From: Eubacteriales bacterium
Lineage (GTDB): Bacteria; Bacillota; Clostridia; Oscillospirales; Acutalibacteraceae
DNA length: 39,539 nt
Reading direction: 5' to 3'
NCBI GenBank assembly: GCA_029225565.1
Contig: JAQXWS010000010.1
Location: 1 to 39,539 of the forward strand
In this document: positions 1 to 39,539 of the stretch, one piece after another
How the letters are laid out: every line of letters starts with the position of its first letter
Position numbering within the stretch: the first letter of the stretch is position 1
Program-made: the position numbers and the translations under genes
Notes under the pieces: generated by a model
The model's input: the letters and a program-made list of their open reading frames with translations, nothing else
Databases searched by the model: none
Told to the model about the DNA's origin: nothing

Positions 1-64
1 CCACATCTCAATTATCTCTTTTTCGTAGTCTCCTATGTGTCTATACTTCCTTGGCATAAATATA

Positions 65-111
65 CCCCCTATGGTAGTTTCTTTTATTCTACCATAGGGG
101 GGCTGTTTTTT
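65..111 (+). terminator. Rho-independent terminator of a gene off the left edge
   Basis: A perfect 13-bp stem (CCCCCTATGGTAG at 65-77 with its complement at 89-101) with an 11-nt loop is followed by a T run at 106-111. The T run places it on the plus strand, so it probably ends a transcript entering from the left. Nothing in 1-64 can be recognised as a gene from so short a piece. The core of the stem closely resembles that of the terminator at 6954-6992. Confidence 0.8.
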
Positions 112-207
112 CTATTGTCTACTTTTTACGGTTCTGTGCAAAACGGGAGGCTGTTTTCTTTGCAAAAAACAGGAGCGAACACAATATACCGATATTTTAT
201 TTTTTTG

Positions 208-1101
208 TCAATTAAAAATAACTTTATCGGCATTAACAAATAATACAATGAATACAATCGAAGATACAAGAGCGACAGATATAAGAATTGTCACTATACA
301 AGTAATTATATAACGGGCTTTGTTTTGCCTTCTTGAACGATTGATACCGCACGAATTCATAGTAAAAATCAAAAACACAACTAAACATATACTTACAAAA
401 ACAGATATACCAAAAGCAAAACTCACAATACACGAAGAGATAACTAACGTCGCAAATAACAATCCATAGATGGTGCAATACATCACAGAAAGCTTTTTAT
501 ACGAACTGAATACCAGAGGTTCATTGTTTTTTGCTTTTGATATGTTCCTAAACAGAAACACTAAATACAACGATATAGTAAACAATAAACTCATTACTAA
601 CAAGCCACAAGAAAACATTGCGGCAAAATTCGACTTGCTCATTTTTGTAAAATCAGTAATTATCATTCTGTCTATAATTTGCGGCACACTGATGATAATA
701 AAAATCAACGGAAGAAAAATAAACGATGTTCTTGACATTTTGTTAATTAGTTTAATACGCTGCATAGAATCTGTTTGTATGTCAATAGGATTTGCCTCAT
801 AGGAGGCAAAAAATTGCAGCTTGCCTTCTGAAAAAATATGAATCCATCCGCAGTTTTTGCAATATTCTAAATACTCTAATGTTTCTGCCTCCGGTCTTGT
901 ATCAAAATCACTGGCCTTGTCGAATACATCAACATAATAACGAATACTTTGCGGTTCTCCTTTTTTAAATTGCCAAACAAATCCATTATGTTTAATAAAG
1001 AAAAATCCCTTTTTTGCCATAGATTCAAGGTATTCTTTAATGGCATCTAATTCATATATCGGTATTACTTTTATTCTCTTTACAATGTCATTGTTTTTCA
1101 T
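208..1101 (-). CDS. DUF2812 domain membrane protein
   Basis: The roughly 115-residue N-terminal part has the features of DUF2812: an opening like IPIYELDAIKEYLESMAKKG, then a FxFK/RYYVDVF-type stretch and a CGW motif. Several hydrophobic segments follow, consistent with about four membrane helices. DUF2812 proteins are typically encoded next to PadR regulators and are thought to act as membrane-associated factors whose function is unknown. That pairing is seen here: the upstream padR gene ends at 1088, overlapping this start by 14 nt. The start was set at ATG 1101 because GGAGG lies 8-9 nt upstream; the longer open frame to 1134 has no such site. Expression is probably controlled by the PadR protein from the shared promoter near 1455-1483. 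Confidence 0.85.
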   Translation of the reverse strand: MKNNDIVKRIKVIPIYELDAIKEYLESMAKKGFFFIKHNGFVWQFKKGEPQSIRYYVDVFDKASDFDTRPEAETLEYLEYCKNCGWIHIFSEGKLQFFASYEANPIDIQTDSMQRIKLINKMSRTSFIFLPLIFIIISVPQIIDRMIITDFTKMSKSNFAAMFSCGLLVMSLLFTISLYLVFLFRNISKAKNNEPLVFSSYKKLSVMYCTIYGLLFATLVISSCIVSFAFGISVFVSICLVVFLIFTMNSCGINRSRRQNKARYIITCIVTILISVALVSSIVFIVLFVNADKVIFN

Positions 1102-1414
1102 TATTTTCCTCCAAGAGCCCAGCGCCTGCTTCAACTTGTCGTTGCAATCGTTTGTATTCTTTTTTTAGCATTTCTCTACCGGTATCGGTAATAATATAGC
1201 TTTTCTTTCGACCTTCTATTTTTGTAACTTTAATTAATCCTTCCTGCTCAAAGTCCAGCAACAAGGTGTACAAAGTTCCCGGTCCAATCAAAACCCTATT
1301 ATGTGTAAGCGTCCTGATATATGCGCATATATCAACGCCACACTTCTCCTCATTCAAAGAAAGAAGAATGTAATACATCTGTTCAGTTAAAGTTTGAAAT
1401 TTTTTTCTCGCCAT
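1088..1414 (-). CDS. PadR family transcriptional regulator
   Basis: A 108-residue protein with the typical PadR winged-helix layout: a first helix with LTEQMYYILLSL, a recognition region around IGPGTLYTLLLDFEQEGLI, and the wing EGRKKSYIITDTGREML. The GPGTLYTLL motif is highly typical of PadR. Members usually repress their own operon and respond to small molecules or cell-envelope stress. The start at ATG 1414 is supported by AGGAG just upstream; the open frame extends to 1486 but then includes the promoter. It is the first gene of a two-gene unit with the DUF2812 protein. Confidence 0.92.
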   Translation of the reverse strand: MARKKFQTLTEQMYYILLSLNEEKCGVDICAYIRTLTHNRVLIGPGTLYTLLLDFEQEGLIKVTKIEGRKKSYIITDTGREMLKKEYKRLQRQVEAGAGLLEENNEKQ

Positions 1415-1429
1415 AACCGTTTCTCCTTT

Positions 1430-1483
1430 TATCGATAATCGATATTGCATATTTATTATAACATCGAATATCGATATTGTCAA
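1430..1483 (-). promoter_or_regulatory. Consensus promoter with nested PadR-type operators
   Basis: On the minus strand, TTGACA (1478-1483) is separated by exactly 17 nt from TATAAT (1455-1460), a full consensus sigma-A promoter. A perfect 12-bp palindrome AATATCGATATT (1467-1478) fills part of the spacer, and a second palindrome TATCGAT-A-ATCGATA (1430-1444) lies downstream of the -10. Both share ATCGAT. This is the expected layout of an autorepressed padR promoter; that PadR binds here is inference. Confidence 0.85.
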
Positions 1484-1540
1484 CAAAAAAGAATTGCGTA
1501 CTTCCCTATATGAATAATACGCAGTACATTAATTTTGCTA

Positions 1541-1574
1541 TAATAAAAATGGGGGCGGAATAAATCCGTCCCCC
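1541..1574 (-). terminator. Terminator of the aldolase operon
   Basis: GGGGGCGGA (1551-1559) and TCCGTCCCCC (1565-1574) form a GC-rich hairpin. Reading minus, it is followed by ATTTTTATTATA. It lies 18 nt past the aldolase stop codon. Confidence 0.85.
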
Positions 1575-1591
1575 TAAAAATGTTATGTTTT

Positions 1592-2809
1592 TTACTTCTC
1601 GTCAATCTTCTTGCTGTATTTTGCAAGATATACTGTACGCATAAGGAAGCACTCTGCCTTAGGTACATAGTGAGGACGGTTGAATATATCGCAATCAATA
1701 ACTGCCTGAGCGCCCTTGTCCATAATAATATCAAGGGCGTTCATATCGCCGTCGGAGTTACCTGTAATGAGAGCGCCGTTGCCCTGGATAAGAACGGCGT
1801 TTCTGCCGTCGATAGCCTTGCCTACAGCCTTTGCACAAGCGTCTGTGTCACCGTCAATCCAAGGGCAGGTCTTAACATCCAGACCGACAATCTGTGCAAA
1901 ATCGTCAATCATAGGAATCATAGTTTCGCCAAGGCAGGATACAGCAACCACATCCGGTGTCTTCATGTGCTGAATCTTTGTGCAATCCTCGGTGTCGTAG
2001 ATAGCGCGGTGCAGCTTGGCAACCTTTGGAGCGATGCCGTTGATACCGAGGCCGGTCTCAATATCCACATCAACAGTAGTATCTCCCACTGTCAAGGTAA
2101 ACTTGTCGCCACTCCTTACAGAAGAGCCCAGGTCGCAAATCTGCTGAGGCATTGTGCCGGCCAGATTCTTGCCCAGGAAGAAATTACGCTTGTCGTCATC
2201 GCTGTAAACATTGCTCCAGGAATGACGGAGGTAATTGTCCTTGATTACCTTTTCGCAGCACTTTTCCAGAGTTTCGGCAAGGGCAAAAGCGTGGTCGTAG
2301 CTGTCGCCCATACAAATTGTGCCGTGGTGCATCATCATAATAGCTCTTGCGCCGGGATTCATCATAATGCACATCTCCACCTTTTTGCGTAGGGAATTGG
2401 TGGTGGACATAGCATAGTCTGCGCAAGGAACAACCGGACCCAGCACATCTCTGTACTCGTCATATACATTGCGAATCTCCATACCGGTAATGCTGACAAT
2501 GGTAGCATATCTCTGGTGGGTATGGATAACAAAATCAACTGTGGGATGGTGGCGGTATGCAGCAGCATGCACGCCCTTTTCGGAGGATGGCTTTATGTCC
2601 CCCTCGTAGGAGCAATCGTCAATGTTAACAACAACTATCTCCTCCGGAGTAAGGTCCTCGTAGGCTCTGCCGGAGGGAGTAATAACGAACTGGGTGTCGC
2701 TGATACGAGCAGAAACATTACCCCAGGTACGAGCGATAAGACCTGACTCCACCAGCTTTTTGCCGGCCTCTACAACTATTCTTTTTGCTTCTTCAATTTC
2801 GTAAGCCAT
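1592..2809 (-). CDS. Class II aldolase/adducin family protein with a second, degenerate aldolase-like domain
   Basis: Residues 1-215 are a class II (zinc-dependent) aldolase domain of the fuculose/ribulose-phosphate aldolase group. It has the TWGNVSAR opening, TPSG, E77 in PSSEKG, the metal ligands HTH (96-98) and a further His in MMHHG (161-162). These enzymes split or epimerise phosphorylated ketoses. The usual length is about 220 residues, but this protein has 405. The second half (about 235-400) follows the same pattern (VVAVSCLGE for IVSITGME; VLIQGNGALITG for IMMMHHGTICMG), but the histidine ligands are gone. It is therefore probably an inactive or structural copy. Start ATG 2809 has AGGGGAC upstream. 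It is the second gene after the class III aminotransferase, 62 nt downstream. The substrate is unknown. Confidence 0.85.
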   Translation of the reverse strand: MAYEIEEAKRIVVEAGKKLVESGLIARTWGNVSARISDTQFVITPSGRAYEDLTPEEIVVVNIDDCSYEGDIKPSSEKGVHAAAYRHHPTVDFVIHTHQRYATIVSITGMEIRNVYDEYRDVLGPVVPCADYAMSTTNSLRKKVEMCIMMNPGARAIMMMHHGTICMGDSYDHAFALAETLEKCCEKVIKDNYLRHSWSNVYSDDDKRNFFLGKNLAGTMPQQICDLGSSVRSGDKFTLTVGDTTVDVDIETGLGINGIAPKVAKLHRAIYDTEDCTKIQHMKTPDVVAVSCLGETMIPMIDDFAQIVGLDVKTCPWIDGDTDACAKAVGKAIDGRNAVLIQGNGALITGNSDGDMNALDIIMDKGAQAVIDCDIFNRPHYVPKAECFLMRTVYLAKYSKKIDEK

Positions 2810-2871
2810 AATAGTCCCCTTTCTATATAGACAAACGGGCGGCATAAAAACCGCCCTTATTGTGTCAATGA

Positions 2872-4356
2872 TTAATAATCAATCTTCTCGCACTGGGAAA
2901 GAACCTTGTCAAAGCGCTTGATGCACTCGTCAATATCCTCCTCGGTGTATGCACTGGATGTGTACAGACGGGAGCCTGCAAGAGTAACAAGGCCCTCTGC
3001 CATGTAAGCAGCGCCCATGTACTGCATCTCAGTTTGGCGGATGCCGGTCTGCTTGAGTACATTAGGAATGGTCCATGGCTTCTTCCAGTTAACTGCAAAG
3101 TGCATTGTAGCTACTGTGTGAAGCTGGCAAATTGAGCCGACATTGTAGCATACGAACGGCAGGTCATACTTCTTGATGGACTCGTTGATGCCCTTAACCA
3201 GTCTGTCTGCCATCTGGCCTGCAACCTGGCAAGCATTTCTCTTTTCTATCTCGTTGATTACTGTGTAACCTGCACAGCAAGAGATTGGTGTAGCAGCCAT
3301 TGTACCGCCGCACATAGCCTTGTGAATCTTCTTGCCCTCGGACTTGTCAAGGCCGGCGCCAAGATACTTCATTACTTCCTTATGGCCGCCGATACCGCCT
3401 GCACCCGGATAACCGCCGGCAATAATCTTGCCGAAGATTGTAATATCAGGGTCAATACCGTAGTAACCCTGTGCGCCGCTAACACCGATACGGAAGCCGG
3501 TTACAACCTCGTCACAAACAAGGAGAGCACCGTACTTACGGCAAAGTGCCTGAACTCCCTTGGGGAAGTCCTTATCTACAGGGCGGGTTGCTGACTCGGG
3601 TCCGCATGGCTCGATAAATACAGCAGCTGTGCCGCCACGGAATCTGTTAATCTTAAGCTTTCTCTCAAGGTCCTTAAGGTCGTTAGGGAAGAACTCCTGA
3701 GTGTGCTTGAATACAAACATCGGAACGCCGTGTGACTGCATATTGAGGGTACCGGGAACACGCATACCCCATGCAAGCTGGTCGGACCAACCGTGGTAAG
3801 CGCCACCCATCTTGATGATATTCTTGTGGCCTGTAGCAAGACGCGCAACACGAACAGCACACATACAAGCCTCTGTACCTGAACCGAGCATACGGAACAT
3901 TTCTACAGAAGGTACGCACTCGCTAATCTTCTTTGCAAGCTTGTACTCGTATGGGTGGAAAAGGCCGGTTGACGGACCGCAATCGTCCAACAGCTTCTTG
4001 ACCTCTTCCTTAACAACATCGTCATTTGAGCCGATGATGGTAGGGCCGCCTGCCTGTAGGAAGTCAAAGTACTCGTTGCCGTCGATGTCGTAAAGCTTGT
4101 TACCCTTAGCCTTGGTCATAACGATTGGGAACGGGTAGTTGAAAGCCAGGTTATGCTGTACGCCACCGGGGATTACCTCTTTAGCCTCGGTAATCATTTC
4201 CTTTGACTTTGCACACTTCTTCTCAAAGAACTCCTCCTCATACTTTTTGAGAGAGGCTCTGTTGATTGAGTAAATTGGTTTTTTGATTAGTGCATCGAGC
4301 TGAGCTGTAAGAGCAGCAGCATTAGGATACTCTGTAATAGCGAATCTTGTATCCAT
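2872..4356 (-). CDS. Class III PLP aminotransferase, glutamate-1-semialdehyde 2,1-aminomutase-like
   Basis: A 494-residue PLP enzyme of the class III (HemL-like) fold. Visible are the YDIDGNEYFDFLQAGGP entry region, GSGTEACMCAVRVAR, the AYHGW motif, CDEVVTGFR with the PLP aspartate D282, and FGKIIAGGYPGAG, where K310 is the expected Schiff-base lysine. True HemL is about 430 residues; the N-terminal extension of about 60 residues and the catabolic neighbours argue against a role in haem synthesis. A carbohydrate or amino-sugar substrate, with amino transfer or 1,2-amino migration, is inferred from the aldolase and FGGY kinase in the same regulon. ATG 4356 was preferred over GTG 4359 because of GGGGG 7 nt upstream. 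Confidence 0.87.
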   Translation of the reverse strand: MDTRFAITEYPNAAALTAQLDALIKKPIYSINRASLKKYEEEFFEKKCAKSKEMITEAKEVIPGGVQHNLAFNYPFPIVMTKAKGNKLYDIDGNEYFDFLQAGGPTIIGSNDDVVKEEVKKLLDDCGPSTGLFHPYEYKLAKKISECVPSVEMFRMLGSGTEACMCAVRVARLATGHKNIIKMGGAYHGWSDQLAWGMRVPGTLNMQSHGVPMFVFKHTQEFFPNDLKDLERKLKINRFRGGTAAVFIEPCGPESATRPVDKDFPKGVQALCRKYGALLVCDEVVTGFRIGVSGAQGYYGIDPDITIFGKIIAGGYPGAGGIGGHKEVMKYLGAGLDKSEGKKIHKAMCGGTMAATPISCCAGYTVINEIEKRNACQVAGQMADRLVKGINESIKKYDLPFVCYNVGSICQLHTVATMHFAVNWKKPWTIPNVLKQTGIRQTEMQYMGAAYMAEGLVTLAGSRLYTSSAYTEEDIDECIKRFDKVLSQCEKIDY

Positions 4357-4387
4357 CACTATTCCCCCTTATGTATTTTTATTTTCG

Positions 4388-4472
4388 GTGAGTAGTGGCT
4401 CACCTTTTATTGCGTGAGTACCCACTCACTCAAATTACACTTTTAGTATATCATATTTTAACGATTTGTCAA
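4388..4472 (-). promoter_or_regulatory. Minus promoter with two 16-bp TetR-type operators
   Basis: On minus, TTGACA (4467-4472) and TATACT (4445-4450), with a 16-nt spacer, drive the aminotransferase-aldolase operon. Two near-identical interrupted palindromes follow downstream of the -10: GTGAGTACCCACTCAC (4414-4429) and GTGAGTAGTGGCTCAC (4388-4403), centred 26 bp apart. Repression by the adjacent TetR protein is inferred from position and symmetry. Confidence 0.8.
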
Positions 4473-4503
4473 TTAAAAAGTTATATTTTTTTAGTCAATA
4501 TTA

Positions 4504-4554
4504 TTGCAAACAGACCAAAATAATGGTAGTATATAACCGTGAACTATTACTCAC
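4504..4554 (+). promoter_or_regulatory. Plus promoter with the third copy of the operator
   Basis: TTGCAA (4504-4509), a 17-nt spacer and TAGTAT (4527-4532) form the likely promoter of tetR and the kinase. GTGAACTATTACTCAC (4539-4554), a third copy of the GTGAGT-N4-ACTCAC motif, covers the expected transcription start. This suggests that the regulator controls both directions. Confidence 0.75.
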
Positions 4555-4573
4555 CAAAGGAGTTTTGTGGCTT

Positions 4574-4630
4574 ATGCACAAGGGAAATATCCCCGTTTTG
4601 TGCATATATACAAAAATGAGTTATGATTGA
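4574..4630 (+). CDS. Putative 18-residue leader ORF overlapping the tetR start
   Basis: AAAGGAG (4556-4562) is the only strong ribosome site in this leader. The first ATG after it is at 4574 and opens an 18-codon frame (MHKGNIPVLCIYTKMSYD) that stops at 4628-4630, just past the tetR ATG at 4623 in another frame. The tetR start itself lacks a clear ribosome site. The leader also holds a hairpin (TATGCACAA 4573-4581 with TTGTGCATA 4598-4606) covering the ORF start. Translational coupling is an inference; a chance ORF remains possible. Confidence 0.45.
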   Translation: MHKGNIPVLCIYTKMSYD

Positions 4631-5285
4631 AAAGAGATACAAGGACGCCTTTGAGCGTGCCAGCGATGAGCGCAAGGAGAAAATACTGGAGATTGGGATT
4701 CAGGAATTTTCATCAAAAGGCTTTGAAAACGCAAATATCAATGTAATAGCCAAGAATGCCGGTATCAGTATCGGCCTGATGTACAAGTACTTCAGCACCA
4801 AGGAGGACCTGTTTGTCACCTGCTTGCGCAGGGGTATGGACATACTGGACAACACTCTGGACGAAATAATGCGCAGCGACGACAAGCTGCTGGTCAAGGC
4901 GGAAAAGCTGATTAGAGTTACTGCCAGGCATTCCAAGGCTAACAAAAATTACATAAAGCTGTATAACGAAATCACCAGCGAAAAGGATGGCGAGCGAGCA
5001 CGGCTTTTGGCTCATGAGATAGAAACCAAAACCAGCCAAAAATACATCAGCTGCATCGCCCGGGCGCTGGCAAAGGGAGATGTGAGAAGCGACCTTGACC
5101 CCAGGCTGTTCGCATTCTTTCTGGATAACCTGCTGACATCGCTGCAATTCTCTTACACCTGTGACTACTATCGCGAGAGATTCCAAATCTACACCGGCGT
5201 AGATGTTGGAACAATGGACGATGAGCAGGTGGTAACCCAGTTACTAAAATTCATTGAATCTGCCTTCACATACCAAAAACAGTAA
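4623..5285 (+). CDS. TetR family transcriptional regulator
   Basis: A 220-residue protein with the TetR N-terminal helix-turn-helix: ILEIGIQEFSSKGFENANINVIAKNAGISIGLMYKYFSTKEDLF, where IAKNAGIS and the MYKYFSTKEDL end are hallmarks. The C-terminal helical part would bind ligand and form the dimer. It is transcribed away from the aminotransferase-aldolase pair and followed after 19 nt by an FGGY kinase, so it most likely controls both arms of the locus through the three GTGAGT-N4-ACTCAC sites. The frame is closed by TGA at 4617, which fixes the ATG at 4623 despite a weak ribosome site. Confidence 0.92.
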   Translation: MIEKRYKDAFERASDERKEKILEIGIQEFSSKGFENANINVIAKNAGISIGLMYKYFSTKEDLFVTCLRRGMDILDNTLDEIMRSDDKLLVKAEKLIRVTARHSKANKNYIKLYNEITSEKDGERARLLAHEIETKTSQKYISCIARALAKGDVRSDLDPRLFAFFLDNLLTSLQFSYTCDYYRERFQIYTGVDVGTMDDEQVVTQLLKFIESAFTYQKQ

Positions 5286-5304
5286 GCAGACGAGGAGGAA
5301 ATAT

Positions 5305-6933
5305 ATGAGCAAATATGTTATCACCTATGATATCGGTACTACCGGCATAAAGACCTGTCTTATCGAAATCGACCGGGAAATGAAAATTTTGGCGTCTTCA
5401 ACTGCAGGCTATAACCTGTATGTTGACGAGGAAACGGGCGTCAAGGGCGGCGCCGAGCAGGATGCTGACGAATGGTGGGAGGCAATGACCATTACCACAA
5501 AAACCGTGTTCGAAAAATCGCCCACAATCACCAAGGAGATGGTAGAGGGCATCAGCTTTTGCTCTGCAATGCAGGGCCTTGTGCTGGTTGACAAGGAGGG
5601 CAACTGCATCCGCCGTCCAATGACATATATGGACCAGAGAGCTCGTGAGGAGCTGCAAAATGGCATTGCCCACGGCGTACAAATTGCCGGTGCGGAAGTC
5701 ACAAAATGCCTAAAGTATTTGTACTACACCCAGGCTGTATCCTCATCAGTAAAGGACCCGATATGGAAGTACAAGTGGGTTGAGGCTCACGAGCCGGAAA
5801 ACTACAAGAAGATATACAAATGGCTGGATATTAAGGAATACCTCATTTGCAGACTGACCGGCGAGTTTGTTATGACAAACGACTCTGCGTTCGGTACTCT
5901 GCTCTACGATACAAGAAAGGGTCATGAGGGCTGGTGCAAGCCGGTCTGCGATATGGTGGGTGTTAACATCGAGCATTTGCCACCAATCAAAAAATCCACC
6001 GAAAAGGTTGGCGAGGTAACACAAAAAGCAGCCGATGAGCTTGGCCTTGCCGTAGGAACAGCCGTGTACGGCGGAGGTGGCGACGCATCCCTAATCGGCG
6101 TTGGCGCCGGTGCTGTAGAAATTGGCGACACACATATATATTCCGGTACATCCGGCTGGGTAGGAACAGTAGTTCCGGAGCAGTTTGTTGATGCCGGCGC
6201 CATGATGGCATCCATAGTGGGAGTTAACCCCAAGACATACAACTACTTTGGCGAGCTGGAGACCAGTAACAAGTGCGTAGGCTGGGTCAAGGACCACCTT
6301 GCACTGGACGAAATCGGTGTTTTCCTGAAGAGATACGGCAATGCCGCTGACAGTCTGGAGCAGATAGAATTCAATCTGTATGACTATCTGGAGGAGGTTA
6401 TTGACAGAGCTCAACCGGGCTCCGACGGTGTTGTATTCACCCCATGGCTCCACGGCAACAGATGTCCTTTTGAGGACCCAAATGCTGCCGGTATGTTCTT
6501 TAATATCCATCTGGATACAGGCAAGACAGAGCTTATTCGTGCAGTTGTTGAGGGTATCTGCTTCCACATGAGATGGATGCTGGAGAGACAGGAAGAAAAG
6601 AAAAAGGTAAAGGCCCTCAAGACATCCAACGAGGTTCGTTTCTGCGGTGGTGGAGCTCTGGGAGAAGCCACTTGCCAAATTCTTGCTGATATACTGCAGA
6701 GAGAAGTGGTGGTAGTTGAATCGCCCCAAAACATCGGTGCTGTAGGCGCAGCAGCTTGTATAGCAGTTGGTATGGGTATTATTCCATCAATCTTTGATGT
6801 CAAAAAACTAATTCCGATAAAGACTACATACAAGCCAAATCCTGCTAACAAAGCAGTATATGACAGGAATTACAAGGTGTTCAAAAACCTGTACAAAGCC
6901 AACAAGGAGAACTTTGCAATCCTAAACGGCTGA
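5305..6933 (+). CDS. FGGY family carbohydrate kinase (xylulokinase-like)
   Basis: A 542-residue sugar kinase of the FGGY/ASKHA superfamily that phosphorylates a sugar or polyol with ATP in the cytoplasm. Seen are the first phosphate motif YDIGTTGIKT at the N terminus, a MTYMDQRA substrate-region motif, GGGGDASLIGVGAGAV carrying the GDA catalytic aspartate, FTPWLHGNRCPFEDPNA, and the adenosine motif with GGGALGEATCQILADIL and NIGAVGAA. Overall it is closest in appearance to xylulokinases, but the natural substrate cannot be told. Start ATG 5305 follows GAGGAGG; the open frame upstream of it overlaps tetR. The gene lies 19 nt after tetR and is part of the regulon with the class II aldolase, suggesting a kinase-then-aldolase pathway. 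Confidence 0.9.
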   Translation: MSKYVITYDIGTTGIKTCLIEIDREMKILASSTAGYNLYVDEETGVKGGAEQDADEWWEAMTITTKTVFEKSPTITKEMVEGISFCSAMQGLVLVDKEGNCIRRPMTYMDQRAREELQNGIAHGVQIAGAEVTKCLKYLYYTQAVSSSVKDPIWKYKWVEAHEPENYKKIYKWLDIKEYLICRLTGEFVMTNDSAFGTLLYDTRKGHEGWCKPVCDMVGVNIEHLPPIKKSTEKVGEVTQKAADELGLAVGTAVYGGGGDASLIGVGAGAVEIGDTHIYSGTSGWVGTVVPEQFVDAGAMMASIVGVNPKTYNYFGELETSNKCVGWVKDHLALDEIGVFLKRYGNAADSLEQIEFNLYDYLEEVIDRAQPGSDGVVFTPWLHGNRCPFEDPNAAGMFFNIHLDTGKTELIRAVVEGICFHMRWMLERQEEKKKVKALKTSNEVRFCGGGALGEATCQILADILQREVVVVESPQNIGAVGAAACIAVGMGIIPSIFDVKKLIPIKTTYKPNPANKAVYDRNYKVFKNLYKANKENFAILNG

Positions 6934-6953
6934 TACAAAATAACAGCATTACA

Positions 6954-6995
6954 AAACCTCCTACGGTAGTTGTTTTCTACCGTAGGAGGTTTTTT
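6954..6995 (+). terminator. Terminator between convergent kinase and ATP-grasp genes
   Basis: A 16-bp perfect stem (6954-6969 with 6977-6992, core CCTCCTACGGTAG) with a 7-nt loop is followed by a T run to 6995. On minus the hairpin is followed by TTTTG, so it can serve both the kinase (plus) and the ATP-grasp pair (minus, ending at 7002). Confidence 0.9.
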
Positions 6996-7001
6996 ACCTG
7001 T

Positions 7002-8051
7002 TCAGTTGAGTAAGTGTTTGTACTTTTCTCTAATACCTTGATGATTGAGTATTTGGATAGTAGATATTAGCGGCTTTGCATTTCCCTCAACCATTACCCA
7101 TCCTTCGTCGGTCAATGCCATGTCCCAGCCGACATATTTTTGTTCGGGTACTATTATGGCTAATTCCTGTACCATATCCAACAGTTCTTTCCATCTGGGC
7201 AGGAATGCACCGGTTATCTTTTCGTTGGTATCGGGATGACGGTCAAACCACTCTCCGTCAATATCCATTCTGTTGGTAGCCAAAGATACTATCTCGCCGC
7301 TTTCGATATTGATTGCAGCTGCCAATCCTCCGGCACTGGTATTATCGACTCGGCTGCCTCCGACACCCAACCTCAAAAATGCGTACATCGGAGTTACTGT
7401 ACTGCCGTCATAATATGTTACCAACCTGACAGTATTAATTGACCGGGGGTGAAATCGAGCCATTTCGTAAGACTGCTCTATCAGCTCCTCGCATACTGCG
7501 CCGCCGTCGGCTATTAAATCCAGAAACGAAGCTTTGGCTCCGGTTTTTTCGATATTAATTACTCGAAATCCCCTGCCGCCATGACTGTCAATAGGCTTTG
7601 CTACGAATTCTTTGTGAGTAGCAACAAATTGTGAGAACTCCACATAATCCGCAGTCGATGACACCATAATGACATCCCTCTTGTAATAATTTTTGAATAT
7701 TTGATATGCCGTATATTTATTCTCAAATTTTTTACGGGATTGGGGGGTGCTCGCCTTCATCAAAAAATCATGAAACTCATAAGAGCCAACATACTCTCGG
7801 CGCTGAGTTTTTGTTTTATTTTTAAAATCATATTGGTAATACTGCTGATATACACATCCTGCAACATATCTTGTCCACAGCAATTCTCGTACCAAAGTGA
7901 TACTGTTAGGATTCCCTTTGTAATACTTTATCACCTTGAACAAATCAGCGTCACGATTTTTGTCAAGCACAAGGACAATGGCGGCCATCCACAACAAAAA
8001 CCACCCAATAACACTATTCTTTTTTGCCAATCGAAAGAACCTTTCACTCAT
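7002..8051 (-). CDS. Sugar-transfer-associated ATP-grasp protein, second copy
   Basis: A 349-residue protein of the ATP-grasp type often found with exopolysaccharide genes (PF14397-like). Near the N terminus there is one hydrophobic stretch (WFLLWMAAIVLVL) that may be a membrane anchor. The ATP-grasp core shows EFVAKPIDSHGGRGFRVI (nucleotide loop), CEELIEQ, HPRSINTVRLVTY, a Gly-rich VGGSRVDNTSAGGLAA stretch and the terminal VGWDMALTDEGWVMVEGNAKP, with the E/N metal ligands of ATP-grasp enzymes. The upstream paralogue ends 2 nt before this start; GGAAGG inside the end of that gene is the ribosome site, so the two are co-transcribed and probably coupled. The carboxylate and amine or hydroxyl substrates are unknown. 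Confidence 0.82.
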   Translation of the reverse strand: MSERFFRLAKKNSVIGWFLLWMAAIVLVLDKNRDADLFKVIKYYKGNPNSITLVRELLWTRYVAGCVYQQYYQYDFKNKTKTQRREYVGSYEFHDFLMKASTPQSRKKFENKYTAYQIFKNYYKRDVIMVSSTADYVEFSQFVATHKEFVAKPIDSHGGRGFRVINIEKTGAKASFLDLIADGGAVCEELIEQSYEMARFHPRSINTVRLVTYYDGSTVTPMYAFLRLGVGGSRVDNTSAGGLAAAINIESGEIVSLATNRMDIDGEWFDRHPDTNEKITGAFLPRWKELLDMVQELAIIVPEQKYVGWDMALTDEGWVMVEGNAKPLISTIQILNHQGIREKYKHLLN

Positions 8052-8053
8052 TT

Positions 8054-9211
8054 TTACAGCCTTCCTTCAGCATATAATTCTCCATTCGGTATCTCTTTTA
8101 GCACCGTTTCGGCAAATAAGGAGCGAAAGCCTTTTTGGTGACACATTTGTGCCGCTGTTATGTTTGGTACGCTGTTTGCTTCTATAACAAGCCAGCCTTT
8201 ATTCTTATCATAAGCCAAATCCCAGCCTATAATTTTTTGCTCAGGTATAACGGCAACCATATTCTTAACCATATTTTTCAATTCAGTCCAATCCGGTAGC
8301 ACGGAGTCCTTAAAAACAATACCTGTATCGGGATGAGAAGTATAGACATCGCCGTTTTCGCAAAAGCCGTCGCTTACTATTCTCCCGTTACTTAAGTCAA
8401 CTGCGCAAGTTATGCCGCCTGAATTTGCATTATCTACAGTACTGCCACTCCTTCCTACCCGAAGCATTGCATACAAAATAACATATTTGTCTCGGGAACA
8501 AAATGTTGTCAATCGCACAGTATTTACAGAATTAGGATGATATACCGACATCCTTTTGTCCTGGTCAACATATTCCTCTATTATTCCGCCGCCGTTTGAT
8601 AATAGTTGTTTGAACTGCTGCATTGTATTAATTGAATTGTCGGTATTATCAATCAGCATAACTCCCTTGCCGCAGGAGGAACTGTTAGGCTTAAAAATAA
8701 ATCTATTGTGTTCCTTTACAAATTGCGAAAACACCGGCAAATCGGCGGGGCTGTTCAGCTTAATAATATCACGCTTATAGTAATCTTGGTATTCTAAATA
8801 ACAGTTGTATTTGTCCTTAAACCTTTGCAGAGTATCGCTATGGCACAGCATACCGAATATACGACTGCGCTCATACAGCGATATAAATTCGAGTCTTGAG
8901 GAACGGCCAATGTTGTCAAAATTATAATAAAAATACTCGTCAAATGTGTATTCGTAAGCATAACGATAATACATCATTTTGCAAGTAAGATGAAGCATAT
9001 ACAGCTTATTGTGTCTTTTATCCTCAGGAACATACTTTAATGATTCTTTAAAGCAGGAGTTAGGGTTACCTCCGCAGATTGCAAAAATAATCGCACCAAG
9101 AACGATGAACGGAGTTGCCCATCTGTTTCTACGAGAAAAATATGCAACCTTGTTGTAAGAATCGTGGGTAAAGCCCTCTAATCCGGGATTCATTTTTTCA
9201 TATTTTATCAT
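8054..9211 (-). CDS. Sugar-transfer-associated ATP-grasp protein, first copy
   Basis: A 385-residue paralogue of the following gene, sharing the same order of motifs: RFIFKPNSSSCGKGVMLI, EEYVDQ, HPNSVNTVRLTTF, VGRSGSTVDNANSGGI, HPDTG, and IIGWDLAYDKNKGWLVIEANSVPN near the end. A hydrophobic segment (TPFIVLGAIIFAIC) near residues 34-47 suggests a membrane-linked position. GAGGT 9 nt before ATG 9211 supports the start. ATP-grasp enzymes join a carboxylate to an amine, thiol or hydroxyl through an acyl-phosphate; for this subfamily the role is inferred only from its frequent polysaccharide-gene context. Two diverged copies side by side could act on different partners or as a heterodimer. Confidence 0.82.
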   Translation of the reverse strand: MIKYEKMNPGLEGFTHDSYNKVAYFSRRNRWATPFIVLGAIIFAICGGNPNSCFKESLKYVPEDKRHNKLYMLHLTCKMMYYRYAYEYTFDEYFYYNFDNIGRSSRLEFISLYERSRIFGMLCHSDTLQRFKDKYNCYLEYQDYYKRDIIKLNSPADLPVFSQFVKEHNRFIFKPNSSSCGKGVMLIDNTDNSINTMQQFKQLLSNGGGIIEEYVDQDKRMSVYHPNSVNTVRLTTFCSRDKYVILYAMLRVGRSGSTVDNANSGGITCAVDLSNGRIVSDGFCENGDVYTSHPDTGIVFKDSVLPDWTELKNMVKNMVAVIPEQKIIGWDLAYDKNKGWLVIEANSVPNITAAQMCHQKGFRSLFAETVLKEIPNGELYAEGRL

Positions 9212-9230
9212 ACCAAAATACCTCGGTTAC

Positions 9231-9259
9231 ATTATACAATATAACACAACAAAAAACAA
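9231..9259 (-). promoter_or_regulatory. Promoter of the ATP-grasp pair
   Basis: On minus, TTGTTT (9254-9259), a 17-nt spacer and TATAAT (9231-9236) lie about 20 nt before the first ATP-grasp start. The -35 hexamer overlaps the T tract of the preceding terminator. Confidence 0.6.
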
Positions 9260-9280
9260 GGGGCGCCTAAACGCCCCTTG
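9246..9280 (-). terminator. Terminator of the 31-codon mini-gene
   Basis: CAAGGGGCG (9257-9265) and CGCCCCTTG (9272-9280) form a perfect 9-bp stem with a 6-nt loop. On minus it is followed by TTTTTTGTTG. It lies about 20 nt after the mini-gene stop. Confidence 0.88.
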
Positions 9281-9300
9281 CTTTTTAGTTAAGTAGTTGC

Positions 9301-9396
9301 TTAGAACTCATCCTCTGGAAGAGCAGAAGCTGTCATAACCTCTACCTCAGCGAACTTCTCAAGCTCAGAAACTGGCTTTGTGTACATCTCCTTCAT
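9301..9396 (-). CDS. 31-residue peptide of unknown function (possible modified-peptide precursor)
   Basis: A 31-codon gene with a strong ribosome site (GGAGGTGAAA, 9404-9410, about 7 nt before ATG 9396) and a clean terminator directly downstream, so it is a designed transcription unit rather than a chance ORF. The peptide begins MKEMYTKP, has an acidic middle (VSELEKFAEVEV) and ends MTASALPEDEF. Having no Cys or Trp and no membrane segment, it is not a classical bacteriocin. From memory, short peptides with an MKK-Y-KP start and a DV-T-S middle are common beside surface-protein genes of clostridia, but I cannot name a family. The ending holds Thr and Ser followed by three acids, and two ATP-grasp genes follow; a graspetide-like precursor is one speculative reading. 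Confidence 0.7.
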   Translation of the reverse strand: MKEMYTKPVSELEKFAEVEVMTASALPEDEF

Positions 9397-9426
9397 TCTG
9401 TTTCACCTCCATATAATTTAGTTAAT

Positions 9427-9432
9427 ATTATA
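9427..9432 (-). promoter_or_regulatory. Likely -10 box of the mini-gene
   Basis: On minus, TATAAT (9427-9432) lies 31 nt before the mini-gene ATG. Only a poor -35 (TATTGT at 17 nt) is visible, so the call is tentative. Confidence 0.4.
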
Positions 9433-9474
9433 CAGTACCTTAAAGAGATACAATATAAATTAGTTTGCTAACTA

Positions 9475-11940
9475 TTAATCATAGCTTGAAGCTTTACCTG
9501 TGTAAACTGCGTCAGCTCTACCATATCTCAACAGCTGGTCAACAAGTGCCTTAAGCATTGGATTTCCGGAATAAGCAGATGAGAATGTGTAAGACTCAAC
9601 GCTGTAACGAAGAGTATTAGATACAACTGTACCATTTGTTCTTGTTACCTTAAGGTCGATAGGCTCTCTAAACTGGTCGGCATCAAGAATTTCGCATCTA
9701 ATGAAGTATGCTACCTGACCTGCTGCAGTTGTAGTAGAAGTCTCGAACCACTCAGGATGCTCTGCGTAGGTGATAGGTGTTGCCTTGCCACCGATGTTGA
9801 ATGTAAATACATAGTCCTCGATGCTATTGGTGTTAGCAAATCTAAACTTAATCTTAGGAATTACTTTACCCTCAAGCTCCATAGTTGCAGACATCCAAGT
9901 AATTTCGTTTGTACCTGTGTTAGTCTCGTAGGTTGTGTTAGTCAACTTGTTGTAAGTTGGTACATTTGTTGTGTGAAGAGCCTTCTGTTCGTCTGTCAAG
10001 TCAGCAATTGGAGAAGGCAATGTGGTTGTATGATTTCTGTAAGCACGGTCAGCCTCACCATAATACAACATCTCAACAAGCAATGTGCTCAACTTAGAAT
10101 CAGCTGATTTGAGTGTGTTAGTAGCATACTGCTTAATTGAATATGTTACGGAATGACCCTTGCATACAATACCATCCTTAACACCGTACATGGTAAGAAC
10201 TACCTCATCAGCAAAGTACTCAGGACAAATCTTGTCAAAATTATACTGGAATGTAGTTGATGAATACGGTGTAGTATCTTCAGAACCTACATCGTAGGGT
10301 ACTCCATTATAATAAATCTTGCAATATGTTTCGTCAAAAGCGCTTTGTCTTGCGTAAGTAAATCTTACATTAAGCTGTACAGCGGCACCAAGAGTAACTG
10401 CAGCACCTGTTGCACGAAGCAAGCCTGTACCTGCAATTGTCTTTGTTGTAGTAGCACCACAAACTGAGCATGTTGCTGTTGCTGTACCGTCGGTATAAAC
10501 CTTTGATGATGTGTAAGTAGCATCCTCGTTATATACATATTCGCCATAGCTGTGGTCAGCTACAGGAATTTCCTCTGTCTCTACCTTGGTCTCCTGGCAA
10601 AGTGAGCACTTGTACTCAACTTCCTTAAGACCGGTTGCCTGACAGGTTGCAGGAGTCTTTACATTCTCAACGCCGGTAGCAATCCAGTTATGATTGCACT
10701 CTTTGATCTCCTCAAACTTTTGGTAATGACATGATGAACATGTGTAAACCTTGTTGCTGCCGCTAACAACACCCTCATCAAATGTATGAGCAACAGGTGT
10801 AGCTACAGCAATGTACTCTGCATTGGCATCAGCAGTTGCAGACGGAACATGGTTCCATGCTACTGAGTAGTGATAATCAGCGTCAGGTTCCTTTGCAGGA
10901 AGGTCAGGAATAGGTACTTCGCTGCCCTCTGCATATTCCTTTGAGGAAAGAACAGTGCCGTCGTGGCTCTTGAATGTGATGAGATACTTTTGAGTAACAG
11001 TGCCGTTATTCTCGTTCTCGCCATTCATAGTCATCAAAGCAGAGCCGGTTGCCTCAGTAGAAGCAGCGTATGTTGTGTACTCGCTAACAGCAGTACCGTC
11101 TGCATCGTTAGCGATGTAAAGACCGCCTGAGTACTCAGGAAGCTTTGTGTTGTCAGTATCGTAAACAGAGAACTGGATAGGATCTGCAGTTACGATTTTG
11201 AAAATAAATGTTGCAACAGGGACCTGGCCTGCATAAGTGTAACCAAATTCGCCTGTTGTCGGATCAGTAAAGTCTGCGCTGTCTGTACCTGCAGAAACAT
11301 CTACAGCGTCAGAACCGTCAGTTGCGGCTGCCTGAGCCATAATATAATGATCCTCGGTGTTAATGTAGGAAATCTCGCCTACAAGGCCACCGTTAATGCC
11401 CGGATATACAGCGTTTGCACTGGCAAAAGCAAGTGGCTGGCCAGCCTCATAAACTGCAGTTGCACCTTCAGGAACCTCGCTGATTCCATAGAAGGATAAT
11501 GTGCCGCCGTTATCGTAAATACCAGCAGGCTCGATGCTGTCACTATAAGAAACAGCCATTGAGAAAGCAGCCAACTGGCTAATATTGTCAACGCGTACTG
11601 TTGCAGTAAAGTAATCTCCTACGGTATATTCATAGTCATCATAGCCGAAGCCAACCATGTCAGCAGTTGGAGTTGCTTTTTCTCCGGAGAGAGTAAGAGT
11701 ACCGTTGCTATAATCAAGTGCAGGGCCTTTTATTGCTGAGTATGCAGCAACATTAGAGGCATCAGATACAGATTGATCGTGCATTGAGTTCCAGTTTGAG
11801 CTATCAAAAATTGTACCATACTGCATTACAACATTAGGCTCATATTCGCCTGCTGCTGCAAATGCTGTGAACGGAAGAGACGCAATGACCATCAAAACTG
11901 ATAAGATAACTGCAATTGATCTTTTAAATGACTTTTTCAT
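9475..11940 (-). CDS. Secreted multi-domain protein with cohesin-like module and Cys-rich repeats
   Basis: An 821-residue exported protein. Residues 1-28 are a signal peptide (KKSFKR, hydrophobic core, SLPFTAFA cut site). Residues about 105-262 resemble a cohesin/CBM2-like beta fold (YTVGDYFTATVRVDNISQLAAFSMAVSYSDSIEP). Residues 318-382 resemble a short Listeria-Bacteroides-type repeat (YLITFKSHDGTVLSSKEYAEGSEV). A stretch at 400-500 carries paired CxxC motifs (401/404, 445/448, 491/494) with C415 and C433 between, possibly metal-binding. The C-terminal 310 residues hold two copies of a pattern ending in LLVEMLYYGEADRAY and LVDQLLRYGRADAVY. There is no dockerin and no sortase motif. GGAGG lies 10 nt before ATG 11940, only 19 nt after the preceding gene, so the two are probably one operon. 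Confidence 0.75.
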   Translation of the reverse strand: MKKSFKRSIAVILSVLMVIASLPFTAFAAAGEYEPNVVMQYGTIFDSSNWNSMHDQSVSDASNVAAYSAIKGPALDYSNGTLTLSGEKATPTADMVGFGYDDYEYTVGDYFTATVRVDNISQLAAFSMAVSYSDSIEPAGIYDNGGTLSFYGISEVPEGATAVYEAGQPLAFASANAVYPGINGGLVGEISYINTEDHYIMAQAAATDGSDAVDVSAGTDSADFTDPTTGEFGYTYAGQVPVATFIFKIVTADPIQFSVYDTDNTKLPEYSGGLYIANDADGTAVSEYTTYAASTEATGSALMTMNGENENNGTVTQKYLITFKSHDGTVLSSKEYAEGSEVPIPDLPAKEPDADYHYSVAWNHVPSATADANAEYIAVATPVAHTFDEGVVSGSNKVYTCSSCHYQKFEEIKECNHNWIATGVENVKTPATCQATGLKEVEYKCSLCQETKVETEEIPVADHSYGEYVYNEDATYTSSKVYTDGTATATCSVCGATTTKTIAGTGLLRATGAAVTLGAAVQLNVRFTYARQSAFDETYCKIYYNGVPYDVGSEDTTPYSSTTFQYNFDKICPEYFADEVVLTMYGVKDGIVCKGHSVTYSIKQYATNTLKSADSKLSTLLVEMLYYGEADRAYRNHTTTLPSPIADLTDEQKALHTTNVPTYNKLTNTTYETNTGTNEITWMSATMELEGKVIPKIKFRFANTNSIEDYVFTFNIGGKATPITYAEHPEWFETSTTTAAGQVAYFIRCEILDADQFREPIDLKVTRTNGTVVSNTLRYSVESYTFSSAYSGNPMLKALVDQLLRYGRADAVYTGKASSYD

Positions 11941-11959
11941 TTAAAGTATTCCTCCACAA

Positions 11960-13030
11960 TTATTTTAATGAAACGCTTGAGTAATTTACAGTTCTGTTCA
12001 TATATTTTTGTCTAAACATTTGTCCGTCTGCTTCATTTACGACGCCATCTCTGTTAAAGTCGCTCTTGGTTGGATTTGTGGCATAATCGCGGCTGAAGAC
12101 AAATGCGTCAACAGCATTGATTGTGTTGTCCTTGTTGTAATCACAAGGTACCATACCAACATTGGCAACTGTGAGCAGGTCGTAATCTGCATTGTCTGCA
12201 ATTACCTCAAGTGTTGCTTTACGTTCCGCGGAATAATTACTGCTGATAGTCAGCTCATAATCACCCGGCTCCAGACCTATTAGGCTATATACGCCCGAAT
12301 CGTCAGTGGTTGAAGAAACATTGGTTCCGTCAACTGCTACTCTGACGCCCGGCATACCAAAATCGGTAGCTGTACCCATTGTGTCATCGGCAACGGTAAT
12401 CTTGCCGGTAACGGTAAATACAGTAGGTGCGATATAGGGTGACAAATCGGCTGTACTATCGTATGTGGTACCTGCCGCATACTCAATAGAGGTATCCAGC
12501 ACGTAGCAATCGTAGTAGCCGTCACCGTAATCTGCCTCAATAAAGGTATGATTTGGGTCTGTAGAGAGTTGCACCATATCTGCGAAATCTCCGGACTTGT
12601 TAACAGTGACAGAATATGTCAACATAACTACGCCCGTAGGCATTGTCGCTGTGGTGGTTGTGTTATTAGAAACTAAAAACGCAGCAAATTTTCCATTAGA
12701 CACTTTCTGACCTCCAAGTTCAAATCTGTCGTTGTATGACTCCGGCTCAAACTTGGATATTTTGGATTCATCGTAAACACCCGAAATCTGAAAAATTGAT
12801 ACGCTGGCCATTTGGCTGAGCATAAAATTAACAGTGTAATCACCGGGGTACAGACGGTCTCCGCAGGCTTCCTCGCCGTTGGAATTGACAAATGTACAGG
12901 AGATTACCGGGGATTCGGTACCCAATGTGCCTGTTTTTGCGGTTGCATTAATTGGTAATGCAAGTAAAGAGATTATCAGTATTAAACAAACGAATGGGGT
13001 AGTTAAGAAGCTTTTTTTTGTCAGTTTCAT
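11960..13030 (-). CDS. Secreted cohesin-like plus dockerin protein (adaptor scaffoldin-like)
   Basis: A 356-residue secreted protein with a signal peptide (residues 1-31, ending INATA-KT). A cohesin-like beta module spans about 40-185 (YPGDYTVNFMLSQMASVSIFQISGVYDESKI), and a carboxypeptidase-regulatory-like beta sandwich about 205-292 (VTGKITV, GVRVAVDG, DDSGVYSLIGLEPGDYELTIS). A type I dockerin follows at about 294-345, with two calcium loops, D297-D308 (DYNKDNTINAVD) and D324-D335 (DFNRDGVVNEAD). Carrying both a cohesin-like module and a dockerin is the design of single-cohesin adaptor scaffoldins of ruminococcal cellulosomes or amylosomes; whether the first module is a functional cohesin is inference. 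ATG 13030 follows GGGGG at 7 nt. It precedes the cohesin-like 821-aa protein in an apparent operon. Confidence 0.8.
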   Translation of the reverse strand: MKLTKKSFLTTPFVCLILIISLLALPINATAKTGTLGTESPVISCTFVNSNGEEACGDRLYPGDYTVNFMLSQMASVSIFQISGVYDESKISKFEPESYNDRFELGGQKVSNGKFAAFLVSNNTTTTATMPTGVVMLTYSVTVNKSGDFADMVQLSTDPNHTFIEADYGDGYYDCYVLDTSIEYAAGTTYDSTADLSPYIAPTVFTVTGKITVADDTMGTATDFGMPGVRVAVDGTNVSSTTDDSGVYSLIGLEPGDYELTISSNYSAERKATLEVIADNADYDLLTVANVGMVPCDYNKDNTINAVDAFVFSRDYATNPTKSDFNRDGVVNEADGQMFRQKYMNRTVNYSSVSLK

Positions 13031-13060
13031 AATGAAACCCCCAAAGTTCTTTTTTGTTTT

Positions 13061-13100
13061 ATGATACCCTACGGAGGATTGCTCCCCCGTAGTGCATCAT
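13061..13100 (-). other. Intergenic hairpin in the dockerin operon
   Basis: A stem of 10 bp with one mismatch (13069-13078 with 13083-13092, core CTACGG/CCGTAG) is enclosed by ATGAT/ATCAT (13061-13065, 13096-13100). No T run follows on minus, so it is more likely an RNA processing or stability element between the 2058-aa and 356-aa genes than a terminator. Confidence 0.5.
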
Positions 13101-13154
13101 CGGACAACTAATTAGTAAATTAATTAGCGGAAAATTTGTTTAATCTATTTGTTA

Positions 13155-16100
13155 TTAGTCAAGTGCAAGGTTGCTGTACTGAGCAAATACCTTAGCACCT
13201 GCGTTAATGATTGCGCCATCTACGCTATCGCCGGTACCATCGCCATTGATATCGTTTTCTGAAGCCTTAGAGAACATGAATGCGTCAACAGAGTTAACAA
13301 CGCCGTCAGCATTGTAATCACCAACGATAAGACCGATTTCAACATTTGCTATATCATTCTCACCGGTGAGAGTAACTGTTCTGTCCACAGCATTGTTTGC
13401 AGAGATATGAAGCTCTGTTGTGCCGACAGGAAGAACTGCTGTGAATTCACCTCTTGTGCCGGATACAGCGTATGTCTTGTTACCAATCTTGATCTTAGCG
13501 CCTGCAATGCCGTAAATTGAAGCGGCACCGTCAACAGATGTTGTAGCAGAAATCTTACCTGTTACGGTAATTTCTGTTCTTGCAGATGGAGACTCAAGAC
13601 TCATCTCGGCAATTGCAAGATTCTTCTTGTAAGTATAGATGTCTGAAAGCTTAGCTGTCTTTTCCTCAACGGTTGTGATAGCAGCAGCAAGAGCAGCTAC
13701 ATAGTTGTTCCAAGATTTGTCTGAGAACATCTTTTCGTTTTCTACTGTTGGGTTAATCAGCTTGCCGGTAGCATCGTATGCACCGTACTTAGCCTCTACA
13801 CCTGAGGTGTAGTAAACCTCGCCGTCAACTACAGTGAACTTGTCTGCAGTGTAGCCGGAAGCACAAAGGATTTCTGCCTCAAGCTTGTCGCTGATGAATC
13901 CGCGAGACTGAACTCTTGCGTCAAATCTGTCGTAAATACGCTTAGCCTCATTAATAGCAACGGATGGGCTGGATGTTGAATATTCTGTATGATCAACAAC
14001 CTTATTCTGCTCGTCAACAATGTTGCCTTCTGCGTCAACATAGTTGCCCTGATCGTCAACAAGATAGATGTCCTTAGCAGTAATGAGAGACTCAGCCTCC
14101 TTAGCTACCTTAACCTTCTTCTCGTATGTATCAACGATATAGTCAACATTAATCATGTTCTTACGAGCTTCCATTACGCCATGACCGATAAGGTTTGCAA
14201 GAGAAGTATCAACGTGCTTCTTTGCATTCATTGAACGGTAGTCGAGCATATCCATGTACTTCTGGTATGTGCCACGGTAATCTGTTGTGCCGTCGTATGG
14301 CTTAATTCTCTCAACCATCTGAGGAATCATGTAAGTCCAATCGTTCTGGCCAACCTGCTCGCCTTCAGCGTTGTAGAAGTTGTAAGCAACCTGCTCATAA
14401 AGCGGGCTCTCAGCAAGGTCATCAGCCTTAGCCTGAACATCTGTTGTGCTGAGATATGGACACTCAACATCACCATCGTCAATGATAATCCATTCGGTCT
14501 CATAGGATGGTGCGTTAACTACATAGTACTTGCCTGTAGCCTGGTTGTACTGAACTGCTGTACCAACAGCATCCTTGCCGTTTGGTGCAGAAGTAAGCTC
14601 AACATTGCTGTAGATAGGAATTGTGCAATCCTCGTCAGCATAGTAGTAGCCATTCTTTACGAATGCCTTAATGCTCTCAGGCAGAGTCTTTGTGCTTGCA
14701 AGAGGCTCGTAAGCAACGCTGCCTGTGGTGCTTGTTGTTGTTCCAGTGTTAGCAACAGTCTCTGTTATTGAGGACAGCTTTGATGCGCTTGTCTCTGTGA
14801 TTACAGAACCAAGTGCAACTACTGTGTTAGAGAATGCCTGGTTCAACTGATTCTGTACAGGTGAGTAAGCAGTAGAACCTTCACCAACCATATCATCGAA
14901 GTCGCTCTTGTCGTAAGGTGACATCTCTGACATTGTGCTATCGTACTTGTTCTGAAGTGCTGTAGCACCGGAATTGTTGTAGATATTGATATGAGTTTTA
15001 CCGGTCATACCAACATTGCCGTTGGTAATTGTAGCAAGGTTCATATCAAACTCTTGTGGAGCAAACTTCTTGTTGTCAAGAACCTGAATCCACTTAATAT
15101 ACTGTGAAGCATTTGAAAGTGTAGCGCCACCCATAAGTGAAAGGCCACGAAGCTGTGTACCGGGAGTTACCTCAGTACCAATGATTGAAGTATCAACCAG
15201 AATAGCCTCGATTGAGTTACCGTTCTTGATGATACCTTTGATTACTTCATTCTCAATAGCCTCATCGGTTGTGTAAGCGATATGGGTGCGTGTCTCGTAC
15301 TTAGGTACGGATGTAATGTTGCCGTCTGCGTCAACGGTTGCCTTCTCTCTGATGAGAGCATCAATACCTGCTGCATCAAATCCCTCGTAGGAATCGCCAC
15401 GATTCCACTCGGCGTCTGATGCCCACTTGAAGTCCTGATATGCAGTGTTGATAAGGTTTCCGTTATTATCAAATGTTGCATAAGCAAGATTTGTTGCAGA
15501 AGCGCCTGCTGTCTGCTTAGCGCCGGTCTCGTACTTGCCGTCAGCGTCAACGCCTGTAACTGCAAGATACTCGGTACCCTGTACAGGATAGCTGAACATA
15601 GAGTCATAAGAACCGCCGCCTGTAACCATAAGACCGTAGTCGTTGATTACTGATGCGTTGTTATCAGGAATCAGGAAGTTCTTGTAGTACTCTGCACGAG
15701 TTTGGCCTGCACTACCGCCAACAGGAGAGGATACGATGTAACCGCTTCTGCTGGATGAACCCTTAATGCCTGATGCGTCAACTGTGTTGAACAGAGCGTC
15801 AGCCCAGCCCTTATCAGGTGACAGGTACATATAAGATGTTGTATTAAGGTTCTGATACAGATAACCGCTGTCTGGAGCTACTGTAACTTCTCTTGCAGAC
15901 TCAAAGATATCGTATGTTACTGTGATAGAGAGGTTCTGTGTCTCTTCAGGATATGTACCGGAAACCGCAATGTTCAATGCTTCGCCCGGAGCTACAACCT
16001 TACCTACAGCAGAATCTCTGTCAACAATGATGTTGGATGGGTTCTGGTTGCCCATCTTAACAGCGATACCTCTGATTACAGCATAGTAACGAGGATCCTG

Positions 16101-19100
16101 ACCAACGCCACCGTTTGCAGTTCTGTAGAATCTGTTAAGACCGGTAGAGTTGTTTACAAACTTAAGTGAGTTACCGGACATAGAAGCACCCGGAGTAACA
16201 CCTGTAGCTGCAGTAATACCAACCTTTACAGTTGCAGGCTTAAACTGGTGCTCACCCAACTGAGGAACAAATGACGGGATAAAGTTATTTACAGCCTTAA
16301 CTGCAAACATACCGCCCTGCCAGCAAGCAGCAGCACCGGTTTGCTTTGTCTTGCTGCTTCTGAAGTTACTGTTGGTATCGCTGTAAGCGAAGAACTCGTA
16401 AATGTTCTCAATAACAAGACCGAGAATACCGTTAGCCTTGTTTGTTGTGTAGCTGTATTTACCAAGAATAGATACATCAACAAGGGAGTTAAACGGTGAT
16501 GCTGACTGTGCAGCGCTCATCTTGTGGAGTGGGTTAGCAGCCTTGTATTCTGCAGAAGAATCGTAGCTGTCTGTGTAAGGCATAACCTGCTTGTAGGTCT
16601 GGCCTGAATATCTTGCGCCAAGAAGGTTGTTAAGTAATGATGCAAGAACATCATCATAAACAAGAGTAACAACGCCCTTGTTTCTGATAGGCTCAGCAGT
16701 GAAGATAGTCAACAGCTGCTTGATGATGTTTGTAACACCGCTGTTTGGTCCGATATCAAGGATACCTTTAATAACCTTATTATATAGCAGCTCGTAAGAA
16801 TTGAACTTTGCTGCATGTGCAACATCGCCGTACTGCAGTGTACCAAGTACAGGCAGAAGGTTGTTTGCAATAGCATCAATGTTCTGCCACAGTGTATTGC
16901 TGTTAGTAACAAGGCAATTGCCGTTCTGGTCCATTGCGCCCAGAAGAGCACCTACGCCCTTACCGGTAATGCCCTTAGAGGTATTGAATCCGTTGTCTGA
17001 GTAGCTATCCATAGAAGCATAGTAGCATACAACAGAGTTGAGAAGGTCAAATACTGTTGTCTTGTCTTCAACAACATCGGTTTTATATACGTTCCATACT
17101 GTGCCGTCAGTCTTTCGTGTAGGAACGATTGACTGAAGAATGTAGCCCAGTGCGTCACGAGCCATTGGCATAATAGCATCATCAAAGATTGTGTACTTGC
17201 CGTCTGAGTTGATGTCAACTGAACCGGCAACATACTTGCCGCTGGAGTTGAGACTAACCAGCTGTGAGTAATCCTTTTCAGGAAGAACAAAAGACAGGTA
17301 CTCCTCAAGTGCTACATAAGCAACACCCTCTGCGTCCTGACAAGCATCCCACTTTTCAGCATGAATCTGCTTAACATCAGGGATGTTCTGAAGACAAGAA
17401 ATAAGGAATGGTACCATAGCTTCCTCAAAGTTAGCCTCGCTAAGGTTGTTGGAAGCAGTCTTGTTTGAAATGTTGTTGTTTACATAGAAAGCGTTGAGAA
17501 TATTCTCGTCAGTTGAGTTTGCTACATACTCGAATATCTTTACGGTGTTGCTGATAAGTGTTGTAGCCATAGTGTCAATGTTAGTTGTAACATTGCTATT
17601 CTCAAACTTGGAAACGCCTGCTGTAGCCATTGTAGGACGAGTAAGACTCTGTACGCCACTGGCTGTTTGGAGACCGATGTTGTCACTCTCCGGGAAGAGG
17701 TCCTTAACAGCTGCAACGAGTACATCGTTAAGAAGTGCAGGAAGGTCTGCGTAATTTGAATAGCCGCTGCCAAAGAATTTCTCAAGATTGTCAAATCCGG
17801 TCTGCATCAAGTACAGGTTGATAGGACCTGTCTGCATGTTGAAGTACTTGTCAGCAAGAGGACTGTAACGCAGCTTCACGAAAAGCTTTGTTGAGTCAAT
17901 GTCCTTCCATGTGTTGGTAGCATTCTCAACCACAGTTCTGTCGAATGTCAGGTTGTCCTGTACATCGGCAAGAAGGTCATCTGCATCTACTGCACCATAG
18001 TATTCGTACTCGGAATTTGCCCAAGCTTTGACATTAGCCTCGGTGTAGTTGCTCTCCCATGACTTGGAGTCGTCCCACTTACCGTTGCCGCGCATCCAAT
18101 AATAGAAGTCGTTATCATAGTTTGAAGCGTAATTCTTGTTGTCCCAACGATCGAAGTTTACGCGAACAAGGCCAAGAGTATCCTTAAGGGCTGTCTTCCA
18201 AGCCATGTTAAGTACCTCGTAGCCGAACTCAAGAAGCTTTGTGTTCTTGTTGATAGTAATCTTCTGGTCGCCGTAGCAGAACAGATATACATTACCGTCG
18301 GTTGTGTACTTAAGGTTGGAGTCGTAGCCAAGAGCCTCGGCAGCCTGCTTCATTGTAAGACCCTCGTCCATCTTGTTGAGAATCTTCTGGTATCTGTCGT
18401 GTGAGCTCTCGGTTTGTTCTGAGGATGTGCCTGTTGTACCGTATGTAATCTCTGCATTGATCTGCTGGAGCAGATTCTTTGAGAGCTTATCCATCAACTG
18501 GTCGTCAAGTACCCAATTGCCGTTGCCTTTCTGAATATCAGCCTGGTAAGCAGCAATTTCTGTATCGGTGTACCAACCACTCTTTGTGAGGATAAGGTTA
18601 GAAATGATGTTGTAAACAAGGTTGCTCTGGTAACCGTTCCAAAGACCGAGAGGTGTCTGAAGAAGGCTGTAGATGTCAACAAAGCTGCCTACGATACCAA
18701 GGTCAAGTTTACCCTTAATGAAGTTACCGATAACGTTCGCACCACTGTCATCGTTTGTGTTTGTGTAAAGAAGTTTTGCGAGTGCAAGAATAATATCCTT
18801 TGCGTCATTTGTTGCACGATAGCTTTTGCCGCACTTGGATACTACATCAGCTGATGCCTTTGATGGTGCATTAAGCTGACCAACCTGGCTGATGTCAATG
18901 TTCTTAACATCACCGCCTACAAGACCCTTATAGTCATTAACAAGGGCGTTAGCGCTGTTGAGAAGATCAAGGATACCATCAATACTGTCAAGATAGCCGT
19001 TAAGGTTAATCTTAGCTACGGTAATATCATAGTAGATTGTAAGGTGGTCGCCCTTCAGCATGTCGCTGTTTGCGCCAAGAGAAAGGATAAGATCATCAAT

Positions 19101-19331
19101 GTGCATATCTGCCCAGTCAAGGAGTGCTTCGGCTGTCTGGTTGTCGGTAGTCTCTGCCCAGGTCATAAAGTTAGCAGCAAGGTTGTCGTCATAGTAACCG
19201 TCACTTGACTTTGCGAATGCTGTAACAACGCTGGTGAAACAAGATACTGCCATAATCACAGCCAAAAACAGTGCAACCAGCTTGTGTGCAAAAGTTTTAG
19301 ATCTAGATTTCACTTTTAAATTTTCCTCCAT
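13155..19331 (-). CDS. Giant secreted dockerin-containing protein
   Basis: Up to 2058 residues. A signal peptide (KTFAHKLVALFLAVIMAVSCFTSVVTAFA) leads into roughly 1000 residues that look mostly helical and rich in Leu, Asn and Asp. Next come beta-rich stretches with no recognisable catalytic motif and a helical KAKEAES/FIVAR-like part near the end. A carboxypeptidase-regulatory-like sandwich (about 1915-2000) and a C-terminal type I dockerin (calcium loops at about 2005-2016 and 2027-2038) follow. An isolated EF-hand loop, DINSDGKYTIFD, also occurs inside. The sandwich-dockerin ending matches that of the 356-aa protein. ATG 19331 has no ribosome site upstream; GGAGG lies inside its codons 2-3 and would serve GTG 19313 (spacing 11), giving a canonical MKSRSK signal start, so the true start may be 19313. 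Function is unknown; a cell-surface or scaffold component is likely. Confidence 0.8.
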   Translation of the reverse strand: MEENLKVKSRSKTFAHKLVALFLAVIMAVSCFTSVVTAFAKSSDGYYDDNLAANFMTWAETTDNQTAEALLDWADMHIDDLILSLGANSDMLKGDHLTIYYDITVAKINLNGYLDSIDGILDLLNSANALVNDYKGLVGGDVKNIDISQVGQLNAPSKASADVVSKCGKSYRATNDAKDIILALAKLLYTNTNDDSGANVIGNFIKGKLDLGIVGSFVDIYSLLQTPLGLWNGYQSNLVYNIISNLILTKSGWYTDTEIAAYQADIQKGNGNWVLDDQLMDKLSKNLLQQINAEITYGTTGTSSEQTESSHDRYQKILNKMDEGLTMKQAAEALGYDSNLKYTTDGNVYLFCYGDQKITINKNTKLLEFGYEVLNMAWKTALKDTLGLVRVNFDRWDNKNYASNYDNDFYYWMRGNGKWDDSKSWESNYTEANVKAWANSEYEYYGAVDADDLLADVQDNLTFDRTVVENATNTWKDIDSTKLFVKLRYSPLADKYFNMQTGPINLYLMQTGFDNLEKFFGSGYSNYADLPALLNDVLVAAVKDLFPESDNIGLQTASGVQSLTRPTMATAGVSKFENSNVTTNIDTMATTLISNTVKIFEYVANSTDENILNAFYVNNNISNKTASNNLSEANFEEAMVPFLISCLQNIPDVKQIHAEKWDACQDAEGVAYVALEEYLSFVLPEKDYSQLVSLNSSGKYVAGSVDINSDGKYTIFDDAIMPMARDALGYILQSIVPTRKTDGTVWNVYKTDVVEDKTTVFDLLNSVVCYYASMDSYSDNGFNTSKGITGKGVGALLGAMDQNGNCLVTNSNTLWQNIDAIANNLLPVLGTLQYGDVAHAAKFNSYELLYNKVIKGILDIGPNSGVTNIIKQLLTIFTAEPIRNKGVVTLVYDDVLASLLNNLLGARYSGQTYKQVMPYTDSYDSSAEYKAANPLHKMSAAQSASPFNSLVDVSILGKYSYTTNKANGILGLVIENIYEFFAYSDTNSNFRSSKTKQTGAAACWQGGMFAVKAVNNFIPSFVPQLGEHQFKPATVKVGITAATGVTPGASMSGNSLKFVNNSTGLNRFYRTANGGVGQDPRYYAVIRGIAVKMGNQNPSNIIVDRDSAVGKVVAPGEALNIAVSGTYPEETQNLSITVTYDIFESAREVTVAPDSGYLYQNLNTTSYMYLSPDKGWADALFNTVDASGIKGSSSRSGYIVSSPVGGSAGQTRAEYYKNFLIPDNNASVINDYGLMVTGGGSYDSMFSYPVQGTEYLAVTGVDADGKYETGAKQTAGASATNLAYATFDNNGNLINTAYQDFKWASDAEWNRGDSYEGFDAAGIDALIREKATVDADGNITSVPKYETRTHIAYTTDEAIENEVIKGIIKNGNSIEAILVDTSIIGTEVTPGTQLRGLSLMGGATLSNASQYIKWIQVLDNKKFAPQEFDMNLATITNGNVGMTGKTHINIYNNSGATALQNKYDSTMSEMSPYDKSDFDDMVGEGSTAYSPVQNQLNQAFSNTVVALGSVITETSASKLSSITETVANTGTTTSTTGSVAYEPLASTKTLPESIKAFVKNGYYYADEDCTIPIYSNVELTSAPNGKDAVGTAVQYNQATGKYYVVNAPSYETEWIIIDDGDVECPYLSTTDVQAKADDLAESPLYEQVAYNFYNAEGEQVGQNDWTYMIPQMVERIKPYDGTTDYRGTYQKYMDMLDYRSMNAKKHVDTSLANLIGHGVMEARKNMINVDYIVDTYEKKVKVAKEAESLITAKDIYLVDDQGNYVDAEGNIVDEQNKVVDHTEYSTSSPSVAINEAKRIYDRFDARVQSRGFISDKLEAEILCASGYTADKFTVVDGEVYYTSGVEAKYGAYDATGKLINPTVENEKMFSDKSWNNYVAALAAAITTVEEKTAKLSDIYTYKKNLAIAEMSLESPSARTEITVTGKISATTSVDGAASIYGIAGAKIKIGNKTYAVSGTRGEFTAVLPVGTTELHISANNAVDRTVTLTGENDIANVEIGLIVGDYNADGVVNSVDAFMFSKASENDINGDGTGDSVDGAIINAGAKVFAQYSNLALD

Positions 19332-19916
19332 AAAAAATTTACGATTAGGTCCATACTATTTTTCACTCATTTGTCACAATCTCTGACCGGTTGCAAATAC
19401 TTCGCAACAGACTGAAGAGCAATACACTCAAAACAAGTATTAATAAAATATAGCATATACCACGCATATATATTAAAACACTTTGCAAGTCAAAAGTCAA
19501 GATATATTATTAAATATTTGTTAACATTTATCAATGCAAATTTGCGTCAACGGCAAAAAATATTGCTGTTTTTGCCAAAAAAGCCTTGATTTTTTTGTCA
19601 AAATAGTGTAGTATTTGGGTGTAATGTTAACAATTTGTTCAAATTTATTTTACATTTTGGCAAAATATTTTATTACATTTTTCGCATTTTGTATGTAAAT
19701 CATTTTTGCTTTACAATCAACTTGTGAATGTAAAGTATTACACCTTTCCGGTGACAAAAAACAATCAAATATTTTATACTTTTGAGGCGCTTTTTTCTCA
19801 AAAATCATTACGAAATTACGCCTAAATACAGACGTTTTGGTGACTAAAGGCGAACGGATTATGTATAGGTTATGTATAAGTAATTAATAAAATTATATTT
19901 TTTTGTTAAAAAAGTA
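19332..19916. other. AT-rich divergent intergenic region
   Basis: No gene is visible. On minus, a weak promoter for the 2058-aa gene may be TTGACT (19488-19493), 17 nt and TATATG (19465-19470). Also seen are the palindrome GCAAATTTGC (19536-19545), a hairpin GGCAAAAA/TTTTTGCC (19552-19576), and two direct copies of TTATGTATA (19859-19867 and 19870-19878), 11 bp apart and upstream of the plus promoter, which could be an activator site. Confidence 0.5.
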
Positions 19917-19945
19917 TTGACAAATTATAATATATTTGTTATAAA
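19917..19945 (+). promoter_or_regulatory. Strong promoter of the 3066-residue giant gene
   Basis: TTGACA (19917-19922), exactly 17 nt and TATAAA (19940-19945). Transcription would begin near 19952, giving a leader of about 170 nt. Confidence 0.8.
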
Positions 19946-19951
19946 TAATGT

Positions 19952-20125
19952 GACTTTGTTCGTGCGTAGGGTATCTTGCGCCCAAAAATGCAAATTTTCC
20001 TGTTTGGGCACGACGCTACACTACGTTTTGCAGCTTGGCTGTGAGCAATGATTGGGAGTGGGGATACCCTGCCCTCTTTTCGGCGTTTGCAACCAAGTTA
20101 ATCATAAAAAGAAGGAGAGATGATT
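19952..20125 (+). ncRNA. Structured 5' leader (riboswitch-like, unidentified)
   Basis: The leader is closed by an 8-bp stem, AGGGTATC (19968-19975) with GATACCCT (20063-20070). Inside is a hairpin GCCCAAA (19980-19986) with TTTGGGC (20003-20009), and a small CAGC/GCTG hairpin (20031-20041). There is no T run, so control, if any, would act on translation or stability. The site AAGGAG lies 40 nt after the closing stem. I do not recognise a known riboswitch class. Confidence 0.45.
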
Positions 20126-23100
20126 ATGAGAACGAGCAAAAAATTACTTAGCCTGTTTTTGGCTATAGTAATGGTCGTTACCTCGTGCTCTGTGGGCTTT
20201 ACCGCGTTTGGTGCAGAAAACACGGATGCCAACAACAGCTACTGGAACGACAAGGCTGATGCCGATTCGGCATTTCAGTCCATCAACGAGCTCATCAACT
20301 ACTTTATCCCAACAGTGTTGGCTATCGAAGTTGATGAGGCAACCCACGCCACTCTTGGCCAAAGCTTGGGAATAAGCGCAGACAAATACGATCAGGCTAC
20401 ATTACAGCAGATCGTTACTGCCCTTTCGCCAAAGCTTGTTGTGCCGCTGAGTAACCTGAAAAAGCAGCTTGCCGGCGGTTCCAGCGCAAGCAAGGAAGAT
20501 GTCATCAAGAAGTATCTTGGCGTAGATCAATACGACAAAATCTATGATGTACATTTTTCCTATCTTGAAGACCCGGACGCTAAGGAAAAAGACTATTCCG
20601 GTATGTCATTCTTTGACCTGTATCAATTCTGCAGTGACAATACCTCATCTTCCGACCCGTCACTAAAGGCTTACGCAACCACAACCAAGGAGGCGCTGGA
20701 AATTCTGCTTGCTGCATACAAGTCCGTATCCGACAAGATGGACGCAGCAACAAAGATTTACAGTACTATACCAAAGGGATGTGCACAGCCTACTGCCGAG
20801 GCAACTGCCGAGTCGTTATTCAACGGTACTGCTCTTAAGGACCTCAAATCCACATCCGGTTCTTACGACGCATACGCTGTGGGCGTAGAGGTTGCACACA
20901 ACTACTACAAGTCTTTGGGTATGGACAGCATCGCAGACAAGATTACCAATCCCGGCGCTGCTTTCTATTACTACTACTCCACACAGGGTAGCGTCCTCAA
21001 GAAAGCACTTGTAGGCCTGAAGTTGGCAGTTGATGCCGGCGAAACAGTAACAACAAAGCCTATCAAGAATTACTACACCGGTGACGCATTTGAGGCAAAA
21101 AGCATTACTACTGCAAATTACGAGAGTGTACTCGCCGACTTCTTTGAGAAGTACAAGACAGAAAGCGGTCAGTATTCCACACCGGCAAAAACCGTTACCG
21201 AAGACGAATACTTCTTTGAGCTTGTAGAATACAAAAAGGTAGTTAACGACAAAACCTACGCTAAGCTCACTGCAAGAGAAAAGACAGCTTTAAAGAAAGA
21301 GTTAAATAATTTCAAGACTAACGGTACTTGGAAAAACAAAATAACAGATAAGGTATATACCTATAACGAAGCCGAGTTCAATGCAGGCTTTGCGGCATAC
21401 GCAGCAAACTTTGCCATGGCAGAGGTTCCGGGCGCAGGTATATACGGCGACATGATTACCCAGTGTGTTCAGGACTTGAACACAGAGTACACACCCAGCA
21501 ACAACATCAGCAAGGAGTACTACTCATCCAGCTTTGTTGCAACAACAAACAAGATTGCTGCCGACTATATCAATGCCGGACTGATTGAGGGTGTAAAAAG
21601 CCTTGACGATGTAAAAATCACAAAGGCGCAGATGCAAAAGGCTGCCGAGATGGCAATTGAGAACAATTGCCAGTATGGCAAGGACTTCTACAACAAGGTA
21701 GTTGACACTGATAATTCTCCGTTCAGCGCACCTGTAAAGTATCTGTTCAACTACTTCCTTACAGCAGCATCGCTCACTACAGCAGAGCCGATGATTGATA
21801 AGTTTGTACAGACACTCACAGATAATATCATCAATATTGACTCAACAACATCCACTCCTGTAAAGGACGAGCTTGGTGCCGACGCTTCCGTTGCCGCTAT
21901 AGCAGAAAAGACAGCGGAAAAGGCAATGGAATTCAAATTCGGCGACCTGCTTTCCGACTCACAGAAGGAAAGGGTTGAGGACGAATTTGCCGACTTCTTT
22001 ATCCACCAGGGCAGCGACAGAACAATCATCGGTTACTACAACAACCATGTTGGTTCATTCCTGCTGAGAACACAGTTCTCACAATACAAGGGTGCCAGCG
22101 GTGCAGCTACTCTTAACACCGACCCGACAACTCTTGTTAACGCAATCACACTGTACACCAGCTACATCAAGCCGGCTATCCAGAAGGCTGAAAAGAGCCA
22201 ATACAAGTACAGTGACTACCAGATTCCGGACAAGGCTGCAGTTGCTGCTGTTAACTACAACCTCAACAAGATAGTACAGGCCGTTCTTTCCCCTGGTACC
22301 ACTATCGGCTCCATGGTTGTACCGCTTATCAACAGCTTCACCGTTACAGAAATCGATGCAGACAGTCTGTTGAATCTTCTCACCGACCTGTGGTCAAATC
22401 TTGCAAGCAATCCGGTAGATACTATAGTTAACCTGGTACCTGTACTGGTTATCCTTATCGACGAGGTTGTTGAGCCGCTGATTTTCAACGGTACCGGCGA
22501 CGCATACAATGCTACGAACGGTCTTTACGGACCACTTTCAGCAATTATGCCGGCAATTCAAAATGTATCATTGGAGGGCGGCAATACCGCAATCGGTATT
22601 ACAACACTTGCATTCGACCTTAACAAGCTGCTACCTGCTTTGCTCAACGGTCTTCTTGGAAACACTGCCGAGGCTAAGGCTCTGGTAGGTACATACGCAG
22701 ACCTTGTTACCGACGAAAACTATCCTATCCCGGCCGACCTTGACATCGACTACAATACCATCAAGTACACAGGTATCTATGTAGCCGACAAGGCTCTGAA
22801 CGGAGCGAAGATCAGCGACATCGCAGGTCTTATCACCGCAGAGGACGAGAGAATCGGCAAGGGCGTATCAGAAACTGTAGAAGAGCTTGCAACATTTATG
22901 CTTGAGTCGATTAACGACTATTTAGCTGCTCACAGCACAGACGCAAGATACATCAAGGACGGTCGTGTGGGCAACAGAGGTCTCAACAACATCTTTGTTG
23001 CACTTCCCCAGTTACTTGATATTCTCGGCAAGAAGTTCATACAGAAATACGATATTGATTCCGACTGGTCTTACTGCTACGACGGCAAGATTTACGAAGA

Positions 23101-26100
23101 CACCGTTAAGGGAGAGGTTGCGGGCTCATCAGAGCTTCAAGATGTTCCCCAGCTTAAGAACAAGTCACTTGAGGACTTCAAGCTTCTCTTTAAGGAGAAT
23201 GACCCCAAGCTTGTACTCGGCAAGTTTGTAGAAATCCTTGTCGGTGACCAAATCAATGCTCTCATCGATATTCTTAACGATGTATTCTCTTCCGACAGCA
23301 ACAAGATTACATCCAACATCGTACTTGTTCAGCAATTGCTTGACGCACTTGGCGGACTTGGCGAAAAGAGCATCATCACCGATGTTCTGGACGGACTGTT
23401 CCAGCTCAAGAGATTCAAGAACAACGGCGACGTTAACGAAAAATCATTCTCACTTGTTGAGAGAGATACTACAAAGTTTGTCGGATTCAGCAACGAGGCG
23501 TGCCTGTTCATGCTGTCCAACATCATTTACACAGCAGCAGACGGCCAAAAGAAGGGTCTTGTACCGCTTATTAGCACTCTTATCAACGGCAAGGCTCCCG
23601 AGGGTTCTGCAACTACAAATGCAAAGCTTGGCTCAAAGCTGGGCGCAGGACTCAACTCACCTCTTCTGGCTGCTTCCAAGAAGACAAACTACAAAGAGCT
23701 TCTTTCAAAGAAGAATCAGAAGAATGCAGAAAGAATCCTGGAAAAGGTTGATGACATTCTTGCTACCATCCTTGACAATGCATCACTCAACGGCTTTACA
23801 CTCAACAGCAACGACGGCATTCTGTCAGGCGTTGTATCCACAGTGTCAAACTACATTGGTGATGACAATACCAACAAGCTTATTGCTCTGCTTGACGATT
23901 ACCTAAAGTGTATCGTAGGCACAAACTCATCTTCCAAGACCGGTAAGGTGAACGCTAAAGCTGTATATACATCTGCTAATCTCTCCAATCTTGTTATCGA
24001 GACATACACACTGATTGAGAACGTTGTGGATTATGTATTCTACGACAGCGGCCTAATCGCAGATATGAAGTACAAGGATCCTAACGGCCTCCTTGCAGAC
24101 GCTATCTACGGTATTGTTTCTCCGGATGCTGTTGCAATCAGAATGAGCGACGAATACTCATCTGTAGCCAACAAGCTAAAGAAAGAAGAGAACCTTAACT
24201 GGAACGACCTTAAGGGCAATAATGTTGACCTGGGCTACGGCTTCAGGAAGGGCAATAAGGAAGCGTTCTATGATGCTCTCGGCGAATCCTTTAACGGTAT
24301 TGCTGCTATCATCGGCGTTGTACTCACAGCATCATACACAGACTCTGCAAAGAGTGGCAACTATTACAGCAAGGTTATCTATCCTGTAATCAACAGCCTG
24401 GCAAAGGCTACCGGTGCTACAGGTGTTATGAGCCCAACCGCTTTCAACAACGCATCCAATTCACAAAAGTTGATCAGAGGTCTCCTGACTCCTGTATCAA
24501 ATATCATTTCACAGATTTACGATGCACCTGCATCATTTGTACTCAATGTTGTCAGAGGTCTTGCAGGCGTACTTGATGACGCAAGCCTCAAGTCAATCGT
24601 AGGCGGACTGACTGCTCCTGTTAACAACCTGCTGGGCGGTGTTGGCAACCTGGTATCTTACCTGTCACCATCACTTGCTGCAGTTATCGGCGACATCGGC
24701 GAGCTCAAAATCGAGCTTCCGTACAGCAAGGACATTCTCGTCAGCGCAATCAACAAGCTTTTGGGCGGCGCATTCACACTGCCACCAATTGACTGGAAGA
24801 GATTGGCTAAAACAACTACTCCTGCTCAGGCAATGCTTCTCATCTACGGCTATGCAGTGGATACCATCCTCGGTTCCGACCTGCTTACAGGCCTTGTTGA
24901 GAACGCATCACCCGAAATTGCAAAGATGATTAAGAACCTGTCTTCCACAGAGATTCTTAACCTCATCAACGACATTCTTGCAGTATTCCTGAGTTCAACT
25001 GAGGTTTACTGGACATTCAGCTCATACAAGACAGATATGTTCAGCAAGAACTTCAAGTATCCTACAGACATCACCGCATCTCAGGCAGACGATGCAGTAG
25101 GCCAGCTTGACGAGCTTGTAAACAATATCTTCCCACTTCTCAAGTCATTGGGCGTAGCTGATATTGAAGGTCTGTCGGCACTTGTTAACGACAACCTTTA
25201 CACAAACGATATTCTCACAACTCTTGCAAAGACCGTTTACGGCGCACTTGAGTCAAACGAGACTATCGCTACAGTGCTCACCTCTGTGGGTCTTGACCTG
25301 TCACCGGCAGGATTTGCAAAAATCCTTACCGACAAGAGCTACGGCAAGACTTACACATCTGCTGCCAACACACTTGCTAAGGCAAAGAGCTGGAGCAAAG
25401 TTAAGACACTAAACTGGGGCTTCACAAACGGCTCCTCAAAGGCACAGACCGGTTTCATCAACGGTTTGGCTGCAATTCTTCGTCCTATCAACGGCGTACT
25501 TGCAATCTTCCTTGCAGAGGGAGGCAGCTTTGTTAACGAAATCACACCTGCACAAAAAGCTGAACTCGTTGACATGATCAAGGGCATCAACCTTGACGAA
25601 ACAAAGACTCCTATCGCTGAGGATAGCGACTTCGGTTGTGTACTGAAGATTACTATCAAGAAAGGTATTCTCAAGCTGGTAATCGACAGCAACAACTCAA
25701 AAGATGACAGCACAGTCAAGGTTGACCTTGCTGCTATAGTAAGCGACGTCATTGATTCTCTCCTTGATGGTAAAGTTTCCGGAAATATCGGAACCAACGG
25801 CTACGAAAGTGCTATAGTTCCTATCCTGGAAGCATTTATGTGCAAGAATGTAAAGACTTATGCACAGTATATCAGCGACTACAACAAGGCAAAGGATAAT
25901 CTGATTATCAATATCCTGACTCCACTGTTCGGCTTTGTAAACGATGTAGTTGATGCTCCATTCGACACCATTACCAAGGTACTGCCAAATGTAGCATACT
26001 TTATCGACAGCAACGGCCTGATGCAGGCAATCTCCAATCTGCTTGCAATCGTAACAGCTAAGGACGGTATCCTTGGTGTACTCGACAAGCACGGTATCAA

Positions 26101-29100
26101 CGTTGATAAGCTGATTAAAGCAATTGCCGGCAAGAGCCTTGGCGACATCGTAACCGATGCACTTGGCATTGACGCAAAGCTGAATATTCAGCTCACCAAC
26201 CTGTCAACCTGCAACATCCAGGTAATCGTTCTTCCACTTGTAAGAACATTGCTTAAGAATGCAGGCATCGACATTACAATCCCTGATTTTGACCTTGCAA
26301 CAATCGCTTCTCACGGCACCCTGGAAACAGTTAAGAGCGCCGCAAAGAACGACAAGGGCAAGTACACAACCAAGAGAGTTGTGGCTAAGCAGGGCGAGGT
26401 TCTTGTTGCAGTTCTCCGCTATGTGGCAGATGTACTCATCAAGAACGCAACATTCCTGAAGAATACATTGTGTGGCATAGATGCGATCAAGAAGAACGCA
26501 ACTATCAAGAATGTACTCACCTCTGTATTCAACCAAATCAAGACAGCATCCAAGGATGACATCGTGAGAGCTGTGTTCTACTTCCTCAACCAAGAGGCAG
26601 CTAACATCTACTACAGCTACACAGACTACAAGTCAAAGTCATACTCATTCAGCTACAATGATATTGATGCTGCATTCTGTGCACAGTTTGCCGGCCAGCT
26701 TGACGGCGATATCGAAAAAATCTTTGGTCTGCTTAAGTCCCTCGGCGTTGCCGACATTGAGAGCCTGCAGTCACTGGTTGACGATAATCTCTACAAGGAC
26801 AGCATTATTTCCGCACTTGCTACCGGTCTCTACGGTGCAATCGACGGCGTAAAGGTTGGCAGCTCAACATTGTCAGCACTTTTGGCACAAACAGATATTG
26901 ACTGCACAACCACAGGCTTTGCTGCTCTCCTGACCAACAAGGCATACGGCAAGCAGTACAAGGCAGCTGCAAAGGTAATCGGCGCAGCAAAGAACTGGAA
27001 GAATGTTAACGCTTCCAAGCTTAAGTGGGGCGTAAAGGACAAGGCAACATTCCTGAACGCACTTGTTGCAGTACTTCGTCCTCTGTACGGCGTACTGGAT
27101 ACACTCCTCACAAACGGTTCACTGGGTATATTCAACCTGGTAACCCTCCCCGGTTCAAACGGCTACGAGTCATCAATCGCTCCTCTGCTTGAAGCACTCA
27201 GCGTAACCGGTCTCAAGACCGACGCTCAGCTGAAGGCAGATGCTGCAAAGGCATACGACAATCTGCTTCTCGACATCATTACCCCGCTGGTAAACAAGGT
27301 TGAGGAAATCATTGGCAAGCCAATTGAGACTCTTGCTGATATGCTTCCGACATTCGCTCTGTTTATGGCAAATGACGGACATATCCAGTGCATCAACAAT
27401 CTGCTTGCTCCTATCTCGGGACTTCTCAATGCAATCAAGCCAATCGTTGATGTAAACGATGTACTTGATGCGCTTGGACTTGATGTTAATGCACTGCTTA
27501 AGAAGGCAGGCCTCAATGTTAAGATTAAGATTGATGTATATAACCTGCCTAAGACCCTGAAGCCTGTGCTCGGCTCAACATCACTTGTTTCGTTCCTTAA
27601 CAATGTTCTCGGTCTCATCAAGGTTGGCGGCAAGCCCCTTGCAATCAAGCTTCCTGAGATTGACTGGTACAAGCTGGCTAGCCACGGTACCACCAAGACC
27701 GTAAAGAGCGTTGCAATGAACACACAGGGCAAGTACACAAGACAGATAGTTGAAGGCCGTCAGGGCGAAACTCTTCTTGCAGTACTTCGTTACATCGAAA
27801 GTGTAATTATCAAGAACGCTAAGGCTCTCCAGAATCTGCTTTGCAGCATTGATGCTATAAAGAAGAACGCAACAATCGTTAAGATTCTTAAGTCAGTATT
27901 CACCAACATCAGCAAAGCAAAGATGGATGAAATCATCAAGGCTCTCTTCTACTTCTTTATGGGTAGACAGACAGACTCATTCTTCGACTACAGCAACTTC
28001 ATCTACAAGACAGATTACGAGTTCTCCTACGGAGATATGGATGTTGACTTCTGTAAGCAGCTTGCTCCTATGCTCGACGGTCTTATCGGTGGATTGCTTG
28101 CTGACAAGGGTGGTCTCCTGGGTCTTATCACCGATATGATTTACAAGGACGAGATTATCGGCAAGCTTGCTACCGGCCTCTACGGTGCAATCGAGGGTGT
28201 CAAGATTGACGGTATCGGCTCACTCAACAACATCCTGAAGCTTATCGGTATTGACTTCTCTACATCAAATGTGGCTGACCTCCTTGAGGACGAAAGCTAC
28301 GGCAGAACTTATCCGGATGTAGCAAGGAAGATCAGAAGCGCCGGCTCATGGAAGAATGTTAAGGCAGAAAGCCTGAGCTGGGGTGTTAAGGACAGAGATT
28401 CATTCCTAAATGCTCTTGTATCAGTTCTTCGTCCAATCTACGGCGTACTCGATGTACTGCTTAACGACGGTAACCTGAGCCTGTACGACATCGTATATGT
28501 TCCCGGTTCCGACGGATACACATCAACAATCGTACCTCTTCTGGAGGCATTCGGTGTTTACAACATAAAGACTCAGTACCAGTACAGAGAGGATATGGCT
28601 AATGCATACGACGCAATTCTGCTGGATATCATTAACCCGCTGTTCGACAAGGTAGAGGATATTCTCAACGCACCTATCGAGATGCTGGCAGATATTCTTC
28701 CGAACCTGTCACTGTTCTTTGCAAACGACGGCTTGCTGCAGATTATTGAGAATCTGTTGACACCTGTATCTGCTTTGCTTGAGGCAGTAAGACCTATCGT
28801 TGATGTTAACGATTTGCTCGGTGCTCTGGGTGTTAACCTCAACTCTCTGCTTGGCAAGGTTGGTCTCAAGGTTAATGTAAACCTTGATGTATATGACCTG
28901 ACAAGCACACTCAAGCCGCTTATCGGTGCAGAGAATGTTGTGGCTCTGCTCAACGGAGTACTCTCCATCATTAAGATTAAGGGTGCTGCACTTGGCATTG
29001 AGCTTCCTGAAATTGACTGGTTCCGTCTGGCAAGCCACGGTGAGGTAATCACCAACGAGGCTTCACAGGCTGCTACAATCGGTGGTAGAATCCATGTTGT

Positions 29101-29326
29101 AGCTGACCAGGATGAGACATTGATTGCTGTACTCAGATACCTTATTGACACAATCAATTACAAGGGTAACTACGATGCAATCGTAGGTCTTATCGGCGGT
29201 CTCCTGGGTGACGGCGTAAGCGACACCGTATCAGGAGTTATCGACCAAGTACTTGGTATGTTGAAGGGCGACAGCGACGAGGTAATCCAAAGTCTTGTTG
29301 AACTGCTTCAACAACTTGCAGGTTAA
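20126..29326 (+). CDS. Giant secreted repetitive helical protein
   Basis: A 3066-residue exported protein. MRTSKKLLSLFLAIVMVVTSCSVGFTAFG is a signal peptide. No enzymatic motif, dockerin, sortase signal or membrane anchor is seen. From about residue 1340 to the end the protein is built of long diverged repeats (about 450-500 residues). Shared blocks include SYGK/RTY with a following WGVKDxxxFLNALVxVLRPxYGVLDxLL, then GSNGYESxIxPLLEA, then NPL/TPLxxKVE with LADxLPxxxxFxANDG, and finally LPEIDWxxLASHG. The last block recurs near 24791, 26285, 27661 and 29012. The final repeat is cut short (ETLIAVLRYLIDTI, then a Gly-rich helical end). The second ATG (20126) was chosen because AAGGAG is too close to the first (20120). 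It stands alone between a strong promoter and a terminator. A surface fibre or spacer is one possibility; function is unknown. Confidence 0.82.
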   Translation: MRTSKKLLSLFLAIVMVVTSCSVGFTAFGAENTDANNSYWNDKADADSAFQSINELINYFIPTVLAIEVDEATHATLGQSLGISADKYDQATLQQIVTALSPKLVVPLSNLKKQLAGGSSASKEDVIKKYLGVDQYDKIYDVHFSYLEDPDAKEKDYSGMSFFDLYQFCSDNTSSSDPSLKAYATTTKEALEILLAAYKSVSDKMDAATKIYSTIPKGCAQPTAEATAESLFNGTALKDLKSTSGSYDAYAVGVEVAHNYYKSLGMDSIADKITNPGAAFYYYYSTQGSVLKKALVGLKLAVDAGETVTTKPIKNYYTGDAFEAKSITTANYESVLADFFEKYKTESGQYSTPAKTVTEDEYFFELVEYKKVVNDKTYAKLTAREKTALKKELNNFKTNGTWKNKITDKVYTYNEAEFNAGFAAYAANFAMAEVPGAGIYGDMITQCVQDLNTEYTPSNNISKEYYSSSFVATTNKIAADYINAGLIEGVKSLDDVKITKAQMQKAAEMAIENNCQYGKDFYNKVVDTDNSPFSAPVKYLFNYFLTAASLTTAEPMIDKFVQTLTDNIINIDSTTSTPVKDELGADASVAAIAEKTAEKAMEFKFGDLLSDSQKERVEDEFADFFIHQGSDRTIIGYYNNHVGSFLLRTQFSQYKGASGAATLNTDPTTLVNAITLYTSYIKPAIQKAEKSQYKYSDYQIPDKAAVAAVNYNLNKIVQAVLSPGTTIGSMVVPLINSFTVTEIDADSLLNLLTDLWSNLASNPVDTIVNLVPVLVILIDEVVEPLIFNGTGDAYNATNGLYGPLSAIMPAIQNVSLEGGNTAIGITTLAFDLNKLLPALLNGLLGNTAEAKALVGTYADLVTDENYPIPADLDIDYNTIKYTGIYVADKALNGAKISDIAGLITAEDERIGKGVSETVEELATFMLESINDYLAAHSTDARYIKDGRVGNRGLNNIFVALPQLLDILGKKFIQKYDIDSDWSYCYDGKIYEDTVKGEVAGSSELQDVPQLKNKSLEDFKLLFKENDPKLVLGKFVEILVGDQINALIDILNDVFSSDSNKITSNIVLVQQLLDALGGLGEKSIITDVLDGLFQLKRFKNNGDVNEKSFSLVERDTTKFVGFSNEACLFMLSNIIYTAADGQKKGLVPLISTLINGKAPEGSATTNAKLGSKLGAGLNSPLLAASKKTNYKELLSKKNQKNAERILEKVDDILATILDNASLNGFTLNSNDGILSGVVSTVSNYIGDDNTNKLIALLDDYLKCIVGTNSSSKTGKVNAKAVYTSANLSNLVIETYTLIENVVDYVFYDSGLIADMKYKDPNGLLADAIYGIVSPDAVAIRMSDEYSSVANKLKKEENLNWNDLKGNNVDLGYGFRKGNKEAFYDALGESFNGIAAIIGVVLTASYTDSAKSGNYYSKVIYPVINSLAKATGATGVMSPTAFNNASNSQKLIRGLLTPVSNIISQIYDAPASFVLNVVRGLAGVLDDASLKSIVGGLTAPVNNLLGGVGNLVSYLSPSLAAVIGDIGELKIELPYSKDILVSAINKLLGGAFTLPPIDWKRLAKTTTPAQAMLLIYGYAVDTILGSDLLTGLVENASPEIAKMIKNLSSTEILNLINDILAVFLSSTEVYWTFSSYKTDMFSKNFKYPTDITASQADDAVGQLDELVNNIFPLLKSLGVADIEGLSALVNDNLYTNDILTTLAKTVYGALESNETIATVLTSVGLDLSPAGFAKILTDKSYGKTYTSAANTLAKAKSWSKVKTLNWGFTNGSSKAQTGFINGLAAILRPINGVLAIFLAEGGSFVNEITPAQKAELVDMIKGINLDETKTPIAEDSDFGCVLKITIKKGILKLVIDSNNSKDDSTVKVDLAAIVSDVIDSLLDGKVSGNIGTNGYESAIVPILEAFMCKNVKTYAQYISDYNKAKDNLIINILTPLFGFVNDVVDAPFDTITKVLPNVAYFIDSNGLMQAISNLLAIVTAKDGILGVLDKHGINVDKLIKAIAGKSLGDIVTDALGIDAKLNIQLTNLSTCNIQVIVLPLVRTLLKNAGIDITIPDFDLATIASHGTLETVKSAAKNDKGKYTTKRVVAKQGEVLVAVLRYVADVLIKNATFLKNTLCGIDAIKKNATIKNVLTSVFNQIKTASKDDIVRAVFYFLNQEAANIYYSYTDYKSKSYSFSYNDIDAAFCAQFAGQLDGDIEKIFGLLKSLGVADIESLQSLVDDNLYKDSIISALATGLYGAIDGVKVGSSTLSALLAQTDIDCTTTGFAALLTNKAYGKQYKAAAKVIGAAKNWKNVNASKLKWGVKDKATFLNALVAVLRPLYGVLDTLLTNGSLGIFNLVTLPGSNGYESSIAPLLEALSVTGLKTDAQLKADAAKAYDNLLLDIITPLVNKVEEIIGKPIETLADMLPTFALFMANDGHIQCINNLLAPISGLLNAIKPIVDVNDVLDALGLDVNALLKKAGLNVKIKIDVYNLPKTLKPVLGSTSLVSFLNNVLGLIKVGGKPLAIKLPEIDWYKLASHGTTKTVKSVAMNTQGKYTRQIVEGRQGETLLAVLRYIESVIIKNAKALQNLLCSIDAIKKNATIVKILKSVFTNISKAKMDEIIKALFYFFMGRQTDSFFDYSNFIYKTDYEFSYGDMDVDFCKQLAPMLDGLIGGLLADKGGLLGLITDMIYKDEIIGKLATGLYGAIEGVKIDGIGSLNNILKLIGIDFSTSNVADLLEDESYGRTYPDVARKIRSAGSWKNVKAESLSWGVKDRDSFLNALVSVLRPIYGVLDVLLNDGNLSLYDIVYVPGSDGYTSTIVPLLEAFGVYNIKTQYQYREDMANAYDAILLDIINPLFDKVEDILNAPIEMLADILPNLSLFFANDGLLQIIENLLTPVSALLEAVRPIVDVNDLLGALGVNLNSLLGKVGLKVNVNLDVYDLTSTLKPLIGAENVVALLNGVLSIIKIKGAALGIELPEIDWFRLASHGEVITNEASQAATIGGRIHVVADQDETLIAVLRYLIDTINYKGNYDAIVGLIGGLLGDGVSDTVSGVIDQVLGMLKGDSDEVIQSLVELLQQLAG
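24130..29326 (+). repeat. Internal long protein repeats of the giant gene
   Basis: Four diverged units end in the P-x-(I/F)-D-(W/L) block at about 24791, 26285, 27661 and 29012 (spacings near 1494, 1376 and 1351 nt), followed by a partial fifth. The GS(N/D)GY block recurs at about 25791, 27157 and 28506. Similarity is visible at the DNA level (for example CTCTACGGTGCAATCGA near 26829 and again near 28180), so the units arose by tandem duplication with some sequence exchange. Confidence 0.75.
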
Positions 29327-29345
29327 TTACCAACCACAAATTATT

Positions 29346-29376
29346 AAGGACATCCCTTCGGGGGTGTCCTTTTTTG
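29346..29376 (+). terminator. Terminator of the giant gene
   Basis: AAGGACATCCC and its partner GGGTGTCCTT form a hairpin around a TTCG-like loop, followed by TTTTTT. It lies 20 nt after the stop codon. Confidence 0.9.
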
Positions 29377-29413
29377 CAGAATTATGTATGTAATTAATAT
29401 AATAATATAATAC

Positions 29414-29442
29414 TTGTAATAAAAGAGAAAATTTAGTATAAT
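29414..29442 (+). promoter_or_regulatory. Promoter of the Nudix-GH27 operon
   Basis: TTGTAA (29414-29419), a 17-nt spacer and TATAAT (29437-29442) lie 37 nt before the Nudix start. Confidence 0.7.
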
Positions 29443-29478
29443 ATATCCAGTTATATCTTTATACTCGGTGGTGAAAAA

Positions 29479-30195
29479 ATGCTCGGGAAATATGTTAGAG
29501 TCAAGGTTACCCAACCAATTGGCTCAACTGATGATGCGGGCTTCACTTATCCACTAAACTTTGGCACTGTATATTCTAACGAAAAGCAAACTGCTTTTAT
29601 CATGGGTATTCATCATCCTGTGCGCAATTTTGACGGTAGGGTTATTGCCGTGCTCAGCGACAGGAAAAGGAAAAGTTATATTTGGATTGTGGCTCCAAAA
29701 AGCACCCGCTTTATCATCAATGACATCAAGGAATACATTAATTTGGAAAGGGACTTCCCCACTTATCGTATTGAGTGCCTGTACGAAAGCAGCTGCGGCG
29801 CTGTTGTGTATCGGGACATTAGGGGTGAAGTTAGATTCCTGCTGATAAAAAACAAGCGCTCTGCTCATTGGGGATTCCCAAAGGGTCATATAGAGCCCGG
29901 AGAGACCTGTGAGGACACGGCATACCGCGAGGTGCTGGAGGAAACAGGCCTGCACATCAAGATTATCGACGGATACAGCAGCGTATCCAGGTACAAAATT
30001 CGCGACAGGATAGAAAAAATGGTTACCATCTTTGTGGGCACAACAAAGGATACCTCTACCGTAATCCAGCAGGAGGAGATTGAGGACTACATCTGGCTCA
30101 CCTATGACAGAGCCATGAGCCTCCTGAAGTTCGAGAATGACAAAAACATTCTGGAGAGCGCATATTCGTACCTAAATGACAATAACTATATATAA
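29479..30195 (+). CDS. Nudix hydrolase with N-terminal pyrophosphatase-like domain
   Basis: A 238-residue protein. Residues 105-225 are a Nudix domain with a complete box (G136-x5-E142-x7-R150-E151-x2-E154-E155-x-G157), of the type that splits diadenosine polyphosphates or other nucleoside diphosphate derivatives. Its WGFPKGH entry is typical of the Ap4A-hydrolase branch. Residues 1-95 (GKYVRVKVTQPIGS, YPLNFGTV, GIHHPVRNFDGRVIAVL) resemble a clostridial domain related to small inorganic pyrophosphatase-like proteins; this is from recall and less certain. ATG 29479 follows GGTGGTG. It is the first gene of a four-gene operon; the link to the downstream genes is not obvious. Confidence 0.85.
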   Translation: MLGKYVRVKVTQPIGSTDDAGFTYPLNFGTVYSNEKQTAFIMGIHHPVRNFDGRVIAVLSDRKRKSYIWIVAPKSTRFIINDIKEYINLERDFPTYRIECLYESSCGAVVYRDIRGEVRFLLIKNKRSAHWGFPKGHIEPGETCEDTAYREVLEETGLHIKIIDGYSSVSRYKIRDRIEKMVTIFVGTTKDTSTVIQQEEIEDYIWLTYDRAMSLLKFENDKNILESAYSYLNDNNYI

Positions 30196-30237
30196 TAGTA
30201 ATAATATATATCATTATATAATATAGGAGAATCAGTT

Positions 30238-30741
30238 ATGCAAGAAGTATGTCGTACTATGCAGGAGTTCCTGACTGCCCACGGTATCCCCGACTGGCTG
30301 GTAGTATTCATAATATCCCTGTGCCCTGTATTGGAATGCAGACTGGGTATGTTCACTGCAATATCATTGCTGCACATGAGCACCGTCAAGGGCTTTCTAA
30401 TCAGCTTTGCAGGCAATATTTTGCCCATACCCTTCATTCTGCTGCTAATCAATCAGATATTTGAGCTGTTAAAAAAGATTCCCGGAATCAACAAGCCTAT
30501 ATTCTGGCTGGAGGACAAAACCCTAAAAAAGAGGGATAAGATAGACAAATACGGAATTTGGGGACTGCTGCTGTTCGTTGCCATCCCTCTACCGGGAACC
30601 GGAGGATGGACCGGCGCACTGCTGGCATCTCTGCTGCATCTGGACAGAAAAAAGAGCTTTGGCGTAATATGTGTTGGTGTGTTCATTGCAGGACTTATCA
30701 TCACTGTGCTTAGCCTGGCATTCAATGTGGCTGTATTTTGA
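30238..30741 (+). CDS. Small multidrug-export-type membrane protein (PF06695-like)
   Basis: A 167-residue integral membrane protein with about four hydrophobic helices and the CPVLECRLGMFTAI and AIPLPGTGGWTGALLAS motifs typical of the COG2426/PF06695 family. Substrate and mechanism are unknown for most members. Start ATG 30238 has GGAG 8 nt upstream. It follows the Nudix gene by 42 nt and almost abuts the nucleotidyltransferase gene. Confidence 0.82.
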   Translation: MQEVCRTMQEFLTAHGIPDWLVVFIISLCPVLECRLGMFTAISLLHMSTVKGFLISFAGNILPIPFILLLINQIFELLKKIPGINKPIFWLEDKTLKKRDKIDKYGIWGLLLFVAIPLPGTGGWTGALLASLLHLDRKKSFGVICVGVFIAGLIITVLSLAFNVAVF

Positions 30742-30743
30742 CT

Positions 30744-31916
30744 ATGAACAGACCAAAAAAGTATTTGCTAACGCTACTGAGGGCGTATCTTGACGGCGCA
30801 GCTGTGGAGTTGGCTGAGGATGAGGACTATGACGGACTGATGACGCTGGCAAAATGCCACAATCTGTGTCCCACCGTGTTTTGCGTAATCAAAAACGCCG
30901 TCAATCCCGGCGTAGTACCAACGGAAATATACAAGAAACTGGAGAACAGCTTTTTCGACAGCATTTTTGTCTGCACAAAGCAGACTGCCGTGTACGAAAA
31001 AATCTGCTCCATACTGTCAAGGGGCTCAATACAATATCTTCCATTCAAAGGGATTGTACTGAGAGAATATTATCCCGTGCCCGAGGCCAGGCTTATGGGA
31101 GACATAGACATACTGATTAGTCCCCGGGATAAATCCAAGGCTCAAAAGCTGCTGATTGACAACGGACTTGTACTGGATATGCCGGGAGGCGATGTACAGG
31201 AATATATATGCGACGGCGTAAGAATCGAGCTGCATACAAAAATTGTCAGCGACACCATAGGCAGCCACGATTTGGGGGCGCTGTTCTGCGACGCAGCCCA
31301 GCATGCAGAATACGACTGCAACGGCAGAGGCAAGCCGGAGGATAATTATCACTTTGCTTACCTAATAGGGCATATTGCCCACCACTTTTGGTTTTACGGT
31401 GCAGGTGCAAAAATGATTCTTGACCTTGCAGTTATGCTCAAGAAATGTGATATTGATTGCCAATGGGTAATCGACTTTTTGGACAGGCAGGGACTGGGCG
31501 AATTTGCAAAGGTGATACTGACGGTGTGTTACCAATGGTTCGGCATAGGTACCGATTACAAAAAGGACACCCTGCAAACCCAAGAGTTTCTGCTGGCATA
31601 CGGTGCCTTCGGCAATATGAACCGCAACAAGGCTGCTGTGGTACAACGCAAGGAGCTGGAGCAAGGTTCAGGCAACCCTGACAGCAGGCTGAAGCTGCTG
31701 CTGCCACCGTACGAAAAAATGAGGCGCCTGCCGTACATAGGCTTTATTGACGGCAGACCGTATCTGTTGCCTGTAGCATGGGCGTACCGACTGATATATA
31801 ACCTGAAAAACAGAAGGAAATTCGTAATTGACACCGTATCGAATATGGGTACGGAAATAACAAATATAGAAGCAAAAAAAGAATTGGATTATTTTAAAAA
31901 AATCGGGTTGTTATAA
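30744..31916 (+). CDS. Nucleotidyltransferase family protein (NTP_transf_5-like)
   Basis: A 390-residue protein. The region LPFKGIVLREYYPVPEARLMGDIDILI (about 95-120) is the mark of uncharacterised nucleotidyltransferases of the PF14907 type, which have the G-D-(I/L)-D active-site pattern; the second Asp binds metal. Members often occur in polysaccharide or surface-sugar gene sets. The C-terminal part is helical without clear motifs. The start is ATG 30744, 2 nt after the preceding stop; a TTG at 30738 overlapping that stop is also possible. No good ribosome site is seen, so translation is probably coupled to the upstream gene. Confidence 0.8.
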   Translation: MNRPKKYLLTLLRAYLDGAAVELAEDEDYDGLMTLAKCHNLCPTVFCVIKNAVNPGVVPTEIYKKLENSFFDSIFVCTKQTAVYEKICSILSRGSIQYLPFKGIVLREYYPVPEARLMGDIDILISPRDKSKAQKLLIDNGLVLDMPGGDVQEYICDGVRIELHTKIVSDTIGSHDLGALFCDAAQHAEYDCNGRGKPEDNYHFAYLIGHIAHHFWFYGAGAKMILDLAVMLKKCDIDCQWVIDFLDRQGLGEFAKVILTVCYQWFGIGTDYKKDTLQTQEFLLAYGAFGNMNRNKAAVVQRKELEQGSGNPDSRLKLLLPPYEKMRRLPYIGFIDGRPYLLPVAWAYRLIYNLKNRRKFVIDTVSNMGTEITNIEAKKELDYFKKIGLL

Positions 31917-31946
31917 ACCCGAAGATAAGAAAAGAGGCTGTTAAAT

Positions 31947-33662
31947 ATGGCATTTTTGATTGTAATTATTGCAATACTGGTGATAGCGCTGATTGTATTT
32001 GTCACATGGTTTGCGGCTATGGTTGCAGAGGGCAAATGCCCCCTTTGCGCACTAAAAAAACTTGCGCCCACAAAGCTCACCATTGATATTGACAATGTGC
32101 CGGATTACGACAACGGCGCTGCAAGAACTCCCCTTATGGGATGGTCCAGCTGGAACACCATGCGCAACCACATCGACGAGGACACTATTGTTGAGGTGGC
32201 AAGAGCTATGTGCTCCACCGGACTGGCAGACGCCGGATACAAGTACATCAATCTGGACGACTGCTGGCAAAGCTCACAGCGTGATGCGGACGGCAAGCTG
32301 CAGGGCGATTTGGAAACTTTTCCGTCAGGCATCAAGGCACTGTGCGACAGAGTGAACGCAATGGGTCTCAAACTGGGCATATATGCCTCCAACGGCACCC
32401 TCACCTGCGAGGATTTGCCTGCGAGCCTGGGCACGGAGGAGCTGGATGCCAGGACCTTTGCATCCTGGGGAATCGAATACTTTAAGTACGACTTTTGTCA
32501 CAACGAGGCTATCAGCGGTACAACACCGGCAATCGAGTATGTGGACATCAGTCCCATAGGTCAGCGTGCCATCATAAGGCTATCCCCCGACAATGCAAAA
32601 TACACCGGAAAAGCCAAAACCGTAAAAATTAAAGACCTTCCTACCGGCAAGGCAATGGGTATGCTCAATCACAATGCAGGTACTGCGTACTTTGATGTAA
32701 ATATCCCCACAAGCGGAAAATACGCACTTACAGTCCATTTTAACAAGACAATGGCATTCAAGCGCAGATACCTCCAAATCGTAATCAACGGCAAGGTTAA
32801 CGAAGTATTTTTCCCGGCCGGAAAGGGATTTACACCTGACGGCAGAGCGCAAATTACCGTTGATATGCAGTCAGGTGCTAACCACATTGTGCTGTGCAAC
32901 CCTGTTGTAACCCGTGCGGACTCGTCCTATATTCAGTACAAGCGTATGGGCGACGCGCTTATCAGCGCATCAAGGGATTGGGCAAAATTCAATCATACAG
33001 AAGAAAAGCCAATCACCTACTCCCTGTGCGAATGGGGTACCGCAAAGCCATGGAACTGGGGCGCAAAGGTGGGCAATATGTGGCGCACAACCCACGATAT
33101 TATGGCAAATTGGACAAGCATAACCGCTATATACAAATTCAATTTGCGACTGTACAAGCACACGAGACCCGGCCATGTAAATGACCCCGATATGCTGGAG
33201 GTCGGCAACGGAAAGCTGACACCTGAGGAGAACAAATCCCACTTTACACTATGGTGTATGATGGCGGCTCCGCTGGTACTGGGCAACGATGTTCGCCTGC
33301 TGACCGAGGACACAAAAAAGAATAAGGTGCTCCTTTCAATCCTTACTAACGAGGATATGATTGACATAGACCAGGACCCTCTGGTTGCCCCTGCTAAGAA
33401 AATCGGCAAGGAAGGCAGCATTGATATTTTGGCTCGTCCTCTTGCCAATGGAGATGTGGCAATCTGCTTCTTTAACAAAAGCAAAAAGAAGGTTACTATC
33501 GAGTACGACATAGACACCCTGAAGGATGTAAAGTACCTTGGCGTGAGCCGTACTAACAACGCAGAGATATACGACCTGTGGAGCGCACAAACCTACCACA
33601 ACGATGTAATCAAAGCCAATATCCAGCCTCACGGCGTAAAGGCATACAGAATCTCATTTTAA
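31947..33662 (+). CDS. Membrane-anchored GH27 alpha-galactosidase with an inserted beta domain
   Basis: A 571-residue glycoside hydrolase of family GH27. Seen are TPLMGWSSWNTM, YKYINLDDCW, LKLGIYASNG, the nucleophile D182 in FKYDFC, and the acid/base D384 in RTTHDI. GH27 enzymes remove alpha-linked galactose (or N-acetylgalactosamine or arabinose) from sugars. A strong N-terminal hydrophobic segment (residues 3-26, no cut site) should anchor it in the membrane, with the enzyme outside. About 130 residues (196-330) interrupt the barrel between the two catalytic residues and resemble a carbohydrate-binding beta domain (SGKYALTVHFNKT, GANHIVL). ATG 31947 follows AAAGAGG. It is last in the operon; no sugar transporter is nearby. 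Confidence 0.87.
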   Translation: MAFLIVIIAILVIALIVFVTWFAAMVAEGKCPLCALKKLAPTKLTIDIDNVPDYDNGAARTPLMGWSSWNTMRNHIDEDTIVEVARAMCSTGLADAGYKYINLDDCWQSSQRDADGKLQGDLETFPSGIKALCDRVNAMGLKLGIYASNGTLTCEDLPASLGTEELDARTFASWGIEYFKYDFCHNEAISGTTPAIEYVDISPIGQRAIIRLSPDNAKYTGKAKTVKIKDLPTGKAMGMLNHNAGTAYFDVNIPTSGKYALTVHFNKTMAFKRRYLQIVINGKVNEVFFPAGKGFTPDGRAQITVDMQSGANHIVLCNPVVTRADSSYIQYKRMGDALISASRDWAKFNHTEEKPITYSLCEWGTAKPWNWGAKVGNMWRTTHDIMANWTSITAIYKFNLRLYKHTRPGHVNDPDMLEVGNGKLTPEENKSHFTLWCMMAAPLVLGNDVRLLTEDTKKNKVLLSILTNEDMIDIDQDPLVAPAKKIGKEGSIDILARPLANGDVAICFFNKSKKKVTIEYDIDTLKDVKYLGVSRTNNAEIYDLWSAQTYHNDVIKANIQPHGVKAYRISF

Positions 33663-33668
33663 CATAAC

Positions 33669-33710
33669 AACACCCCTCAACCGCAAAAGTCGAGGGGTGT
33701 TCTTTATTTC
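33669..33710 (+). terminator. Terminator between GH27 and crcB (convergent)
   Basis: AACACCCCTC (33669-33678) and GAGGGGTGTT (33692-33701) form a 10-bp stem, followed by CTTTATTTC. The flanking genes converge here. Confidence 0.8.
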
Positions 33711-34076
33711 TTATTTTACTATTGCTTGGCCTAAAAATACTGCGCCTATGGACAGCAGTACGCTGAGCAATATGTACAAAACCGCCGCCCACAGCCTGCC
33801 GTCGTGTACAAGGCCGAAACTCTCCAACGCAAAGGTAGAAAATGTAGTAAATCCGCCGCAAATACCTACCTTCAAAAACAGAATAATATTTGCGTCTGCG
33901 TTTGAGTATTTGCCGGCAAGAGCAACTGTTATACCGATTACCAGCGAGCCTACAATGTTGATTATCAATGTCTTGTAGGGAAAAATTACGGAATCGTTGA
34001 TATTTATTAATCCCACAAGATACCTGAGAACCGAGCCTATTGCGCCGCCCAGGGCAACCCAAAAACAAGTAATCAT
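33711..34076 (-). CDS. crcB: CrcB/FluC fluoride channel
   Basis: A 121-residue four-helix membrane protein with the family motifs GGAIGSVLRYLVG, TLIINIVGSLVIG and GICGGFTTFSTFALE. CrcB/Fluc forms a dual-topology dimer that lets fluoride leave the cell. ATG 34076 was chosen over TTG 34082 because AGGGG lies 8 nt upstream. It is last in a three-gene minus unit behind DUF1653 (gap 2 nt) and EamA; no fluoride riboswitch could be recognised. A second crcB copy, often present, is not in the window. Confidence 0.9.
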   Translation of the reverse strand: MITCFWVALGGAIGSVLRYLVGLININDSVIFPYKTLIINIVGSLVIGITVALAGKYSNADANIILFLKVGICGGFTTFSTFALESFGLVHDGRLWAAVLYILLSVLLSIGAVFLGQAIVK

Positions 34077-34078
34077 AA

Positions 34079-34291
34079 TCAATCCCCTATATATGTAAAT
34101 CGCTGATAGGTGACGCCCTCACGGGTGACGGTGTCTTGCCACATTTCTGCCGGGCGTACCCATAGTCCGCCATCACCGTATAATGCGCGGTACACCACCA
34201 TTTCCTGCATACTTTCGCTATGCCTGGCAACACCGATTACCTCATACTCATTGCCCTTAAAGTGCCTGTATTTTCCTAACTTAATCTCCAT
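34079..34291 (-). CDS. DUF1653 protein
   Basis: A 70-residue soluble protein matching DUF1653: LGKYRHFKGNEYEVIGVARHSE, then EMVVYRALYGDGGLWVRP and W-Q-D. The family is small, found widely in bacteria, and its function is not known. GGGAGG at 7 nt supports ATG 34291. It overlaps the end of the EamA gene by 11 nt, so translation is coupled. Confidence 0.85.
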   Translation of the reverse strand: MEIKLGKYRHFKGNEYEVIGVARHSESMQEMVVYRALYGDGGLWVRPAEMWQDTVTREGVTYQRFTYIGD

Positions 34292-35174
34292 TACTCTTCC
34301 TCCCGGGCTCAAAGCTCAGTACCAAAATAGATACCAGTATCATCACTATGCCCAATATTTTGGCAGGGTTGGTGGTCTCGTTAAATCCGATGATACCTAC
34401 CAGACAACCCACCAACGGCTCAACAGCCACCAATACACCTGCAACGGATGTATCCAAGTGGTCAAGACCGATTGTATAAAACAAATACGGCAAAATGCCA
34501 CAAACTACACCAGACACAATAATTACTCCCAGCGCCTTAGTATCAGAGGCAAAAATGTGAGCATACTGGGACGGCTTGATAATAAACATAAAGCCGACGG
34601 AAGCAAACAAAAAGGTGTAAAAATTAATTGTCAGGGGCTTGTAATGGGCAAGAGCATACCTGCCGAATATGGAATACAGTGCATAAAAGAATCCTGCGCC
34701 GATACCTATCATCAATGACCCAATGCTCATTGTACTGCCCGAACCCACAAATCCGGATATAAGACCGCAGCCTGCAACAGTAAGAATGATGGCTAATATC
34801 TTTTTTGTGCCGATTTTTTCCTTAAACAGCAGTGCCGAAAACAGCATTACAAACACCGGCGAGGTGTACAGCAGGGCAACGGCAACAGATGCCTCAACAT
34901 TGATAATTGTGGTAAAATAGCAAAAACAAAACAGGGTCAGGCTGATAATACCCGTACCTATGAACATCCATATATGCCTGAGCCTGATTTTGAACAGTTC
35001 CCTGTCATATATCAACAAAAAGATACCCAACAGCACGGAGCAAACAACTGTGCGGGCAAAACAAATCTCCACCCCGGTATAACCCATACCGGTGAGGGCG
35101 TTGACAAAAATGCTGATAATACCCCACAGCACACCTGCCAGCACAACAAACATAGTGGCGCGTCGTTTTTGCAT
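34281..35174 (-). CDS. EamA/DMT family transporter
   Basis: A 297-residue protein with about ten membrane helices in two repeated EamA halves (FVVLAGVLWGIISIFVNAL ... FARTVVCSVLLGIFLLIY, and MIGIGAGFFYALYSIFGRYAL ... VAVEPLVGCLVG). Members export small metabolites or amino acids. ATG 35174 follows AGGAG at 7 nt; the longer open frame includes the promoter. It is the first gene of the minus unit with DUF1653 and crcB. Confidence 0.9.
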   Translation of the reverse strand: MQKRRATMFVVLAGVLWGIISIFVNALTGMGYTGVEICFARTVVCSVLLGIFLLIYDRELFKIRLRHIWMFIGTGIISLTLFCFCYFTTIINVEASVAVALLYTSPVFVMLFSALLFKEKIGTKKILAIILTVAGCGLISGFVGSGSTMSIGSLMIGIGAGFFYALYSIFGRYALAHYKPLTINFYTFLFASVGFMFIIKPSQYAHIFASDTKALGVIIVSGVVCGILPYLFYTIGLDHLDTSVAGVLVAVEPLVGCLVGIIGFNETTNPAKILGIVMILVSILVLSFEPGRKSNGD

Positions 35175-35202
35175 TTCCTCACTCCTTGCCAAATCTAAAA
35201 AT

Positions 35203-35231
35203 ATTATAACAACAAGCCTGTATGTAATCAA
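35203..35231 (-). promoter_or_regulatory. Promoter of EamA-DUF1653-crcB
   Basis: On minus, TTGATT (35226-35231), a 17-nt spacer and TATAAT (35203-35208) lie 29 nt before the EamA start. Confidence 0.75.
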
Positions 35232-35371
35232 TAATAATTTTCGGCAAGAAAATCAACAGCCGTCTGCTACAAAAACTATTGGCTGCCAATGATAATTGAC
35301 CCATCACTATATATTCTTTGGCATACAGTCACAATTATACGATAGCAAATGATTATATCCGTAAAAGCCTG

Positions 35372-35400
35372 CAAAAAAGAGGCGCGCAATGCACACCTCT
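35372..35400 (-). terminator. Terminator of the YeiH-type gene
   Basis: AGAGG (35378-35382) and CCTCT (35396-35400), with one extra GC pair inside, form a weak stem followed on minus by TTTTTTGC. It lies just after the stop codon. Confidence 0.6.
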
Positions 35401-35408
35401 ACGAATAC

Positions 35409-36488
35409 TTACCAATATCCTAATACTCTCTGCATCAAAAGGCTGACTGCCGCAATGCTGACCCAACAGGTAAAGCCCAAGGCAATGGGCTTGCCGCCCT
35501 TCTTGACCAAAGTGACGATATTCGTGTTAAGGCCGATAGCGCACATAGCCATAGCGATAAAGAACTTTGCCAGCCACTTGGCTCCCTTTACAAAATAATC
35601 GGCATAAAACGCTGTAAAGCTGCTCTCCGGCAGATATGCCACAAGGGTGGTAATCAGGGACGCCGCCACAAAGTATATAATAAACCAGGGGAATATCTTT
35701 TTTATAGAAACCTTGGTACCCTCTGCACCGGACTTTTTTGCCCTGCGAGTTCTGAAAAGAGCAATAACCACCGTTATAGGGATAATAGCGAGGGTACGAG
35801 TAAGCTTGACGGTGGTTGCCTGCGCCAGAACAATACCGTTGGTATTCATCATACTGTCCCAGGCAGATGCGGCAGCAGTAACTGAGGATGTATCATTTAC
35901 CGCCGTTCCGGCAAATAACGCAAATCCGTCGTTGGACAAATGCATAGCATTGCCCAGAGTCGGGAATATCAGCGCCGCAATTACATTGAACAAAAATATT
36001 ACCGATATTGACTGGGCTATCTCCTCGTCATCGGCGTCAATGACCGGCGCCGTGGCCGCAATGGCAGAGCCTCCGCAAACGGACGAGCCCACGCCAACCA
36101 AGGTAGCCACATTTTTGTTGACCCTCATAATGCGGCACATAAGGAACGCCACCAGCAGCGACACACCGATAGTTGCAATAATTACAGGCAGGCTTTTGCC
36201 ACCCACGGACACAACCGTCTTTATGTTAAGTGTAAAGCCAAGTATAATTACTGCCCATTGCAAAATCTTTTTTGAAGTAAAAGTGATGCCCTGCTTAATG
36301 CTGTCGCCGGTAGCGAACTTTGGTGCAACTGCTGTGACAATCATACCCAGCACAATGGCAAATACCGGCGCACCTATAACCTCAAATGAAAACGAGCCGA
36401 TATTAATAGTGGCCAAAAATGTGGATATACCCGCAATCAGTATGCAGGGCAGAATACCCAATGCTTTGTTTTTAAAAAAATCTGTCAT
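35409..36488 (-). CDS. YeiH/PSE family putative sulfate or anion transporter
   Basis: A 359-residue membrane protein with about ten helices and the typical motifs PVFAIVLGMIV, WAVIILGFTLNI, LVGVGSSVCGGSAIAATAPVI, and GTAVNDTSSVTAAA. This is the YeiH (UPF0324) family, proposed to move sulfate or related anions. Its place 18 nt after an O-acetylhomoserine sulfhydrylase gene supports a sulfur-linked role, for example moving a sulfur compound; this is inference. ATG 36488 has GAGAG upstream. Confidence 0.85.
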   Translation of the reverse strand: MTDFFKNKALGILPCILIAGISTFLATINIGSFSFEVIGAPVFAIVLGMIVTAVAPKFATGDSIKQGITFTSKKILQWAVIILGFTLNIKTVVSVGGKSLPVIIATIGVSLLVAFLMCRIMRVNKNVATLVGVGSSVCGGSAIAATAPVIDADDEEIAQSISVIFLFNVIAALIFPTLGNAMHLSNDGFALFAGTAVNDTSSVTAAASAWDSMMNTNGIVLAQATTVKLTRTLAIIPITVVIALFRTRRAKKSGAEGTKVSIKKIFPWFIIYFVAASLITTLVAYLPESSFTAFYADYFVKGAKWLAKFFIAMAMCAIGLNTNIVTLVKKGGKPIALGFTCWVSIAAVSLLMQRVLGYW

Positions 36489-36506
36489 ATCTCTCTGTTC
36501 TTTTTG

Positions 36507-37775
36507 TTAAATCTGCGCCAATGCCTGTTCAATATCTGCGATAATATCCTCGGCAGCCTCAATACCGCACGAAAAACGGATAAGGTCGGGGCTAACGCCG
36601 CACTCCTCCAGTTGGCGGTCTGTCAGCTGACGGTGAGTGGTGGATGCCGGATGCAGACAGCAGGTGCGGGCATCGGCTACATGAGTTACAATTGCCGCCA
36701 GACGCAGGGAATCCATAAACTTGGTAGCGGCTTCTCTGCCGCCCTTAATACCAAAGGAAACAACTCCGCAGGTGCCGTTGGGCATATATTTCTTTGCCAA
36801 ATCGTACTGCTTGTCACCGGGAAGCATAGCACAGTTTACCCAAGTGATTTTTTCGTGATTTCGGAGATACTTGGCAACGGCAAGCGCATTCTCACAATGA
36901 CGGGCCATACGCAGATGCAAGGTCTCCAATCCCACATTAAGCAAAAATGCGTCGTTGGGCGACTGGACCGACCCCAGGTCACGCATAAGCTGAACAGTTG
37001 CCTTTGTGATATATGCACCCTTGCCGAATGCCTGGGTATATACAAGTCCGTGATAACTGTCATCAGGAGTGGTAAGACCCGGGAACTTGTCGTTGCGGGT
37101 CCAGTCAAAATTGCCGCTGTCAACTATGGCACCGCCGATGGTAGAGGCGTGACCCTCCATATACTTGGTAGTGGAATGGGTTACTATATCAACGCCCCAA
37201 TCGAACACACGGCAGTTGATGGGAGTAGCAAAGGTATTGTCCACAATAAGAGGAATACCGTTATCATGGGCTACCTTGGCAAACAGCTCAATATCCAATA
37301 CATCCAGGCTGGGGTTAGAAATAGTCTCGCCGAAAATTGCCTTTGTATTGGGCTGAACAGCGTTTTGAAGCTCCTCCTCGGTTGCCTGGGGAGATACAAA
37401 GGTAAAATCAATACCCAGCTTGCGCATAGTCACATTAAAAAGATTGAATGTGCCTCCGTAAATTGCAGATGATGACACAATATGGTCCCCTGCCTGGGCA
37501 ATATTAAATATGGCATAAAAATTTGCTGCCTGACCGGAGCCTGTGAGCATACCTGCCACCCCACCCTCAAGGGCAGCAATCTTGGAAGCCGCATTATCGC
37601 AGGTAGGATTTTGCAAGCGAGAATAAAAGTATCCGCTGGCCTTAAGGTCAAATAGGTCGCCCATAGCCTCGGAGGACTCGTACTTGTAGGTAGTGCTTTG
37701 GATAACGGGCATTACCCTGGGCTCACCGTTCTTTGGCTTATATGTGCCCTGGACACAGATAGTATCTAATTTCAT
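36507..37775 (-). CDS. O-acetylhomoserine sulfhydrylase (PLP)
   Basis: A 422-residue Cys/Met-metabolism PLP enzyme. Motifs seen are FYSRLQNPTCDNAASKIAALEGG, SSSAIYGGTFNLF, VDNTFATPI, and HSTTKYMEGH carrying the PLP lysine. The length and a FGIKGGR-type middle match O-acetylhomoserine aminocarboxypropyltransferases, which make homocysteine from O-acetylhomoserine and sulfide; cystathionine gamma-synthase is shorter (about 380). The start is ATG 37775, with AAGGAG at 9 nt. The transporter gene follows in the same operon. Confidence 0.9.
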   Translation of the reverse strand: MKLDTICVQGTYKPKNGEPRVMPVIQSTTYKYESSEAMGDLFDLKASGYFYSRLQNPTCDNAASKIAALEGGVAGMLTGSGQAANFYAIFNIAQAGDHIVSSSAIYGGTFNLFNVTMRKLGIDFTFVSPQATEEELQNAVQPNTKAIFGETISNPSLDVLDIELFAKVAHDNGIPLIVDNTFATPINCRVFDWGVDIVTHSTTKYMEGHASTIGGAIVDSGNFDWTRNDKFPGLTTPDDSYHGLVYTQAFGKGAYITKATVQLMRDLGSVQSPNDAFLLNVGLETLHLRMARHCENALAVAKYLRNHEKITWVNCAMLPGDKQYDLAKKYMPNGTCGVVSFGIKGGREAATKFMDSLRLAAIVTHVADARTCCLHPASTTHRQLTDRQLEECGVSPDLIRFSCGIEAAEDIIADIEQALAQI

Positions 37776-37805
37776 ATATATCAACTCCTTAAATATACTT
37801 TTTAC

Positions 37806-37834
37806 ATTATATCATCAATAATTGGGAATTTCAA
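37806..37834 (-). promoter_or_regulatory. Promoter of the sulfhydrylase operon
   Basis: On minus, TTGAAA (37829-37834), exactly 17 nt and TATAAT (37806-37811). The leader is only about 25 nt long, too short for a SAM riboswitch or T-box. Confidence 0.8.
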
Positions 37835-37851
37835 TTTTTTTGTAATATTTA

Positions 37852-37880
37852 TTGATATACCGTAATTCCGGTGGTATAAT
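37852..37880 (+). promoter_or_regulatory. Promoter of the AlaA-like gene
   Basis: TTGATA (37852-37857), 17 nt and TATAAT (37875-37880). ACCG/CGGT arms inside the spacer could be a regulator site. Confidence 0.75.
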
Positions 37881-37904
37881 AAGCCAATAATTGGAGGAAT
37901 GATT

Positions 37905-39113
37905 ATGATAAACAAATCGTCAAAGCTCGACAATGTACTGTACGATGTGCGTGGCCCGGTAGTTGACGAGGCCGCAAGGATGGAGGCCAGAGGACTCAAC
38001 ATCCTAAAGCTGAATATCGGCAACCCTGCGCCCTTCGGATTTTGTACTCCCGACGAGGTAATTATGGATATGCAGCACCAGCTCAAGGAATGCCAGGGAT
38101 ATTCGGACTCAAAGGGATTATTTGCTGCTCGCAAGGCGATTATGCAATACTCTCAGCTAAAAAATATTCCCAATGTTACCATAGACGACATTTACACCGG
38201 CAACGGTGTCAGCGAATTAATCAATTTGTGTATGCAAGCTCTGTTGGATGCGGGTGACGAAATTCTTATTCCGGCTCCGGATTATCCGCTGTGGACCGCC
38301 ACTGCAACTCTGTCCGGCGGCAAGGCAGTGCACTATATCTGTGACGAACAGGCTGACTGGTATCCCGATATTGATGATATAAAAAGCAAAATTACCTCCA
38401 AAACAAAGGCAATCGTAATCATCAACCCCAACAACCCCACCGGCGCTCTGTACCCAAGGGAGGTGCTGGAGCAAATAGTTGATATTGCCAGAGAGAATAA
38501 CCTGATTATTTTTTCTGACGAAATATATGACAGACTGGTAATGGACGGTCAGGAGCATATATCCATTGCGTCGCTGGCTCCGGACCTGTTCTGCGTAACC
38601 TTTAGCGGATTATCCAAATCACATATGATTGCAGGCTTCCGTATCGGATGGATGATACTCAGCGGCAATAAGGGAATTGCCAGGGACTATATTGACGGCA
38701 TAAATATGCTGTCCAATATGCGCCTGTGCTCCAATGTGCCGGCACAGTCCGTGGTGCAGACTGCCTTGGGCGGCACCCAAAGTGTAGAAAAATATGTTAA
38801 GCCGGGCGGCAGAATATACCAGCAACGAGAATATATCTACAACGCCCTCAATGATATTCCCGGCATTTCGGTAGTGAAGCCAAAGGCTGCATTTTACGCA
38901 TTCCCCAAGATTGATACAAAGATGTATAACATCAAGGACGACGAGCAGTTTGCTTTGGATTTTCTCAGACAAAAGCAGGTACTGCTGGTACACGGAGGAG
39001 GATTCAACTGGGGAGAACCCGACCATTTCAGAATAGTATATTTGCCTCGACTCAGCGTACTCAAGGACTCCATGGAGGCCCTTGCAGATTTCCTGAAAGG
39101 GTACAGACAATAA
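37905..39113 (+). CDS. Class I/II aminotransferase, alanine transaminase (AlaA-like)
   Basis: A 402-residue PLP aminotransferase. Motifs seen are KLNIGNPAPFGFCTPDE, YTGNGVSELI, PDYPLWTA, INPNNPTGALY, SDEIYDRL and FSGLSKSHMIAGFRIGW, with the PLP lysine in GLSKSH. This pattern is very close to E. coli AlaA, which exchanges amino groups between alanine and 2-oxoglutarate (or pyruvate and glutamate). The second ATG (37905) was chosen because GGAGG is 7 nt upstream; it is only 1 nt from the first ATG (37899). The last 89 nt of the gene are repeated exactly, in reverse, at the end of the window. Confidence 0.88.
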   Translation: MINKSSKLDNVLYDVRGPVVDEAARMEARGLNILKLNIGNPAPFGFCTPDEVIMDMQHQLKECQGYSDSKGLFAARKAIMQYSQLKNIPNVTIDDIYTGNGVSELINLCMQALLDAGDEILIPAPDYPLWTATATLSGGKAVHYICDEQADWYPDIDDIKSKITSKTKAIVIINPNNPTGALYPREVLEQIVDIARENNLIIFSDEIYDRLVMDGQEHISIASLAPDLFCVTFSGLSKSHMIAGFRIGWMILSGNKGIARDYIDGINMLSNMRLCSNVPAQSVVQTALGGTQSVEKYVKPGGRIYQQREYIYNALNDIPGISVVKPKAAFYAFPKIDTKMYNIKDDEQFALDFLRQKQVLLVHGGGFNWGEPDHFRIVYLPRLSVLKDSMEALADFLKGYRQ

Positions 39114-39539
39114 ATCAAAACACCTTGTAGAACTATCCACAAGGCGTCAGACTGTCGATAAAGCGGGTTGAACCACGCAAAATAATGTATAATATATAAC
39201 CATTTCCGCCTCTCTTGAGTAAAGAAAGGCGGGTGCGATTTATCGCACTCGTAGAGATTGTAAAAGCGGCTTAGACATCTAATGATGAATCTAAGCCGCT
39301 TTTATAATCTCTATGAGTGCGATAAATCGCACCAACCTTTCTTTACTCAAGAGAGGCAGAAATCGATTACATATTATATTATTTGGCGTGGTTCAACCCA
39401 CTTTATCGACAGTCTGACACCTTGTGGGTAATTCCACAAGGTGTTGTTTATTATTGTCTGTATCCTTTCAGGAAATCTGCAAGGGCCTCCATGGAGTCCT
39501 TGAGTACGCTGAGTCGAGGCAAATATACTATTCTGAAAT
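39025..39539. repeat. Long inverted repeat: perfect outer arms (gene end) and diverged inner arms
   Basis: Positions 39451-39539 are the exact reverse complement of 39025-39113, the last 89 nt of the aminotransferase gene. Just past its stop codon the arms continue as an imperfect inverted repeat (39114-39275 with 39290-39450). Differences are mostly transitions, with one indel and a poorly matching AT-rich patch near 39187-39205. The loop is 39276-39289. Each inner arm holds smaller palindromes: ACACCTTG...CAAGG(C/T)GT at both outer ends and GTGCGAT-N2-ATCGCAC. The right palindrome (39418-39445), followed by TTGTTTATTATT, could end transcription on plus. No gene lies in 39114-39450. It could be a MITE-like element or an assembly fold-back. 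Confidence 0.85.
39418..39455 (+). terminator. Terminator-like hairpin in the right repeat arm
   Basis: ACACCTTGTGG (39418-39428) pairs with CCACAAGGTGT (about 39434-39444), followed by TGTTTATTATT. On plus it would end transcripts that read through the long hairpin from the aminotransferase gene. The left-arm copy (39120-39146) is weaker and faces minus. Confidence 0.6.

Follow-up and report, generated by a model that had tools for sequence, protein, structure and literature searches.

The right-hand end of the window, by which we mean the whole 39,539-nt stretch of DNA analyzed here, folds back on itself in two nested inverted repeats, and two findings lie one within the other: the end of the window is probably chimeric, and the repeat in which it turns belongs to a small transposable element that appears to duplicate the terminator hairpin at which it inserts. 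We hold these two layers jointly with good confidence. That the element represents a family of folded elements, found in many genera of one Clostridia family, whose insertion proceeds by structure-guided cutting at both feet of a terminator cruciform and duplicates a target as long as the hairpin, is a wider proposition toward which we lean.

The window is the complete contig C10, and its right arm therefore reaches the contig end; the source draft genome (G000) comprises 1.756 Mb in 85 contigs and is 91% complete. Both of the nested inverted repeats claimed by the initial annotation at 39025-39539 are present (Table 1). An inverted copy of the last 89 nt of the aminotransferase gene does stand at the window end, as had been described, but it is exact over 76 nt rather than throughout and matches at 88 of 89 positions overall. 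The single difference between the two gene ends, at position 39101, is a synonymous Gly codon change (GGG/GGA), and since this first mismatch falls inside the aminotransferase ORF, the identity does not break exactly at the stop codon as had been thought. The only relative of the aminotransferase detected at E ≤ 1e-60 was in genome G015 (80% identical), so that 2 of 80 genomes encode it when its own is included, and neither DNA nor protein comparison turned up another copy of the gene in the 91% of G000 represented in the draft.

Table 1. Features at the right-hand end of the window (contig C10)
Feature	Position	Strand	Remark
Aminotransferase ORF, 404 aa	37899..39113	+	3' end forms the outer left arm
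Outer left arm, 76 nt	39025..39100	+	Exact reverse complement of 39464-39539
Terminator-like hairpin, version 1	39120..39147	+	First hairpin, flush with the element; position as in duplicated hairpins elsewhere
Left terminal inverted repeat CAGACTGTCGATAAAG	39148..39163	+	
Copy 1 of the element, left half as far as the inner hairpin	39148..39261	+	
42-nt palindromic inner hairpin	39262..39303	.	Turning point of the contig
Left half of diverged element copy 2, reversed	39304..39416	-	Left end CAGACTGTCGATAAAG at 39401-39416, minus strand
Terminator-like hairpin, version 2	39417..39444	-	
Aminotransferase 3' end, version 2, 88/89 nt	39451..39539	-	Contig end

The inner arms (39114-39275 and 39290-39450) agree in 145 of 164 aligned columns and differ by 14 substitutions, 10 of them transitions, and 5 gap columns, a divergence of 11-12%. 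Inner-arm sequence gave 88 matches in the genome on both strands (E ≤ 0.001), and a sequence recurring in this way is not a chance resemblance. The inner arm is a genome-wide repeat with a terminator-like hairpin before it, which the window alone cannot show. The earlier proposal that the inner repeat is real, MITE-like, and older than the outer identity is thereby upheld; the accompanying suggestion of a single element with the inner arms as its paired ends is not, the arms being instead the same left half of two element copies. That left half occurs twice in the window, face to face, and the 3' part of the element is absent from both copies. The 42-nt palindrome at the turn is also present in 15 other fetched loci of the same genome, and in none of the 15 when extended by one base on each side. 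Allowing up to 3 substitutions, we compared 33 further inner hairpins (rows read by eye), of which 28 continue into the element 3' part, 2 into other sequence, and 3 are loop-inverted; in none of the 33 does the left arm stand on both sides, turning back as it does in the window. Inversion of the inner-hairpin loop was seen in L011, L021, and L023 (contigs C22, C83, and C72 of G000), suggesting local inversion.

Judging from the sequence, the fold-back at the window end most likely reflects a chimera in which assembly joined two strain variants, and a chimera at a contig end was the best supported of the options that the initial annotation had offered. The anatomy, the shared palindrome, the divergence of the arms, and the lack of any other examined copy that turns back are observed. 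The contig would leave the aminotransferase gene, cross the terminator hairpin, and enter the left half of the dispersed element; inside the 42-nt palindrome it would reverse along the same element half and the same gene end of another strain, and it would end 76 nt into the gene, where both strains agree. We infer that the join dates from library preparation or assembly and that the other strain supplied the second arm. Both sides show the same gene end but not the same form of its terminator hairpin, which agrees with the presence of two strains in a single metagenome. A comparable trace elsewhere in G000, read by eye, is a locus present in two slightly different forms, on contigs C18 and C53. 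Pairs of contigs in G000 overlap by exactly 141 nt at the repeat, which we take to be typical of graph assembly at k 141, and the 76-nt outer arm of the window differs from these overlaps. A search of the genome for the second hairpin copy, expected beyond the 3' side of the element in the window, did not find it. Contig C27, the sole other hairpin match, was considered as the true neighbor of the contig and rejected: the matching sequence is coding-like, and a reversed-pattern control also scored.

Three other origins of the fold-back were weighed. Snap-back or fold-back copying of a single molecule, as a polymerase or amplification artifact, would suit the position of the turn, in a strong hairpin where the contig ends. 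Arms copied from one template would be identical, however, as would those of a recent fold-back duplication, and the substitutions and gap columns counted above exclude the copying of one molecule, so that this origin is scarcely credible. A real inverted duplication, with a second aminotransferase gene tail to tail with the first and a terminator and half element for each, is improbable. The arms are continuous in the assembly, and G000 has tail-to-tail elements in the interior of a 102-kb contig (L034, contig C38); against it, no other gene copy was detected in the 91% complete genome, which also goes against the convergent second gene copy kept identical that had been suggested earlier, the arms join exactly in a palindrome common to 15 loci with the element 3' part missing from both, and the second gene copy ends after 76 nt at the contig end. 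That two element copies in inverted orientation recombined inside the cell, at the inner palindrome, is more doubtful again: the loop-inverted copies and the copies with unlike hairpins on their two sides suggest that such events occur, but both flanks of the window's turn are the same gene end, so that one cell would need both alleles. In L034 (positions 316-912; C38 10916-11512), the two tail-to-tail elements share one 43-nt palindrome and have their own outer hairpins.

Within G000, 41 left ends of the element were found with at most 2 mismatches. Copies outside the window show the complete order. From the 5' side, it is a locus-specific hairpin, the left end CAGACTGTCGATAAAG, a variable stretch, the inner hairpin, and GGCGTTTTTCG, followed toward the 3' side by a second long hairpin (GTACC..GTAC), then by CTCGAAGTCTG, which repeats the left end in inverted orientation, and finally by a palindrome of 43 nt with CTACACGCTGA at its end. 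Over 67 units, the median length is 277 nt, and the longest stop-free run is 100 codons. The outermost ends, CAGACTGTCGATAAAG and CAGCGTGT(A or C)GAAAAAG, form inverted repeats, the latter being the reverse complement of the palindrome end, and these terminal repeats are alike at 11 or more of 16 positions in 81% of the 67 units (control 0.4%). An alignment of 25 units, selected to be less than about 93% alike, predicts a fold of five main helices in which 24 of 60 pairs show compensatory changes; the structure was predicted from the same alignment, so the percentage paired is biased toward structure. Shuffled alignments gave 14.9 covarying pairs, with none of 500 reaching 24, and sliding the partners by 1-3 columns left 3-6. 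The end repeats themselves covary at two pairs. We take the element to be a small, probably noncoding transposable element that has inverted repeats at its termini and folds in a conserved way. Several copies in G000 hold a nested repeat in the variable region, a hairpin-rich insert of about 68-75 nt (GGGTGC..GCACC); it was seen in L043 and L046 (C53 and C18) and in L034, L041, and L042, and a similar insert is present in L088 and L108, two copies of another draft genome. A minimal copy, with about 33 nt of left end flanked by near-identical hairpins, lies on the minus strand of L097 near 5650-5690.

The fetched loci contain 149 distinct copies with a left end, 68 with the right palindrome, and 67 with both flanks. 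To each of the 67 we applied a test for a direct repeat (score ≥ 12) between the 45 nt before and the 50 nt after the element. A flanking direct repeat was found in 53, compared with 2 of 661 mismatched flank pairs; the 53 were drawn from 13 of 15 assemblies, and in 28 the repeat is identical. Repeat length varies from 17 to 42 nt (median 25) and follows the span of the predicted hairpin, with a Spearman coefficient of 0.85 and agreement within 3 nt in 49 of 53 copies. The 3' end of the hairpin is flush with the junction in 40 of the 53 and at most 2 nt off in all of them, and the repeat is better as a direct than as an inverted match in 50, better inverted in 2, and tied in 1. Across all copies with a left end, a hairpin adjoins that end in 121 of 149 (control windows, 71 of 690). 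Genome G022 holds 13 copies whose bodies are 93.5% alike (median of 78 pairs), and the similarity score of their hairpins is 5.5 between copies versus 25 within a copy. The hairpins are a property of the locus rather than of the element. They resemble intrinsic terminators: 6 or more T in the 10 nt across the right hairpin end were present in 55% of cases versus 7.5% of background, and A-rich sequence lies ahead of the left hairpin.

The repeat test was failed by 14 of the 67 copies, of which L036 and L055 appear alike by eye; also by eye, 12 of the 14 have a hairpin at the left junction and 11 at the right. We read the failing copies other than L036 and L055 as recombined between copies or as lying on chimeric or misjoined contigs. 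The pass rate was 7 of 13 in G000 versus 46 of 54 elsewhere (Fisher p 0.02), and G000 fails most (6/13). No locus was seen with the same hairpin in an unoccupied state, and orthologous gene ends without the element have, by eye, a single, different hairpin. The pair L145/L190, the one locus at which both flanks align, was considered as an occupied and an empty site and was rejected because L190, a G005 match to the element's interior, holds a different short repeat in its place. Two pairs of loci, L053/L173 and L070/L175 (G019 and G022), are occupied sites in common at which the hairpin differs between species and the two hairpin copies within a genome are the same or nearly so, pointing to repeated insertion or concerted change.

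Gene context was assessed by crude gene calls for 107 copies with enough left flank, of which 23 lie between convergent genes. Between co-directional genes, the element is in one orientation 8 times and in the other 8 times, as far as crude ORF calls allow. At one orthologous gene end in two species, the element has opposite orientations (L079 and L106), suggesting separate insertions, and tandem hairpin-element-hairpin-element arrays occur at L075 and L091. These observations bear on the alternative that the element is immobile, a structured 3'-UTR or terminator-linked RNA whose flanking hairpins are kept alike by function. The covarying fold, the position at gene ends, and a terminator-like T-rich stretch after the inner hairpin would all suit such an RNA. 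The even split of orientations just given goes against it, as do near-identical bodies beside unrelated hairpins in one genome, the tandem copies, the opposite orientations at orthologous gene ends, and the absence from Rfam of a family for the element, and we regard an immobile RNA as unlikely. In two species, at L132 (G099) and L135 (G100), which share a gene pair and a near-identical terminator hairpin, the element is reversed relative to its flanks, and the second hairpin of L132 is the reverse complement of the first.

We conclude from the flanking repeats that the mobile element probably inserts at intrinsic terminators, selected by hairpin shape rather than by sequence, and appears to duplicate the whole hairpin. 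In the mechanism that we propose, the terminator would be extruded as a cruciform, a transposase acting in trans would link the 3' ends of the element to the 5' foot of the hairpin on each strand, and gap filling would produce one full hairpin on each side. Termination of the host gene could persist at the hairpin that retains the T-tract, so the burden of an insertion may be slight, and with a terminator left on each side the element could spread cheaply. With a target duplication set by the shape of the target and not by a constant distance, recognition of structure during transposition would become open to direct testing. The paired hairpins could also be read as a bar code, in which unlike hairpins around one copy flag recombination or misassembly; this matters for draft genomes broken at such repeats, the window included.

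Two known systems resemble the proposed insertion in their use of hairpins or palindromes. CRISPR spacer integration by Cas1-Cas2 likewise copies a palindromic repeat in full, through joining at its two borders; here, by contrast, no Cas1 was found in G000, and the targets are unrelated terminators. Group IIC introns are not known to duplicate the target hairpin. They insert beside terminator or attC stem-loops (PMC7923331), a likeness to the element, but they are retroelements with a ribozyme fold, whereas the element has no Rfam match that passes the cutoff.

Closer in behavior are IS1272 and TnSha1 of the IS1182 family, which insert, in the parts of the sources cited, at stem-loops of any sequence, terminators included, and in both orientations (PMC5678879, PMC4923244). 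The likeness extends to targets that vary in sequence and size, several of them confirmed terminators, to both orientations at one terminator, to 16-bp terminal repeats, and to reports of extra end copies (passages of PMC5678879 and PMC4923244). IS1272 is described there as deleting the stem-loop wholly or partly, with no target duplication, and duplication of the whole hairpin is drawn as a possible pathway only (PMC5678879, passage cited). The element differs from both, as they appear in those passages, in duplicating the whole stem-loop (53/67) and in carrying no transposase. It would thus behave like a structure-targeted transposon with the opposite outcome at the target, and we liken it to IS1182 by behavior only. 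If our reading is right, the element would be an observed case of whole-stem-loop duplication, hitherto drawn merely as a possible pathway.

Prokaryotic MITEs, in the account cited, are shorter than 500 bp, structured, and present in many intergenic copies with terminal inverted repeats and flanking direct repeats (PMC10969869), and the element is likewise short, noncoding, and multicopy; its termini are inverted repeats, and the target is directly repeated on its two sides. It differs from that account in a flanking repeat of variable length equal to the hairpin, in the lack of any parent element found, and in an inner fold conserved by covariation across genera (PMC10969869). Long target repeats of variable length, from 8 to 514 bp, are known from IS1549 and IS1634 (PMC2266710); these are full insertion sequences, and in the passage cited the length is not tied to a hairpin. 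In the open-license papers searched, we found no element shown to duplicate terminator hairpins.

Neither a mobilizing enzyme nor an autonomous copy was detected by left and right end spacing in six genomes or in the odd loci examined. The spacing gave copies of about 234 nt end to end between inner repeats, together with some unpaired ends. Five unpaired right ends were fetched; L186 and L188 were rejected as carriers of a transposase, since they consist of a gene and a decayed 3' part. The truncated copies L064, L067, L076, L112, L129, L133, and L169 hold no longer element in the stretch shown. The Y1 transposase domain PF01797 is absent from G000 (91% complete); 38 of the 80 genomes encode it, among them 10 of the 27 that bear the element. 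The Cas1 domain PF01867 is likewise absent from the 91% complete G000, despite about 40 element copies there, and is encoded in 11 of 80 genomes and in 5 of 27 element-bearing ones. A search of the window against Rfam gave no match, group II intron RNA included, and a search of eight loci at E ≤ 0.1 returned only IsrM, with 32.6 bits against a gathering score of 376.

A distant DNA search with one G000 copy gave no match in plasmids or phages, and no viral contig matched a 19-base pattern. The 51 viral stretches that matched a 15-base pattern were rejected as chance matches because none fits the element model. The initial annotation had proposed searching related genomes for the inner element, and the search found it, with copies that could be counted and flanking direct repeats beside them. 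Within the genus, 27 of 80 genomes contain the exact left end; elsewhere in the order, 5 of 294 genomes gave single near-matches, the same level as the control. The exact left end understates the spread, since a covariance model finds relatives in other genera. With at most 7 candidates scored per genome and some matches partial, the model detected the element in 28 of 250 family genomes, which belong to 19 of the 135 genera sampled (E ≤ 0.001), and on the same scoring it gave matches at E ≤ 1e-12 in 12 genera besides that of the window. The duplicated hairpin (score ≥ 11) was found at 13 of 19 loci with E ≤ 1e-12, compared with 2 of 342 controls, and at 11 of the 17 such loci from other genera alone. 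Named relatives carrying the element are drafts of uncultured Clostridia, Eubacterium sp., Clostridium sp., and Ruminococcaceae UBA7101.
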